Shown piece by piece: positions 1-52,469 of a DNA stretch of 52,469 nt (the first letter of the stretch is position 1; every line of letters begins with the position of its first letter). The notes below the pieces were generated by a model, which made no database searches, was not told the DNA's origin, and saw only the letters and a list, made by a program, of their open reading frames with translations. This stretch comes from a virus. A program made the position numbers and the translations under genes. The stretch covers positions 1 through 52,469 of the IMG/VR virus record IMGVR_UViG_3300030331_002818; one strand, given 5' to 3'.

Positions 1-2664
1 CATTTCGTTGATGGTTCTGCCCTTGATCCAACATCTTTTGGCGAAACAAAAGACGGAGTGTGGATACCAAAAGAATACAGCGGTAGTTATGGTACAAATG
101 GTTTTTATCTGCCCTTTCAACAAGACAGGACTGTTGGCGCATCAGCTTTCTTTTCTGATGATGGAAATTCATACGTTAAATTTTCTAACTCAAGTTATTA
201 CAATATTGCTGGTAGTGATGACTTTACAATAGAATTTTTCATGTGGCCTACAGTCAAACAGCTTGGTGAAAATGCTTATATTTTTGGTTATTATGCAGGC
301 ACAGGTGGTCCTTATTTAAGTGTACAATTAATTGAATCTGGAACCCCTCGATTCTACGTATATTATGGTAATGGAACATTTCACGATTTTACATACACAG
401 CAGGGGCTGTTGAAGCAGGTCGATGGCATCATGTCGTTGTTAATAGAGCATCAGGAAATTTAGAAATGTTTCTTGACGGGGCTAGAATAGGTTCAACAAA
501 AACCTCAAACACAACGAGTTGGACTGGTGCTACTCAAGTCAGGATAGGTCACGCTGGATCGGATTCATCAGCCGTTGCTTACGATGGTTATTTGAGTAAT
601 GTGCGTATGGTTGTTGGCTCTGCTGTTTATTCCGCTGGTTCATCAATCACAGTTCCTACATCTACACTTACTGCTGTTACCAACACTCAACTTTTAGCTT
701 TAACAACGACAACGCTTACCGCAGACGCAAGTTCAAATAGTGTAACTGGAACTCTTCATGGTTCTGGTTATTACGCAACGGATAGACTGTCTCCGTTTCC
801 GAATGGTGCTTTTAATGAAGATGCATCTGGTAACAGCAATGATTTTTCCGCTAACTATCTACTAGATACAGATGTCGTGCTAGACAGCCCGACTAATAAC
901 TTTGCTACGTTAAACTCAATATATCACTCTTCCTCAAAAGCTGTCTTGTCGGAGGGCAACTTGAAAGCAGCCACTGCTGGTTTTGTAAATGCGGCACACG
1001 GCTATGGTGCAGTATCAACATTTGTCATACCTAAAGATAAAAAAATCTATATTGAAGTTGAAGACACTGGAGCAACTGGAGATAACTGGTTTGCTGGATT
1101 TGCTACTCAATCTAGTTTAGAAGCTGGTCCATCAAGCACCACTATTGGCAGCACAGGTTCTGTCACGGCTTACAATCGTTCAGTTTATGTAAATGGTACA
1201 GAAAATGATTATGGGTCAAGCGCAGGTCTTGGTGGTCTGGGTGTAGCAAAATTAGCTGCTGGCGATATTCTTGGCTGTGCTATAGATGGTGCAACGGGCA
1301 AAGTTTGGTTTCACAGAAACGGCACATATTTTAAAACTCCAACGACTAATGACAGCGGCACGACTGGTGACCCTGCTGGCGGCAATCACGAAATAGGCAC
1401 GATTACCGACGGAACAACTGAAGATGTGTTTTTTGTGCTTGGTGGTGGCACAAGCGCAGATAATGTATTCGTAAACTTTGGACAAGATAATCAAAACGTA
1501 GCCAGTGCAAATGCAGATGGCGAAGGTATTGGTACTTTTGAATATGCGCCACCTACAGGCTATGTTGCTCTCTGTTCTAGCAATCTTACAGCCCCAGCAA
1601 TCGGTCCAACACAGAGCAGTCAAGCTGATGATCATTTTAACACGGTGTTATTTACTGGAGATAACTCATCATCAAATGCTATTACTGGCGTGGGTTTCCA
1701 ACCAGATTTGGTTTGGATCAAGCAAAGAACAGATGCAACGTCTAACCAGTTGTTTGATGTTGCTAGAGGGGCAACGAAAGGGGTACGATCAGACACCACA
1801 ACACCTAGAGATGAATACACTAACACTAATACCCTAACTTCATTTGATTCTGACGGGTTTACAGTCGGCAGTGCAAACGCAGTTAATGGATCTAGCGATT
1901 CTCTTGTATCGTGGAATTGGAAAGCTGGCGGCAGCGCATCAAGTAATTCTGATGGTAGCATAACGTCAAGTGTATCTGTTAACACTATAGCTGGTTTTAG
2001 TATAGTATCATTTACTACTGATGGTGTGACAAGCGGAACTGTTGGACATGGGCTTGGAGTACAGCCCCAGCTTATTATTGGTAAAACAAGAAATCATGAC
2101 GTTGGCTGGTATATTCAAACACCTTTATTAGCAACCAATCTTGTTGGTGCATTTGATACTGCTGCTTGGTATAATCCTGGCATCAATCACTACAACGATA
2201 CGCACCCAACTGCTGATGTTTTCAGTGTTGGCGGTTATATGGCTGATCATGCTGATTTAACTAACCCATCAACAAAAATTGTATATTGTTTTGCTAATGT
2301 TGAGGGCTACTCCAAGGTCGGCACTTATGTAGGAAACGGATCAAATTACTCAAACGGTGCATTTATATTCACAGGATTTCGCCCTGCATTTGTCGTGGTG
2401 AAAGCTTCTAGCACTACTGGAGATTGGGTTGTTACCGATAATAAAAGAGCATCTAGTTTCAATGGTGATACAGCTAGACTTTATTGGACCACATCAGCCG
2501 CAGAAACATCATATCAATCAAACAGAAATATAGAACTTTTTAGCAATGGTTTTGCGGTTCATGGCAACAGTGCAAGTTCTACCACCAATAGAATTAATCA
2601 AAGTGCCAGTTATATTTACCTAGCTTTTGCCGAAGCCCCATTTAAATTTGCGAACGCACGATAG
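1..2664 (+). CDS. Tail fibre / adhesin-like protein with LamG-like and SPRY-like domains (5' partial)
   Basis: The reading frame is open to the left edge, so the gene starts outside the window and about 888 residues are visible. The GTG at 58 is only an internal valine codon. The N-terminal part (FVDGSAL.. then SYGTNGFYL) is a signature of marine phage tail-fibre-like proteins. Next comes a concanavalin/LamG-like fold (DDFTIEFFMWPT, then GRWHHVVV and MFLDGARIGS). The middle section looks SPRY-like (IYIEVEDTGATGDNWFAGFA, then GKVWFHRNGTYF). The C-terminal half repeats a GFQPDLVWIK module seen in phage fibres. The lectin-like folds suggest binding of host surface glycans during adsorption, which is inference. 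The fibre-associated gene follows 9 bases downstream. Confidence 0.75.
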   Translation, partial: HFVDGSALDPTSFGETKDGVWIPKEYSGSYGTNGFYLPFQQDRTVGASAFFSDDGNSYVKFSNSSYYNIAGSDDFTIEFFMWPTVKQLGENAYIFGYYAGTGGPYLSVQLIESGTPRFYVYYGNGTFHDFTYTAGAVEAGRWHHVVVNRASGNLEMFLDGARIGSTKTSNTTSWTGATQVRIGHAGSDSSAVAYDGYLSNVRMVVGSAVYSAGSSITVPTSTLTAVTNTQLLALTTTTLTADASSNSVTGTLHGSGYYATDRLSPFPNGAFNEDASGNSNDFSANYLLDTDVVLDSPTNNFATLNSIYHSSSKAVLSEGNLKAATAGFVNAAHGYGAVSTFVIPKDKKIYIEVEDTGATGDNWFAGFATQSSLEAGPSSTTIGSTGSVTAYNRSVYVNGTENDYGSSAGLGGLGVAKLAAGDILGCAIDGATGKVWFHRNGTYFKTPTTNDSGTTGDPAGGNHEIGTITDGTTEDVFFVLGGGTSADNVFVNFGQDNQNVASANADGEGIGTFEYAPPTGYVALCSSNLTAPAIGPTQSSQADDHFNTVLFTGDNSSSNAITGVGFQPDLVWIKQRTDATSNQLFDVARGATKGVRSDTTTPRDEYTNTNTLTSFDSDGFTVGSANAVNGSSDSLVSWNWKAGGSASSNSDGSITSSVSVNTIAGFSIVSFTTDGVTSGTVGHGLGVQPQLIIGKTRNHDVGWYIQTPLLATNLVGAFDTAAWYNPGINHYNDTHPTADVFSVGGYMADHADLTNPSTKIVYCFANVEGYSKVGTYVGNGSNYSNGAFIFTGFRPAFVVVKASSTTGDWVVTDNKRASSFNGDTARLYWTTSAAETSYQSNRNIELFSNGFAVHGNSASSTTNRINQSASYIYLAFAEAPFKFANAR

Positions 2665-2673
2665 GAGATAAAA

Positions 2674-3240
2674 ATGCCGTGGAAACTAGGAGGTAATACA
2701 ATCAAGGAAGGACGTGGATGGGTACACAACAATATCCAACACCCAAAAACTTGGATGCGTTACAGTGATGACTTAAAAAAACAATATGGTTTAACATGGG
2801 AAGATCCACCAGCCTCAGCCGCTCCATATGATAATAGATTTTATTGGGGTAGACAGACTAATGGCACGTTAATTCCAAAAAGTTTGACCGATGTAAATGA
2901 AGTTGATGAAGATGGTAAGGCGTTATTAGATGCAAATGGTAAGCAGATAGTTACCCTTGGCCTCAAGTCTGTATGGATTGAAAAAACAAAACAAGAGGCA
3001 AACTCTTTACTTGCAAACACTGATTGGTATATTACTCGCAATGCTGAAAAATCTACAGCTATACCTAGCTCTATCACCACTTATAGAGATGCCGTTCGCA
3101 CTAAATGTGGAGAGATAGAGACAGCCTTGAATGGCGCAAAAGATCTAGCGGCATTTATAAAGTTGTTTGAGGATGAGCGTAATTCAGATGGTACTGTAAA
3201 GACGGTTGCAAAAATCGACGACTGGCCTGATGAGGTCTAA
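2674..3240 (+). CDS. Tail-fibre-associated protein, putative assembly chaperone-like
   Basis: This 188-residue protein starts at ATG after AGGAGATAAAA. The C-terminal half (NTDWYITRNAEKSTAIPSSI, then YRDAVRTKCGEIETAL) follows the pattern of the C-terminal domain of many phage tail-fibre assembly or tail-associated proteins: a TDWYxxR core, an IP.SI..YR linker and a terminal helix. Position directly after the fibre gene supports a role in folding or attaching the fibre. Family assignment is by pattern recall only; an accessory structural protein is the alternative. Confidence 0.5.
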   Translation: MPWKLGGNTIKEGRGWVHNNIQHPKTWMRYSDDLKKQYGLTWEDPPASAAPYDNRFYWGRQTNGTLIPKSLTDVNEVDEDGKALLDANGKQIVTLGLKSVWIEKTKQEANSLLANTDWYITRNAEKSTAIPSSITTYRDAVRTKCGEIETALNGAKDLAAFIKLFEDERNSDGTVKTVAKIDDWPDEV

Positions 3241-3243
3241 ACT

Positions 3244-5130
3244 GTGCCTTTAACTAAATTACAATTTCGTCCTGGAATTAATAGAGATGTAACATCTTAC
3301 TCAAATGAAGGTGGTTGGGTAGATTGTGACCGTGTGCGGTTTCGGTTAGGTTATCCTGAAATAATAGGCGGTTGGGAAAAATATAGTGAAGAAAGGTACA
3401 TAGGCACAGCTAGAGGGTTATTTAATTGGGCTGCTTTAGATGGCAGTAATTTATTAGGTTTAGGCACGGAAGTCAAATACTATATAGAAGAAGGCCAACA
3501 ATTTTATGATGTAACACCTATTAGAAAAACTTCTACTAATAGTGTTACGTTTGCTGCGACAAATGGCAGTTCTACAATAACAGTTACAGATACTAATCAT
3601 GGAGCGGTAGTATCAGACCATGTTACAATAACAGATGCTGTTAGTCTGGGTGGTAATATTACAGCCGCCGTATTGAATCAAGAATATCAAATAACAAGTA
3701 TTCCTACTTCTAATACTTATACTTTTGAAGCTAAAGATACATCTGGTGCAACCGTAACAGCTAATGCTAGTGATAGTGGTAACGGTGGATCTAATGCAGA
3801 TGGAGAATATCAAATAAACTCTGGCCTTGCAAATGGCGTGGGTGGCACAGGTTGGGGTGCTGGAACATGGGGTAGAGGTACTTGGGGATCTGCTGCTTCT
3901 GTAGGTGTAACTACACAATTAAGATTATGGAGTCATGATAATTTTGGTGAAAATTTAATTATTAATCCACGTGATGGCGGTATATTTTTCTGGACTAAAG
4001 CTGATGGTTTTTCTACTAGAGCGCGTGAAATAGGCACAATAGGTGGTGCTAATGAAACACCTGTCATAGCAAAACAGATATTAGTGTCGGATGTTGATAG
4101 GCATGTAATTGCATTTGGGACAAATCCTGTAGGCAGTTCTACACAAGACCCTCTACTAATACGGTTTTCAGACCAAGAGAATGCGCTTGATTGGGAGCCA
4201 ACAGCTACTAATACTGCTGGTGATTTACGTATAGGTACAGGATCACAATTTGTAAAAGCTATAGAAACGAAACGTGAAATAGTTATATTTACAAATAGTT
4301 CTGTTCATTCAATGCAGTTTATAGGTGCGCCGTTTACTTTTGGAATACAGCCATTAGCTTCTAATATTACCATCATGGGTCCAAATGCAGCAGTTGCGGT
4401 AGAAGATGCAGTATTTTGGATGGGTAAACAAAACTTTTATCTGTATGATGGTAAAACACAACAGTTACCATGTAGTGTGACTGAGCATGTGTTTTTTGAT
4501 TTTGATTTTGATCAATTTGAAAAAGTATTTGCTGGTATTATATCAGAGTTTAGTGAAGTTATTTGGTTTTATCCTTCTAACACAAACTCATTAGCTAATG
4601 GTGGCACAGGTGAAAATGATAGATATGTGATTTATAATTACTCAGAAAATATTTGGTATTATGGCGATTTAGGTAGAACAGCGTTTATTGATAGAGGTAT
4701 AAGAGATTTTCCAATAGGGGCAGCAGATACATACCTATACAATCATGAATCTGGTTATACGGATGATGGTGCAGCATTAGTAGCAAGTATTGAATCTAGT
4801 CCGATAGATATGGGTGAGGGAGATCAATTTACTTTTATACGCAGGATTATACCTGATTTTACATTTACGGGTTCTACTAATACAGACCCTACTGTAAATG
4901 TGACATTACAATCTAATAATTTTCCTGGAGGTAATTATCTACAAAGTGAGATAGCACAAGTAGATAGAACAGCTACTTCTACAACAGTGCCTTTTGAACA
5001 GTATACAGATAAAGCTGATGTAAGATTAAGAGGTAGGGCATTTAGTATAAAAGTAGATTCATCATCTATAGGTACAAGATGGCGTTTAGGTAGCCCACGA
5101 GTTGATATGAGACAAGATGGGAGAAGGTAA
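3244..5130 (+). CDS. Large tail/head-completion structural protein (P22 gp10-like in character)
   Basis: The 628-residue protein starts at GTG only three bases after the previous stop. Its opening (MPLTKLQFRPGINRD, then GGWVDCDRVRFR) is a recurrent signature of marine podovirus virion proteins. The body is rich in beta-type repeats. The block with VHSMQFIGAPFTFG and AVFWMGKQNFYLYDG resembles the propeller-like hub region of packaged-DNA stabilisation proteins such as P22 gp10. The C-terminus reads FSIKVDSSSIGTRWRLG. A role in plugging the portal channel or forming the tail hub is inferred; the family resemblance is moderate and unverified. It overlaps the next gene in a TAATG junction. Confidence 0.6.
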   Translation: MPLTKLQFRPGINRDVTSYSNEGGWVDCDRVRFRLGYPEIIGGWEKYSEERYIGTARGLFNWAALDGSNLLGLGTEVKYYIEEGQQFYDVTPIRKTSTNSVTFAATNGSSTITVTDTNHGAVVSDHVTITDAVSLGGNITAAVLNQEYQITSIPTSNTYTFEAKDTSGATVTANASDSGNGGSNADGEYQINSGLANGVGGTGWGAGTWGRGTWGSAASVGVTTQLRLWSHDNFGENLIINPRDGGIFFWTKADGFSTRAREIGTIGGANETPVIAKQILVSDVDRHVIAFGTNPVGSSTQDPLLIRFSDQENALDWEPTATNTAGDLRIGTGSQFVKAIETKREIVIFTNSSVHSMQFIGAPFTFGIQPLASNITIMGPNAAVAVEDAVFWMGKQNFYLYDGKTQQLPCSVTEHVFFDFDFDQFEKVFAGIISEFSEVIWFYPSNTNSLANGGTGENDRYVIYNYSENIWYYGDLGRTAFIDRGIRDFPIGAADTYLYNHESGYTDDGAALVASIESSPIDMGEGDQFTFIRRIIPDFTFTGSTNTDPTVNVTLQSNNFPGGNYLQSEIAQVDRTATSTTVPFEQYTDKADVRLRGRAFSIKVDSSSIGTRWRLGSPRVDMRQDGRR

Positions 5131-5420
5131 TGGCTACTAATGTTACACCTTTCCCTAGATTACCGACTCCTGGAAAACAAATAGATGAAAAATACATAAC
5201 AGATTTAATTAGGGCATTAGAAATATTTTTGCGGCAAATGCAGAATCCTCAGCTCAATTTTCAAGAGGTTCCCACAAGTGGTAATAATAATTTATTAGAA
5301 CAAGGTGATATCTATATAGCTGATGGTGGGTTTTTAAAGATAGTCGGTAAGACAGAGATATTTAGTGGTAGCTTTGAGGCTACTGTTTCTGTTGGAAGTG
5401 TAACAGTATCTATTTCATAA
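5130..5420 (+). CDS. Small conserved virion-region protein, unknown function
   Basis: This 96-residue protein starts in a TAATG overlap with the preceding structural gene, which points to coupled translation. It has a proline-rich N-terminus (TPFPRLPTPGKQID), a central helix (YITDLIRALEIFLRQM) and a beta-rich C-terminus ending in short Val/Ser repeats. There is no signal peptide or membrane segment. The location suggests a minor tail or head-completion component. I do not recognise a family. Confidence 0.65.
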   Translation: MATNVTPFPRLPTPGKQIDEKYITDLIRALEIFLRQMQNPQLNFQEVPTSGNNNLLEQGDIYIADGGFLKIVGKTEIFSGSFEATVSVGSVTVSIS

Positions 5421-5508
5421 GGTTGCATAGTTTGAGCGTAGGGTTTATGATGCAATTAGCTAATATCAGGAATAGCTCCCTGCATCTCATTTTATAAGGG
5501 TAAGTAAG

Positions 5509-7005
5509 ATGCAAGGTATAGAATCTCTCGGCTATGAAGTTCAAGAACTACCAATGGTTCCGCAAGGCGGTATCCAAGGTTATGAACAAGCTGCCGATAT
5601 TTTAGCAGAGTTTGGTCGTAATGGCGATACATACATTGTTCACGCTGCTGAAGGCGAAACAATGGTTCCAATGGAAGTATTGGATAATAATCCACGTTTA
5701 AAGAAAATGTTATTTACCCAGATGCAAGAGATGGGTATAGATCCAGAGCGTTATATTGTTGGTAATGAACTTAATAGTATAAACCCTGTAACAGGACAAC
5801 CTGAGTTTTTCCTTAAAAAATTGTTCAGAGGAGTTAAAAAAGCTGCTAAAAAAGTAGCAAAAGTCGCTAAAAAAGTAGCACCAATAATCTTACCTGTAGC
5901 AGCTCCTTTCTTATTACCAGCTATGCCGATTGCTTTTGCTAGTGGTATCGGTAGTTTAGCTGGTGGCTTAATAGCTGGACAAGATTTTGGTACAGCACTT
6001 AAAGGTGCTGTGATTACAGGTGGTTTAGCTGGACTTGGTAATGTAGCTTTTGGTGGCAAGACAGGTTTTGGCAGTGGTAAATTCTTTGGTAGTATCGCTG
6101 ATCCTACAGCAGGATTAGGCACATTTAGTATGAAACAAGCCTTTACTCCAGTCAACCCATTTAGTGAGGCTGGTAAAGCACAACTTGCTGCATTTAGAGC
6201 GCAAGCTCAAGGTCAACCACAACAACAAGTATTAGAAAAAGCTACAGGTAGCGGTATAGATTCAACCACTGACGCGTTTGGAAGATCAACTGAAGTCTTA
6301 CCTGATGATCCTACACCTTTTGCAAAAGGTGGCGCAGAAACAAAGGTTACAGATTTAAAATTAGAGCCACCAATAGAGCCACCAAGCACTTATGATCAAG
6401 CTGTTGAGTTTTACCAACAAAATATTAGCCCAAGCGGTAGAGCAGCAAACCTTGATAACGCTAAAGTTTTAGCAGATGCTCAGGCAATTAAAGCACAAGA
6501 GATCGCTAATCAACAAGCATTAGGTATACCTGTTGATGAAGCTGAGATAGCAAAAGCAGCATTAGAAAAAGCCACCGCACAAAATACTCCTGGAGTAATA
6601 TCGCAATATGCGCCGATTACAGCACTTGGTACAGCAGGAGCAGTTGCCGCTGATTATGCTGCAGATGGTGCAATATTAGGTATATTTAAAGATGAAGATG
6701 ATGATGGGTTAGATGATGAAACTGGCTTAACTATGCAACAACTTAAAGACCAATATCCAGAAAAATTCTTTGACCCAGCTAAGTTTTATGGTGATAACCC
6801 AGCTTATCAAGGATTTGCAACAGTAGCTCAGGGTGGAGAAATTGTTGGTCCTGGAACACCAACCAGTGATTCTATACCAGCTTTATTAAGTGATGGTGAG
6901 TTTGTTATGAATGCTGCTGCTGTCCGTGGTGCAGGAGGTGGTAATAGAAAAGAGGGTGCAAAAAGAATGTATGCTATGATGCGTGAGTTTGAGGGGAGAG
7001 CGTAA
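5509..7005 (+). CDS. Putative internal/ejection virion protein with lysine-rich and hydrophobic segments
   Basis: The 498-residue protein starts at ATG after GGGTAAGTAAG. An N-terminal domain (HAAEGETMVPMEVL, then MGIDPERYIVGNELN) is followed by a strongly cationic stretch (KKLFRGVKKAAKKVAKVAKK). A long Ala/Pro/Gly-rich hydrophobic region with glycine-zipper spacing comes next, as in membrane-inserting proteins. The middle is Gln/Ala-rich and the end (GEIVGPGTPTSDSIPALLSD, then GEFVMNAAAVRG) is a motif common in marine phage virion proteins. A DNA-ejection or pilot role is inferred from composition and from the adjacent large Ala/Gln-rich genes. It ends in a TAATG overlap. Confidence 0.55.
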   Translation: MQGIESLGYEVQELPMVPQGGIQGYEQAADILAEFGRNGDTYIVHAAEGETMVPMEVLDNNPRLKKMLFTQMQEMGIDPERYIVGNELNSINPVTGQPEFFLKKLFRGVKKAAKKVAKVAKKVAPIILPVAAPFLLPAMPIAFASGIGSLAGGLIAGQDFGTALKGAVITGGLAGLGNVAFGGKTGFGSGKFFGSIADPTAGLGTFSMKQAFTPVNPFSEAGKAQLAAFRAQAQGQPQQQVLEKATGSGIDSTTDAFGRSTEVLPDDPTPFAKGGAETKVTDLKLEPPIEPPSTYDQAVEFYQQNISPSGRAANLDNAKVLADAQAIKAQEIANQQALGIPVDEAEIAKAALEKATAQNTPGVISQYAPITALGTAGAVAADYAADGAILGIFKDEDDDGLDDETGLTMQQLKDQYPEKFFDPAKFYGDNPAYQGFATVAQGGEIVGPGTPTSDSIPALLSDGEFVMNAAAVRGAGGGNRKEGAKRMYAMMREFEGRA

Positions 7006-7952
7006 TGGCAACAGAAACTATAATTACCAAAGAATCCCCTGAAATAGAAGCCTATAAACTTGGGCTTTTAGAACAAGCTAAAAATTTAGTAGATGCTCCC
7101 CCTACAGGTGGTCTACCAGCTATACAGCAAGCAGGGTTAGATCCTCTACAAACTCAAGCAGCAGGGTTAGCTACACAAGGTGTTGGTTCATTTCAACCTT
7201 TTTTAAATCAAGCTGCTGCAACTCAACAAGCAGGGTTAGCGCAATTTGGAGCTGGTCAATCAGCTTTAACAGATGCAGCATCTCAATTTACAGCAGGAAC
7301 TGGTGCGCCAACACAGGCGCAAATGGATGCCTATATGAACCCATACCAGCAAGCTGTACAAGATGAAATTAATCGTTCTTTTGATTTACAGGCTGCACAG
7401 GCTGGTTTGACTGCCGCAGGAGCTGGTGCATTTGGTGGTAGTAGAGGTGCGATACAACAAGCAGAAATAGGAAGAAATAGAGCTGCTGCATTAGCAAAAG
7501 CACAAGCTGATAATTTTTTACAGGCTCAAGCAGCCGCACAAAATGAGTTAGGAAGAGCTTTACAAGCTGGTCAAGGTTTAACTCAGGTTGGACAAGTAGC
7601 TGGGGCATTGGGTAAAGGTATCGGGTCATTAGGTTTAGAACAAGCTAGTCTTGGTGAGTTAGGCCAAAATATGAATCTAAAAGATATAAATATATTAAGT
7701 CAATTAGGCCAGATAGGACAAGCTCAAACACAAGCAGAACTAGAAGCTGATAGACAAACACAAATGCAAAATATTTATGAGCCTTATCAACGACTTGGTT
7801 TTTATGGTGATATATTAGCTGGCGCACCAACTAGTCAACAACAAATTAGTCAAAGTGCTTCACCTGATCCTAGCTTATTAAATCAAATTGTTGGTGGTGC
7901 AACTTCAGCATTAGGATTATATGGAGCAGGAAAAGGCACGGGGTTAATCTAA
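7005..7952 (+). CDS. Ala/Gln-rich virion protein, probable internal or tail protein
   Basis: The 315-residue protein is dominated by Ala, Gln, Gly and Leu with heptad-like AAxxQAGL runs, which suggests long alpha-helices. The segment AGAGAFGGSRGAIQQAEIGR and the end (GGATSALGLYGAGKG) recur in marine podovirus structural genes. Both neighbours overlap it by one base (TAATG), making a translationally coupled block. No enzymatic motif is visible. Internal core or ejection protein is the best guess. Confidence 0.5.
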   Translation: MATETIITKESPEIEAYKLGLLEQAKNLVDAPPTGGLPAIQQAGLDPLQTQAAGLATQGVGSFQPFLNQAAATQQAGLAQFGAGQSALTDAASQFTAGTGAPTQAQMDAYMNPYQQAVQDEINRSFDLQAAQAGLTAAGAGAFGGSRGAIQQAEIGRNRAAALAKAQADNFLQAQAAAQNELGRALQAGQGLTQVGQVAGALGKGIGSLGLEQASLGELGQNMNLKDINILSQLGQIGQAQTQAELEADRQTQMQNIYEPYQRLGFYGDILAGAPTSQQQISQSASPDPSLLNQIVGGATSALGLYGAGKGTGLI

Positions 7953-10531
7953 TGAATGTATTGCAAAGAAGAATGTTTGCAAATGGGGGTATGGCAAATG
8001 CTCAGCCACCCATGATGCAAAAACCAATGGCTCCACCGCCAATGGCTCCACCGCCAATGGCTCCACCTACTTCGGTGGGTACAGGTATTACATCAGGATT
8101 AGTTGACCCTGCACAAGAACAGATGGTTGCTGAGCAAGGATTTGCTCAAATGGCTGGTGGTATGCAAAATATGTTATCAAATATAGATTCTGCAGGTTCT
8201 ACTGAAGAAGTCATTAATGCTATGCGTGGTGACCAAGCAAGTTTAGAAGAAAGATACGATGAGTTAGCTGATATCGTTGGCGAAGGAGATGCAAAGAAAA
8301 CACCAGAATCAGTTCTGGCGTTAGTACAACCCACATTTACAATGATGGATCTTGTACAAGAAGAAGCTCCTGCTGGTGGTATAGCTGATGCAATGCCAAA
8401 GGCAGGGGGTGGACTCCTCGCCGGAAATATAGATGCAGCCTCACCTGTGCAAGCTCCAGGAATGGGTGAGGCTATGGCACGGATACAAGCTGGAGAAACA
8501 CCAGTAAAAAGACAATTTGGCTCTCCGCAAGCAGGAGAAAATACTTTACTTTCTCGCCCAGATATTCGCATATCCCCTAGAGTTACAGAAAATATTCCAC
8601 CTATAAGTATGAGTTTGCCTAATTTAGGTGGACAGGCACTGCCTGATTTACGCACTATGGATTCAGCAAGAGTGCAACGGTTTGCTGGAGATTATATGGG
8701 TGCGATGAAACCATATTTAGATCAGCTCACAGGTGGCGGTGGTCCCGATGTGCAGCAGAGTATGGAGATACTGCGACCGTTTTTACCTAAAGAAAAAACC
8801 TCTGCCGAAATATTAACAGAGTATCAAGACCTACTTGGCACTGGAGATATGGATGCAGCTAAAACTCAGGCTTTCTTAGCTTTAGTACAAGCTGGAAGAG
8901 ATATAGCTGGTTCTGATAAACCTTTACTTGGAGCAGCTCTTGATGCTGCTGGAGAAGCTGCACCTACCCTATCTAAAATAGCTTCTGAAAAAGCAGCGCA
9001 GGATAGAGCAATTAAATTAGCTAGTCGGCAAGAAGAAGTACAACGTGAAACTGCTTTGAGAAGTGCTCAATTAGGTGTAGCACAAAATGCTATAGCTAGA
9101 GCAGCAGGAGCTAGTGCGAGTATAGAAAATGCAATACTTGGCGCACAGCAAAAAGCTATTGAGTATGGGTTAAAAATGGAGGGTGATCAAGTAAAAGCTG
9201 TAAATGATACAGCTATTAGGAATTGGTCAGCCGCTAATCAGTATGGTGTAACAGCTACTGAAACATGGGGTAAATATAACGAAGACACTAAAAAGGTTGA
9301 TATTATTGGTGTGAGGCGCACTGCCGATGGTGTTAAATACATTAATGATGATGATGGAACATTAGTAGATGTGCCAGAAGGTTATGCTCCGTATAGTAAA
9401 GATGCGTTTGCTGCTCAATATGGCACGGGTGCTATTGATTTCTCTAAAGCTAAAAAAGTAAATCTACTTATCCCTGATATCAGATCAGTAGCTGCAGATG
9501 GCACTGTAACTGAAGCTAGAGGATCTAAATCTGGTTTCAATCAATTTGCAGGATTTTTTGTAGGTGGTAATTATTATTACTCACCAACAGGAGATGTTAA
9601 GGATGCTATTAAAGCACCTCAAGGATTTATAGAAGGTAATGAAGCTGATGTATTACAGGTTTCAGACCCTGATGCGGCTGGAAGAATTAAAGTTACAGTA
9701 AAAGCTGGTCCAAGAGCTGGTGATAGTTTTGTTTCTACCATACAGGGCAAAGTATTTCCTGGAGTAGCTTATGAGTTAGATCCAGTGGTAAGAGATGATA
9801 CAGGTGCGTATCAATCAGGTAATCCTCTTGTAACTTCTGTTCCAAATCCAGGGGTTCCGACTACTAATATGTCACCCCAGAGAATAAATAATATACAAGA
9901 TAAAGTAATCGCACAAACCCAAGCTATCACAGCAGCTAATTCAGTTCTTTCTGCTATTGGTGATGCAGTTGGTCCTCTCAATACTGTTAAAGCATTTACT
10001 TCTAATTTTGTTGCGCCATTAGCACCCGACTTTGTGGCTGCTGGTTTAGAATTTTCTGCCACAGAAAGAGGTAGAAGAGAAATGGAATTATTCGGTCGTA
10101 ACCTAGCTCGTGCTTTAGCCTTATCAGATAGATATGCGGTTAGGGAACAAGAACTTATTGCTCAATTAAATGAAGATCCTGTAGGTTTCTTTAAATCCCC
10201 TAATATGTCTACTGTAAGATTCCAAGAATTAATGCGGTATTTACAAAATGACCTTACCTTTAATAGAGGTATTCTTGAAGATAGAGATCAAATAGGATTT
10301 TTAAATAGAATACCTACAGGCACAGCTAATGACCCAATTATATTTGAAGCTCCTGGACAGTTTGATTATTTAAGTATTACTGCACAGAATGCTGGTGGAG
10401 CTGATAAATTAAATGGTATGTTTATTAGGATGACAGCAGCAGAGGCACGTAGGCAAGGTGTTGATCAAAACCTAATTCCAGCAGATGGATCAGACCTAAT
10501 GCTAGAAATAGGTAAAGATATAAACTTTTAA
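7952..10531 (+). CDS. Large virion protein with proline-rich N-terminus, putative internal protein
   Basis: This 859-residue protein begins in a TAATG junction. Residues about 15-42 hold a Met/Pro-rich repeat (MAPPP three times), a flexible spacer often found in virion proteins. Long helical Ala/Gln/Glu-rich regions follow, then a C-terminal domain (RRMELFGRNLARALALSDRY-like pattern and LMRYLQNDLTFNRGIL). No catalytic motif is recognised. Its size and position among other large non-enzymatic late genes fit an ejection or internal core protein; no family is assigned. Confidence 0.5.
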   Translation: MNVLQRRMFANGGMANAQPPMMQKPMAPPPMAPPPMAPPTSVGTGITSGLVDPAQEQMVAEQGFAQMAGGMQNMLSNIDSAGSTEEVINAMRGDQASLEERYDELADIVGEGDAKKTPESVLALVQPTFTMMDLVQEEAPAGGIADAMPKAGGGLLAGNIDAASPVQAPGMGEAMARIQAGETPVKRQFGSPQAGENTLLSRPDIRISPRVTENIPPISMSLPNLGGQALPDLRTMDSARVQRFAGDYMGAMKPYLDQLTGGGGPDVQQSMEILRPFLPKEKTSAEILTEYQDLLGTGDMDAAKTQAFLALVQAGRDIAGSDKPLLGAALDAAGEAAPTLSKIASEKAAQDRAIKLASRQEEVQRETALRSAQLGVAQNAIARAAGASASIENAILGAQQKAIEYGLKMEGDQVKAVNDTAIRNWSAANQYGVTATETWGKYNEDTKKVDIIGVRRTADGVKYINDDDGTLVDVPEGYAPYSKDAFAAQYGTGAIDFSKAKKVNLLIPDIRSVAADGTVTEARGSKSGFNQFAGFFVGGNYYYSPTGDVKDAIKAPQGFIEGNEADVLQVSDPDAAGRIKVTVKAGPRAGDSFVSTIQGKVFPGVAYELDPVVRDDTGAYQSGNPLVTSVPNPGVPTTNMSPQRINNIQDKVIAQTQAITAANSVLSAIGDAVGPLNTVKAFTSNFVAPLAPDFVAAGLEFSATERGRREMELFGRNLARALALSDRYAVREQELIAQLNEDPVGFFKSPNMSTVRFQELMRYLQNDLTFNRGILEDRDQIGFLNRIPTGTANDPIIFEAPGQFDYLSITAQNAGGADKLNGMFIRMTAAEARRQGVDQNLIPADGSDLMLEIGKDINF
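8024..8068 (+). repeat. 15-base tandem repeat, three copies, coding for MAPPP
   Basis: Three contiguous copies of CCAATGGCTCCACCG (the last ends in T) lie in frame in the large virion gene and encode repeated Met-Ala-Pro-Pro-Pro. The near-identity at DNA level suggests recent slippage, so copy number may vary between relatives. Confidence 0.9.
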
Positions 10532-10545
10532 TTATAGGGGTAAAC

Positions 10546-13500
10546 ATGGCGACTACAATAGGCGCACCCACAGAGCAAGGTCTACGAGAGTATCAGCAAG
10601 GTGATATAACAAATCCTGCTGACCCAAGAATAAATGTACCTCCTGGAACTACTGCACCTATGGGTCCAGTCACTACAAGCACTGATATATTACCTAGCCG
10701 TGTAACTGGTAAACGTAAAGAAGGTGTTCCTGAAGATTACAGTGGTTTAGATTTAGGTTATGTTGGTGATTTTGTTCGTGGTGCAAATGACCTCATACTT
10801 GCGTTACCTGATGCGGCTATTAATGCTGTAGCAGAGGGTTTAGAAGCTGTAGGAATAGTAGAGCCTAATACAGTAGATAGGCGTTATTTAGCACGAATAT
10901 TTAACAGTTCTGATTTTGAAAGCCAGAAAGTTATTATTCCATATCTACTACATTATGGTACTGGGGAGTTTGCTGGACAAGCAGACCAAGAAGGAACAGT
11001 TTCAAAAGTAGTTAGAGGTGCTGGTCAAGCTGCTATTGCTTCACTGCCTTTTGTTGGTATGCAGATAAAAGCTGCTTCCGCGCCAATCATAGCAAGTTCA
11101 ACGGCTGCCCAAACACCGTCAACATCTACCGTCGCTCAAAGAGTTGTAGAGGGTATGGTAGCACCATTTAGGACAAGTCCTGGAGCTGCTGCTGCTGTAG
11201 AAACTGGTCTTGGCGCAGCTAGTGGAGCTGGATCAGTTGCTGAACAAGAAGTATTTGGAACAAGTGGTACAGTTGGTGCATTAGCACCTATCCTCCCTGC
11301 TGCCGCAGCTACCGCTTTAGGTAAAACTCCCGGAGTAAACCTAGCTAAAAAAGGTTTTAATTGGACTAAATCTAAATTTAAAGGTGCTGTTGATGATACT
11401 AAAGTATTAACTGGTAAAGTAAAACCAGGAGAAGGAGCAGAGGGAGAAGCTGCATTAGCTAAATTAGGAAGCGAAGTTCAAGAAGCAGCAGCTACACCAC
11501 AAGCACAAGTAAATCTACAAAGAGCGGCTGAAATAGAAGCTACATTAGCTGGTTATGCAGATGAGCCTATCGCACTCAGCCCAGCAGAAGCTACATTAGA
11601 TGCACCTTTACTAGCTACTCAAACTAGAATGGAAGGCACTGGTGATGCTGCTTTTACTCGTGCAAATAATCAACGTAAGACAAATGTATTAACTGCTGCT
11701 CAAAGATTTATAGATGGTGACCTCACAGCAAGTCCTGTAGATGATGCACCAATGTTTGTTTATAATCAAGCTGAAGGCACATATGCCATAACTGTTGGTA
11801 GAATTAATGCTGATAGTGATGAGTTAGCGGCTAATTGGCGTATGGTTACAGATGCCGATACAGGTGTTTATCCTAAATTAGGTAGCCGTTCTGATGTAGG
11901 GGCTAATATAAGACAAGCTATTGTAGATGCAGAACAAGCTGCAAAAGATGATGCTGCTGCATTAGCAACTAAACTTAAAATAAATGATGCTGATCCAATA
12001 GGAGATGCTAATGCTTTAGCATCAGCTCAAGCTGCTGTAAGAGATAGTCTTACAAGTAAAGCTGGTGAGGAAGCAATCAGTTATGGAGGATTACCAGCAG
12101 AAGTAAGAAGATTTATTGAAAAGAAATTTAAAGATAATAGGATGTCTTTCCAAGATTGGAAGTCTTTCCGTGATCAAGTAGGCAGTGCTATTGGTAAAGC
12201 AGTGACGCAAGGAAACAAAGCCGCTATTAGACCTCTTGCTATATTAAGCGATCAACTTGATAATATGGCTGCATCATATGGTAAAACAAATGAAGCATTT
12301 GATGACTTCCGTATTTATTATGATGCTAATGTTGTTACTCCTTTTCAACGGAGTGGTGTAACTAGAATTACTGCAAAGGGTCAAGGAAGCACAAAAGAAA
12401 GACCACAATATTATGTAGCAGATGAAAAAGTAGCAGATGCTTTTTTACAAGATACAAATACAGCTAAACAATTTATGAAATTATTTGCTGATAAACCAGC
12501 CGATATGCGAGCTATGAAAAATGTAGTTCTTGATAAATTACGTACTGTGGCTTTTAATCAAAACAAAGGCATATTTGAGCCAGATAAAGTAAATAAATAC
12601 ATAAATACTAATAGAGAAGTTCTTACTGAGCTTGGTATAATTGATGATCTATTAGATACAGAAACCATGTTACGTGAGATGGTAACACGTAATGCTGAGT
12701 TAGAGGTTCGTCGTAGAACTATTAATGGTAATTTACTTATGGGTTCTGTAGCGAGAGCAACAAAAAATCAAAGTCCTGACCAGCTCTTTACAGAGGCTTT
12801 GCGTAACCCAGCTAAAATGAGAGAGCTAAGACAAATAGCCTCACAAGCTACTGATGACCTTACAGAAGTAGAAGCTAGTCAGGCTTTCCGTGCTGCTATA
12901 ACTCAAAAAATGTTAGATAAAGCCCCTACAGCTTTAAGTGACCCTACTGCATTTAAACAATGGATGGTTAGAAATGAAGAAGTTTTAGATGCAGCTTTTG
13001 ATAAAAGTCATGTAGATAATTTATATTTAATGGCTGATGCTGCTGAACGTGTACTAATTACAGGAATTGGTAGAGGTAAAGGCGTAACTGATGAAGATAT
13101 AGTTACGCGATTTACAAGTGCTTTAGGTACAACCCCTGCTGGTATATCAAACCGTTTTATAGCTGTGCAAGAGGGACGTCTGGGTTCTAAAGCTATGATA
13201 GGTTACATACTCAGCCGAGCGATTAGGCAACAATCTGGTGTGCGTTCTGATGCACTTTTCCGCGAAGCTATGTTTGACCCTGATATTGCTAGGTTATTGA
13301 CTACAGAAGGTGGTGAGTCAGTTCCACCATTAGGTATAAGTGAGCCTAATAAACGTAGACTTAATGCCTATTTATTTAATATAGGTGTGGATTATGGTGA
13401 TGGTATAACAGGTGAGGGTGCAAAAGAAACACTTATACTTGAGCCTAATATTACTGATCAACCTATATTACAAACACCTCCACCCTCACCTGATCCAGCA

Positions 13501-13707
13501 CCACCACCAAAACCGTTCCCATTACCCCCTACTCCACGCATAACAATACGACCAGAGGGTTCAGCGTATTTACCAACTGATATTTCTGCGGCTACCCCCA
13601 CTCAAAAACCTCAAGTGGGTATTGAAACATTGTTCCCTAATGATGCTACTTCTATAGCGATTGCTAAACGTAGAGGTGCTGGTCAGGGAGCAATGAGAAC
13701 AGTTTAA
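10546..13707 (+). CDS. Very large putative internal/ejection virion protein
   Basis: The 1053-residue protein starts at ATG after ATAGGGGTAAAC. It has mixed helical segments, an Ala/Thr-rich hydrophobic stretch around residues 155-260 (containing AGQAAIASLPFVGMQ), a long charged helical middle, and a proline-rich tail (PPPSPDPAPPPKPFPLPPTP) before the end. I see no lysozyme or transglycosylase signature, although proteins of this size and position sometimes carry one. It most resembles the largest internal protein of marine podoviruses. The membrane-protein gene follows in a TAATG overlap. Confidence 0.55.
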   Translation: MATTIGAPTEQGLREYQQGDITNPADPRINVPPGTTAPMGPVTTSTDILPSRVTGKRKEGVPEDYSGLDLGYVGDFVRGANDLILALPDAAINAVAEGLEAVGIVEPNTVDRRYLARIFNSSDFESQKVIIPYLLHYGTGEFAGQADQEGTVSKVVRGAGQAAIASLPFVGMQIKAASAPIIASSTAAQTPSTSTVAQRVVEGMVAPFRTSPGAAAAVETGLGAASGAGSVAEQEVFGTSGTVGALAPILPAAAATALGKTPGVNLAKKGFNWTKSKFKGAVDDTKVLTGKVKPGEGAEGEAALAKLGSEVQEAAATPQAQVNLQRAAEIEATLAGYADEPIALSPAEATLDAPLLATQTRMEGTGDAAFTRANNQRKTNVLTAAQRFIDGDLTASPVDDAPMFVYNQAEGTYAITVGRINADSDELAANWRMVTDADTGVYPKLGSRSDVGANIRQAIVDAEQAAKDDAAALATKLKINDADPIGDANALASAQAAVRDSLTSKAGEEAISYGGLPAEVRRFIEKKFKDNRMSFQDWKSFRDQVGSAIGKAVTQGNKAAIRPLAILSDQLDNMAASYGKTNEAFDDFRIYYDANVVTPFQRSGVTRITAKGQGSTKERPQYYVADEKVADAFLQDTNTAKQFMKLFADKPADMRAMKNVVLDKLRTVAFNQNKGIFEPDKVNKYINTNREVLTELGIIDDLLDTETMLREMVTRNAELEVRRRTINGNLLMGSVARATKNQSPDQLFTEALRNPAKMRELRQIASQATDDLTEVEASQAFRAAITQKMLDKAPTALSDPTAFKQWMVRNEEVLDAAFDKSHVDNLYLMADAAERVLITGIGRGKGVTDEDIVTRFTSALGTTPAGISNRFIAVQEGRLGSKAMIGYILSRAIRQQSGVRSDALFREAMFDPDIARLLTTEGGESVPPLGISEPNKRRLNAYLFNIGVDYGDGITGEGAKETLILEPNITDQPILQTPPPSPDPAPPPKPFPLPPTPRITIRPEGSAYLPTDISAATPTQKPQVGIETLFPNDATSIAIAKRRGAGQGAMRTV

Positions 13708-14270
13708 TGGAACCTATATCTACAGCCCTAGCTGGTTTTGCACTTTTTAAAAGTGCCGTTGATGGTATTAAAAGTGCTATCGGCACGGCTAATGATGTAA
13801 GTGATATTGCTGGTTATATAGATAACCTTTTTGAAGGTGAGAAACAGGTACAGCAACAGCGTAATAAAAAATCAACTCAAACCGTTGGTGATCAGTTTGG
13901 TATAAAATCAGTAGCACAAGAAATTATAGATGCAAAACTTGCTAAAGAACAAATGCAAGAGATAGCGACTATGGTAGATATGCGTTTTGGTCATGGCACT
14001 TGGCGTAGTATTGTAGATGAAAGGGCTAAACGTATACGCGAAGCTAAAGAAGCTGCGGCATTAGCTCGTAGAGAGGCAGCTAGGAAACAAAAAGAGTTTC
14101 AAGAAAATATAAAACAAGCGATGATGGTAATAACAGTCATCCTTATAATGGTAGGGCTTTTTGTAATAATGATGATCTGGGTTGCAAAAGCATCTTTAAA
14201 TGATCCACTCTTTATATCCCTCAGCCAACACTCTACTACTGATATCAATTTTACTTCGCAAAGCCCTTAA
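13707..14270 (+). CDS. C-terminally membrane-anchored virion-region protein
   Basis: The 187-residue protein has a hydrophobic N-terminal helix (AGFALFKSAVDGI). A conserved core (RFGHGTWRSIVDERAKRIRE) follows, then a basic Ala/Arg/Lys helix and one clear transmembrane segment (MMVITVILIMVGLFVIMMIW). The last 25 codons overlap the 3' end of the opposite-strand helicase gene. The protein is recurrent at the end of internal-protein blocks in marine phages; its function is unknown. A membrane role at DNA entry is possible but unproven. Confidence 0.6.
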   Translation: MEPISTALAGFALFKSAVDGIKSAIGTANDVSDIAGYIDNLFEGEKQVQQQRNKKSTQTVGDQFGIKSVAQEIIDAKLAKEQMQEIATMVDMRFGHGTWRSIVDERAKRIREAKEAAALARREAARKQKEFQENIKQAMMVITVILIMVGLFVIMMIWVAKASLNDPLFISLSQHSTTDINFTSQSP

Positions 14271-15641
14271 TACTTTTTCATCTACAGTTTTTTCTGTAAC
14301 AATATCAATGTAAGTTACTTTATTTGTTTGACCTATACGGTGCGCTCTATCTTCACTTTGTAATCTAACTTCAAGATCATATCCATTACTGTAATATATA
14401 ACTGTTTTAGCCTCAGTAAGAGTCAATCCATAACCACCTGTTCTTGGTTGACCTACAAAAAACCGTAATTTACTATCAGGGTCTTGAAATTTTTCAACGA
14501 TGGGTTGACGTTCATCTGCTGGTGTATTACCATAAAATAAAGCCACAGATTCTTCACCATACTCTTTAGCAATAGCTTTTTGTATTATGTGAAGATCATG
14601 TGTGAAGTTACCCCAGATAATAACTTTCCCATCTGTTTCTTCAAGAACAGACATTAGTTCAGGTAACTTATTACTTGGAACTTCAACTATCCTACCATCT
14701 TCAAATTTAGCAAACCCAGAGCATACTTGTTGTAATCTGAGTATCTGTGTAAGCACAGTTGGGGCAGATATAAGCCCACCATCTTCACCTTCTATAATGG
14801 CAAGAGCCATACTTTTCATTTGCTGATACAGTTTCTTTTGCTCAGGAGTAAGTTCTACAGTCCTGCGTGTATATACTTTATCTGGTAAATCCAAACATTC
14901 CTCCTTACGCACCCTGTAACTAAAACCCTCTATCATACCATTTAATTCATCTAAATTTTGGTATCCAACAATCTGATTAAAACTATGCGCTCCCATCGTA
15001 CGACGAACCATTTTTGCATATCTGTTTTGGAATGTCCAAAAACTACCTTGACCAAGAGCGTAATGCTCTAAAAACTCACACTGAGTATACAAATCTAAAG
15101 GTGATTTAGTTACTGGTGAGCCTGTAAGTATCCTACGATATGGCGCATTTTTACCTATTCTTATTAGATTTTTAGTGCGCTGAGCAGTTCTGCTTTTTAT
15201 CGTGGTGCTTTCATCTACTGCAAGCATAGACCTATGTGTAAGTAAAAATTTATCTGCTGCTTCTAAACCACGTTTAGTACTAAGAGCTTCGACATTCATA
15301 AGAAATATTTGTAGATCTTCAGTAATTTGCCTGAGTGTATCTAATTCTTTTTGTTTCTTTTGTGTCTGCTCAGGTGACCACGAAACAATATTCATATTTA
15401 TATGCTCTGGCATATGGGTAGGTATTTCTTTACGCTCCCAGTTTCTATACACACCTTTTGGTGCAATAATTAAAGCACTGTCAAGCTCGCCTTTATCGTA
15501 CAACATAGCTATCGTATCGATTAGAACTTTAGATTTACCCGTACCCATATCCATAAATAGAGCGTAGTAGGGTTTATTCCACGATTTTGTTAAAGCCTCG
15601 AGCTGATGCTCGTATGGCTTATACTTAAACTTGTACCTCAT
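14196..15641 (-). CDS. SNF2-like superfamily 2 DNA helicase / translocase
   Basis: This is the only clear minus-strand gene. The 481-residue protein has the full SF2 motif series: YEHQLEAL (Q-like), Walker A MGTGKS at residues 32-37, motif II VDEST near 142-146, motif III LTGSPV, and motifs V and VI in GYGLTLTEAK and QSEDRAHRIGQ. RAHRIGQ is diagnostic for SNF2/Rad54-type translocases. Such enzymes use ATP to move on duplex DNA and are common in phage replication or recombination modules. Its own promoter and a GAGGAAGTT ribosome site precede the ATG. Expression is therefore separate from the replication operon. Confidence 0.9.
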   Translation of the reverse strand: MRYKFKYKPYEHQLEALTKSWNKPYYALFMDMGTGKSKVLIDTIAMLYDKGELDSALIIAPKGVYRNWERKEIPTHMPEHINMNIVSWSPEQTQKKQKELDTLRQITEDLQIFLMNVEALSTKRGLEAADKFLLTHRSMLAVDESTTIKSRTAQRTKNLIRIGKNAPYRRILTGSPVTKSPLDLYTQCEFLEHYALGQGSFWTFQNRYAKMVRRTMGAHSFNQIVGYQNLDELNGMIEGFSYRVRKEECLDLPDKVYTRRTVELTPEQKKLYQQMKSMALAIIEGEDGGLISAPTVLTQILRLQQVCSGFAKFEDGRIVEVPSNKLPELMSVLEETDGKVIIWGNFTHDLHIIQKAIAKEYGEESVALFYGNTPADERQPIVEKFQDPDSKLRFFVGQPRTGGYGLTLTEAKTVIYYSNGYDLEVRLQSEDRAHRIGQTNKVTYIDIVTEKTVDEKVLRALRSKIDISSRVLAEGYKEWII

Positions 15642-15669
15642 AACTTCCTCTTTCTACTGGAATATGTGT

Positions 15670-15698
15670 ATTCTACTGTTTTTACATATTGAGTGCAA
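15670..15698 (-). promoter_or_regulatory. Divergent promoter for the SNF2-like helicase gene
   Basis: Read on the minus strand, TTGCAC is followed by exactly 17 bases and then TAGAAT, a good sigma70-type arrangement. A leader of about 20 bases containing AGTAGAAAGAGGAAG leads to the ATG. The AGAAAG leader core is shared with the plus-strand early genes. Prediction is by eye. Confidence 0.6.
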
Positions 15699-15871
15699 GT
15701 TTCATTTTATCGCTTTACTATATAGGTGCTAGATACGGATAGGAGTAAATTTATTTTTTAACATTTTCCGATATCACTAAAAAATATACACAACTTTTTC
15801 TGTCCGCGCGATAACTTTTGAAAACTTTTTTGTTTTGTTTCAATGTGTTTTACCCCCTATTATAAAAAGTT

Positions 15872-15888
15872 CGGATATAGCGGATATA
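15872..15888 (+). repeat. Tandem CGGATATA boxes in the divergent control region
   Basis: CGGATATA occurs twice with a nine-base period, between the two divergent promoters. The same octamer occurs in inverted orientation just upstream of the large terminase gene (38195-38202). These are possible operator or activator sites; no binding protein is known. The rest of this 343-base region is AT-rich with no other clear structure apart from a GTCCGCGCG box at 15802-15810. Confidence 0.45.
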
Positions 15889-15910
15889 TTTAATTTTTGC
15901 CAGAGCAAAC

Positions 15911-15939
15911 TTGACGCGCAAGTTTTGCCAATATATGTT
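15911..15939 (+). promoter_or_regulatory. Promoter of the replication operon
   Basis: TTGACG, a 17-base spacer and TATGTT lie about 45 bases before the first early gene. A second overlapping candidate (TTGCCA, 17 bases, ATAATA) sits just downstream. This is the best sigma70-like site in the window and would drive the genes from 15985 rightwards. Confidence 0.65.
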
Positions 15940-15984
15940 AAACACTAATAATACAGTGTAACCATGTGGAGAAAGGCATGAATA

Positions 15985-16314
15985 ATGACAGTATATATAA
16001 CACAGGAGATGCGAGGTCGTGATATTACGGACGCCACAAGTTTCGGGGATATCGAAATATTACTTCCCGCAGGAGAGCAAGCCAGCTACTCTACACAACC
16101 TACTATTAGAAAATTGGGCAGAAAGCTCGGCAAGTTTACCGACGAAGATTATCTACTTCTTGCAGGAGATCCCGCTGCTATTGCTTTAGCTGCTGCTGTA
16201 GCTGCACGAGCAAATGGCGGTAGGTTTAAAATGTTGAAGTGGGATAGACAAGAAGGTAAATACTTTCCTTTAAAAGCAGACCTTAACTTTCGTCCAGGAG
16301 ATAGCGATGGTTGA
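15985..16314 (+). CDS. Conserved early phage protein, unknown function
   Basis: The 109-residue first gene of the plus-strand early operon starts at ATG. Another ATG six bases upstream opens only a 14-codon frame. It begins MTVYITQEMRGRDITDAT and contains an Ala-rich helix (AIALAAAVAARANGG) followed by KWDRQEGKYFPL. No cysteines, signal peptide or membrane segment are present. Similar proteins accompany replication genes in marine podoviruses, but I know of no assigned activity. Its stop overlaps the next start. Confidence 0.65.
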   Translation: MTVYITQEMRGRDITDATSFGDIEILLPAGEQASYSTQPTIRKLGRKLGKFTDEDYLLLAGDPAAIALAAAVAARANGGRFKMLKWDRQEGKYFPLKADLNFRPGDSDG

Positions 16315-16858
16315 TTTTGAAAGTGCAGCCGCAAAGCTCACAACTTTAGATGAAGCTGGTGTTAGCCAAGTAAGTAAGTTAGCACAGATACAGTTAGATT
16401 TAGAGCAGCGTGTGGCTGATTTAGAAGGGGATCTTAAGCAAGCTAAGTTAGAACTTAAAAATATTGCAGAAGATCAGTTGCCAGCAGCAATGGCTGAGCA
16501 TGGAGTAGCAGAGTTTAAATTAGCTGATGGTTCAAGCATCAGTGTTTCTAAATTCTATAGTGCTAGTATACCTCAAGATAAAAAGGATGAAGCCTTTACT
16601 TGGCTAGTGCAGAACGACCACGGTGATTTAATTAAAAACCAAGTCGCCACTAATTTTGTGCGTGGTCAAGAAGAGCAAGCTGAAAAGTTTGCTACCGAGC
16701 TGGTAGAAAGAGGTATGGCTCCCAGCACAAAAAAATGGGTAGAACCCATGACTCTAAAGGCTTGGGTGAGAGAGTCCACCGAAAAAGGTTTAAATATACC
16801 GCATGATTTATTCGGTGTGTTTATTGGTGAAAAATCTAAAATTACGAGGAGTAAATAG
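16307..16858 (+). CDS. Coiled-coil early protein, unknown function
   Basis: This 183-residue protein overlaps the previous gene by eight bases, with AGGAG just before its ATG. Residues about 20-55 form a heptad-rich coiled coil (LDLEQRVADLEGDLKQAKLE). A compact domain follows (ADGSSISVSKFYSASIPQ, then NDHGDLIKNQV) and ends in a basic tail. It lies directly before the SSB-like gene, so a replication or recombination accessory role is plausible. No enzyme motif is visible. Confidence 0.6.
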   Translation: MVDFESAAAKLTTLDEAGVSQVSKLAQIQLDLEQRVADLEGDLKQAKLELKNIAEDQLPAAMAEHGVAEFKLADGSSISVSKFYSASIPQDKKDEAFTWLVQNDHGDLIKNQVATNFVRGQEEQAEKFATELVERGMAPSTKKWVEPMTLKAWVRESTEKGLNIPHDLFGVFIGEKSKITRSK

Positions 16859-16860
16859 TC

Positions 16861-17661
16861 ATGAGTGATGGCAAGCAAGTAGCTGTGAAAAGCAGCAGTG
16901 ATGTCGCAGTAGCGGCACAGTTTGAAGAGTATGGCAGTGCGGGATTTAGTGAAGTAACTGCTGAAGATTTGTCCATACCTTTTATTAGGGTACTGGCACA
17001 GTTAAGTCCACAAGTAAATAAGCGTGATGGCGCATATGTGGAAGGTGCAGAGGCAGGTATGCTTTTTAATACTGTGCTTAATGAAGTGTATGATGGAGTA
17101 GAAGGCATTGAAGTTGTGCCATGCCATTATAATCGTAGGTTTGTAGAGTGGAAGCCACGCGAACAGGGTGGTGGATATGTAACATCATATGAGACTACTG
17201 ATCCTATTGTTAATACCACTACTAAAAACGATGTGGGGCAGGATGTATTACCTGATGGTAATTTACTGAGTAACACTGCTCAGTTTTTTGTACTGTTACT
17301 TCACCCTGAGCTTGGTCCGCAACGTGCTTTAATTACGATGTCTTCTACGCAATTAAAGAAGGCTAGGAAGTGGATGACGCAAGCACAATCTATGACCGCT
17401 CAAGGTAAAAATGGTATCTATACTTTACCTCTAATGTCACAGGTTTATAAGGTTGGCACAGTCCAAGAACAGAATGATAAAGGTACATGGTTCGGGTTTG
17501 ATATAACTCGCGTACGTGGGCTTGACCTTTCTTACGAAGATGATAAACAACTGTTCGCTACGGCTTTACAGTTTGCTGAATCTATTAAAGCTGGTGAAGT
17601 GCAGGTCAAAGAAGATAAATCTGCACAAATGCAAGATGATACTGGTGATAACATAATGTAG
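16861..17661 (+). CDS. Putative single-stranded DNA-binding protein
   Basis: The 266-residue protein starts two bases after the previous stop. A conserved core runs from LSIPFIRVLAQLSPQVNK through GMLFNTVLNEVYDG and GIEVVPCHYNRRFVEW. The C-terminus is acidic and ends in DDTGDNIM, reminiscent of the acidic tails of ssDNA-binding proteins that recruit partners. Proteins of this type sit before primase/helicase genes in marine podoviruses. The SSB assignment rests on context and the tail; I cannot confirm an OB fold by eye. Confidence 0.5.
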   Translation: MSDGKQVAVKSSSDVAVAAQFEEYGSAGFSEVTAEDLSIPFIRVLAQLSPQVNKRDGAYVEGAEAGMLFNTVLNEVYDGVEGIEVVPCHYNRRFVEWKPREQGGGYVTSYETTDPIVNTTTKNDVGQDVLPDGNLLSNTAQFFVLLLHPELGPQRALITMSSTQLKKARKWMTQAQSMTAQGKNGIYTLPLMSQVYKVGTVQEQNDKGTWFGFDITRVRGLDLSYEDDKQLFATALQFAESIKAGEVQVKEDKSAQMQDDTGDNIM

Positions 17662-17667
17662 TTCAAT

Positions 17668-17689
17668 GATGGGGGTTGATCGCCCCATC
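17668..17689 (+). promoter_or_regulatory. Short GC-rich hairpin after the SSB-like gene
   Basis: GATGGGG and CCCCATC form a perfect seven-base-pair stem around an eight-base loop, starting six bases after the stop codon. It is followed at once by a larger hairpin, so the two form a tandem structure. Confidence 0.7.
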
Positions 17690-17694
17690 GTTGC

Positions 17695-17740
17695 GGAGCG
17701 GTGTACTTTCGCTTGCGAGTGTACACCGTTCCACCTTTTT
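17695..17740 (+). terminator. Intrinsic terminator or attenuator before the primase gene
   Basis: GGAGCGGTGTAC pairs with GTACACCGTTCC (12 base pairs, one G-T wobble), the loop contains a nested CGC/GCG, and CCACCTTTTT follows. This is terminator-like, yet the primase ribosome site GGAGG starts only four bases later and no separate promoter is obvious. Partial termination or processing that sets the SSB-to-primase ratio is a reasonable inference. Confidence 0.65.
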
Positions 17741-17753
17741 GTTGGAGGATACC

Positions 17754-19277
17754 GTGTCACTTGCACAAAGATTTTATGATTTATTTAAAGGCAGCGATAT
17801 TGCTCACGGCACTTACATCGTAAAGAGTAGCCGTGGTAGCGATGGCAAAAAACAAGGTCAAGCTACTGTTTTACGTGAGCCAACCACTGTGGATATGTGG
17901 GAAGAACATTTAAAAGGTGGCACAGGGTTAGGTATTATACCTATCCGTAGTGATAACTTATGTCAATGGGGTGCTATAGATATAGACCAGTACGATGTTA
18001 GTCACAAAGATTTAGTGACTACCTTACGTAATAATAAAATACCAGCCGTTGTCGGCAGGACTAAATCAGGTGGAGCGCATGTCTGGGTATTTTTAACTGA
18101 GCCTATAGAAGCTGAAGATGTACAAAGGCGTATGACAGAGTTGAGTGCCGCCCTTGGTTACTCAGGCAGTGAAATATTCCCTAAACAAACAACTATATTA
18201 AAAGACCGTGGTGATACAGGTAATTTTTTAAATATGCCATATCACGGCGGCGATAATTCTACACGTTATGCTTTTAATGATGAGGGTGAGGCGTTAGGCA
18301 CAGAACAGTTTTTAGAATACGCACAATCGTTTATTCTTACTCCTAATAAATTTCTAAAACTAAATATGAGCTTTGGCACAAAAGATGGCATACTAGAAGA
18401 AGGTCCTCCGTGTCTACAGCATTTATGTAGTAAAGGATTTGGTGAAGGTTCGCGTAATAACGCTTTGTTTAATCTTGGTGTTTACGCTCGAATGTTTGAT
18501 GAGGAAAATTGGGAAGTATTAGTTCAGCGGTATAATATGGATTATTTACACCCTCCCCTTAGTCATAATGAGGTGGGTGTTGTAATACGGCAGTTAAAAA
18601 AGAAAGATTACTTTTATAAGTGTGATGATCAACCAATAAAACCTTTCTGCGATAAAGAAATATGTAAGGGCAGAAAGTATGGTGTCGGTCCGACAGGTGT
18701 GGGCAATGATATGTCCAGCCTTACAAAAATTGATGGTGACCCACCCATATGGATATTAGATGTAGATGGAGAAAGGTTAGAACTTTCCACTAATGGTTTA
18801 ACCAGTCAAGCACAGTTTCAAAAAGAATGTGTTTCACAAATAAATAAGTTCCCTGTAACTGTAAATCAAAGAGCATGGCAGACAAGAATCCAAATGCTTT
18901 TAGATAATTTAACTATTATTGAAGTGCCACCAGATGCCACAATTAAGGGAGAGTTTGAAGATTTATTACATGCCTTTTGTTGCGAGAGAGCCAAGGGGGA
19001 AGACCGCGAGGATATCTTGCAAGGCGTGGCTGTTTGGGTAGATGAAAGAGTTTACTTTCAGGTAAAAGATATTAAAAAGCACTTGTCCGTAAACGACTTT
19101 AACCATTACACTTCTAATAAGATTACACTCCGTTTACAGAACATAGAAGCAGAAAAAATGTTCTGGCGTGTAAGAGGAAAAGGTGTTCATGTTTGGTCGT
19201 TACCCCAAGAGTTTTTTCAAGGGGAGGATGTTAATATCCCGTTGCCAGACTTACCAGTAGCAGATGGGATTATTTAG
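17754..19277 (+). CDS. Archaeo-eukaryotic-type primase (AEP), TOTE-primase-like
   Basis: I chose the GTG after TTGGAGGATACC as start (507 residues) because an upstream frame extension runs through the terminator hairpin. Catalytic features are visible: an acidic pair in GAIDIDQYD (Asp76, Asp78), the SGGAH motif at 105-109 and FPKQ near 150. GNFLNMPYHGG is typical of phage and TOTE-type AEPs. A C-terminal segment (YKCDDQPIKPFCDKEICKGR) holds a cysteine cluster that may bind zinc or an iron-sulphur centre. It would synthesise primers for polymerase A. The SF1 helicase gene starts in its stop codon (TAGTG). Confidence 0.85.
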   Translation: MSLAQRFYDLFKGSDIAHGTYIVKSSRGSDGKKQGQATVLREPTTVDMWEEHLKGGTGLGIIPIRSDNLCQWGAIDIDQYDVSHKDLVTTLRNNKIPAVVGRTKSGGAHVWVFLTEPIEAEDVQRRMTELSAALGYSGSEIFPKQTTILKDRGDTGNFLNMPYHGGDNSTRYAFNDEGEALGTEQFLEYAQSFILTPNKFLKLNMSFGTKDGILEEGPPCLQHLCSKGFGEGSRNNALFNLGVYARMFDEENWEVLVQRYNMDYLHPPLSHNEVGVVIRQLKKKDYFYKCDDQPIKPFCDKEICKGRKYGVGPTGVGNDMSSLTKIDGDPPIWILDVDGERLELSTNGLTSQAQFQKECVSQINKFPVTVNQRAWQTRIQMLLDNLTIIEVPPDATIKGEFEDLLHAFCCERAKGEDREDILQGVAVWVDERVYFQVKDIKKHLSVNDFNHYTSNKITLRLQNIEAEKMFWRVRGKGVHVWSLPQEFFQGEDVNIPLPDLPVADGII

Positions 19278-20794
19278 TGCATATTGTACTCGGACCTCCA
19301 GGAACAGGTAAGACTACTAAATTACTCAACTTAGTTGAACAATATATGCAATCTGGAGTGCCACCAGACCGCATCGGTTATTTTGCCTTTACACGTAGGG
19401 CGGCTACAGAAGCCATAGATCGTGCTTGTGCAAAATTTAATTTAACGAAAAAAGAGTTACCTTATTTTAGAACATTGCACAGCTTGGCATTTTTAATGTC
19501 AGGTATGAAACACTCTCAAGTTATGACTGCTGAAAAATATCAAGAGGTAGCTGAGTGGTTAAAGATAGGTAAGTTTTTTGGTGGCTCTAATGTAGATCAA
19601 GGTCCGTATAAGGATTTTGGTTATGGTGATAAATTTTTAGAAATTATAAATATATCAAGGATTCTTCGTCAACCTTTACGCAGAGTTTACAATGAAAGTA
19701 TTGTTCCTTTAAAAACAGATTGGTCTAGAGTTGAGTATGTAGACAGAGGATTAAAGCATTGGAAAAATTCCTATGGATTACAAGATTATGCAGGGATGTT
19801 AGAAGTTTTTATAGAACAAGAATTATGCCCACGATTAGAAGTTGTTTTTATAGATGAGGCACAAGATTTATCTCCCATCCAATGGGAGATGGTAAAATTG
19901 TTAGAGCAAAATAGCCAGATATGCTATGTGGCTGGCGATGATGATCAAGCCATATTCCGTTACGCTGGCGCAGATGTAGATCACTTTGTAGGACTCCAAG
20001 GGGAAACTACCCTCTTGGATCAATCCTACCGCATCCCCTCCAGCCACCACGCACTTAGTAGCAAAGTCATTCAAAGTATCGTAGGAAGGCGGGATAAAAT
20101 CTTTGAACCCAAAAAGGGGGATGGGAATATACTCTGGCATAGGCACTCCGAAGAGGTAGATCTAAGCTCAGGTGATTGGTTACTATTAAGTCGCACCACA
20201 CGAGGCGCACAGCAAATAGAAGAAGAGGTGCGACGCAGAGGCCACCTGTACATCTATAATGGTTCAGCCAGTATAGATAGTAAAGTTTTAGAGGCAGTCC
20301 GCTATTGGGAACATCTGCGAGAAGGTAATCGTTTAAATTCAGAGCAAGTCAGGCTTGTGTATAAACATATGCTTTTGAACAGTCAGGTAGCTTACGGATA
20401 TAAAACTATGCCCGATGGCGATGATTCTAGTTTTTACAGTCTTGAAGATTTACAAAGAGATCATGGGCTGTTGCATAATCAACCTTGGGATATAGGGCTT
20501 GGCAAAATAAATGAACGTGATCGCACATATATAAAAGCCTGTTTGCGTAAAGGTGAGAGTTTAACGGATACTCCACGGTTACGTATATCTACTATACATT
20601 CTGCAAAAGGTGCTCAAGCTACAAATGTAATGCTTTTAACAGATACTATGCGTAGACCCTACAGTATGTGGAGGAAGATAAATAGTTATGTAGAAGATGA
20701 AGCAAGAGTATTTTATGTGGGCTTAACGAGAGCTACAGATAATTTACATTTGATTCATCCTATGTTTAGTCAAGGCTATGCTCTACCGAGGTGA
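19277..20794 (+). CDS. UvrD/Rep-like superfamily 1 DNA helicase
   Basis: The 505-residue protein starts at a GTG overlapping the primase stop, so translation is coupled. Motifs appear in order: Walker A GPPGTGKTT at residues 6-14, AFTRRAATEA (Ia), DEAQDLSPIQW (II), GDDDQAIFRYAGAD (III), LDQSYRIP (IV), STIHSAKGAQA (V) and YVGLTRATDNLHL (VI). This set defines an SF1A 3'-5' helicase. It probably serves as the replicative or recombination helicase working with the AEP primase; no DnaB-type helicase was seen in the window. Confidence 0.92.
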   Translation: MHIVLGPPGTGKTTKLLNLVEQYMQSGVPPDRIGYFAFTRRAATEAIDRACAKFNLTKKELPYFRTLHSLAFLMSGMKHSQVMTAEKYQEVAEWLKIGKFFGGSNVDQGPYKDFGYGDKFLEIINISRILRQPLRRVYNESIVPLKTDWSRVEYVDRGLKHWKNSYGLQDYAGMLEVFIEQELCPRLEVVFIDEAQDLSPIQWEMVKLLEQNSQICYVAGDDDQAIFRYAGADVDHFVGLQGETTLLDQSYRIPSSHHALSSKVIQSIVGRRDKIFEPKKGDGNILWHRHSEEVDLSSGDWLLLSRTTRGAQQIEEEVRRRGHLYIYNGSASIDSKVLEAVRYWEHLREGNRLNSEQVRLVYKHMLLNSQVAYGYKTMPDGDDSSFYSLEDLQRDHGLLHNQPWDIGLGKINERDRTYIKACLRKGESLTDTPRLRISTIHSAKGAQATNVMLLTDTMRRPYSMWRKINSYVEDEARVFYVGLTRATDNLHLIHPMFSQGYALPR

Positions 20795-20811
20795 TAACAA
20801 AAGAGTTATCA
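20792..20811 (+). promoter_or_regulatory. TGATAAC/GTTATCA inverted repeat at the helicase stop
   Basis: TGATAAC, a six-base loop and GTTATCA form a perfect seven-base-pair palindrome that includes the helicase stop codon. Related TGATAA...TTATCA palindromes occur between other transcription units at 33353-33369 and 34335-34354. It may be an operator, or a weak terminator. Confidence 0.55.
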
Positions 20812-20854
20812 ATACAAACCCAGTTGCTATTATGTTTTTACGGTAGCAACACAC

Positions 20855-20863
20855 AGAAAGGAG
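20855..20863 (+). promoter_or_regulatory. Extended Shine-Dalgarno leader AGAAAGGAG
   Basis: CACACAGAAAGGAG lies seven bases before a GTG start and decides that start. The same leader core precedes ten other plus-strand small genes in the window. It is complementary to a CUCCUUUCU 16S rRNA tail. Confidence 0.8.
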
Positions 20864-20869
20864 TTTGCC

Positions 20870-21130
20870 GTGGAACTACAGTATTTTAATAAAAAGTCGT
20901 TGATTAAGGCTAACAATGAGGCTATACGTAAAAAGCGCAACCGCGCAATACAGCCCTCAGTGTTAAAAACACTTGACGACAAAACTAAGTTTCCTGTCGT
21001 GTTCTCTATGACACATAATGACAGGGAAGTGAGGGTAAAACTTTTACTTAACCCTCAGACAGAGGCATGGCTGGATGTATCTTTTAAAACTTTTTGCAGC
21101 TTGCCTACAGTGACAATGCCAACAGCTTGA
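20870..21130 (+). CDS. Small early protein, unknown function
   Basis: The 86-residue protein begins at GTG after the AGAAAGGAG leader. The N-terminal third is very basic (KANNEAIRKKRNRAI), and the rest has a compact alternating pattern (PVVFSMTHNDREVRVKLLL). There are no recognised motifs. The basic N-terminus could contact nucleic acid. It forms a pair with the DUF932 gene, which has the same type of leader 21 bases downstream. Confidence 0.6.
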   Translation: MELQYFNKKSLIKANNEAIRKKRNRAIQPSVLKTLDDKTKFPVVFSMTHNDREVRVKLLLNPQTEAWLDVSFKTFCSLPTVTMPTA

Positions 21131-21151
21131 CTCATAGAAAGGAGCAATATT

Positions 21152-22180
21152 ATGGCACATATGGTAGAAACGATGGCATACGCAGGAGCCGTTCCTTGGC
21201 ATGGATTAGGAACTGCTGTTGATGGTAATATGTCCCCCCAAGAGATGCTGGTTGCGGCTGGTCTCGATTGGACAGTTAGTAAGCGTCCTGCTTACACAGT
21301 TGATAAACCAAATTGTTGGAATATCATCGACCCCACTGGTGAGGCTGGTTTTATCCGCGCACCAGATACACACTTCTTAGTACGTGATACTGATAACAAA
21401 GTGCTTTCGCATTGTGGTGAAGGTTACATACCTTTTCAAAATGCTGAAGTTATGGACTTCTTTAAAAAGTTTACCGATGCAGGGCAAATGACTATGGAAA
21501 CTGCTGGTAGCTTAAAAGAGGGTAAAGATGTATGGGGGTTAGCAAAACTAACTGATAAGTTCCAGTTAGCTGGTGATGATGAGGTTAAGGGTTACCTACT
21601 ACTTAACAATAGTCACCAAGTAGGTAAGGCGATGACCATTATGTTCACGCCTATCCGCGTTGTTTGTAATAACACTCTCACCCAAGCTATGAATATAGAG
21701 GGCAACCGCTTCCGCGTATTGCACTTGCAAATGTTCGATGAGGAGATACAAAAAGCTGCTGAAGAGGCTTTGGGTATTAGTGGTCAACAAATGGTGCAGT
21801 TTAAAGAGCAATCTGAGTTCTTAGCAAGCAAACGTGCTAAAGACTTTGATGTTGACAACTTTATTGCAGAGTTGTTTCAACCGCAGTTGCTTATTGAGCG
21901 AGCTAAAGATTCCAATAATGATAACCTACCACCGCTTCGTGATGAGTTTAAGCGTACAGCAGAACTTGTAAATGATGCGTTAGTTACGAGTCCTGGTGCG
22001 ACTATGAAGTCTGCTAAAGGTACTTGGTGGGGTGCGCTCAATGCGGTAACTTATGTTGTGGATCACCAAAAGCGTTCACAAGCTGAGGGTAATGCTTTAC
22101 ACTCTGCTTGGTTTGGCTCTGGTGCTAATACTAAACGTAAAGCACTGAGTAAGGCTTTGGAGTATGCCGAAGCTGCTTAA
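21152..22180 (+). CDS. DUF932 family phage/plasmid protein
   Basis: The 342-residue protein follows CATAGAAAGGAGCAATATT. Its N-terminus (YAGAVPWHGLGTAV), the middle GEGYIPFQNAEVMDFF, and TPIRVVCNNTLTQAM followed by FRVLHL are the hallmarks of the DUF932 family (plasmid- and phage-borne proteins of about 300-350 residues). The biochemical role of this family is not established, although members are common in early or plasmid-maintenance gene sets. A terminator follows. Confidence 0.85.
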   Translation: MAHMVETMAYAGAVPWHGLGTAVDGNMSPQEMLVAAGLDWTVSKRPAYTVDKPNCWNIIDPTGEAGFIRAPDTHFLVRDTDNKVLSHCGEGYIPFQNAEVMDFFKKFTDAGQMTMETAGSLKEGKDVWGLAKLTDKFQLAGDDEVKGYLLLNNSHQVGKAMTIMFTPIRVVCNNTLTQAMNIEGNRFRVLHLQMFDEEIQKAAEEALGISGQQMVQFKEQSEFLASKRAKDFDVDNFIAELFQPQLLIERAKDSNNDNLPPLRDEFKRTAELVNDALVTSPGATMKSAKGTWWGALNAVTYVVDHQKRSQAEGNALHSAWFGSGANTKRKALSKALEYAEAA

Positions 22181-22202
22181 CTTGACAAAGTAGTTCTTGT
22201 CG

Positions 22203-22241
22203 CGGTATGGTTCGTTAATTAAAATGAACCATACCGTTTTT
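22203..22241 (+). terminator. Rho-independent terminator after the DUF932 gene
   Basis: CGGTATGGTTC and GAACCATACCG form a perfect 11-base-pair stem with a 12-base loop, followed by five T residues. A TTGACA box at 22182-22187 with TATGGT 18 bases further on overlaps the stem, so this hairpin could instead be the 5' stem-loop of a new transcript. Both readings place a transcription boundary here. Confidence 0.8.
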
Positions 22242-22261
22242 CCATAGAAAGGGAGATGTAA

Positions 22262-22861
22262 ATGTTTTATGCAATATGTGAAGCTACTCCAGGAAGCTCT
22301 GGATCTCCTTACACAGTATATAGGTTTGCTACGCTAGAATCTTTAAAAGAGTGTGAAGCGGTAAACGAGTATAGCATAATTTATAACGGTGAATCACCTA
22401 GACAATTAGTTGAGTTTTGCTCAATAGCAGAGCTACATGATGTAGCTTTTAATTTAGGTGGGGACACAACATTTGTTTCCCATCAACAAGCGGCTGACCA
22501 TGTGCATGAGGCAGTGGTTAAAAAAGCCAAAGTATGGAAACCTGAAGAGGAGCCAAGTATGTCTAACATACATGTAGATCAGTTTAATAATAAAGCACAG
22601 AAACATGAAGCAGAGGTAAAAGAAGCTAAGAAACCTCGTACTCGTTTTAGAAATGATGCTCGCATTATTGTGTTGAAAGATACACCCACTGTTCGTGAGG
22701 GTACTAATCGTTACCGTAATATGAAAGTAATTATGGAAAGTGCTACGGTTGGCGAAGCCCTAGCTAATCTTCGTGCATTAAACCCTGCTCCAGGATGTGG
22801 TGTTGATATTAGGATAGCGATAGAAGCTGGTGTTATAAAATTGGATTGGCAGGAGCAATAA
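22262..22861 (+). CDS. Two-domain phage protein with DNA-binding-like C-terminus
   Basis: The 199-residue protein follows CATAGAAAGGGAGATGTAA. The N-terminal domain (about residues 1-85) is of unknown fold. A charged Lys/Glu linker leads to a C-terminal domain (FRNDARIIVLKDTPTVREGT, then YRNMKVIM and ATVGEAL..LRALNP) repeated in many phage proteins next to replication genes. The C-terminal pattern could be winged-helix-like, which is inference. It ends three bases before the hypermodification gene and may be co-transcribed with it. Confidence 0.55.
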   Translation: MFYAICEATPGSSGSPYTVYRFATLESLKECEAVNEYSIIYNGESPRQLVEFCSIAELHDVAFNLGGDTTFVSHQQAADHVHEAVVKKAKVWKPEEEPSMSNIHVDQFNNKAQKHEAEVKEAKKPRTRFRNDARIIVLKDTPTVREGTNRYRNMKVIMESATVGEALANLRALNPAPGCGVDIRIAIEAGVIKLDWQEQ

Positions 22862-22863
22862 CC

Positions 22864-23760
22864 ATGTTGCCCGAAGCTGTAGAAAGTTACTTCGGTTGGA
22901 TTAATGAGCGGCACTCGATATACCAGCGTAGGTTATCGGGTGCGCCACCACCTTGGACTGATGACCCCATTTTGCAAGAATATAAATTTACAAACCCTTT
23001 TCGTGAGAATGATAGGGTAACTGTATGGATGCGGCAAAATTGGACAAAGCCAAACGATAATCGTTCACATAGTGAAATGATATTTAATTGTTGTCTGTTT
23101 CGTATGGTTGGCACAAGTGAGTTTGCCGAGGATCATGGGTGGGTGGAAGATTTTAACCCACAAAAAACCAAACACCTTATTGATTCAAGACTTTCTCTTG
23201 GTAAAAGAACATTTACTGGTGCATATATAATCACTAACCAAGGACTCAAAGCACCAAAGTCAGAGGTAGTAGTTGACCATTTCCTCACGCCCATATGGGA
23301 AAATAAAGAAACGCTGGCGAAGATTGCCCAACAAACGCAGTCGCTCCAAGCGTTACATGAAGCGATGGGTGCGTATAAAGGGTGGGGAGGAGGAGGTTTT
23401 ATGTCATACGAAGTGGTTACCGACCTCAACTACACACCTGTATTGGATAAGGCAAAAGACCGTTTTAGTTGGGCTAACGCGGGTCCAGGAGCTATACGAG
23501 GAATTAACCGTATCCTCGGAAGAGATTTAAAAAAGGGTATGACCCAGCCTATAGCTAACGAACACATGGTCAGGTTATTAAAACATGCACCTTATCATGT
23601 TTTAAAACATGTGCCTCTTGATCAGGTAGATATGCGTACGATTGAGCATAGCTTATGTGAGTGGGATAAATATGAGCGTGTAAGGTTAGGGCAAGGTAGA
23701 CCAAGAAGTATTTATCACCCTACTTTATTAACAGATACACCAAAAGGAGCCGTAGAATGA
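22864..23760 (+). CDS. DNA base hypermodification protein (thymine pyrophosphorylase / hmdU DNA kinase helical family)
   Basis: I chose the ATG after AGGAGCAATAACC (298 residues). The sequence carries the family pattern strongly: FFGWINER-like opening (YFGWINERHSIYQRR), PWTDDPILQEYKFTN, NDRVTVWMRQNW, GAYIITN, FMSYEVVTDLNYT, NAGPGAIRGINRILGR and a terminal CEWDKYERVRLGQGRPRS. This matches the alpha-glutamyl/putrescinyl-thymine pyrophosphorylase and 5-hydroxymethyl-dU DNA kinase helical-domain superfamily. These enzymes act on hydroxymethyl-uracil in DNA during thymine hypermodification in phages such as SP10 and phiW-14. No P-loop kinase is fused to it. ATGA overlap with the glycosyltransferase implies one pathway. 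Confidence 0.82.
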   Translation: MLPEAVESYFGWINERHSIYQRRLSGAPPPWTDDPILQEYKFTNPFRENDRVTVWMRQNWTKPNDNRSHSEMIFNCCLFRMVGTSEFAEDHGWVEDFNPQKTKHLIDSRLSLGKRTFTGAYIITNQGLKAPKSEVVVDHFLTPIWENKETLAKIAQQTQSLQALHEAMGAYKGWGGGGFMSYEVVTDLNYTPVLDKAKDRFSWANAGPGAIRGINRILGRDLKKGMTQPIANEHMVRLLKHAPYHVLKHVPLDQVDMRTIEHSLCEWDKYERVRLGQGRPRSIYHPTLLTDTPKGAVE

Positions 23761-25031
23761 AGTTTCTAATGACAATGTTTCAAATACAAGATTACGGTGG
23801 GATCATCAACCATGCCGAGTATCTTGCTAAAGGTTTAAAAGAGTTAGGCCATGAAGTTGATTTTACAATGCTTGTTCCTAAAAATAAGGTGGCGGGAAAC
23901 AGCTCTCCACCAAAAAACTTTGATCAATACCGTAAGGTCGGAACAGGATATTTACACCATCAAGCTAGGGGGTGGGTCGGTCTGCCAAAAGTGCCTTACC
24001 TTTCTAAATATCACAGGGATTTATTTAAACAGAAAGCCGCCAAATATGATGCTGTTTTATGGCATATTCCTGTACCCACTATGAGTAAAGAAAATAAAGG
24101 TATTACCGATTGGTTAGATTTGTACGGCCATGGCACTAAAAACATAGCCATCATACATGATGGTAATTTACCTGAGTTATACCCTCATTTAATACATGTA
24201 CATGAGATGTTTCATTCTGCCGTGTGTGTACATGAGTCAGCTATGGTTTCTGGAGACATGTTGCCCATACCACGCAAATTAATAGTAAATCCTTTTGATG
24301 TAAGTAAGGCTGATGGTTGGACTGACTTCGAAAGGCGAGAAGGGTTTGCAGCTATTCAAGTTTTTAAGGCTTGGAAGCGTGTAGATACTTTAATTCGTGC
24401 CATAAGATATATGGATAATAGTGAGTGTAAGCTCATAGGTGGAGAAGGTATTGAGTACCGATACATGACTAGTCCTGATAAATGCAAACCAAAATATTTT
24501 GATGAGACAGGTGAGCGCATATGGGATAGAGCCAAGCGTTATGGTATGCAGCACCTAGGAACTGTTCCAAATGATAAAGTGTTAGAAATATTAAAAACAG
24601 TCAAACTACAAATTGATCCAAGCTATAGTAAAAAATACTCTAGCTTCGGCGCACATTTTAATAGGACTACTGTAGAAGCAATAATCTGCGGCGCAGTTCC
24701 CGTAGCTACTGATTGGGGTATGTGGAACAGTGAAATATTTAAGGCTGGAGAAAATTATATAGAGATTCCCGCTGAGGGTAAAACATTTGTGATCGCTGAT
24801 ATTATCGATGATGCAGTGCATGATAAACAACAATGGATTCGTATAAAAGAAAACAATCTAAAATTGTTAGAGCTATTTGATATGCGTAATGTAGCTCAAA
24901 GCTATGTTGATTTAGTAAACAGTAATCAAGGATTACCTATTGGCACTCCCGATACAAAAGCCCTGCAAAAATGCCAAAAAAACTTAGAGTTCTTTGGTAT
25001 TGGCTCTACAGACCCCGTTCGAGTGGCTTAG
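23757..25031 (+). CDS. GT-B type glycosyltransferase, candidate DNA base glycosyltransferase
   Basis: The 424-residue protein begins in an ATGA overlap with the hypermodification gene. The N-terminal Rossmann-like half opens MKFLMTMFQIQDYGGIINHA with YLAKGLKELGHEVDF, the acceptor domain pattern of GT4-like enzymes. The C-terminal half has GFAAIQVFKAWKRVDTLIRA, HLGTVPNDKVLEIL and EAIICGAVPVATDWG, the typical nucleotide-sugar-binding domain. There is no signal peptide or membrane segment, so a cytosolic acceptor is likely. Given the coupling, DNA carrying a modified thymine is the most attractive acceptor. A surface-glycan or host-directed role remains possible. Confidence 0.78.
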   Translation: MKFLMTMFQIQDYGGIINHAEYLAKGLKELGHEVDFTMLVPKNKVAGNSSPPKNFDQYRKVGTGYLHHQARGWVGLPKVPYLSKYHRDLFKQKAAKYDAVLWHIPVPTMSKENKGITDWLDLYGHGTKNIAIIHDGNLPELYPHLIHVHEMFHSAVCVHESAMVSGDMLPIPRKLIVNPFDVSKADGWTDFERREGFAAIQVFKAWKRVDTLIRAIRYMDNSECKLIGGEGIEYRYMTSPDKCKPKYFDETGERIWDRAKRYGMQHLGTVPNDKVLEILKTVKLQIDPSYSKKYSSFGAHFNRTTVEAIICGAVPVATDWGMWNSEIFKAGENYIEIPAEGKTFVIADIIDDAVHDKQQWIRIKENNLKLLELFDMRNVAQSYVDLVNSNQGLPIGTPDTKALQKCQKNLEFFGIGSTDPVRVA

Positions 25032-25089
25032 TGTTTTTAGGCCACCAACCTACCACCCATAACCTTAGATACGATCGAGGAGGCTTTAT

Positions 25090-26067
25090 ATGCGGTCAAT
25101 TTTAGCTAGGGGTGTAAGTGAAGCCCTCTATATAGGGCAACAAGCCTTATTTTCATCAGGTAAGCAGGTTGAAACACGTAATGGTCCCGTGTTAGAATTT
25201 GATACTCCTGTTATGACAACTTACACCCATAGTCGTGAGAGAGTTCTGTTTTACCCAGAACGTGATGCTAACCCATATTTTCATTTAATGGAAAGTTTAT
25301 GGATGTTGGCAGGGCGTAATGATGTGCCATGGATTTTAAGTTTTAATGGTCGCATGAATACATATAGTGATGATGGTAAAACTTTCCACGGTGCTTATGG
25401 ATACAGATGGAGGGAGTGGTTTGGTAAAGATCAATTAAAAACTGTTCTGTTTAGATTAGGCACTTACCGTAATGATCGTAGGGCTGTGTTAGGTATATGG
25501 GATCCTCACCAAGACTTAGTTGAAACCAACGATGGTAAAGATTACCCCTGTAATACCCAGATATATTTTTGGGAGCGTAGGGGTGAATTAAATATGACTG
25601 TAACTAATCGTAGTAATGATATGATCTGGGGTGCGTATGGTGCTAATGCTGTTCATATGTCTGTCTTGTTAGAGTATATGGCTGCGATGCTCGGATATGC
25701 TGTAGGCACGTATTATCAATTTAGTAATAACCTTCATGCGTATACAGATGTTTTAAAAAAGTTAGAAGGTATGCAAGCAGATTATGAACCATATCTTACA
25801 TTAGCCGAGGATGGATTAAGTTATAACCCACCATCTTTAGTTGATGATCCTGATACATTTGATCAAGAACTGCAAGAATGGTTTTTAGATGAAGCAAGAG
25901 TAACTTACAATAATGTTTATTTAGGTACGACTTGTGGAAATATGCGTAAATCGTGGAGGTTTTGGAAGAGTAAAAATTATCAAAATGCTTTTCATTGTGC
26001 CAATGCAATAGAAGATCGCGCATGGCGTAAAGCCTGTATAGAATGGCTGCAAAGGAGAATTAAGTGA
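25090..26067 (+). CDS. Thymidylate synthase family enzyme, candidate dUMP hydroxymethylase
   Basis: The 325-residue protein follows GAGGAGGCTTTAT. ThyA-fold signatures are clear: FHLMESLWMLAGRNDV, the catalytic cysteine in DYPCNTQ (Cys154), and NRSNDMIWGAYGANAVH (residues 173-189). Asn186 occupies the position that in ThyA selects uracil over cytosine, so dUMP is the likely substrate. The enzyme is longer than E. coli ThyA (264 residues), and its C-terminus lacks the usual closing motif. In hypermodifying phages this subfamily makes 5-hydroxymethyl-dUMP. Context with the pyrophosphorylase-type gene favours that, but ordinary dTMP synthesis cannot be excluded. The next gene overlaps its stop. 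Confidence 0.8.
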   Translation: MRSILARGVSEALYIGQQALFSSGKQVETRNGPVLEFDTPVMTTYTHSRERVLFYPERDANPYFHLMESLWMLAGRNDVPWILSFNGRMNTYSDDGKTFHGAYGYRWREWFGKDQLKTVLFRLGTYRNDRRAVLGIWDPHQDLVETNDGKDYPCNTQIYFWERRGELNMTVTNRSNDMIWGAYGANAVHMSVLLEYMAAMLGYAVGTYYQFSNNLHAYTDVLKKLEGMQADYEPYLTLAEDGLSYNPPSLVDDPDTFDQELQEWFLDEARVTYNNVYLGTTCGNMRKSWRFWKSKNYQNAFHCANAIEDRAWRKACIEWLQRRIK

Positions 26068-26423
26068 TTAGGGAAGGACATGAAGATTATATGAAACGTA
26101 GATTAAAAGAAGAAGAGGTAAGCTCTGTTATTAAAGAAGTTGGTAAGCTCAGTGTATTAGATCATGTAAAATTAGAAGAAGCTGAGCGATCTTATGGCGA
26201 TAGCTGGAAACAACGCGGTGGTGTTGGTGCTTTTATGATGTTAGCTCGCAAGTGGGATAGACTTGAAAAACAAGTTACAGAGTATAACTACGATGTGTTT
26301 AAGGCTGTGCAAAAAGATAAAAGGCAGGAAGGTATAATAGATGATATACGTGACCTGCGTAGGTATTTATTTCTTGTAGAAGCGGAGATGATTTTACAAG
26401 GCCATGTCAGAAAACAAAAGTAA
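26064..26423 (+). CDS. Small helical protein resembling nucleotide-modification-associated (DUF1599/Nmad1-like) domains
   Basis: The 119-residue protein starts at GTG, overlapping the ThyA-family stop by four bases. The core (RSYGDSWKQRGGVGAFMMLA, then RKWDRLE, and EGIIDDIRDLRRY) has a YG-SW...K-DR...DD--DL--Y layout like DUF1599-type domains, which accompany base-modification genes, and is distantly like MazG-type all-alpha pyrophosphohydrolases. The pairing with the ThyA homologue supports a role in nucleotide metabolism. Family assignment is from pattern memory and moderate. Confidence 0.5.
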   Translation: MIREGHEDYMKRRLKEEEVSSVIKEVGKLSVLDHVKLEEAERSYGDSWKQRGGVGAFMMLARKWDRLEKQVTEYNYDVFKAVQKDKRQEGIIDDIRDLRRYLFLVEAEMILQGHVRKQK

Positions 26424-26580
26424 TTTGGATAAAGAAGTATTGGCTGAGTGTGAGTGCGGAAGAGAAACGAAGATTGTTACTTTTCGTAACTTAAAAAATA
26501 GATGGCCGATATGTAGTAAATGCAAACGACCAATGAAAGTAAAAGGTAATGCAGTACCCATTGTTTCAACCGCCGACTGA
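26404..26580 (+). CDS. 58-residue zinc-ribbon protein
   Basis: A short frame starts at ATG inside the end of the previous gene and ends inside the polymerase gene. The product has two cysteine knuckles, CEC at residues 16-18 and CSKC about 23 residues later, spaced as in zinc ribbons, and a basic segment between them. The codon bias and the overlaps on both sides look like a compact operon gene. It may bind DNA or a partner of the polymerase. No direct evidence of expression. Confidence 0.6.
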   Translation: MSENKSNLDKEVLAECECGRETKIVTFRNLKNRWPICSKCKRPMKVKGNAVPIVSTAD

Positions 26581-28477
26581 GTGGGTTATGCCTGATGGTT
26601 ATCCTGATATTTCTAATGCAGAAGAAGTTGCTATTGATTTAGAAACACGCGATCCTAACCTTACTGTATTAGGAAGTGGTTGGCCTAGAAAAGATGGTCA
26701 TATAATCGGTATAGCCGTGGCAGTGCAAGGTGATCAATGGTACTTCCCCATCAGGCACGAGATCGGTCCTAATTTTGATGTAAATAGAACATTGGGGTGG
26801 TTATCAGATGTTTGTAAAATTGATAGGGATTATATTTTCCATAATGCTCCTTACGATGTTGGCTGGTTGCTCGCAGAAAATGTGTTGGTCAAGGGCAGAA
26901 TCATCGACACTATGGTCGTTGCGCCATTGTTAGATGAAAATAGATTTAGCTATGCGTTAAATGCAGTTGGTAGAGATTACTTACAAGAGCGTAAAAGTGA
27001 AGCTGAATTAAGAGAAGCTGCCGAGGCTTTTGGTATCAATGCAAAAAGTGAGATGTATAAACTTCCTGCTCATCATGTAGGTATGTATGCTGAACAAGAT
27101 GCCGCCCTGACATTAAAACTCTGGCAACATTTTAAAACTTTAATAATAAAAGAAGATATCAAAGATATCTTTGAACTTGAAACTAATGTCCTTAAAACGA
27201 TTATACCAATGCGTGAACGTGGTGTTAGAGTTGATTTAGATAAATGTGAACGTATTAAACAAGAGTTATCACAAAAAGAACAAAAGTTATTAGGATTAAT
27301 AAAAAGACAAACAGGTGTGGAAGTAGAAATATGGGCGGCAGAGAGTGTAGCTAAAGCTTTTGATGCAATGAATCTACCTTACAGTAAAACAGAAAAGACT
27401 GGTGCGCCTAGTTTTACTAAAGGGTTTTTAAGTAATCACCCACACGAAGTGCCGCAAATGATTGTACAGGCTAGGGAATATCAAAAAGCTCGTAGCACAT
27501 TTGTAGATGCTATACTTAAACACCAAATAAACGGACGAATACATGCTGAGTTACATCCTTTACGTAGTGATGGAGGAGGCACAGTTACTGGTAGATTTAG
27601 TTATAGCAACCCTAATCTTCAGCAAATACCAGCAAGGCATGGCGAAATAGGTCCAATGATACGTAGTTTGTTTATACCTGAACAAGACTGTCTATGGGGC
27701 GCATTTGATTACTCCAGCCAAGAACCGCGTATTGTTGTGCATTATGCTAAACTGATGGGCTTCAGAGGGGCTTCTGACTTTGCAGAGCAATATAATTCTG
27801 ACCCACGTACAGATTTTCACCAAATGGCGGCTGATATTGTAGGCGTCCCGCGTAAACAAGCTAAAGATATTAATCTCGGTTTATTTTATGGGATGGGTAG
27901 TAAAAAGTTAGCCGCGAGCCTTGGCTTAGAGTTTGAGGATGCTCAAGAACTGTTCGCCACATACCATGATAAAGTACCTTTTGTACGAGAACTTAGTGAG
28001 TATAGCACTAACCGAGCCAGCTCACGTGGGGTTATTCGTACCTTGTTAGGACGCAGGTGTAGGTTTGATAAGTGGGAACCAAATAAGTATGGGAGTTGGA
28101 AACCTATGACTTATCAAGAAGCCTATGCAGAACATGGTCCTGGAATCAAAAGAGCATTTACATACAAAGCATTAAATAAATTAATCCAAGGCAGTGCGGC
28201 AGATCAAACAAAAGCAGCGATGGTAGCATTAGCTGATGAAGGTATACTACCTATGATTCAAGTGCATGATGAGTTAGATGTATCTGTTGAGTCAGAAGAA
28301 CAAGCAAAAAAGATAACTGAAATTATGCAAGATTGTGTTAAGTTAGAAGTTCCCTCCATAGTAGATGCCGAGTTTGGTCCAAACTGGGGAGAGGCAAAAC
28401 AAACATTCACGGAAAAGCCGTGGTTAAGAGGAATAAAAGATGGCAGCACAGAAATGCAGCATAACATCACGAATTAA
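26549..28477 (+). CDS. Family A DNA polymerase with 3'-5' exonuclease domain
   Basis: The 642-residue protein has an N-terminal proofreading domain with Asp30 and Glu32 (AIDLETRD), Asp103 (HNAPYDVGWLL) and Tyr180/Asp184 (YAEQDAA). The polymerase domain has motif A DYSSQEPR (Asp387), O-helix RKQAKDINLGLFYG (Arg435, Lys439, Tyr447) and motif C VHDE (574-576). Leu443 stands where E. coli Pol I has Phe762. There is no 5' nuclease domain. It starts at ATG 26549 within the zinc-ribbon frame. It replicates the phage genome. The HD hydrolase gene overlaps its 3' end by 38 bases. Confidence 0.95.
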   Translation: MQYPLFQPPTEWVMPDGYPDISNAEEVAIDLETRDPNLTVLGSGWPRKDGHIIGIAVAVQGDQWYFPIRHEIGPNFDVNRTLGWLSDVCKIDRDYIFHNAPYDVGWLLAENVLVKGRIIDTMVVAPLLDENRFSYALNAVGRDYLQERKSEAELREAAEAFGINAKSEMYKLPAHHVGMYAEQDAALTLKLWQHFKTLIIKEDIKDIFELETNVLKTIIPMRERGVRVDLDKCERIKQELSQKEQKLLGLIKRQTGVEVEIWAAESVAKAFDAMNLPYSKTEKTGAPSFTKGFLSNHPHEVPQMIVQAREYQKARSTFVDAILKHQINGRIHAELHPLRSDGGGTVTGRFSYSNPNLQQIPARHGEIGPMIRSLFIPEQDCLWGAFDYSSQEPRIVVHYAKLMGFRGASDFAEQYNSDPRTDFHQMAADIVGVPRKQAKDINLGLFYGMGSKKLAASLGLEFEDAQELFATYHDKVPFVRELSEYSTNRASSRGVIRTLLGRRCRFDKWEPNKYGSWKPMTYQEAYAEHGPGIKRAFTYKALNKLIQGSAADQTKAAMVALADEGILPMIQVHDELDVSVESEEQAKKITEIMQDCVKLEVPSIVDAEFGPNWGEAKQTFTEKPWLRGIKDGSTEMQHNITN

Positions 28478-28973
28478 AACATTAACAACAGTATGGGATG
28501 CTCAGTTTGTACTGAGATATCACACTGTTGCAAATCAATCAGAGAGGCAAACAGTGGGAGCGCATTCGTATGCAGTAAGTGTTTTAATTGATCAGCTATG
28601 GCCTGACAGTTCAAAACAACTCATTATGGCAGCATTATATCACGATGTACCAGAAATAATTTTAGGGGATATTCCAGCAACAGCTAAGTGGTCTTATCCA
28701 GAAATACATCAAGCCTTTGTAAAAGCTGAGAAAAAAGTATTTGAAGATCTTGGTTTGATGTTTGTACTTAGCCCAGAAGAAAAAATACGATTGAAGATGG
28801 CAGATATGCTTGAGTTAGTTTTATATACTCATCGTCATTCGCAGGGCAGTGAGCAAATGAAAATGATAATGCACTCTGGTATGAATTATTTATATGAGAA
28901 ATTTTCTTCGCATAAAGATTTTGAACCAATAAAAAAGGTTCTGGCTCATTATAATTTAGGAGGCGTACCGTGA
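28440..28973 (+). CDS. HD-domain phosphohydrolase, YfbR-like 5'-deoxynucleotidase
   Basis: The 177-residue protein starts after GAGGAATAAAAG inside the polymerase gene. HD-domain metal ligands are visible: His42 in GAHSYAV, His68-Asp69 in ALYHDVPE, and Asp122 in KMADMLE. Glu72 and Asp77 (PEIILGDIPA) match the substrate-site residues of YfbR-type nucleotidases, which remove the phosphate from deoxynucleoside monophosphates. An HD enzyme beside a family A polymerase recalls DatZ next to DpoZ in Z-DNA phages. Here it may remove a normal nucleotide that competes with a modified one. Substrate is unknown. Confidence 0.8.
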   Translation: MAAQKCSITSRIKTLTTVWDAQFVLRYHTVANQSERQTVGAHSYAVSVLIDQLWPDSSKQLIMAALYHDVPEIILGDIPATAKWSYPEIHQAFVKAEKKVFEDLGLMFVLSPEEKIRLKMADMLELVLYTHRHSQGSEQMKMIMHSGMNYLYEKFSSHKDFEPIKKVLAHYNLGGVP

Positions 28974-29248
28974 ACTGCATCAAATGTGGCAAAAAAAGTA
29001 AAGTTTATAACAGCCGACCTCACCAAGATACTATTAAAAGACATAGGAAATGTTTGAAGTGCGGTCATAAATACGCCACATTAGAAGTATTATTTACAGT
29101 AGAAGAATTACCGAAACCTAAACCACCAAAATTGAAACTTGTTAAAAAACCTGTAAGAAAAAAGAAGATTCGGTTCGATGATTTAGATTTAAGTAGAATG
29201 ACTGATGAGGAAATAGAGGCAGCTATATCTAGTGGCGATTATCTGTAA
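28970..29248 (+). CDS. NrdR-like zinc-ribbon protein
   Basis: The 92-residue protein starts at GTG overlapping the HD-gene stop. The first 40 residues (MNCIKCGKKSKVYNSR, then IKRHRKCLKCGHKYATLE) copy the N-terminal zinc ribbon of NrdR, including two CxxC knuckles and the SR..... I.RHR-C spacing. The ATP-cone domain of NrdR is missing; instead there is a Pro/Lys-rich linker and a short acidic helix. It may bind DNA as a transcription factor or act on nucleotide metabolism. Function is inferred only from the ribbon. Confidence 0.7.
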   Translation: MNCIKCGKKSKVYNSRPHQDTIKRHRKCLKCGHKYATLEVLFTVEELPKPKPPKLKLVKKPVRKKKIRFDDLDLSRMTDEEIEAAISSGDYL

Positions 29249-29295
29249 GAGCAAAAAAGAACAGTCTTTGTTATGCTATTATTGTAAAAATAAGC

Positions 29296-29793
29296 ATGAA
29301 TATATTTATCGTTGATTGGAATCATACAATTTGCGCTCAATGGCATTGCGATAAACATGTTGTTAAAATGCCACTTGAGTCTACACAAATGCTCAGCACT
29401 GTACATCATAGGTATAGTGCTGATGGACCATACTTACCTGTACATCAAAAACATCCCTGCACTCTTTGGGCTGGTCAGACGGTAGAAAATTATCGCTGGC
29501 TATGGCAGTTAGGTATCGCTTTATGTAAAGAATATACTTATCGTTTTGGTAAGGTACATGGTTGTGAGCGTGTGCTCGCAATGTTACGTTGTCCACCAAT
29601 ACAGTTAAAAGCGAGAGGATTTACTAAACCAGCTCAGGCAATGCCAGATGAGTATAAGCATTCTGACACGATAATTGCATACCAAGATTATTACATTTAT
29701 GAAAAAGCGAGGATATGCTCATGGCGCAAAAGACCAATACCGCCCTTTATGCAGGAGATAATGTCATCCCCTTCACTCCGAGAGACAGGGTGA
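29296..29793 (+). CDS. Conserved phage protein with CDKHVVKM motif, unknown function
   Basis: The 165-residue protein begins MNIFIVDWNHTICAQWHCD. Conserved blocks are CDKHVVKMPLESTQML, HPCTLWAGQTVENYRWLW, EYTYRFGKVH and AQAMPDEYKHSD. This pattern recurs in tailed phages under varied names. Its D..KHV.K...E..Q.L / HP....W layout distantly recalls a family annotated as pyrimidine-dimer DNA glycosylase, so a base-excision or base-recognition role is possible but unproven. It sits directly downstream of the modification and polymerase genes. A weak AT-rich promoter-like site (GCTATTATTGTAA) precedes it. Confidence 0.65.
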   Translation: MNIFIVDWNHTICAQWHCDKHVVKMPLESTQMLSTVHHRYSADGPYLPVHQKHPCTLWAGQTVENYRWLWQLGIALCKEYTYRFGKVHGCERVLAMLRCPPIQLKARGFTKPAQAMPDEYKHSDTIIAYQDYYIYEKARICSWRKRPIPPFMQEIMSSPSLRETG

Positions 29794-29966
29794 CCCATCA
29801 TAGAGGAGAGAGCCAAATCATAACAGAACACGAAGTAGAGATATTACTCTGCTCGCTCTGTGGATCTAGTTCTTTTCAACTCATATCTGGGATGGAAGGA
29901 CAGATCTCATGTGGAGAATGTGGATACTTGACTGGAGCCAAATGGAGACCTAATACAGAAGAGTAA
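29721..29966 (+). CDS. Zinc-ribbon protein
   Basis: I chose the second ATG (81 residues) because GCGAGG lies eight bases before it and only two before the first. The gene overlaps the preceding one by 73 bases. The C-terminal half has CSLCGSSSF and CGECGYLTGA, two CxxC knuckles about 20 residues apart, a standard zinc ribbon. The N-terminal half is unstructured. It may be a nucleic-acid-binding accessory factor. Confidence 0.65.
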   Translation: MAQKTNTALYAGDNVIPFTPRDRVTHHRGESQIITEHEVEILLCSLCGSSSFQLISGMEGQISCGECGYLTGAKWRPNTEE

Positions 29967-29989
29967 AGAAGATGCGTAAAGAGTTGTTT

Positions 29990-30017
29990 TTGATAATCTT
30001 TTTTGGCATAGTATAAT
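29990..30017 (+). promoter_or_regulatory. Promoter with TATAAT box before a hairpin leader
   Basis: TTGATA, a 16-base spacer and TATAAT. The box continues into the TATAATTATA core also found at 34377, 34930 and 35622 (as TATAATTRTA). It would start transcription just before the following stem-loop. Confidence 0.6.
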
Positions 30018-30018
30018 T

Positions 30019-30075
30019 ATAAGTATGGCGGCCTTCTCCATGTTTGTTATCATATCTCTCGGCCGTCATACTTAT
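30019..30075 (+). promoter_or_regulatory. 15-base-pair 5' leader stem-loop
   Basis: ATAAGTATGGCGGCC pairs with GGCCGTCATACTTAT, 15 base pairs with one G-U wobble, around a 27-base loop. It begins at the expected transcript start and precedes the CATAGAAAGGAC ribosome site by about 20 bases. It may stabilise the mRNA or control translation. Confidence 0.75.
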
Positions 30076-30111
30076 GCTTTTTGTAACAGTTGTCATAGAA
30101 AGGACATAGTT

Positions 30112-30459
30112 ATGACAAATAAAACATTCTTAGAACAAGTGCAATCTATCATGCAATCACGCACAAATGTAATCAGTGATCCAACTCTCACTGATACATC
30201 TTGTGATATATGGATCACCGAGATAGAACGATTGGTTGTCACTCGTATACAGCCCGATGATTATATGTTAGTGTGTTATCACTATCCACATATTGATGGA
30301 CCATCAACCGTTGTCCCTGTTTCTGATGAGCCTGAATGTATCGCTTTACAATTAGCCAGCGATGTAGGAGAAAAAGCATTACTTGAGGCTGTGTATCATA
30401 TTTTAGATATACCAAGGGCTACTGATTTACAGTATGTAATTCCAAAAGTCTCAAAGTAA
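30112..30459 (+). CDS. Small accessory protein, unknown function
   Basis: I chose the ATG seven bases after AGAAAGGACATAGTT (115 residues). An upstream in-frame extension would translate the leader hairpin and is unlikely. The acidic product (QVQSIMQSRTNV, then IWITEIERLVVTR) has no cysteine motif or membrane segment. It is the first in a run of small, independently leadered genes, typical of host-takeover or accessory proteins. I do not recognise a family. Confidence 0.6.
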   Translation: MTNKTFLEQVQSIMQSRTNVISDPTLTDTSCDIWITEIERLVVTRIQPDDYMLVCYHYPHIDGPSTVVPVSDEPECIALQLASDVGEKALLEAVYHILDIPRATDLQYVIPKVSK

Positions 30460-30477
30460 CCTGATACAATAAGATAA

Positions 30478-30512
30478 TATAGGTATGGTCTATCAATAAG
30501 TCCATACCTATA
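30478..30512 (+). promoter_or_regulatory. Promoter-adjacent leader stem-loop
   Basis: TATAGGTATGG and CCATACCTATA form a perfect 11-base-pair stem with a 13-base loop directly after an AT-rich GATAATAT box. The TAGAAAGGAG ribosome site follows about 30 bases later. The layout copies the leader upstream of the previous gene. Confidence 0.75.
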
Positions 30513-30556
30513 TATTGTAAATGCAGTATAACAACACTCGTAGAAAGGAGTATGAT

Positions 30557-30946
30557 ATGCAAACTGCTGATCTAAATATGTTTACTGGGACTGAAGGTTA
30601 TATACGGTATAATATGCCGTTGACTCCTAAAGACCAGCAAATGCTGTTGACTGATGGAGCGCACTACTTTGCGGAGAACTGCGGAGGCGGTGCTTATTGG
30701 TTGATGGATATTATCCAAACTGAGGTAGTACCTCTGCTTACTGAGGAGAACTACTTTATCCTTATTAAAATGGATGTTCTCCAAGGTGAGAATAATAAGG
30801 TAGCCACTATCGTAGCTGATGATGGTAATGATAACTTATTATGGTCGCGTGATATTGGTTTTACTGATGCCGATATTGGTACTTGGAAATTTTACCTGAT
30901 TGATGATGGGCGGCAAAAAGTATTGATGCTGCCTAGTGAGTACTGA
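30557..30946 (+). CDS. Small acidic accessory protein, unknown function
   Basis: The ATG lies six bases after TAGAAAGGAG and gives 129 residues; upstream in-frame extension runs into the leader. The product is acidic and mixed alpha/beta, with motifs GAHYFAENCGGGAYWLMDII and DAEIGTWKFYLIDDGR-like text near the end. A similar YWL-DII pattern appears in other phage early proteins, but I cannot name a family. It overlaps or abuts the next gene. Confidence 0.6.
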   Translation: MQTADLNMFTGTEGYIRYNMPLTPKDQQMLLTDGAHYFAENCGGGAYWLMDIIQTEVVPLLTEENYFILIKMDVLQGENNKVATIVADDGNDNLLWSRDIGFTDADIGTWKFYLIDDGRQKVLMLPSEY

Positions 30947-30947
30947 T

Positions 30948-31238
30948 ATGTACTCCGCTCAGGTTTATTATAACTCGCGCGAGAGCCATGCTCTCACGCC
31001 TATTTATCCTAGAATAGGGTTAATAGAAACTTATCTTCATTATACTGGTTTAGTTGATAATGTTGATGATATCAAAGAAATTGTAATCTTAAAAGGTGGG
31101 CGTCGTAAGATGCCCACTATCCATGGCTATTATAATTGGGTCAATGGCAAACTTAAACTTGATAAGAGTAAGCCAGCACTTATCCATAATGTATTGTATG
31201 GATTAGGTGCAGACAGAGGTTATTATTGGCATGAATGA
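30948..31238 (+). CDS. Small accessory protein, unknown function
   Basis: The ATG directly follows the previous stop (TGATATG); a GTG four codons upstream is an alternative. The 96-residue product is rich in Tyr, His and Gly (IYPRIGLIETYLHYTGLV, then GYYNWVNGKLKL). No motif is recognised. It belongs to a chain of four overlapping genes ending at the micropeptide region, which suggests one short operon. Confidence 0.5.
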   Translation: MYSAQVYYNSRESHALTPIYPRIGLIETYLHYTGLVDNVDDIKEIVILKGGRRKMPTIHGYYNWVNGKLKLDKSKPALIHNVLYGLGADRGYYWHE

Positions 31239-31395
31239 AGTCCTTACTATTGCCTACGATTTAAAGCATCAGGTAGAATGTCTGCCTGATGCCTTATCGC
31301 ATTGTTCTAAGGTTGATAAATATAATACTGATTTAACAATGTTAGAGCGTATTGAAACAATAATCAAAGCTCTTGAGAGGGGAAATAATGGGTAA
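31231..31395 (+). CDS. 54-residue accessory protein, unknown function
   Basis: I chose the ATG overlapping the previous stop; an upstream GTG in frame has no better ribosome site. The short helical product (MNEVLTIAYDLKHQVECLPD, then MLERIETIIKALERG) looks like a helical bundle or small partner-binding protein. It overlaps the next gene by eight bases. Confidence 0.45.
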   Translation: MNEVLTIAYDLKHQVECLPDALSHCSKVDKYNTDLTMLERIETIIKALERGNNG

Positions 31396-31603
31396 AGTAA
31401 AAGAGTTATGGATGAATGAGCTTGAAAAGTTGCAAGAAGATTATTGCGAGGCTAATATTACTGAAGAAAAATTTAGACGCGGTATGTATAGCCTTGGAGT
31501 AGATAAAATAGATGTTGATTGTTTTATTATTGAAGCAGAATTACTGAGGGCGGTTAATAAAGCATTTAAGCCGTTATTTAAGGATGCCGAATCTAAAATG
31601 TAA
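31388..31603 (+). CDS. 71-residue helical accessory protein
   Basis: The ATG follows GAGAGGGGAAATA. The product is an amphipathic helix-rich protein (WMNELEKLQEDYCEANITEE, then FIIEAELLRAVNKAFK). No family is recognised. It overlaps neighbours on both sides. Confidence 0.5.
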   Translation: MGKVKELWMNELEKLQEDYCEANITEEKFRRGMYSLGVDKIDVDCFIIEAELLRAVNKAFKPLFKDAESKM

Positions 31604-31790
31604 CCAATGCGGTGATGAGGTTGAGATAGGTGATGAAGGCTCTTATCTTTGTTCTCGTTGTTGGTTAAGTTATTATATCACACTCTCTAGAAAGGAGACA
31701 AAGCGTTATGGAAATCACGGATTTTATCCCAGACTTTGTAACAATTTTTGTTCTAGTCATAGCGTTACTGTGAGTACAGAGGATGTCTAA
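31584..31790 (+). CDS. Small zinc-ribbon protein
   Basis: The 68-residue frame starts inside the previous gene. It begins LKCNQCGDEVEIG and then YLCSRCW, two CxxC pairs about 15 residues apart, as in a compact zinc ribbon. The C-terminal half reads through a micropeptide leader in another frame and has low complexity, so the functional part may be the first 40 residues. Confidence 0.5.
   Translation: MPNLKCNQCGDEVEIGDEGSYLCSRCWLSYYITLSRKETKRYGNHGFYPRLCNNFCSSHSVTVSTEDV
31708..31773 (+). CDS. 21-residue hydrophobic micropeptide
   Basis: A complete frame MEITDFIPDFVTIFVLVIALL begins 10 bases after CTCTCTAGAAAGGAG, the same leader used by ten other early genes. After a short acidic head it is one continuous hydrophobic helix long enough to cross a membrane. 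It overlaps a zinc-ribbon frame. The strong leader, used for no other start at this point, is the main argument that it is real. Confidence 0.6.
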   Translation: MEITDFIPDFVTIFVLVIALL

Positions 31791-32025
31791 TCTTGTACCT
31801 GTAGATAATGATATTACACATATCCCCTGCCCTCTATGTGGGGGTGAGGGGCGTGTTGAATATGAACGTCCTGTTGTTGATTACGAGCGCGGTGGGTATT
31901 TAGAGGGCTATTACGATGAGTGTGAAGAATGTGGAGGATTTGGCGAAGTAGAGTTAGATCCCGACCGTGATTGTATAGTTGATGAATATGGTAATCTGTA
32001 CTGGAAAGATGAGCCGAGGTTTTAG
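31783..32025 (+). CDS. DnaJ-type zinc-finger protein
   Basis: The 80-residue product has two CxxCxGxG motifs, CPLCGGEG and CEECGGFG, the signature of the DnaJ cysteine-rich domain, with an acidic remainder. No J domain is present. Stand-alone DnaJ-like zinc fingers occur in marine podoviruses such as SAR116 phage HMO-2011 and may assist folding or bind partners. The start is uncertain because CAGAGG abuts the ATG. Confidence 0.7.
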   Translation: MSNLVPVDNDITHIPCPLCGGEGRVEYERPVVDYERGGYLEGYYDECEECGGFGEVELDPDRDCIVDEYGNLYWKDEPRF

Positions 32026-32041
32026 GATAAAATAAATTATA

Positions 32042-32119
32042 CCAAGAGTGCAATCTTGGCATATCCTGTGGTATATTAATAATAGGCAAGGGGCAGTCTC
32101 CTATGGACTACCTCTTGTC
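32042..32119 (+). promoter_or_regulatory. Promoter with flanking hairpins
   Basis: CCAAGA and TCTTGG form a small stem with a six-base loop (32042-32059). TTGGCA, 17 bases and ATAATA (32056-32084) form a promoter-like site. Then GGCAAGGGGCAGTC pairs with GACTACCTCTTGTC (14 positions, two wobbles, one mismatch) as a 5' leader stem-loop. The AGAAAGGAG leader follows about 20 bases later. This repeats the promoter-hairpin-leader plan seen at 30 kb. Confidence 0.6.
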
Positions 32120-32157
32120 TGCTACACCTAACCAACCACTCAAGAAAGGAGTAGGTT

Positions 32158-32598
32158 ATGACTGAGAAAGTTGAAAATAATGCTGTTATATCTGATGTGT
32201 CTGGTGCTGCTACTGCTGTGCCTGAAAGCAGCGAGATAGATAATGCTGTATGCACAGATATCGCTGCTCGTGATGAGTTTGTCCCTTGGGAAGAACGTAA
32301 GTTTAGTGAAGCTCGTGCTTTTGGTGAGAACCTTGGTTCTTATCTTGGTACACTTGTACAAGAGATTCAGGCTTTACGCGGCGAGGTAAAAGCTCTACGT
32401 GTAGGCCAAGAGAATATGACAGCGGCTGGTAAAACAGTTGATGATGTATATGTGCGTATGATTGAAGTTGAACACCAAGTCCAAGAGCTGTTTGATTCAA
32501 CTATTAGCACTAATGATTACGACCCTGATGAGTGGGTGCGTGAAAGTGATATTGGCGACCGTGTACGTGAGCTACGTTTTACTGTAGAGGTTGAGTAA
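32158..32598 (+). CDS. Accessory protein with central coiled coil
   Basis: The 146-residue protein follows CAAGAAAGGAGTAGGTT. The N-terminus is disordered and acidic. Residues about 60-90 form a helix with heptad spacing (YLGTLVQEIQALRGEVKALR), a probable oligomerisation segment, followed by another helix. There are no catalytic motifs. Its stop overlaps the next start (TAATG). Confidence 0.55.
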   Translation: MTEKVENNAVISDVSGAATAVPESSEIDNAVCTDIAARDEFVPWEERKFSEARAFGENLGSYLGTLVQEIQALRGEVKALRVGQENMTAAGKTVDDVYVRMIEVEHQVQELFDSTISTNDYDPDEWVRESDIGDRVRELRFTVEVE

Positions 32599-32873
32599 TG
32601 ACACGCTACGCCGATGTGAGAAGTGCGGTGAGTTATTTTATACGCCTTGATGAACACCAGCACTACCTTGAAAGAGGTGATAAAGCAAAATATGGGGATG
32701 ACCGCACATGCGGTCACCTCTCTTATACCCTAGCTACTATCTGTTTCCGCAGTCCAGAAGCTAGGTCTATCCTAGAAAGCATGATAGCTACCAAAGCCAG
32801 AGAGGTAGCGATAGCCGAAGAAAGGACTAAAAAACATGGCCGATCCAGAAAACTACAAATCGATCTCGCTTGA
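32598..32873 (+). CDS. Small accessory protein, unknown function
   Basis: The 91-residue product starts in a TAATG overlap. It is helical, with YADVRSAVSYFIRLDEHQHY and LESMIATKAREVAIAEER. Its 3' end overlaps the regulator gene by 38 bases in another frame. The tight coupling to an RHH regulator suggests a shared control unit; function is unknown. Confidence 0.5.
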   Translation: MTRYADVRSAVSYFIRLDEHQHYLERGDKAKYGDDRTCGHLSYTLATICFRSPEARSILESMIATKAREVAIAEERTKKHGRSRKLQIDLA

Positions 32874-33315
32874 TATTGAAACTTATAATCTACTTAAAAC
32901 TGTAGCTGAGGCTGAGTGCCGTAGTATCGGTATGCAAGTACGTTGGATGATTAAACAGGGGATGGTAAATCCTCCGAGTCCTAATGTAACTGCGATGCCT
33001 ACTGCTCCTGCGACTGTTAAAGCAGTCAGGGTTAAACCGCGTGGTAAAATCTTTACTAATAGCGGGACTGCTCAAATACTCGTACGGTTTTACGAGACTA
33101 ATGCTACTCTATCGGTCGCCGACTTCAGGGATATTGAAGTAGAAGATGTGTATAAAACGATAGTTAATATTGAAGCTAAAGGTGAGTTACGCAGGATTGG
33201 TCACTCTAAACCTGGACTTTGGCATATTACTTCTAGGGGAGTAGCTAAAGCACGTGAGATCTTACGTCGTAGGGTTGAAGAAGAACAGTGCAGTCAAGTA
33301 TTTAAGACTGGATAA
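32836..33315 (+). CDS. Putative transcription regulator: ribbon-helix-helix plus winged-helix domains
   Basis: The 159-residue product has an N-terminal RHH-like segment (YKSISLDIETYNLLKTVAEA, then GMQVRWMIKQGM). A proline/alanine linker leads to a C-terminal winged-helix-like domain (SVADFRDIEVEDVYKTIVNI, then KGELRRIGHSKPG and LWHITSRG). The basic tail suits DNA binding. It precedes the largest mid-genome noncoding region, which carries a terminator and a palindrome. It could bind the TGATAA/TTATCA sites. Assignment is by pattern; target is unknown. Confidence 0.6.
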   Translation: MADPENYKSISLDIETYNLLKTVAEAECRSIGMQVRWMIKQGMVNPPSPNVTAMPTAPATVKAVRVKPRGKIFTNSGTAQILVRFYETNATLSVADFRDIEVEDVYKTIVNIEAKGELRRIGHSKPGLWHITSRGVAKAREILRRRVEEEQCSQVFKTG

Positions 33316-33352
33316 GGTTCCGCACCTCCGCTAAGTTTAGTATGGTTATTTT

Positions 33353-33369
33353 TGATAAATGTGTTATCA
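33353..33369 (+). promoter_or_regulatory. TGATAA/TTATCA palindrome downstream of the regulator
   Basis: TGATAA and TTATCA are separated by five bases. The same arms occur at 20792-20811 and 34335-34354. Candidate operator for a dimeric RHH-type protein. Confidence 0.5.
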
Positions 33370-33407
33370 TACTTTACTCATGATAAGTTCCTCCCTTATG
33401 AGAACCT

Positions 33408-33439
33408 ACCCCCAATCAATAATGGTTGGGGGTCTTTTT
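33408..33439 (+). terminator. Rho-independent terminator after the RHH regulator operon
   Basis: ACCCCCAA and TTGGGGGT form a perfect eight-base-pair stem, ten-base loop, followed by CTTTTT. It ends the transcript from the small-gene block. Confidence 0.88.
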
Positions 33440-33469
33440 ACCAATAAACATGGTTCACGAGTAAAAAAA

Positions 33470-33490
33470 GACGCCGCTCAGACGCCGCTC
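33470..33490 (+). repeat. Direct repeat GACGCCGCTC, two copies
   Basis: GACGCCGCTC occurs twice, separated by one base, in the noncoding stretch between the terminator and the small terminase gene. The GC content is well above that of its AT-rich surroundings. Function unknown. Confidence 0.6.
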
Positions 33491-33585
33491 GACTGCCTCT
33501 AGCATAGTGGGTGGTAGGTAAGTACCCCCCAAAACAATGACTAATTACCAAGGTTTCTGATTAGTTTGCTATATAGGAGGTAAAT

Positions 33586-33657
33586 ATGGATGAGAGTAAA
33601 TTTGTTTTTTATGATTTGATAATATACAATATCTCAGTATACACATATCTTCAATGA
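33586..33657 (+). CDS. 23-residue minigene with strong ribosome site
   Basis: Within the 490-base stretch before the small terminase, ATAGGAGGTAAAT precedes an ATG opening MDESKFVFYDLIIYNISVYTYLQ. AGGAGG is the strongest ribosome site in the region and has no other start to serve. The peptide is aromatic and hydrophobic. It could be a leader peptide or micropeptide. Beyond this, the noncoding stretch holds a GTCCGCGCG box at 33709-33717 and AT-rich promoter-like sequence. Confidence 0.4.
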   Translation: MDESKFVFYDLIIYNISVYTYLQ

Positions 33658-33807
33658 GTTAGCATATGAATTACGATGATTGATCCAATATCTCAATGTA
33701 GTATTTCCGTCCGCGCGGTCTAATCTGTGATAAATTTGAATTTAACATAATTCGTTTTTGGTCCTATTATGCAAAGTATCCCATCATGTAGGAGGAGAGG
33801 GCAGTAA

Positions 33808-34344
33808 ATGGCTCTAGCAAAAGCAACTCATAAACCCACACTTGATGTCGTCGCAAATCCACGTAAAGAAAAATCCATCACTCCAAAGCAAGAGGAATTT
33901 GCACGATTGTATGTTTGTGAGGATATTTCACAAACTGAGGCAGCTCTTCGTGCTGGGTATTCCGAGAAGTCAGCCCATGCTATTGCCTCACAATTACTCA
34001 ACGGTCAGCGTTACCCCCACGTCGTTGAGAGGATTCGTGAATTAAAACAAGAGTTGGCACGTAAATATGAGGTAAGTTTTGAGGGTCATGTTAAAAAGCT
34101 GGCTGAGATACGTGATGCCGCGATGACAGGAGGAAATTTTGCGGCGGCTGTCGCTGCTGAAAAATCACGAGGTCAAGCGGCGGGGCTTTATATTGACCGT
34201 AAAGAAATCTTGCATGGTAAAATTGATCAGATGAATCGTGATGAAGTGATGCGAGAAATAAAAAGGATACAAGAGGAGTTCCCTGCTCTGGCCGTCGTCA
34301 CTGAGGGTAATATGATGATTGATCATGATGAGGGTGATAATTAA
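33808..34344 (+). CDS. terS: Terminase small subunit
   Basis: The 178-residue protein follows GTAGGAGGAGAGGGCAGTAA. The N-terminal helix-turn-helix region (ITPKQEEFARLYVCEDISQT, then EAALRAGYSEKSAHAIASQL) is the hallmark of Terminase_2-type small subunits, which recognise the packaging site on viral DNA. A central oligomerisation helix follows, with an acidic C-terminal tail (DHDEGDN). It is unusual that about 3.9 kb of small genes separate it from the large subunit. It acts with the large subunit and portal in packaging. Confidence 0.88.
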   Translation: MALAKATHKPTLDVVANPRKEKSITPKQEEFARLYVCEDISQTEAALRAGYSEKSAHAIASQLLNGQRYPHVVERIRELKQELARKYEVSFEGHVKKLAEIRDAAMTGGNFAAAVAAEKSRGQAAGLYIDRKEILHGKIDQMNRDEVMREIKRIQEEFPALAVVTEGNMMIDHDEGDN

Positions 34345-34382
34345 AGACTTATCATTATAACTCACATGTGGCACTATATAAT
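34335..34382 (+). promoter_or_regulatory. Palindrome and TATAAT promoter element after terS
   Basis: TGATAA, eight bases and TTATCA (34335-34354) span the terS stop codon. TATAATTGTA begins at 34377, 22 bases after the palindrome, and a CATAGAAAGGAC leader follows. The same spacing of 22 bases from TTATCA to TATAAT is found at 34902-34935. Confidence 0.5.
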
Positions 34383-34414
34383 TGTAGCAATAGTCATAGA
34401 AAGGACACGTTACG

Positions 34415-34687
34415 ATGAACTACTTTAAGCAAACTAGCGATGCCGTACTAGACGGCTGGGTTGACTATCACGCAATACAGCCAACACATCTTGAGGTCAG
34501 TGATGACAAGGTGTTGTGTTGCCTTGATGATTTGAGGCAAATAAGTATTGTTGGTTTTGAGAACCAAACGCACGTCACCATTACTAATACTAATAATTAT
34601 GACGACATAGTTACTTGTGAGTACTCAACAATAGTGGCTGAGGAGTCACATTTGTTTGGCCTCAAGAGGTTTTTACGTGACTACTAA
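34415..34687 (+). CDS. Small accessory protein, unknown function
   Basis: The 90-residue product follows AGAAAGGACACGTTACG. It is acidic with beta-like alternation (KVLCCLDDLRQISIVGFENQ, then THVTITNTNNYDD). No motif is recognised. Its end overlaps the next gene's GTG. Confidence 0.55.
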   Translation: MNYFKQTSDAVLDGWVDYHAIQPTHLEVSDDKVLCCLDDLRQISIVGFENQTHVTITNTNNYDDIVTCEYSTIVAEESHLFGLKRFLRDY

Positions 34688-34880
34688 ACCAAAAAAGCAA
34701 GGACGTCCTAAAGGGTCAGCCCAATATAAGGACGTCCCTACTATGGTGCATCTTTCTGGACGCGAGACGCTCCAAGATTTGCACGCTATACGTGAGCTGT
34801 TAGAGGAGGAGACAGGTATGGATGTCACCTACCCTAACGTCATTAAATACCTCATCAAATATTACCTCAGGGATCGGTGA
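34677..34880 (+). CDS. Small DNA-binding protein: AT-hook-like tail and RHH-like helices
   Basis: I chose GTG 34677 after AAGAGGTTTTTAC (68 residues). The N-terminus is KPKKQGRPKGSAQYK, which contains an AT-hook-like GRPKGS core. The rest (VPTMVHLSGRETLQDLHAIR, then YPNVIKYLIKYYL) has a ribbon-helix-helix pattern. A regulatory or DNA-architectural role is likely. A strong terminator follows seven bases after the stop. Confidence 0.6.
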   Translation: MTTKPKKQGRPKGSAQYKDVPTMVHLSGRETLQDLHAIRELLEEETGMDVTYPNVIKYLIKYYLRDR

Positions 34881-34884
34881 TATA

Positions 34885-34926
34885 AAGGGACAGTAAAAGA
34901 GTTATCATTTACTGTCCCTTGTTTTA
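34885..34926 (+). terminator. Terminator with 13-base-pair stem
   Basis: AAGGGACAGTAAA pairs perfectly with TTTACTGTCCCTT around the ten-base loop AGAGTTATCA, followed by GTTTTA. The loop carries the same GTTATCA sequence as other intergenic palindromes. Confidence 0.85.
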
Positions 34927-34929
34927 CTT

Positions 34930-34959
34930 TATAATTATAGCAACACTCACAGAAAGGAG
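34930..34959 (+). promoter_or_regulatory. TATAAT promoter core and AGAAAGGAG leader
   Basis: TATAATTATA (34930-34939) is followed by CAACACTCACAGAAAGGAG (34941-34959), then the start five bases later. A TTTACT box 16 bases upstream of TATAAT lies in the terminator stem. Confidence 0.55.
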
Positions 34960-34964
34960 CCGCT

Positions 34965-35177
34965 ATGATAAAACCTAAAGCTGAAACCTATGAGTTCAAT
35001 GATGGTAAGTCTCAAACCATATTGGACTTTTCCCGCGTCAACGAAGCATGGCTCGTATGGCGTCAGGATCCAGGCAGTCAAGGTAATGTAAAAATCCACC
35101 CTAGTTATGATGAAGCCAAGCGCGATTACGATAACCGCGTTGAGGCTATACAAATGATGGAGGCTTACAATGGCTGA
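34965..35177 (+). CDS. 70-residue accessory protein, unknown function
   Basis: The start is set by CACAGAAAGGAGCCGCT. The product is compact (ILDFSRVNEAWLVWRQDPGS, then NVKIHPSYDEAKRDYDNRV) with no recognised motif. It overlaps the next start by eight bases, so three genes from here form a small operon. Confidence 0.55.
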   Translation: MIKPKAETYEFNDGKSQTILDFSRVNEAWLVWRQDPGSQGNVKIHPSYDEAKRDYDNRVEAIQMMEAYNG

Positions 35178-35394
35178 TGTAATTAATTATGTGTCCAAAG
35201 TGGCAAGCGATCTAGGCTTATTTGAGTGGACTAAAAAGCTGGGTCAACAGCACTTCAGTGTTCCGGGTGAGCATGGCACTCTTTGTGGTATGCCGATGCT
35301 CGGTAATAACTACGCTCGGGTGTATGGGGATGAGGATAAAACACCTTGTCCCATTTGTGAGGAGGCTTTAGTGCAGAGAGCAAGTAATGACTGA
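35170..35394 (+). CDS. Small cysteine-containing accessory protein
   Basis: The 74-residue product has a possible zinc site: a CGMPMLGNNYARVY block and CPICEEAL near the C-terminus, with a histidine between. The CxxC plus upstream Cys/His could form a knuckle. The HGTLCGMPMLG pattern is seen in other phage early proteins of unknown function. It overlaps both neighbours. Confidence 0.55.
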   Translation: MADVINYVSKVASDLGLFEWTKKLGQQHFSVPGEHGTLCGMPMLGNNYARVYGDEDKTPCPICEEALVQRASND

Positions 35395-35578
35395 TATGCA
35401 CTACATCGTGCAGGATACCCAGACGGGCGAAAAGTTCGTCTGGGATTTATGTCGTGTGCTCAGTGAAATAAATAGAGATAGGTCAGCCGATTGGAAGAAT
35501 TACGATGAGACCGATTGGACAGAGGGGTGGAGTGAGTGGGTTGATGGCTATAAGATAGTCGGATTTACACCGAAATAA
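35387..35578 (+). CDS. 63-residue acidic, tryptophan-rich accessory protein
   Basis: The ATG overlaps the previous gene by eight bases. The product contains TGEKFVWDLCRVLSEINRDR and a Trp-rich acidic end (TDWTEGWSEWVDGYK). Small acidic proteins of this kind are often inhibitors or DNA mimics in phages, but nothing here proves that. No family is recognised. Confidence 0.55.
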   Translation: MTDMHYIVQDTQTGEKFVWDLCRVLSEINRDRSADWKNYDETDWTEGWSEWVDGYKIVGFTPK

Positions 35579-35621
35579 AAGATAACAAAAGAAGTGTCTT
35601 CTATTCTCTGTACTGCTACTT

Positions 35622-35657
35622 TATAATTGTAAAGGCAACAACGCTCGTAGAAAGGAG
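35622..35657 (+). promoter_or_regulatory. TATAATTGTA promoter core and TAGAAAGGAG leader
   Basis: TATAATTGTA starts the element and GCAACAACGCTCGTAGAAAGGAG ends it. A short AGAAG/CTTCT hairpin with a three-base loop lies about 25 bases before the box and may terminate the previous operon. Confidence 0.5.
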
Positions 35658-35664
35658 CAGACTA

Positions 35665-35970
35665 ATGATACAGTGTGTAGATATGAATGATGAAGGTGAT
35701 ATGGTGGTTACTAATGAAGACCCCAGTTGCCTCATGTTGTTAACGACTCTGTGGTTCACAGATACTACTAATGCTGATGGCTCACCATGTACGCCTGATC
35801 CTGAGGTGCATATGACATCTTGGACAGATGAGTTAAGGCAACGCGCTCACTTGGCAGAATTTATCAATCGCCATAATGAGTGGGCAAGTGAGCAGGAGGG
35901 CAGACCAGTTGTCAAGTTTGCCAAACAGCAGGTCGTGCTCATCACACCCACCACAACGGAGCTAGTGTGA
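35665..35970 (+). CDS. Small acidic accessory protein, unknown function
   Basis: The 101-residue product follows the TAGAAAGGAGCAGACTA leader. It has an acidic N-terminus (DMNDEGDMVVTNEDPSC) and a helix (DELRQRAHLAEFINRHNEW). No motif is recognised. The micropeptide gene starts in its stop codon. Confidence 0.55.
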   Translation: MIQCVDMNDEGDMVVTNEDPSCLMLLTTLWFTDTTNADGSPCTPDPEVHMTSWTDELRQRAHLAEFINRHNEWASEQEGRPVVKFAKQQVVLITPTTTELV

Positions 35971-36059
35971 TGGATGGCACGTTAATCTTTTTAATAGTCT
36001 GCGATGCAGTGCTTTTGATAGCAATCGGTTTCAAAGTAAAGGAGGCATTAAGTGAGTAA
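35970..36059 (+). CDS. 29-residue transmembrane micropeptide
   Basis: A complete frame starts at the ATG overlapping the previous stop (TGATG). After MDGT comes LIFLIVCDAVLLIAIGF, a single membrane-spanning helix, with a basic-acidic tail KVKEALSE. AAAGGAGG inside its last codons serves the next gene, so the three genes look translationally coupled. It resembles two other hydrophobic micropeptides in this region by composition, not by sequence. Confidence 0.6.
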   Translation: MDGTLIFLIVCDAVLLIAIGFKVKEALSE

Positions 36060-36492
36060 ACCAGAGTCCACATTGTGGAAAAATCTGCGTGAGGGAACCA
36101 AAGATCTAGGCGTGTTTTGGACACGTCTAGAGTCTTGGTCTAGTCCTGGAGTACCTGACTTGCATGGCATATTGGATGGTCATGCTTTTTGGCTTGAGCT
36201 TAAAGTTCATAGGTTAAACTCGTTAAATAAAATTGCTCTTCGTCCTCACCAAATTGCTTGGCAGATAAGATATAGCGGATATTCTGGAAACGTCTGGAAC
36301 TTGGTTAGTCATCCTTCGTCCCGAACTATAAATATATTTCACGGTGCGAGAGCCATGGATATTGCAACAACGACGATAAAAGATGATCCCTTGATACCTG
36401 ACTGGAGTTCGGGATCGCCTTACGATTGGACGGGGGCTATCAATCATATTCTATCATCCTCTCGTCCCATCATAAAGGAGGAAGATCTCTAG
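36052..36492 (+). CDS. PD-(D/E)XK-type nuclease (VRR-NUC / resolvase-like)
   Basis: The 146-residue product starts at GTG after AAAGGAGGCATTAA. The core ESTLWKNLREG, then SPGVPDLHGIL and FWLELKVH, gives the E...PD...ExK catalytic pattern of the PD-(D/E)XK superfamily as in VRR-NUC and phage Holliday-junction-resolvase-like enzymes. PHQ..WQ follows at the usual distance. It would cut DNA during recombination, packaging preparation or host DNA breakdown. No partner domains are present. Confidence 0.78.
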   Translation: MSKPESTLWKNLREGTKDLGVFWTRLESWSSPGVPDLHGILDGHAFWLELKVHRLNSLNKIALRPHQIAWQIRYSGYSGNVWNLVSHPSSRTINIFHGARAMDIATTTIKDDPLIPDWSSGSPYDWTGAINHILSSSRPIIKEEDL

Positions 36493-36592
36493 TTTCGTCA
36501 TCAATCTTCCTCAGTCAAACTTAAATTATCAATCATCCTCAATCATTTTCCGTTGACGATGATTGATGATGACAGGGATATTTTAAGATAAT

Positions 36593-36608
36593 TATTGACT
36601 TGTCAATA
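36593..36608 (+). promoter_or_regulatory. TATTGAC/GTCAATA palindrome
   Basis: A perfect seven-base inverted repeat with a two-base centre overlaps TTGACT and TTGTCA boxes usable as -35 elements (TTGTCA, 17 bases, TACTCT). Candidate operator over a promoter for the first paralogue gene. Upstream, TCAATCATC/GATGATTGA arms form another inverted repeat. Confidence 0.55.
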
Positions 36609-36633
36609 AAAATCATACGTGCTACTCTTACAT

Positions 36634-36653
36634 CATAAGCAATGGTGCTTATG
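36634..36653 (+). promoter_or_regulatory. Leader stem-loop before the first paralogue
   Basis: CATAAGCA and TGCTTATG form a perfect eight-base-pair stem with the tetraloop ATGG. The GTAGAAAGGAC ribosome site follows ten bases later. Confidence 0.7.
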
Positions 36654-36677
36654 GACATGTCGTAGAAAGGACATATC

Positions 36678-37094
36678 ATGACTGCTAAAACTGTTAAAAA
36701 ATCTACTGCTAAAACTGTCGTTAAATCAGCTGAGCTGGTGGTTACTGACCGCGAGCTAGACTATACTGAGATTTGGGCATTTGTCCAACAACACGCTGGT
36801 GGCAATGAGGCTAACGTCAAAATTGTGCCTCTTGACAATGTTGACTTGGCAAGCGCAACGCCTGTCCCGTTTGGCTATGGCGGCAAGACGGGAGGCGTCA
36901 GGCAACGCATCCAAGATTGGATGCTTAAAGGTGTTGACGGTGACCTGTCCCTTAAAGCGGTTCTCAATAAAGCTGCACCATTAGGACACTCTCGTAAAAA
37001 GCCTGTCTGCTTACATGCTTTGATGCACGGAGGATACAGCCCGTCCAGTAAATACTGGATGACACCATTCGTCAAACTTGTAGTCCAAGGCTAA
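36678..37094 (+). CDS. Unknown protein, paralogue A of a duplicated pair
   Basis: The 138-residue product follows CGTAGAAAGGACATATC. The basic Thr/Lys/Val-rich N-terminal tail (residues 1-25) precedes a conserved domain: LDYTEIWAFVQQHAGGN, PVPFGYGGKTGGVRQRIQDW, APLGHSRKKPVCLHALMHGG and a YSPSS...VKLVVQ ending. The gene at 37.5 kb shares all these blocks. The basic tail and small domain suggest nucleic-acid binding or a virion role. No family is recognised. A terminator follows directly. Confidence 0.65.
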   Translation: MTAKTVKKSTAKTVVKSAELVVTDRELDYTEIWAFVQQHAGGNEANVKIVPLDNVDLASATPVPFGYGGKTGGVRQRIQDWMLKGVDGDLSLKAVLNKAAPLGHSRKKPVCLHALMHGGYSPSSKYWMTPFVKLVVQG

Positions 37095-37101
37095 TATAGA
37101 G

Positions 37102-37127
37102 GGGGACGTCGCAAGGCGTCCCCTTTT
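37102..37127 (+). terminator. Terminator after paralogue A
   Basis: GGGGACG and CGTCCCC form a perfect seven-base-pair stem with an eight-base loop, followed by TTTT, starting seven bases after the stop codon. Confidence 0.85.
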
Positions 37128-37182
37128 ACCGAGGACCCTTGCCTGAGGAAGAGGGATGATGATTCCCTTCCTAGACGAAGAC

Positions 37183-37214
37183 TGATATGTATAGGCATTA
37201 GTCTATACATATCA
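37183..37214 (+). promoter_or_regulatory. Perfect 12-base-pair inverted repeat
   Basis: TGATATGTATAG and CTATACATATCA enclose an eight-base loop, in the noncoding stretch between the two paralogues. No T-run follows, so an operator or RNA structure is more likely than a terminator. The rest of this 400-base stretch holds a micropeptide gene and a second leader hairpin. Confidence 0.7.
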
Positions 37215-37338
37215 TATCATTATCAATCTTCCTCTAACAAGTTTGAAGATTATAGAGGATTTAATACTTCAGAAACAGAGTTATCAAAAAAAGTCTCTTG
37301 TTGCAGTTTGCAAAAAAACAAACAGCAAAGGGTTAAAA

Positions 37339-37398
37339 ATGTGGTTGTTAATTTTTGCACTAATAGTGTTGGGTTTTTATGCCCTAATAAAAAAGTAA
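37339..37398 (+). CDS. 19-residue hydrophobic micropeptide
   Basis: AAAGGGTTAAAA precedes an ATG opening MWLLIFALIVLGFYALIKK, a single membrane helix with a dilysine tail. It lies alone in the noncoding stretch between the paralogues. The typical membrane-micropeptide design and ribosome site support it; its size limits certainty. Confidence 0.55.
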   Translation: MWLLIFALIVLGFYALIKK

Positions 37399-37451
37399 AA
37401 ATAAGTAAAAATAAGTATTGTGCGCAGCGTTAATATGTGCATAATAAAAAT

Positions 37452-37471
37452 TGTAAGCAATAACGCTTACA
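37452..37471 (+). promoter_or_regulatory. Leader stem-loop before paralogue B
   Basis: TGTAAGC and GCTTACA form a seven-base-pair stem with loop AATAAC. It lies about 20 bases before ATAGGAGGTAAAA. It occupies the same position as the hairpin before paralogue A and has a related GTAAGC/CATAAGC core. Confidence 0.65.
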
Positions 37472-37497
37472 GGCATTTAAACGCATAGGAGGTAAAA

Positions 37498-37941
37498 ATG
37501 CCAAATACTAAAAAGGGTGCAGCTACCCAAAAAGCTACTACTACTACCGCCACTGCTAATGTTGCTACTTTGCAGCATACAGGTAATGAGCTAACGTATT
37601 TTGACATATGGCAGTTTGTACAGCAACACGCTGGCGGCAACTTACATAATGTGCAAGTTGTGCCGCTAGGCAATGTACAACTTGACCAGCCGCAGCCAGT
37701 GCCATTTGGCTTTAATGGCAAAGCTGGCGGGGTACGTGCCACTATACAAGGTTGGTTATTGCGCGGTGTAAATGGTAGCAATAGCCTTGCCGCAATACTG
37801 GCGGCAGCCAAGCCACTAGGCCACAGCAGCAAAAAGCCAATTTGCTTGTTGGCTTTGTTAAACGGCGGCTATAGCCCCAGCAGCAGCACATGGGGTACAG
37901 GCTACGTTAAGTTGGTAGTGCAGCCCCAACCTACCCAATAA
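37498..37941 (+). CDS. Unknown protein, paralogue B of a duplicated pair, different base composition
   Basis: The 147-residue product follows CATAGGAGGTAAAA. It matches paralogue A over the whole domain (LTYFDIWQFVQQHAGGN, PVPFGFNGKAGGVRATIQGW, KPLGHSSKKPICLLALLNGG, YSPSSSTW and VKLVVQ), roughly half identical by eye. Codon choice differs: many GCC, GGC, AGC and GCA codons where paralogue A and the neighbours use GCT and GGT. That suggests arrival by transfer rather than in-place duplication. A very strong terminator follows. Confidence 0.65.
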   Translation: MPNTKKGAATQKATTTTATANVATLQHTGNELTYFDIWQFVQQHAGGNLHNVQVVPLGNVQLDQPQPVPFGFNGKAGGVRATIQGWLLRGVNGSNSLAAILAAAKPLGHSSKKPICLLALLNGGYSPSSSTWGTGYVKLVVQPQPTQ

Positions 37942-37977
37942 CACCAGCGCAGGGGGGTTACGGGTCCCCCAGCCACC

Positions 37978-38007
37978 AACACCGCCCAGCTTGGGCGGTG
38001 TTTTTTT
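37978..38007 (+). terminator. Strong Rho-independent terminator after paralogue B
   Basis: AACACCGCCC and GGGCGGTGTT form a perfect ten-base-pair stem with a five-base loop and a seven-T run. It separates the accessory genes from the late operon starting with terL. Confidence 0.95.
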
Positions 38008-38181
38008 GTACCCCCGCGAGACCGTCCCCTTGGCTATAGCTTGGTCTGTAGCCATGTTTTGGACATATCGTGTGGTAACAAAAAAGTTTCAGGATATTGA
38101 CTTTACTCGATCAAAAGCCGAGACCGCCACCCCCCTCATACTGTAGAATCGTCATAGGTTCATTGCCCTAGAAAAATTTTC

Positions 38182-38202
38182 GATATATTTATAATATATC
38201 CG
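38182..38202 (+). promoter_or_regulatory. Palindrome and inverted CGGATATA box before terL
   Basis: GATATATT, TAT and AATATATC form a perfect inverted repeat about 25 bases before terL. Its right edge reads TATATCCG, the reverse complement of the octamer repeated at 15872-15888. No convincing -35 box is visible, so late transcription may need an activator. The 200 bases before it hold no gene that I can support. Confidence 0.5.
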
Positions 38203-38224
38203 CATTATTGAGGAACCATGGATA

Positions 38225-39688
38225 ATGGATGTTCAATTAGTACCTGAAGAACAATTAAAAAAGTATGCCCATTTATTAGAGCGAGCTGCGGAGATAAACC
38301 AAGCAGAGGCCAGCCAACAAGATTTTATGGAGTATACTAAAACGGTTTGGCCTGAATTTATAAATGGACGCCACCATAAAATTATGGCTGAGAAGTTTAA
38401 CCGTATAGCTAATGGTGATTTAAAACGGTTAATAGTAAATATGCCACCGCGCCATACAAAAAGTGAGTTTGGCAGTTATTTATTACCTAGTTGGTTGATG
38501 GGTAAAAACCCACGATTAAAGATAATGCAGACAACACATACGGCTGAGTTAGCTTTTAGATTTGGCCGAAAGGTGCGTAATTTAATGAACTCTGCAGAAT
38601 ATACTAGGGTTTTCCCTGGAGTAGAATTACGTGCGGATAGCCAAGCAGCGGGACGTTGGGAGACAAGTAAAGGTGGAGAATATTTTGCGGCTGGTGTTGG
38701 TGGTGCGGTTACAGGCCGTGGTGCAGATTTATTGATTATTGATGACCCGCACAGTGAACAAGATGCACTTAGCCCTACAGCATTAGAACATGCTTATGAG
38801 TGGTATACATCTGGTCCGCGCCAGCGTTTACAACCAGGAGGTGCGATAGTTATTATTATGACTCGCTGGGCAGATAATGATTTAACAGGTAAATTATTAA
38901 AACAGCAGGGCAGAGATATATTAGCAGATAAATGGGAAGTGGTTGAGTTTCCGGCATTAATGCCAGAGAGTGAAGAACCCCTTTGGCCTGAGTTTTGGAA
39001 AAAAGAAGATTTATTAAGTGTTAAAGGTAGTTTGTCAGTTGGTAAGTGGGAAGCGCAATGGCAGCAAAACCCTACTGGCGATATGGCAGCTATACTTAAA
39101 CGTGAGTGGTGGAATATGTGGGAGAAAGATGATATACCACCATTAGAGTATGTAATGCAGTCTTATGATACTGCGTATAGTAAAAAGGAAACATCGGATT
39201 TTAGTGCTATAACTACATGGGGTGTTTTTTATCCTAAAGAGGGAGGACCACCAAACATTATTCTATGTGATGCTAAACGTGGCAGATGGGACTTCCCTGA
39301 TTTGCGGCGGCGAGCACTTGAGGAGTATAAATACTGGGAACCAGAATGTGTACTTATAGAGGCAAAAGCCAGTGGTATGCCGCTAACACAAGAGTTGAGA
39401 AATATGGGTATACCAGTGATGAATTATACACCTAGTAGGGGTAATGATAAATTCACAAGAGTAAACTCTATTGCGCCGTTGTTTGAAAGTGGTTTAGTAT
39501 GGTCGCCAGATACGCGCTGGGCAGAAGAAGTTATTGAAGAATGTGCAGCGTTTCCCGCAGGGGAGCATGATGATTATGTTGATACAGTTACCCAAGCTCT
39601 TCGTAGATTTAGGGAAGGCGGCTTTATACAACATCCCGAAGATTATGAGGAAGAAGAATCTGTCCCTGTACAAAGGATATATTACTAA
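38225..39688 (+). CDS. terL: Terminase large subunit
   Basis: The 487-residue protein is the ATP-driven DNA packaging motor and nuclease. The ATPase domain has a Walker A-like NMPPRHTKSE (residues 72-81), Walker B LLIIDDPHSE (Asp173, Asp174) and the coupling segment IIMTRWADNDLTG. The nuclease domain has SYDTAYSKKETSDFSA (Asp315, Asp325) and the C-terminal HDDYVDTVTQAL, supplying RNase H-fold acidic residues. The start at ATG 38225 is weakly supported by GAGGAACC. The portal gene starts in its stop codon. It is the first gene of the late head operon. Confidence 0.95.
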   Translation: MDVQLVPEEQLKKYAHLLERAAEINQAEASQQDFMEYTKTVWPEFINGRHHKIMAEKFNRIANGDLKRLIVNMPPRHTKSEFGSYLLPSWLMGKNPRLKIMQTTHTAELAFRFGRKVRNLMNSAEYTRVFPGVELRADSQAAGRWETSKGGEYFAAGVGGAVTGRGADLLIIDDPHSEQDALSPTALEHAYEWYTSGPRQRLQPGGAIVIIMTRWADNDLTGKLLKQQGRDILADKWEVVEFPALMPESEEPLWPEFWKKEDLLSVKGSLSVGKWEAQWQQNPTGDMAAILKREWWNMWEKDDIPPLEYVMQSYDTAYSKKETSDFSAITTWGVFYPKEGGPPNIILCDAKRGRWDFPDLRRRALEEYKYWEPECVLIEAKASGMPLTQELRNMGIPVMNYTPSRGNDKFTRVNSIAPLFESGLVWSPDTRWAEEVIEECAAFPAGEHDDYVDTVTQALRRFREGGFIQHPEDYEEEESVPVQRIYY

Positions 39689-42066
39689 TGGCAATTAACC
39701 CCCGTCCAAGCAATATTGACCGCAGTTTATTACAAGCACCTAATGATACATTTAGTGCATTAGAAGATAATTTAGTTGAACAAGAATTAGAAATAATTAC
39801 AGAAGAAGAAACAGAAGATGGCGGTGCAGAGGTTATTTTTGGCGAAGATGACCAGCCATTAGGGGAAGAGCCAGCTAACTTTTACGATAATTTAGCAGAA
39901 TTTTTAAGTGATGATACATTAGGTAAAATAGCTACTTATGTATCTGAGAGTGTTGATGATGATAAAACTAGCCGCGATGAGTGGGTAGAAACTTATACAA
40001 AAGGTTTAGAACTGCTCGGTTTAAAGTATGAAACTCGCACAGAACCTTTTGATGGTGCTACAGGTGTAATACACCCGATACTAAATGAAGCTGTAACGCA
40101 GTTTCAAGCTGGTGCATATAAAGAGATGTTACCTAGCAGTGGTCCAGTAAAAAGTAATATTATTGGTGAAGCTACTCCAGAAGTAGAAGCACAGGCAAAA
40201 CGTGTGCAAGATTACATGAATTATCAAATTATGTATGAAATGGAAGAGTATGAGCCAGAATATGACCAGATGTTATATTACCTTGGACTTTCTGGTAGTG
40301 CTTTTAAAAAGGTTTATCGTGATGATGTGCTTGGCAGACCAGTAAGTAAGTTTGTACCAGCCGAAGATGTAGTCGCACCGTATACTGCAACTGATTTAGC
40401 ATCAGCAGAACGGATAACCCATATCATAAAAATGTCAAAAAATGAGTTACGTAAGTTACAAGTGACTGGTTTTTATCGTGATATGGATATACCAAAAGGT
40501 GAAAATACAGAATCAGATGATGTAAAAGAGGCTTATAACGAAATTGAAGGCAGGGAACCTGCTGGAGATAGTGAAGAAGTCATTTTATATGAGTGCCATT
40601 GTTATTTAGATCTGGAAGAATACCCAGATAAAGACCAAAATGATGAAAAAACAGGTATAAAACTACCTTATATTGCTACAATTAGTGCAGATAATGATGA
40701 AGTATTATCTGTAAGGCGAAATTATGGTCAAAATGACCCTATGAAAAAGAAAATACCGCATTTTGTGCAATATAAATTTACTCCAGGACTCGGTTTTTAC
40801 GGTTTTGGCTTAATTCATCTGCTTGGTAATTTATCGCGCACAGCTACAGCAAATTTACGCCAATTAATTGATTCTGGCACACTGAGTAATATGCCAGCAG
40901 GGTTTAAAGCTCGCGGTTTACGCATTGCAGATGAACAAACACCATTACATCCAGGAGAATTTAGGGATATTGATATCCCTGGAGGTGATATACGTACGAG
41001 TTTGATGTCTTTACCGTATAAAGAACCTTCTGGCACACTCTTTCAGTTGATGGGTTTTGTTATTGAATCAGCTCAACGGTTTATTGGCACAACTGATATT
41101 GGTGTAGGTGATGGCAGACAAGAGATGCCAGTTGGTACTACAATAGCTTTACTAGAACGTGGAGCTAAAATTATCAGTGCTGTACATAAACGGTTACATA
41201 CGAGTTTAAAACAAGAACTTAAAATGTTGGCACGGCTTTTTGCTGAAGACCCAACACCTTATCCATACGATGTTAAAGCAGATGCACAAATAAAAATATC
41301 TGATTTTGATGCTAGGATAGATATTATCCCTGTTAGTGATCCTAATATTTTTAGTATGTCACAAAGGGTAGTATTAGCTCAAGAACAATTAAAATTAGCG
41401 CAAGCTGCACCAGAGATGCACAATTTACGTGAGGCTTACCGCAGAGTTTATGAAGCATTAGGTGTAGATAATATTGAGCAAGTATTAAAACCTGAGCCAC
41501 AACCACAGCCGATGGATCCAGCAACAGAGAATCAGTTATCTAGTCAAGCGGCTGGTGGACAAGCTAAAATGCAAGCATTCCCAGACCAAGATCATGATGC
41601 TCATATTTCTGTTCATTTAGCGTATATGCAAAGTAGAGTAGCGCAAATGCAGCCGCCTGTATTACTTACTTTAGAAAAACATATTTATGAGCATATTGGT
41701 ATGAAAGCGATGGTGCAGTTCCAGCAGATGATGCAGCAGGATCCAAATATGCAACAATTACCACCTCAAGCACAGGCAGCTCAAGTAGCTACAATACAGG
41801 CACAATTAATGGCAGAGTTCCAACAGAAGCAACCGCCAGCACCGCCAAGTGACCCACTTGTAGAAATTAAGAAACAAGAGCTTGCGTTACGTGAAAAAGA
41901 AGTAAATATGGATCAACAGTTAGACCAACAAAAATTACAGATTGATTCACAAGCTAAACAAGAGAATGCGAATATCGCACGTGAGCGTATAGCTTCTACT
42001 GAAGATATAGCTAATATGAGAGCGCAGATTGCTTTACAAAGACAACAGCAAAATAGAGGTGGGTAA
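39688..42066 (+). CDS. Portal protein
   Basis: The 792-residue protein, in a TAATG overlap with terL, has the features of podovirus portals: RDEWVETYTKGLELLGLKYE, GATGVIHPILNEAV.QFQ, the clip/stem region FTPGLGFYGFGLIHLLGNLS and a Gln-rich helical C-terminal barrel (QQMMQQDPNMQQLPPQAQAA). It forms the ring at the unique capsid vertex through which DNA enters and leaves. Its length is like P22-type portals (about 725). Identification rests on sequence pattern and position after terL. Confidence 0.9.
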   Translation: MAINPRPSNIDRSLLQAPNDTFSALEDNLVEQELEIITEEETEDGGAEVIFGEDDQPLGEEPANFYDNLAEFLSDDTLGKIATYVSESVDDDKTSRDEWVETYTKGLELLGLKYETRTEPFDGATGVIHPILNEAVTQFQAGAYKEMLPSSGPVKSNIIGEATPEVEAQAKRVQDYMNYQIMYEMEEYEPEYDQMLYYLGLSGSAFKKVYRDDVLGRPVSKFVPAEDVVAPYTATDLASAERITHIIKMSKNELRKLQVTGFYRDMDIPKGENTESDDVKEAYNEIEGREPAGDSEEVILYECHCYLDLEEYPDKDQNDEKTGIKLPYIATISADNDEVLSVRRNYGQNDPMKKKIPHFVQYKFTPGLGFYGFGLIHLLGNLSRTATANLRQLIDSGTLSNMPAGFKARGLRIADEQTPLHPGEFRDIDIPGGDIRTSLMSLPYKEPSGTLFQLMGFVIESAQRFIGTTDIGVGDGRQEMPVGTTIALLERGAKIISAVHKRLHTSLKQELKMLARLFAEDPTPYPYDVKADAQIKISDFDARIDIIPVSDPNIFSMSQRVVLAQEQLKLAQAAPEMHNLREAYRRVYEALGVDNIEQVLKPEPQPQPMDPATENQLSSQAAGGQAKMQAFPDQDHDAHISVHLAYMQSRVAQMQPPVLLTLEKHIYEHIGMKAMVQFQQMMQQDPNMQQLPPQAQAAQVATIQAQLMAEFQQKQPPAPPSDPLVEIKKQELALREKEVNMDQQLDQQKLQIDSQAKQENANIARERIASTEDIANMRAQIALQRQQQNRGG

Positions 42067-43082
42067 TGGCTAGGGGTTTTGGGGGAGAAGACGAAGCGGG
42101 AAGAGCTAACGATCCCTCTGGTCCTGGCACAGGTATTGGCAGGTCGGAAGACCTTGATGCTGCTCAAGCTGATAGAGATAAACAAGCTGATCGTGAACGT
42201 GATAGAGATAGAGATGCACAAGAACAAGAAGTTTTAGCAAATGTAGAAAAAGCAGCTCAAGCTGCCATAAATGCAGGTATTAATCCATTTTCTGATACTT
42301 TTAAAAATGTTCTAGCTGCTAATATGATGAGGGGCAAATTTGGTAATGTTTCAGGTTTGTTCGGAACAAAATTTGGTGATGGTGACGCAGATGACAAGAG
42401 AGGTAAAACAAAAGGTGGTATAACTCAAACTGATGAAGTTAAAGGTTTTATTGCTAAGTATGCTCCCACTACTGGCGATAAAATAAAATCAGCATTAGGT
42501 CTTACCGATATAAAAGCAACTTTAACTCCAGGACAAAAAACACCTTTTGGTGCGCTTCCAGGAATTTTAAGTCTTTATGATGTTCCTGGGAAAGTTGCAT
42601 TCGGATTAGGTAATCAGCTTTTAGGGTTTTTAGGTATAGGGGTAAATCCAGTTACACAGGCTATAAACGAGCAAATAGCAGCTTCTAATAAAGCTTTGGC
42701 AGCACAAAAAGGTAAAGCTCCACAGAGTATTGATATCCAAAAATACACAAACCCTACCCCTAGACCAGATAACCCTATCAGGGCTACAACTCCAGCAGGA
42801 CAATTTTTACAAGATCAATTTATGCAAAAGCAAAGCAAGCCTAGTACTGGGTTGCCTTCAAATACTGTGCAGACAGCAGGGTTATTTGATACTTTGAAAA
42901 GCACAATAGATGGGGTTAAAAGTATTCCTGGAGGATACCAAATAGGCGATACACAGTATACAGGGACATATTCAAAAAACCCTTCAGCTAGAACATTTTC
43001 AAAAACAGAAAAAGAATATGTAGCCCCATTTTCTGCTGAAATGTTTAAGCAAGGTATTTCTACCCTTAACCCTTTTGATTAG
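42066..43082 (+). CDS. Head-region protein, unknown function
   Basis: The 338-residue product starts in a TAATG overlap with the portal gene. Its N-terminus is highly charged (DKQADRERDRDRDAQEQEVL), then helical (AAQAAINAGINPFSDTF) and Gly/Thr-rich. There is no recognised motif. Direct coupling to the portal suggests a minor virion or assembly protein. Confidence 0.55.
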   Translation: MARGFGGEDEAGRANDPSGPGTGIGRSEDLDAAQADRDKQADRERDRDRDAQEQEVLANVEKAAQAAINAGINPFSDTFKNVLAANMMRGKFGNVSGLFGTKFGDGDADDKRGKTKGGITQTDEVKGFIAKYAPTTGDKIKSALGLTDIKATLTPGQKTPFGALPGILSLYDVPGKVAFGLGNQLLGFLGIGVNPVTQAINEQIAASNKALAAQKGKAPQSIDIQKYTNPTPRPDNPIRATTPAGQFLQDQFMQKQSKPSTGLPSNTVQTAGLFDTLKSTIDGVKSIPGGYQIGDTQYTGTYSKNPSARTFSKTEKEYVAPFSAEMFKQGISTLNPFD

Positions 43083-43091
43083 GAGAAGTAA

Positions 43092-43406
43092 ATGTCAAGT
43101 AAAGATAGAGTAGCGCAGCTTATGGATTTGTTAGAGGAAGCTCGTGGTAAAGGTGATGATGATAAAGTTGCTGAACTAGAGGCTGATTTATTTAAAATGA
43201 GAGATAAAAAATCTGATGGCGGCTTCCCTGATTTAACAGGCGATGGTAAAATTACTCGGGCAGATATTTTAAAAGGTAGAGGTGTTGAACTTGCAACAGG
43301 TGGTTTAGCAGTTTTATCTGCTACTTCTGATATAGAACCCACAGGTGGGGTATCGCGCGGAGGTGGTGCTGCACTTAGGGGTATAAAATTTAGAGGTGTT
43401 AAGTAA
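43092..43406 (+). CDS. Small protein with EF-hand-like calcium loop
   Basis: The 104-residue product follows AGGAGAAGTAA. A charged helix (LMDLLEEARGKGDDDKVAEL) precedes DLTGDGKITRADILKG, a calcium-binding-loop pattern (DxTGDGKIxxxD). The C-terminus is Gly/Arg-rich. It is coupled by TAATG to the next gene, which has another EF-hand loop. The pair recurs in marine phages; function unknown. Confidence 0.6.
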   Translation: MSSKDRVAQLMDLLEEARGKGDDDKVAELEADLFKMRDKKSDGGFPDLTGDGKITRADILKGRGVELATGGLAVLSATSDIEPTGGVSRGGGAALRGIKFRGVK

Positions 43407-43726
43407 TGCCTCAAAAAAAGCTGCAAGAAAAATCTATCTATGCAGAATATGATGAAGATGGCGATGGTATCGTCAGCGATGATGAATTAAGCCATGTAAA
43501 AGAAATAAAAAAGACTGAAACTGAGTTACGTAAAAATTTAGCACAATTACGTATGGCGCGATACACATTGATATTTATGGGGTGTTATGCAATATTTCTG
43601 GCTTCGCCTTGGTGTTCAGCGGAAAAGTTAGAGGGTTTAGGTGCAGTCACCGACCTTATTTTCCTTAGCGGAGCTGGTATTGTTGGAGCGTATATGGGTA
43701 CAACAGCATGGATGGCAAAGAAATAA
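43406..43726 (+). CDS. EF-hand membrane protein, putative holin-like
   Basis: The 106-residue product has an EF-hand loop (YDEDGDGIVSDDEL, residues about 15-28), a charged helix and two transmembrane segments (YTLIFMGCYAIFLASPW and VTDLIFLSGAGIVGAYM). A cytoplasmic calcium-loop domain with a two-helix membrane hairpin next to lysis genes suggests a holin-like or membrane-timing role. This is inference; a virion membrane-interacting protein is the alternative. Confidence 0.6.
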   Translation: MPQKKLQEKSIYAEYDEDGDGIVSDDELSHVKEIKKTETELRKNLAQLRMARYTLIFMGCYAIFLASPWCSAEKLEGLGAVTDLIFLSGAGIVGAYMGTTAWMAKK

Positions 43727-43897
43727 ATGGAAAATATTATAATAGCTGCGATGTTAGCTGCGATGATACACGGTCATGTTACAGGCGGTGAAAAAGAAGA
43801 GGCTGTAAAAGACAACATAAACTGGGAGCTAGCAGGTAATTTTAGAACAGAAAGCACTCCCAATACAGTTCAGTGGGTGATAATTACGGATGACTAG
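43727..43897 (+). CDS. 56-residue protein with hydrophobic N-terminus
   Basis: The ATG immediately follows the previous stop (TAAATG). The N-terminal helix (MENIIIAAMLAAMIHGHV) resembles a weak signal or membrane anchor. A polar tail (GGEKEEAVKDNINWELAG) follows and it overlaps the next gene by eight bases. It is consistent with a small exported lysis accessory protein, but function is unknown. Confidence 0.6.
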   Translation: MENIIIAAMLAAMIHGHVTGGEKEEAVKDNINWELAGNFRTESTPNTVQWVIITDD

Positions 43898-44132
43898 CAT
43901 CCATCATACGGTTGAAACTTTATTTATACTTGTCATAAGTATGTGGGGTTTTGACGGCAATGAGTGGCAGTACATTGGTAATCAAGTTTCCTTACAGCAA
44001 CCTATGACTGAGGCTCAATGCTTATATTTAATTGATGAAAAGATGTGGCAAGCTACATATAGTAATCAATACTACAAGATGGTAGCACATTGTTTTCCTA
44101 CAGATTGTGCTGGAAAGACTGCGTGTGATTGA
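43890..44132 (+). CDS. Putative exported small cysteine-containing protein
   Basis: The 80-residue product has a hydrophobic N-terminal segment (TVETLFILVISMWGF) that could be a signal anchor, then a soluble domain with four cysteines (QCLYLIDEK, HCFPTDCAGKTACD). The cysteines suggest periplasmic disulphides. Located in the lysis cassette; it could play a spanin-like or envelope role, unproven. The next gene starts in its stop codon. Confidence 0.55.
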   Translation: MTSIHHTVETLFILVISMWGFDGNEWQYIGNQVSLQQPMTEAQCLYLIDEKMWQATYSNQYYKMVAHCFPTDCAGKTACD

Positions 44133-44521
44133 TGCCAAAGTTAAGCGAAAACACCGAACTGGCTATGCCAATACGCAATTTGATTGCGTTGCTCATAGCT
44201 GCAACTGTTGGCACGTGGGCTTATTTTGGAGTTATCGAGCGTCTTAACACTATAGAGAACAAGCTGATTCTGATGGAAACAGATCTAAATATGAACACAG
44301 AGTTCCGTATCAAATGGCCGAGAGGGGAGATGGGTAGTTTACCCGCAGACTCAGAACAATTTATGATGATAGAGCATCTTGCTGGAGAGTTGGAAAAACT
44401 GGCAGAAAACATTGAATCAGGAAACGCGCCGCATGACCAGCAACAAAAGCTAGTTCTTGAATTTTATGATAGACGGTTGACAAAAATTGAGGACAACATT
44501 GAGAAGTTGACTAACAAATGA
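44132..44521 (+). CDS. Membrane-anchored coiled-coil protein
   Basis: The ATG overlaps the previous stop (TGATG), giving 129 residues. One N-terminal transmembrane helix (IRNLIALLIAATVGTWAYFG) is followed by a coiled coil (LNTIENKLILMETDL) and a conserved FRIKWPRGEMGSLPADSEQF segment, then another coiled coil to the C-terminus. A type II periplasmic coiled-coil layout resembles i-spanins, but no o-spanin lipoprotein was found. Function is inferred from topology and position. Confidence 0.6.
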   Translation: MPKLSENTELAMPIRNLIALLIAATVGTWAYFGVIERLNTIENKLILMETDLNMNTEFRIKWPRGEMGSLPADSEQFMMIEHLAGELEKLAENIESGNAPHDQQQKLVLEFYDRRLTKIEDNIEKLTNK

Positions 44522-44730
44522 TTGAGATGACCTTTGTTCTACTTCTTATGATAGGTGAAGAGCGAGTTGAATATACTCCGTATAAGAACCTGTCTGAGTG
44601 TTTAAATATACGTCGTAAGATTAAACGTAATGTTGGGCATACTACGGACTTTGATAAGAAGTGGTCATGTAAACAATTAAAAGTTAGGCTTGAGGCTGGA
44701 GAGATTTTAGAAATCTTGGAGGACGAATGA
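44518..44730 (+). CDS. 70-residue protein with hydrophobic N-terminus
   Basis: The ATGA overlap couples it to the previous gene. A short hydrophobic head (MIEMTFVLLLMIGEERVEYT) may be a cleaved or uncleaved signal. The body is charged with two cysteines (LSECLNIRRKIKR, KWSCKQLKVRLEAG). Likely an envelope-acting accessory of the lysis set; family unknown. Confidence 0.55.
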   Translation: MIEMTFVLLLMIGEERVEYTPYKNLSECLNIRRKIKRNVGHTTDFDKKWSCKQLKVRLEAGEILEILEDE

Positions 44731-45104
44731 TACAAGCATTAATTGGACCAATAGCTAATTTAGCTGGCTCTTTTATGGAATCTAAAATAGAGCAAACCAA
44801 AGCTAAAGGTAGAGTTGCTCAGGCTAAAGCAGAAGCTGAAGCAGAAGTTATGAAAGTAGCAGCTACGCATGAAGCTGGGTGGGAAAAAATTATGGCACAG
44901 TCCTCTGACAACAGTTGGAAGGATGAGGCATGGACTATTTTGTTTATTGTCATAATTGCTATGTGTTTTATTCCGTTTACTCAGCCGTATGTTGAAGAGG
45001 GTTTTGCGGCTCTTTCTCGCACACCAGAGTGGTTTCAGTGGGCGATGTATGCTTCTATTGGTGCTAGTTTTGGTATAAGAGGAATAAAAGGATTTAAAAA
45101 ATGA
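44727..45104 (+). CDS. Holin, three-transmembrane GTA-type
   Basis: The 125-residue product has an N-terminal membrane-associated helix (IGPIANLAGSFMESKI), a charged Ala/Glu/Lys helix, then DNSWKDEAWTILFIVIIAMC and a final helix (QWAMYASIGASFGIRGIKGF). The W.DE.WT--F--- core and length match the 3TM holin family also used in gene transfer agents. It would permeabilise the inner membrane for the lysozyme encoded two genes downstream. ATGA overlaps on both sides. Confidence 0.8.
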   Translation: MIQALIGPIANLAGSFMESKIEQTKAKGRVAQAKAEAEAEVMKVAATHEAGWEKIMAQSSDNSWKDEAWTILFIVIIAMCFIPFTQPYVEEGFAALSRTPEWFQWAMYASIGASFGIRGIKGFKK

Positions 45105-45253
45105 GTTTATATGAAAACATCCACAAAAGAAGAAAAAGCGGTAAACGCATGAGAAAACCTGGAGAAAAAGGCGCACCGAGTGCTGCTGATTTTAAAGCAG
45201 CAGCTAGAACTGCTAGGAAACGTGGTGGTAGTGCGAAAAAAGGTAAAAAATGA
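45101..45253 (+). CDS. 50-residue basic protein
   Basis: A short frame sits between the holin and lysozyme genes with ATGA overlaps at both ends. The product is strongly basic (MSLYENIHKRRKSGKRMRKP, then ARTARKRGGSAKKGKK). The MSLYENIxKRRKxG start recurs in marine phages. It may bind nucleic acid or capsid; function unknown. Perfect fit in the overlap chain supports it as a gene. Confidence 0.7.
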   Translation: MSLYENIHKRRKSGKRMRKPGEKGAPSAADFKAAARTARKRGGSAKKGKK

Positions 45254-45696
45254 ATAAAGATAAATTACGCGAAGAAATAGCGGAAGATGAGGGGTGTAAG
45301 TACGAAATTTACTTAGATCACCTCGGATTACCGACTTGTGGTATTGGTCATCTCATAACTGAGGCTGACGAAGAGCATGGTAAGGCTGTTGGCACTGTTG
45401 TTGAGCAAGAGCGTGTCAAACAGTTGTTCGCTCTTGATATGGTGGTGACCATTGATGAGTGTAAAGTATTATACCCAGATTTTGATGACCTACCTGAAGA
45501 ATGTCAACATATAATCGCAAATATGATGTTCAATATGGGCAGACCTAGACTCAGTAAATTTAAAGGTATGAAGGCTGGTGTAGATGCGAAAGATTGGAAT
45601 AAAGCGGCAGATGAGATGGTAGATTCTCGCTGGTATACACAAGTGCCTAATCGTGCTAGGAGACTCGTTGATAGGATGAGGGCATTAGCAGAATGA
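45250..45696 (+). CDS. T4-type endolysin (lysozyme, GH24)
   Basis: The 148-residue protein starts in an ATGA overlap. The catalytic triad is in place: Glu14 (EDEG), Asp23 (YLD) and Thr29 (PTCGIGHL), with spacings of 9 and 6 as in T4 lysozyme Glu11/Asp20/Thr26. The C-terminal lobe has MMFNMGRPRLSKFKGM and SRWYTQVPNRARRLVDRMR. It cleaves the glycan strands of peptidoglycan. No signal peptide, so release depends on the holin. Confidence 0.93.
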   Translation: MNKDKLREEIAEDEGCKYEIYLDHLGLPTCGIGHLITEADEEHGKAVGTVVEQERVKQLFALDMVVTIDECKVLYPDFDDLPEECQHIIANMMFNMGRPRLSKFKGMKAGVDAKDWNKAADEMVDSRWYTQVPNRARRLVDRMRALAE

Positions 45697-45890
45697 ATGA
45701 CCTTTACTTTTACGAAAACATGATTAAGGTTGTTCGCGAGCGATCAGAAGCAGTAAAACAAACTATTTTGTATGGTGCTGTAGCTGATTACACTGCTTTC
45801 AAGGAACTCCGAGCTAAACTCGGTGAGCTTGCACAAACAGAACAGGATTTAAAAACCCTGCTAGAAAAGGTATCAGAACCAGATGGCTAA
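45693..45890 (+). CDS. 65-residue helical protein, unknown function
   Basis: ATGA overlap with the lysozyme gene. The product is a helical bundle candidate (MIKVVRERSEAVKQTILYGA, then FKELRAKLGELAQTEQDLKT) without other motifs. Similar small proteins precede the head genes in related phages. It overlaps the GroES-like gene start by eight bases. Confidence 0.6.
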   Translation: MNDLYFYENMIKVVRERSEAVKQTILYGAVADYTAFKELRAKLGELAQTEQDLKTLLEKVSEPDG

Positions 45891-46326
45891 GACATTACTT
45901 GTCCCAGATTATATTGCTAAACAAAAAGCACAAGAAAAATCAAAAAATACAGACCCCGAAGTTCCCTCTATAGAAAAATTACCGAAACCTACGGGTTGGC
46001 GCATTTTGATTTTACCTTTTAAAGGTAAAAAACAAACCGAGGGAGGTATATTACTACCAGACCAAGCAATTGAGCGCGAAGCTCTTGCTACCGTTTGTGG
46101 TTATGTGCTTAAAGTAGGACCCCTAGCTTACCAAGATCCCAATAAATTCGGTAACCCGAATGACCCTCATGAAAATTGGAAACCGTGGTGTAAAGAGGGT
46201 GATTGGGTAATTTTTGGTCGTTATGCTGGAAGTCGTTTTAAAATAGAGGGTGGCGAAGTTCGTTTACTTAATGATGACGAAATATTAGCCACAATCAATA
46301 ATCCAGAAGATATTCTGCACATTTAA
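45883..46326 (+). CDS. GroES-like co-chaperonin
   Basis: The 147-residue protein carries the Cpn10 fold pattern: PTGWRILILPFKGKKQTEGG, ILLPDQAIEREALATVCGYV, VLKVGP, WCKEGDWVIFGRYAGSRFKI and an ending DDEILATI. It is longer than GroES (about 97) because of an N-terminal extension of roughly 35 residues and an insertion near DPNKFGNPNDPHENW. Phage co-chaperonins such as T4 gp31 work with host GroEL to fold the capsid protein, and this gene lies just before scaffold and capsid genes. Confidence 0.88.
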   Translation: MAKTLLVPDYIAKQKAQEKSKNTDPEVPSIEKLPKPTGWRILILPFKGKKQTEGGILLPDQAIEREALATVCGYVLKVGPLAYQDPNKFGNPNDPHENWKPWCKEGDWVIFGRYAGSRFKIEGGEVRLLNDDEILATINNPEDILHI

Positions 46327-46339
46327 CATGGAGTGAGCC

Positions 46340-47236
46340 ATGCCTGAAGAAAAACAAAAAGAGTTGTTTGAAGAATCTGAAGATCTCGAAATAGAGGTAG
46401 AGGAAGAAAAAGAGGAAGAGCCACAAGAGGTTGCTGCTGAAGAACCAAAAGAGCAAGCTGCCGAATCTTCCGATGATGAGCTTGAAAACTATAGTGAGTC
46501 TGTGCAGAAACGCATCAGTAAACTTACTGCTAAAATGCGTGAGGCTGAAAGGCGCGAGAAAGCGGCTACAGAGTATGCTCAAGCAGTTCAAAAACAATTA
46601 CAGGAGAGTACACAAAAAAGCACTGCTTTAGATGATTCTTTTGTAAGTGAGTTTGAAACAAGAGTTACGTATCAAGAAGAGAGTTTACGTAATAAACTAA
46701 AAGAAGCGATAGATCGCGGAGATGTTGATAAGCAAGTAGAAGTACAAGCAGCTTTAGCTAATTTAGCGCAAGATAATCAACGGTTAGCTTATGTAAAGCA
46801 CCAAAAAGAGGTGCAAGCTAAACAACTTGAGCAAATACAGCAAACTCCGCAACAACCCGTGCAGCAAGCTCCTACACAACCAGACCCTAAAGCATCAGCA
46901 TGGGCTGAGCGCAATACTTGGTTTGGACAAGATGAGCCTATGACACTCACCGCTTTTAGTATACATAAAAAACTGGTTGAGGAAGAGGGCTACGACCCTA
47001 CTGGTGATGAGTATTATAATGAGCTTGATAGTAGAATGCGAAGAGATTTTCCTCATAAATTTGGGGAAAAAACTAATAGAACCTCAGGTCCTGCTGTAGC
47101 TGGAGCAAATAGAAGTGGTAAAACTTCTAATAAAAAATCTGTAAAACTAACTCAATCTCAAGTTGCAATAGCGAAAAAACTTGGTATAACTAATGAACAG
47201 TATGCGAAACAACTACTCGCATTACAAAATTCGTGA
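46340..47236 (+). CDS. Capsid scaffolding protein
   Basis: The 298-residue product starts at ATG after CATGGAGTGAGC. The N-terminus is extremely acidic (EDLEIEVEEEKEEEPQEVAA). Long coiled-coil helices follow (ISKLTAKMREAERREKAATE, then LKEAIDRGDVDKQVEVQAAL), then a Gln/Pro linker and a basic C-terminal region (TNRTSGPAVAGANRSGKTSN). Acidic helical body plus basic tail before the capsid gene is the classic scaffold layout. Confidence 0.75.
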   Translation: MPEEKQKELFEESEDLEIEVEEEKEEEPQEVAAEEPKEQAAESSDDELENYSESVQKRISKLTAKMREAERREKAATEYAQAVQKQLQESTQKSTALDDSFVSEFETRVTYQEESLRNKLKEAIDRGDVDKQVEVQAALANLAQDNQRLAYVKHQKEVQAKQLEQIQQTPQQPVQQAPTQPDPKASAWAERNTWFGQDEPMTLTAFSIHKKLVEEEGYDPTGDEYYNELDSRMRRDFPHKFGEKTNRTSGPAVAGANRSGKTSNKKSVKLTQSQVAIAKKLGITNEQYAKQLLALQNS

Positions 47237-47246
47237 GGAAGTCGAT

Positions 47247-47702
47247 ATGACCGATAGAAGCCCACGCACTGCCCAAACTAGGGATAAAACTAGCCGCAAT
47301 AAACCGTGGCGACCACCGTCTCAATTAGACGCTCCAGATCCTCCAGAGGGATTTGTTCATCGATGGATCCGTGAATCAGTCATGGGTGTTGATGATAAGA
47401 AAAACCTGTCTGCTCGCCTACGCGAAGGCTTTGATCTTGTTCGCGCTGAAGAGTACCCAGATTTTGAAGCACCTACAGTTCAGGATGGTAAACATGCTGG
47501 CGTGATAGGTGTTGGCGGTTTGGTGCTCGCAAGGTTCCCCGTAGAAACTAGAGAACAGCGGAATGCTCATTATCGTAATGCTACGAGAGATCAGATGACT
47601 GCTGTTGATAATGATCTTATGCGGGAGCAACATCCTTCAATGCCGATCAGTAAACCTGAGCGGCAATCACGTGTAACTTTCGGTAGTAATAATACCGAGT
47701 AA
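47247..47702 (+). CDS. Head-region protein, unknown function
   Basis: I chose the ATG after GAGGAAGTCGAT (151 residues). An upstream in-frame extension would overlap the scaffold gene and lacks a ribosome site. The product is basic at first (SRNKPWRPPSQLDAPDPPEG), with conserved FVHRWIRESVMG.DDKKN and VLARFPVETREQRNAHYRNA. It recurs between scaffold and capsid genes in marine podoviruses and is probably a minor head or assembly protein. Confidence 0.6.
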   Translation: MTDRSPRTAQTRDKTSRNKPWRPPSQLDAPDPPEGFVHRWIRESVMGVDDKKNLSARLREGFDLVRAEEYPDFEAPTVQDGKHAGVIGVGGLVLARFPVETREQRNAHYRNATRDQMTAVDNDLMREQHPSMPISKPERQSRVTFGSNNTE

Positions 47703-47721
47703 TTGTTAGGAGACTAAATCG

Positions 47722-48333
47722 ATGGCAAATACTGATTCGCCTTTTGGTTTGCGTCCTCATAACAAACTAGGGCAGAACTCAAATTCCATGGGTTTGACGC
47801 CTTACAAAGTACAGATTGCGGGAGTAGCAGGTTCATCATCAGCGATCCATCAAGGTGATTTGGTGATTCCTCTTACTAACGGTCTCGTTGATGTAAGTGC
47901 GGCAGACGGTGGTTCAGTGGCAATCCTAGGTGTTATGGCAGGGTGTGAGTATACAGCACTTGATGGTACGCCAACTTTTGATAATAAATATCCTGGAACG
48001 GCTTCTTTGAAGTCAGGCACAGAAGCAACTGTGTTCGTATACGATGATCCTCATCAAGTGTACGAGTGCCAAGCTGATGCAAGTTTAACTAACCTTGCAA
48101 CTGCAACTGCTTTGATTCACTCAAATGCAGAAGGCACTGGCTTTGGTTCTGAAAATGCAAACGGCATTTCCGCAGGAGAAATTTCTGTAGCAACTGCTGG
48201 TGCAACTACAGCTACGGATAACTTCCGTATTGTAGGAATCAAAGACGTCGAGGGAATTGATTATGCTTCAGCGGGAGTTGTACTTCTAGTGAAGTTAAAT
48301 CTACCATTCCATACTGCAACCACTGGTCTATAA
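47722..48333 (+). CDS. Putative head decoration protein
   Basis: The 203-residue protein follows TTAGGAGACTAAATCG. It begins MANTDSPFGLRPHNKLGQNS and is beta-rich with many Ala, Gly, Ser and Thr (VAGSSSAIHQGDLVIPLTNG). This start and composition are typical for the gene preceding the capsid gene in many marine phages. A decoration or capsid-stabilising protein is likely; not proven. Confidence 0.6.
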   Translation: MANTDSPFGLRPHNKLGQNSNSMGLTPYKVQIAGVAGSSSAIHQGDLVIPLTNGLVDVSAADGGSVAILGVMAGCEYTALDGTPTFDNKYPGTASLKSGTEATVFVYDDPHQVYECQADASLTNLATATALIHSNAEGTGFGSENANGISAGEISVATAGATTATDNFRIVGIKDVEGIDYASAGVVLLVKLNLPFHTATTGL

Positions 48334-48346
48334 GGAGTAATTAGAT

Positions 48347-49255
48347 ATGGCTATTGCAAGATCCCAACTCCTTAAAGAACTAGAGCCTGGACTGAACGCT
48401 CTGTTTGGTATGGAGTACGACCGTTATGACAACCAGCATACTGAAATCTTTGAAACCGAGACATCAGATCGCGCTTTTGAAGAAGAGGTAATGTTGTCGG
48501 GATTCGGATCCGCACCTGTAAAAGGTGAGGGTGCAGCAGTTTCATTTGATACTGCAAACGAATCATTCACTGCTCGTTACACACACGAAACAATCGCACT
48601 TGCATTTGCGATTACTGAAGAGGCTGTAGAGGATAACCTTTATGACCGATTGAGTTCTCGTTATACTCGTGCATTGGCTCGTTCAATGTCTAACACAAAG
48701 CAAGTGAAGGCTGCGTCAGTTCTTAACAATGCGTTTGATAGTGGCTTCGCTATCGGCGACGGTAAAGAACTATGTGCTACTGACCACCCGACTAATGGTG
48801 GTGGCACTTTCCGCAACGAACTCAGCACTGCTGCTGACCTTAACGAAACATCTTTGGAGCAGTCACTTATTGATATTGCTGCCTTTATTGATGAGCGTGG
48901 TCTGAAAATTGCCGTGCAGGGTCGTAAGTTGATTATCCCATCTGCTCTACAGTTTGTAGCTGAAAGGTTGATGGCTTCAACATTGCGTACAGCTACAGCC
49001 GACAACGATATCAATGCTCTCCGTAATATGGGGATGCTTCCTGAGGGGTATGTTGTTAATAACTTCCTCACAGATACAGATGCGTTCTTCATTAAAACGG
49101 ATGCGCCTAATGGCTTCAAGCATTTTGAGCGAGCAGCTATCAGGACTTCTATGGAAGGCGATTTTGATACTGGTAACGTCCGCTATAAAGCTCGTGAGCG
49201 TTATAGCTTCGGTGTATCTGACCCACGTTGTGTGTTTGGTTCTCCTGGAGCCTAA
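48347..49255 (+). CDS. Major capsid protein
   Basis: The 302-residue protein follows AAGGAGTAATTAGAT. It has the layout of HK97-fold capsid proteins of the Mu gpT-like type: MAIARSQLLKELEPGLNALF, FTARYTHETIALAFAITEEA, RYTRALARSMSNTKQ, then LKIAVQGRKLIIPSALQFVA and a C-terminal ERYSFGVSDPRCVFG. Codon use is more regular here, as expected for a highly expressed gene, and a very strong terminator follows. This is the main shell protein. Confidence 0.9.
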   Translation: MAIARSQLLKELEPGLNALFGMEYDRYDNQHTEIFETETSDRAFEEEVMLSGFGSAPVKGEGAAVSFDTANESFTARYTHETIALAFAITEEAVEDNLYDRLSSRYTRALARSMSNTKQVKAASVLNNAFDSGFAIGDGKELCATDHPTNGGGTFRNELSTAADLNETSLEQSLIDIAAFIDERGLKIAVQGRKLIIPSALQFVAERLMASTLRTATADNDINALRNMGMLPEGYVVNNFLTDTDAFFIKTDAPNGFKHFERAAIRTSMEGDFDTGNVRYKARERYSFGVSDPRCVFGSPGA

Positions 49256-49266
49256 ATATATTAATC

Positions 49267-49297
49267 AAAAGGGCGGCTTGTTAGCCGCCCTTTTTTT
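49267..49297 (+). terminator. Strong Rho-independent terminator after the capsid gene
   Basis: AAAAGGGCGGC and GCCGCCCTTTT form an 11-base-pair stem with loop TTGTTA and a seven-T run, starting eleven bases after the stop codon. A second small stem (CAGCCC/GGGCTG, 49320-49336) follows before the next gene. Confidence 0.95.
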
Positions 49298-49361
49298 GTT
49301 TATAGTTTCTCTACCCTGACAGCCCAATGGGGGCTGACTTTAGCCAAGACAGGAGATAGAT

Positions 49362-49982
49362 ATGGCTACAACTACCTTTTCAGGTCCAGTCCGCTCTAAA
49401 AGCGGTTTTAAAGTAATTAATGAAAGCTCAACCACTGGTGCAATTACGGAAACTGGTTTTTCTGTAAATGCAACAGGTCAACTTATTTCTATGGGAACTC
49501 GAAAGATACAGTCTTTTGCTGGCACTCTTGCTGCCACTAACGCTGCTTCAACAGCGTATGCAGATGGTGATTGTCTTGTAGAACTCGGCACTCTAAATGT
49601 AGATGCTCCAGATGATTTGGTTACACCAAGTAAGATATTTATACACCGTGCATTGATTGGCATTACCACTGCTGCTGGTCAGACATTGGCTGGCAATCTT
49701 GCTTTAAGTTCAACAAGTGGCACAGCTACAAATGCTGCTGTTTCAGGCACAGAAATTGTTGGTGCTGGTGTTACCTCTTTTAATGAGCAATTGAGCGCAA
49801 CTCAATCGATTACAGAGATTGATATAAACTTCAATGACACTGCTGGGAATTATCATATTTTCGTGCCTAACATTACGGCTGCTGTTGCAAATGTCCATCT
49901 GTATGCGAGAGCTACAACTACTGTAAATGCTGACGTTACTGCTGGCAGATTTACTGTGGAGCTTGAGTACTCAGTATACTAA
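49362..49982 (+). CDS. Beta-rich virion structural protein
   Basis: The 206-residue protein follows AGACAGGAGATAGAT. It starts MATTTFSGPVRSKSGFKVIN and is Thr/Ala/Gly-rich with repeated strand-like segments (FVPNITAAVANVHLYARATT). This sequence start recurs after capsid genes in marine phages. A head decoration or fibre-like role is probable. Confidence 0.65.
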   Translation: MATTTFSGPVRSKSGFKVINESSTTGAITETGFSVNATGQLISMGTRKIQSFAGTLAATNAASTAYADGDCLVELGTLNVDAPDDLVTPSKIFIHRALIGITTAAGQTLAGNLALSSTSGTATNAAVSGTEIVGAGVTSFNEQLSATQSITEIDINFNDTAGNYHIFVPNITAAVANVHLYARATTTVNADVTAGRFTVELEYSVY

Positions 49983-49994
49983 TAGGAGGATGTT

Positions 49995-50399
49995 ATGGCT
50001 GATGCAGTCACTTCACAAACTTTAATAGATGGCGTTAAAACTGCCGTTTTAAAGTTTACTAACATCTCTGATGGTTCTGGCGAAAGTGCAGTAGCAAAGG
50101 TAGACGTAAGCTCTCTATCTGCTAATGATGTGGGCAAAGCCTGTACAGGTGCTTCCATAGAAAAAATATGGTGGCAATGTAATGGCATGAAAGTCCAGTT
50201 ATTTTTTGATGCAACCTCTAATGTGCTAGCAATTGAGTTAGGGGAAAACCAAAGTGGGTATCATGATTATACCAGTTTTGGAGGCATTATAAATAATGCT
50301 GGGTCTGGCAAAACAGGTGATATTTTGTTCACAACTGTAGGTCACAGCTCTGCTGATAGTTATACGATTATCCTTCAGGTTCGTAAGGAATATAACTAA
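49995..50399 (+). CDS. Virion structural protein, unknown role
   Basis: The 134-residue protein follows AGGAGGATGTT. It is a compact beta-rich domain (VKTAVLKFTNISDGSGESAV, IEKIWWQCNGMKVQLFFDAT, then SYTIILQVRKEY). Found next to the previous gene in related phages, it is likely a head-tail or decoration component. The next gene starts in a TAATG overlap. Confidence 0.6.
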   Translation: MADAVTSQTLIDGVKTAVLKFTNISDGSGESAVAKVDVSSLSANDVGKACTGASIEKIWWQCNGMKVQLFFDATSNVLAIELGENQSGYHDYTSFGGIINNAGSGKTGDILFTTVGHSSADSYTIILQVRKEYN

Positions 50400-50683
50400 T
50401 GGCTACCACTAAAGATGTAAAAAGAACCCCCTCTGGAAGGCTCACTTACAGGGGGGAGTCTTTTTCTGGTTACAACAAACCGAAAAGAACACCAAACGGT
50501 CCGAAAAAATCTGCTGTACTCGCTAAAAAAGGTAGTCAGGTAAAACTGGTTCGGTTTGGCGACCCTAATATGACGATAAAAAAAGACCAACCTGGAAGAC
50601 GCAAATCGTTTAGAGCGCGTCATAATTGTGCTACAGCTAAAGATAAATTCAGTGCTCGATATTGGTCTTGTAAGGCTTGGTAA
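50399..50683 (+). CDS. Basic conserved marine-phage protein
   Basis: The 94-residue product is rich in Lys and Arg (RGESFSGYNKPKRTPNGPKK, then RRKSFRARHNCATAKDKFSA, ending YWSCKAW). The GYNKPKRTP motif, KLVRFGDP and RARH...K..KFSA.YW are strongly conserved in marine and environmental phages. Nucleic-acid binding is plausible. It is the first of several basic genes with overlapping ends. Confidence 0.65.
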   Translation: MATTKDVKRTPSGRLTYRGESFSGYNKPKRTPNGPKKSAVLAKKGSQVKLVRFGDPNMTIKKDQPGRRKSFRARHNCATAKDKFSARYWSCKAW

Positions 50684-50961
50684 TGGCAATGACTAGAGGC
50701 AATATGGCACAGCAAATTAAAAAAGCTCCTGCTAGCCGTAAGAAAAAGAAGAAAAAGCCTAAAGTACCAGCAAAATATTTAGCTGGTCTCAGTGCTGCTG
50801 ATAAAGCTAAAAAGAAAAAAGAGATAGAACGCAATAGGAAAAAGTCACCAAAAGATCCCTCAGCGTATGTTTTCCCAAGTGATTTTGATAAGCACGGCAA
50901 AAGAAGAAAAACTAAAAAATCCGTACATACTAAAAAATTTAAGAAAATGTTTGGAGCGTAA
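50683..50961 (+). CDS. Very basic virion-region protein
   Basis: I chose the ATG overlapping the previous stop (92 residues). About a third of residues are Lys or Arg (APASRKKKKKKPKVPAKYLA). A conserved C-terminal block reads PSDFDKHGKRRKTKKSVHTK then KKMFG. This block recurs in marine phages. It may bind packaged DNA. Function unknown. Confidence 0.6.
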   Translation: MAMTRGNMAQQIKKAPASRKKKKKKPKVPAKYLAGLSAADKAKKKKEIERNRKKSPKDPSAYVFPSDFDKHGKRRKTKKSVHTKKFKKMFGA

Positions 50962-50962
50962 C

Positions 50963-51103
50963 ATGCACGTTAAAAGAGTAAAAAAAGTGATTAAAGGGTT
51001 AAAAAAAGCCTCTAAATTACATGCAAAACAAGCCAGATCTTTAGGCACTTTAGTAAGAAATAAAAAGTTTCAAAGTTATGGTAAAAAGAAAAAAAGATCC
51101 TAA
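50963..51103 (+). CDS. 46-residue cationic protein
   Basis: The ATG lies one base after the preceding stop; the longer in-frame extension upstream is antagonistic to the neighbour and unlikely. The product (MHVKRVKKVIKGLKKASKLH, then AKQARSLGTLVRNKK) is an amphipathic cationic helix. It recurs with the flanking basic genes. It overlaps the next gene by 26 bases. Confidence 0.55.
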   Translation: MHVKRVKKVIKGLKKASKLHAKQARSLGTLVRNKKFQSYGKKKKRS

Positions 51104-51368
51104 AAAAGGGACAGGAAAAAAACCGAAAGGTTCTGGTAGGAGGTTATATACAGATGAGAACCCAAAAGATACTGTCGGAATTAAATTTGCGACTCCAGCA
51201 GATGCACGAGCAACTGTTGCAAAAGTTAAGAAAATTAAAAAACCTTTTGCTAGGAAGATCCAAATTCTCACCGTCGGAGAACAAAGAGCCAAAGTTATGG
51301 GTAAAACCAAAGTCGTCAAAATCTTCAAAGACGGTAAAGAAAGCCTCCGTAAAGAAAGGAAAACGTGA
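51078..51368 (+). CDS. Basic conserved protein with GTGKKPKGSGRRLYTDENP motif
   Basis: The 96-residue product opens VKRKKDPKKGTGKKPKGSGR and RLYTDENPKDTV, a motif strongly conserved in marine phages and some environmental sequences (a small DUF family, number not certain to me). The rest is basic and helical. The function is unknown. It ends in a TGATG overlap with the next gene. Confidence 0.65.
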   Translation: MVKRKKDPKKGTGKKPKGSGRRLYTDENPKDTVGIKFATPADARATVAKVKKIKKPFARKIQILTVGEQRAKVMGKTKVVKIFKDGKESLRKERKT

Positions 51369-51643
51369 TGACATTAAGCGCAGCAACGAAAAAATCATTG
51401 GCAAAAAAAGCAGAGGCCGCCCGAAAAAAAGGTAAAAAAGTAACCGCTGGTCAGTTAGGCAGAGTATATAAAAAAGGTTTAGCTGCGTATAGAACAGGAC
51501 ATCGTCCTGGAACATCGCCAAATCAATGGGCAATGGCAAGAGTCAATAGTGTTTTGACTGGAGGCAAAGCTGCCAAAGTAGATGCTCATATATTTGGTAA
51601 AGGGAAAAAACCAAAAAAGAAGGAACCTAAAAAGAAATCATGA
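51368..51643 (+). CDS. Basic conserved protein with GHRPG...QWAMARVNS motif
   Basis: The ATG overlaps the previous stop (91 residues). After a Lys/Ala-rich head, a conserved domain reads LGRVYKKGLAAYRTGHRPGT and QWAMARVNSVLTGG, a pattern common in marine phages as a stand-alone domain of unknown function. The tail is poly-basic (KGKKPKKKEPKKKS). It overlaps the next start by four bases. Confidence 0.65.
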   Translation: MTLSAATKKSLAKKAEAARKKGKKVTAGQLGRVYKKGLAAYRTGHRPGTSPNQWAMARVNSVLTGGKAAKVDAHIFGKGKKPKKKEPKKKS

Positions 51644-52344
51644 GTTTTTTACAAAGTAATATACCGTATTTTAAATGTTGGGTTAGAAAAGAGTATACAA
51701 TCAATCATGAAAATTATCACGGGGAGTTTCTACATGCTATGGCTGTGGCTGTTACCACGATGCCAAATAGGTGTTTAAGTTTTCAGGTTATTTTTACAGG
51801 TTATGAAGCTGATATGGAAGATCAACCGAATGTACATGGTGGGGCTATGTGGGCAAGAATGCCTATAACTGCTTTAGTGGGTGATACGCCTTTTGATGAG
51901 TGGCCTGACCCTATGCCTGTACATGCGGCACAACCTTGGGATTGTATGTCTCATACACATGCTGTGTATAAAATAAATAGAGCTACACCCTGCCCTTGGA
52001 TTGCTAAAATAGATGGTGAGTTTTATCCTGCTAAATATTACTTTACTGTTGATTATACAGATAGTGAAATAGCGGATGATCCTGCTCAACACAAACAAAG
52101 CCATGTGTTGGAGTTATTAGATGCTGGTCAGTGGACTGGTAATATTGTGGCTTTGCCTAACAATCGTGTCCGTGTCACGCATCCTGCATGGTTTGAAACT
52201 GGCGAAGGTCCACCAGATTTTAAACCATCTCAACACATACACTATTCAAAGTCTGATTTAGATTATACAATGGATGTAAATCAGATATTCGATAATCTTT
52301 ATGCTGAAGAGGAAAACGAAGATGGCGATGAAGAAAAAGGGTAA
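51640..52344 (+). CDS. Highly conserved marine-phage protein, unknown function
   Basis: The 234-residue protein begins in an ATGA overlap. Conserved blocks are WVRKEYTINHENYHGEFLHA, GGAMWARMPITALVGDTPFD, AQPWDCMSHTH, CPWIAKIDGEFYPAKYYFTV and IADDPAQHKQSHVLELLDAG, then TGNIVALPNNRVRVT. This sequence is extremely conserved across marine phages and sits near structural genes. No catalytic motif is obvious to me; a virion component is likely. The end is acidic and overlaps the next gene. Confidence 0.7.
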   Translation: MSFLQSNIPYFKCWVRKEYTINHENYHGEFLHAMAVAVTTMPNRCLSFQVIFTGYEADMEDQPNVHGGAMWARMPITALVGDTPFDEWPDPMPVHAAQPWDCMSHTHAVYKINRATPCPWIAKIDGEFYPAKYYFTVDYTDSEIADDPAQHKQSHVLELLDAGQWTGNIVALPNNRVRVTHPAWFETGEGPPDFKPSQHIHYSKSDLDYTMDVNQIFDNLYAEEENEDGDEEKG

Positions 52345-52469
52345 TGCCAACGGTGGCAAGAAGCGCATGATGAAGGCTAAAGGCGGTGCAATGGGCGGCA
52401 AGAAGCGTATGATGAAGGCTAAAGGCGGTGCAATGGGCGGCAAGAAGCGTATGATGAAGGCTAAAGGCG
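52322..52469 (+). CDS. Repeat-containing cationic protein (3' partial)
   Basis: The frame starts at ATG 52322 inside the previous gene and runs off the right edge. It reads MAMKKKGNANGG, then repeats of KKRMMKAKGGAMGG. Lys/Met/Gly repeats of this type appear in small proteins of marine phages. The gene's end and total repeat number are not visible. The repeat probably explains why the assembly stops here. Confidence 0.65.
   Translation, partial: MAMKKKGNANGGKKRMMKAKGGAMGGKKRMMKAKGGAMGGKKRMMKAKG
52358..52469 (+). repeat. 42-base tandem repeat, two full copies and part of a third
   Basis: Units at 52358-52399, 52400-52441 and 52442-52469 (cut) are identical apart from one CGC/CGT difference. 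They encode 14 residues each. Near-perfect DNA identity implies recent expansion. Confidence 0.95.

Follow-up and report, generated by a model that had tools for sequence, protein, structure and literature searches.

Gene content of the locus

The window analysed here is a 52,469-nucleotide stretch of DNA from an uncultured marine phage, a distant relative of the HTVC023P/027P pelagiphages; its TerL was 63% identical to that of HTVC027P. Four contiguous genes in it had been predicted from sequence to form a thymine hypermodification island, and all four open reading frames were found at the predicted positions on the plus strand. The first (22864..23760) encodes a protein of 298 aa, termed HEL, which starts at the ATG at 22864 (an in-frame TTG is also present at 22846) and ends with TGA. 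Its predicted identity as an hmdU-kinase-helical protein was confirmed by a match to PF18723 (HMUDK_hel) over residues 11–281, with an E-value of 1.1e-53 and 182.9 bits against the Pfam cut-off of 25, which meets the criterion of a full-length profile match. Both motifs ascribed to it, GPGAIRGI and CEWDKYERVRLGQGRPRS, were present. HEL was 35–38% identical to the kinase-paired HEL proteins of YuA, Sonora, and PaMx11, and the residues invariant in this comparison were R16, D34, N44, R47-E48, D50, T118-G119, and D187 in the first half and W203, N205, G207-P208-G209, R212-G213, R258, E261, C265-E266, and D268-K269 in the second. This strong conservation of the core implies that HEL is not decaying. 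The structure model had a pLDDT of 91, and a Foldseek search against the PDB gave no solved relative and nothing significant. As the best hit was MutY at E 1.4, kinship to DNA glycosylases by fold was rejected. The PF18724 profile of amino acid:DNA transferase (ADDT) reached a C-terminal portion of HEL only at a sub-cut-off score, and the hhalign comparison gave an E-value of 0.13; hence, identification of HEL as an ADDT was also rejected.

The second gene (23757..25031) starts inside the HEL stop codon, as had been described, with the sequence ATGA at 23757. It encodes a GT4-like glycosyltransferase of 424 aa with a GT-B fold (GT). The Pfam profile Glycos_transf_1 (PF00534) matched it at 2.2e-7 with 31 bits (cut-off 26.4), and the structure model had a pLDDT of 90, so that both the profile and fold criteria for GT-B/GT4 were met. 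Ala or Ser occupies the position where GT4 enzymes usually carry the first Glu of the EX7E motif. Fold neighbours identified by Foldseek were HepE, PimA, BshA, and T4 alpha-glucosyltransferase (AGT), including its complexes with HMU DNA. Since AGT ranked below general GT4 enzymes such as HepE and PimA among the structural and sequence matches, the fold is no proof of a DNA acceptor. In Pfam profile searches GT had no match to PF20691 (TET-associated glycosyltransferase, TAGT) and was not identified as T4 AGT or BGT, its likeness to the T4 enzymes being at the fold level only. No homologue of GT was found in cultured phages. Among 84,980 prokaryote genomes only one match was obtained, on a phage-like contig that carries HEL and ThyA, and assignment of GT as a cellular glycan enzyme was rejected on this ground.

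The third gene (25090..26067) encodes a ThyA-family protein with a dUMP-hydroxymethylase signature, which matched phrog_5131 at 7e-103 and Pfam Thymidylat_synt, above cut-off, at 1.6e-19. It retains the catalytic Cys (C154) and the dUMP Asn (N186), the latter aligning, as predicted for a dUMP-type enzyme, with N177 of E. coli ThyA. D151 and N155 are common to the SP8, YuA, PaMx11, and ViI-type enzymes, whereas the E. coli thymidylate synthase (TS) has L143 and H147 at these positions. W80 of the E. coli enzyme falls in a gap and the C-terminal PVAI tail is missing; thus, in the residue comparison, none of the features of TS proper (L143, H147, W80, and the PVAI tail) was found. The closest database neighbours were YuA-type (45% identity) and SP8-type (about 41%) dUMP hydroxymethylases, and the best solved relative was a CMP 5-hydroxymethylase. 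In the AU test, a TS branch joining beside the ThyA family of the window could not be excluded (p 0.31). As the position of this branch is left open, the assignment of ThyA as a putative dUMP hydroxymethylase rests on residue signature and similarity, and its activity is inferred.

The fourth gene (26064..26423) overlaps ThyA by four bases. This overlap had been predicted correctly, but the DUF1599/Nmad1-like identity proposed with it was not upheld: no DUF1599 match was obtained at E ≤ 1 for any of 31 homologues including that of the window, and this protein and the 30 others gave no consistent Pfam match at the same threshold. It is a conserved small protein of unknown family with the signature SYGDSWKQRGGVGAFMMLARKWDRL, and it follows ThyA throughout the family. 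Further downstream on the plus strand lie a family A DNA polymerase gene (PolA, 26549..28477), syntenic with PolA of YuA, PaMx11, and Sonora, and a gene for a YfbR-like HD 5'-deoxynucleotidase (28440..28973; PF12917, 1.1e-10). The HD gene adjoining ThyA in YuA, PaMx11, and MW2 belongs to this class as well; YuA gp18 matched PF12917 at 4.8e-9. For the window enzyme, a role in the dNTP pool is possible.

Gene linkage and exchange of the HEL partner

The GT family was surveyed down to 30% identity, which gave 52 viral loci. All 52 hold HEL, ThyA, or both. HEL was within 2 kb of GT in 46 loci and at 5.5 kb in two; in the remaining four the contig ends before HEL would be reached, and ThyA adjoins GT in every one of them. 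The linkage was seen on several unrelated phage backbones (L142–L145 and L220–L222). The gene-neighbourhood survey suggested in the original prediction thus found GT-HEL-ThyA linkage to be invariable in other viruses, and the outcome named there as a refutation, an envelope-glycan GT without linkage in relatives, was not observed. Because the loci are related, their counts do not represent independent events. Essentially all GT-family loci have HEL and ThyA adjoining, and the arrangement of HEL, GT, ThyA, and the small gene is far beyond chance.

In other phages the GT slot is occupied by another GT-B family, by TAGT together with a radical SAM protein, or by a third, unnamed family. In the pair L005 and L007, whose flanks are 96.6% and 91.8% identical and whose HEL is 98% identical, GTx stands in place of GT exactly between HEL and ThyA. 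TAGT (PF20691) is the slot gene in such relatives as L009 (9.5e-16); identity of the accompanying radical SAM protein with the radical enzyme of M6/YuA was rejected, as no similarity was detected. On the HEL tree, the slot type changed at least 12 times. Among 161 HEL loci, the partner was a glycosyltransferase in 106, a methyltransferase in 25, and a kinase in 23, and a kinase never occurred together with a glycosyltransferase or methyltransferase (0/161). ADDT accompanied only the kinase (12/12). These sequence comparisons suggest that HEL is conserved as a base-marking protein, while the decorating enzyme, which may add a sugar, a phosphate, or perhaps a methyl group, is exchanged between phages.

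Neither the P-loop hmdU DNA kinase (PF18748) nor ADDT (PF18724) was detected above cut-off in the window and 46 relatives searched whole (0/47 each), and the kinase was also not detected in 10 further relatives. The controls YuA and Sonora were positive for both profiles; PaMx11 matched PF18748 below cut-off (9e-5), and all three controls were positive for PF18724. As candidates for a hidden kinase, the only Walker A matches elsewhere in the window lay in the UvrD helicase, in a protein of 1053 aa, and in two ORFs past 42 kb, and none of them matched PF18748. The kinase had originally been noted as missing, with the reservation that it might lie outside the window. Its absence from the window held, but absence from the 46 relatives as well contradicts the reservation.

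Proposed pathway and alternative explanations

From these results, we proposed a kinase-independent thymine hypermodification, in which GT glycosylates hmdU directly without a phosphate, and assigned it a probability of about two in three. ThyA would hydroxymethylate dUMP to hmdUMP, as its residues indicate. hmdUTP would then be formed and built into DNA by the phage's PolA, possibly with the HD nucleotidase assisting. HEL, proposed as a subunit for recognition and presentation of hmdU in DNA, would bind hmdU in the duplex and present the base, and GT would move a sugar from a nucleotide sugar onto the 5-hydroxymethyl oxygen. The predicted product is glycosyl-hmdU, a base-J-like nucleotide. 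In M6/YuA-type phages, HEL acts with a P-loop kinase by which hmdU is phosphorylated; in the window phage, a glycosyltransferase would have taken the place of this partner. A modification island ending in a sugar, as originally envisaged, is thus supported by the ThyA residues, the GT-HEL-ThyA linkage, the TAGT replacement, and the absence of kinase and ADDT; the DNA chemistry and the enzyme activities are inferred. The slot exchange, the partner exclusivity, and the fold similarity of GT to T4 AGT in complex with HMU DNA also favour direct glycosylation. A wider proposition, which we consider evenly balanced, is that HEL is a general reader of hmdU in DNA that offers the flipped base to exchangeable catalytic partners (a kinase, at least four glycosyltransferase families, and a methyltransferase), and that glycosyl-hmdU arises in the window phage without a phosphorylated intermediate. 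If HEL is such a reader, phages could re-code their thymine decoration by swapping one gene. Close relatives differ in the enzyme that adds the sugar, probably as a result of selection for new decorations by modification-dependent host defences.

The exact activity of HEL is unknown, and chemistry of its own might occur. One possibility is that HEL, acting for instance as a transferase, attaches an initial group to hmdU with no need of ATP, the sugar from GT then going onto that group instead of hmdU. The constancy of HEL beside a variable GT, its invariant core residues, and the sub-cut-off reach of the ADDT profile into its C-terminal part would fit such a catalyst. Kinase and methyltransferase partners, however, better suit a recognition subunit than a common chemical step, and the similarity to the ADDT profile was not significant; we therefore regard this explanation as unlikely, though the strongest of the alternatives. 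Much less probable is glycosylation of hmdUMP or hmdUTP ahead of replication, with another role for HEL. The adjacency of ThyA and GT would be compatible with it, but direct evidence is lacking, known glycosylated phage pyrimidines arise post-replication (T-even; PMC13390438), and the HEL of YuA/M6 is assigned to the DNA kinase step in its Pfam description. It is slightly more doubtful still that glycans of the cell surface or virion are the targets of GT and its replacements, which would then lie here by chance, with hmdU left bare or otherwise modified: GT4 enzymes are mostly glycan enzymes, and the top PDB matches are HepE, PimA, and BshA, but the obligatory linkage to HEL and ThyA on unrelated backbones and the TAGT replacement argue against it. 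The least credible explanation, an ordinary TS supplying dTMP beside a decayed hypermodification pathway, agrees with the ThyA fold and the AU result but conflicts with the residue signature of ThyA and with the strongly conserved HEL core, which indicates no decay.

If direct glycosylation is correct, the kinase-associated HEL has a role where no kinase exists, and several new DNA sugars, and possibly methylated hmdU, are predicted in ocean phages. The GT families, including the unnamed GTx and GTy, would be candidate hmdU-specific glycosyltransferases for use as enzymes or reagents. The locus would also show DNA decoration being changed in nature by the exchange of a single gene, as an arms race against modification-dependent defences would lead one to expect.

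Comparison with known modification systems

Available portions of the 2022 account of HTVC023P-type pelagiphages (PMC9599517) already note TS, HEL, and a TAGT-type glycosyltransferase in related phages: TS and aG/PT-PPlase1 near PolA are labelled there as partner genes for DNA hypermodification, and some of the phages add a beta-glucosyl-HMC-alpha-glucosyltransferase (TAGT) and a 5'-deoxynucleotidase. In contrast, these portions describe no GT4-type gene, swap slot, absence of kinase and ADDT, or partner exclusivity. The GT families, the partner exclusivity, and the kinase loss appear to be new, within a partial literature comparison that did not include PNAS 2018, NAR 2013/2022/2024, and Cell Rep 2024.

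The thymidine hypermodification pathway of M6/YuA/PaMx11/ViI (Lee et al. 2018, cited in PMC6449724 and PMC9599517) shares with the window a dUMP-hydroxymethylase-type ThyA, HEL, the HD 5'-deoxynucleotidase, and PolA in near-identical order. It differs in that no PF18748, PF18724, or Nmad5 was found in the window, where GT overlaps HEL instead. TAGT (PF20691) is the family of the DNA-glycosylating T-even beta-glucosyl-HMC-alpha-glucosyltransferase (PMC13216743). As in the T-even system, a sugar would be placed on a 5-hydroxymethyl pyrimidine of DNA; the fold of GT is an AGT-like GT-B, and TAGT itself fills the slot in relatives. The T-even substrate, however, is hmC, GT is not AGT, BGT, or TAGT by profile, and HEL is part of the window set. 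Glycosylated hmdU was unreported for phage genomes as stated in 2019 (PMC6449724). The predicted O-glycosyl hmdU is the type of product known as base J in kinetoplastids, but there JBP oxidises thymine within DNA (PMC6449724), whereas in the window phage ThyA would supply hmdU already at the nucleotide stage. The glucosylated dihydroxypentyluracil of phage SP-15 is likewise a glycosylated modified uracil of phage DNA, but differs in the carbon skeleton of its base and has a separate cluster of 10 genes (PMC5977210).

The cassette genes and their source phage

All four genes of the predicted island were confirmed at their positions, with the overlaps claimed. In Pfam profile searches, the hmdU-kinase helical protein (HEL, 22864-23760) matched PF18723 HMUDK_hel (E 1.1e-53), and the second gene product (GT, 23757-25031), a GT-B glycosyltransferase as judged from its sequence, matched Glycos_transf_1 (E 2.2e-7). 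The thymidylate-synthase-family protein (ThyA, 25090-26067) matched PF00303 and phrog_5131 in profile searches. The small fourth protein (g119, 26064-26423) had been proposed as DUF1599, but individual scanning of 31 homologues yielded neither DUF1599 nor any other Pfam family. The record is a viral contig, and its terminase shared 58-64% identity with the terminases of two Pelagibacter phages, HTVC023P and HTVC027P, and of phage DSL-LC04. No such cassette was present between helicase and polymerase in HTVC027P, psg01, and DSL-LC04. Elsewhere, the window encodes a NrdR-like zinc-ribbon protein (28970-29248; a similar gene directly follows HEL in relatives with a TET-associated glycosyltransferase, TAGT), a GroES-like co-chaperonin (45883-46326; phrog_3188, 4e-19) adjoining structural genes, and, at 15985-19274, genes like cyanophage Pam3 gp32/33/34 followed by a TOTE-type archaeo-eukaryotic primase.

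ThyA was aligned with E. coli ThyA, Mosigvirus thymidylate synthase (TS), T4 gp42, and dUMP-hydroxymethylase-type enzymes of SP8, YuA, PaMx11, Sonora, MW2, and one ViI-like phage. It retains the catalytic Cys C154, E68, and, as originally predicted, the dUMP-selecting N186. D151 and N155 are as in hydroxymethylase-type enzymes (L143 and H147 in E. coli), and W80 and the C-terminal tail are missing. The closest cultured relatives were YuA-like enzymes (45% full-length), followed by the SP8 type, and the best solved relative was a CMP 5-hydroxymethylase. In trees, the four true TSs fell on a long separate branch, but an AU test did not exclude a TS joining beside the window family (p 0.31). Hence, the residue signature is stronger evidence than phylogeny, and on its sequence ThyA is assigned to the hydroxymethylase type.

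Enzyme exchange between HEL and ThyA

Eighty relatives collected by HEL search kept the order HEL, ThyA, g119, zinc-ribbon gene, family A DNA polymerase, and usually a YfbR-like HD 5'-deoxynucleotidase. The slot between HEL and ThyA held either the window GT4 family, GTx (a second GT-B family with profile similarity to GT4, E 1e-5, and no Pfam match), TAGT (PF20691, 1e-15) followed by a radical SAM/SPASM protein, or GTy, a third unnamed family. Contigs L005 and L007 were 96.6% identical through the HEL end and 91.8% beyond the slot; one carried GTx and the other GT4, exchanged exactly from the HEL stop to ThyA. Parsimony on a quick HEL tree, with support partly missing, gave at least 12 changes of slot type. 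On sequence evidence, GT is exchangeable with a DNA-glycosyltransferase family. GTy (roughly 300-340 aa, without any Pfam match) also occupied the GT position beside HEL in unrelated phages (L078:8889-9905, L206:4097-5005).

When 2.9 million viral contigs were searched with a GT profile, 52 loci emerged, with identity down to 30%. HEL lay within 2 kb in 46 and 5.5 kb away in two; in the remaining four, the contig ended before HEL and ThyA adjoined GT. Linkage of GT with HEL or ThyA in relatives, whose absence would have counted against the original prediction, held at all 52. The single match among 84,980 prokaryotic genomes was on a contig holding HEL, ThyA, and phage genes. GTx adjoined HEL or ThyA in 23/23 loci, and L142-L145 carried GT on other phage backbones in a different gene order. 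In L071:1137-2420 and L072:1362-2642, GT was shifted about 5.5 kb upstream, still in the genome, and HEL abutted ThyA directly.

FkbM methyltransferases, a family including enzymes that O-methylate sugars, stood beside GTs in L016:10950-11597, L048:9988-10728, and L144:5330-6001, which suggests methylated sugars. The radical SAM/SPASM protein, unlike the YuA radical-type enzyme, accompanied TAGT in 28/30 window-family loci (e.g. L009:9214-10984) and GTx in L177 (3006-4004) and L179, where it lay between HEL and GTx; sugar or base tailoring is possible. In L142, GT and radical SAM are separated by a 235-aa gene (L142:7138-7845) that looked sulfotransferase/P-loop-like by eye, without Pfam support.

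Mutually exclusive partners of HEL

Searching with distant HELs gave 80 further loci from varied phages, in which the neighbours of HEL were classed with local profiles as SAM-dependent methyltransferase (25), hmdU kinase (23), TAGT-type GT (17), GT4 (8), or GTy (2), with no recognised partner in five. The kinase never occurred together with a GT or methyltransferase in these 80 loci, and amino acid:DNA transferase (ADDT) occurred only alongside the kinase (12/12). With the window family, the 161 HEL loci comprised 106 with GT, 23 with kinase, 25 with methyltransferase, and seven with none; as some of these contigs are related, the totals do not count independent events. The partners differ in chemistry, which is most simply read as HEL recognising hmdU in DNA, an inferred role, and the partner supplying the reaction.

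In the 25 methyltransferase contigs (L234-L243, L248, L250-L263; e.g. L236:4117-4980), a Methyltransf_23 protein (4e-10) overlapped HEL and ThyA followed; O-methyl-hmdU or another methylated modification is possible. A single contig, L246, carried in series ADDT, two hmdU-kinase-like genes, and then ThyA flanked on either side by a HEL.

Neither the window, nor any of 46 relatives searched whole, nor ten additional records matched the kinase profile (PF18748), in agreement with the originally noted lack of a P-loop hmdU DNA kinase in the window; as controls, YuA and Sonora scored above the cut-off and PaMx11 was detected below it. The ADDT profile (PF18724) likewise gave nothing over the cut-off in the window and the 46 relatives. 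The window-type HEL retains residues common to kinase-paired HELs, and is thus under constraint despite no kinase being detected. No solved relative of the HEL structure model was found.

Proposed modification and known systems

We propose that hmdUTP would be incorporated into DNA, that HEL would recognise hmdU, and that GT would O-glycosylate it directly with a sugar of undetermined identity; host defences may be the selecting force.

In HTVC023P-type pelagiphages, according to a 2022 report, TS occurs with aG/PT-PPlase1, in some also with a beta-glucosyl-HMC-alpha-glucosyltransferase and a 5'-deoxynucleotidase, and a broader function was proposed (PMC9599517). That glucosyltransferase is a TAGT (PMC13216743), so TS with aG/PT-PPlase1 and a TAGT-type GT was already known. 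No earlier report of the GT4/GTx families, the exact swap, kinase loss, or HEL-partner exclusion was found in a literature coverage that was incomplete and lacked key papers.

The confident GT model (pLDDT 90) was placed by Foldseek among the GT4-type GT-B enzymes HepE, PimA, and BshA; structures of T4 alpha-glucosyltransferase, some of them bound to HMU-containing DNA, were also among the matches. This likeness at the fold level is consistent with DNA as the predicted acceptor, and is not proof. In the kinase-type phages YuA, Sonora, PaMx11, and AIIMS-Plu-RaNi, HEL is directly preceded by a small gene for a kinase, matched by PF18748 in YuA and Sonora, which it overlaps or abuts. YuA, Sonora, and PaMx11 have this gene and an upstream ADDT, whereas neither was detected in the window, and HEL is common to all.
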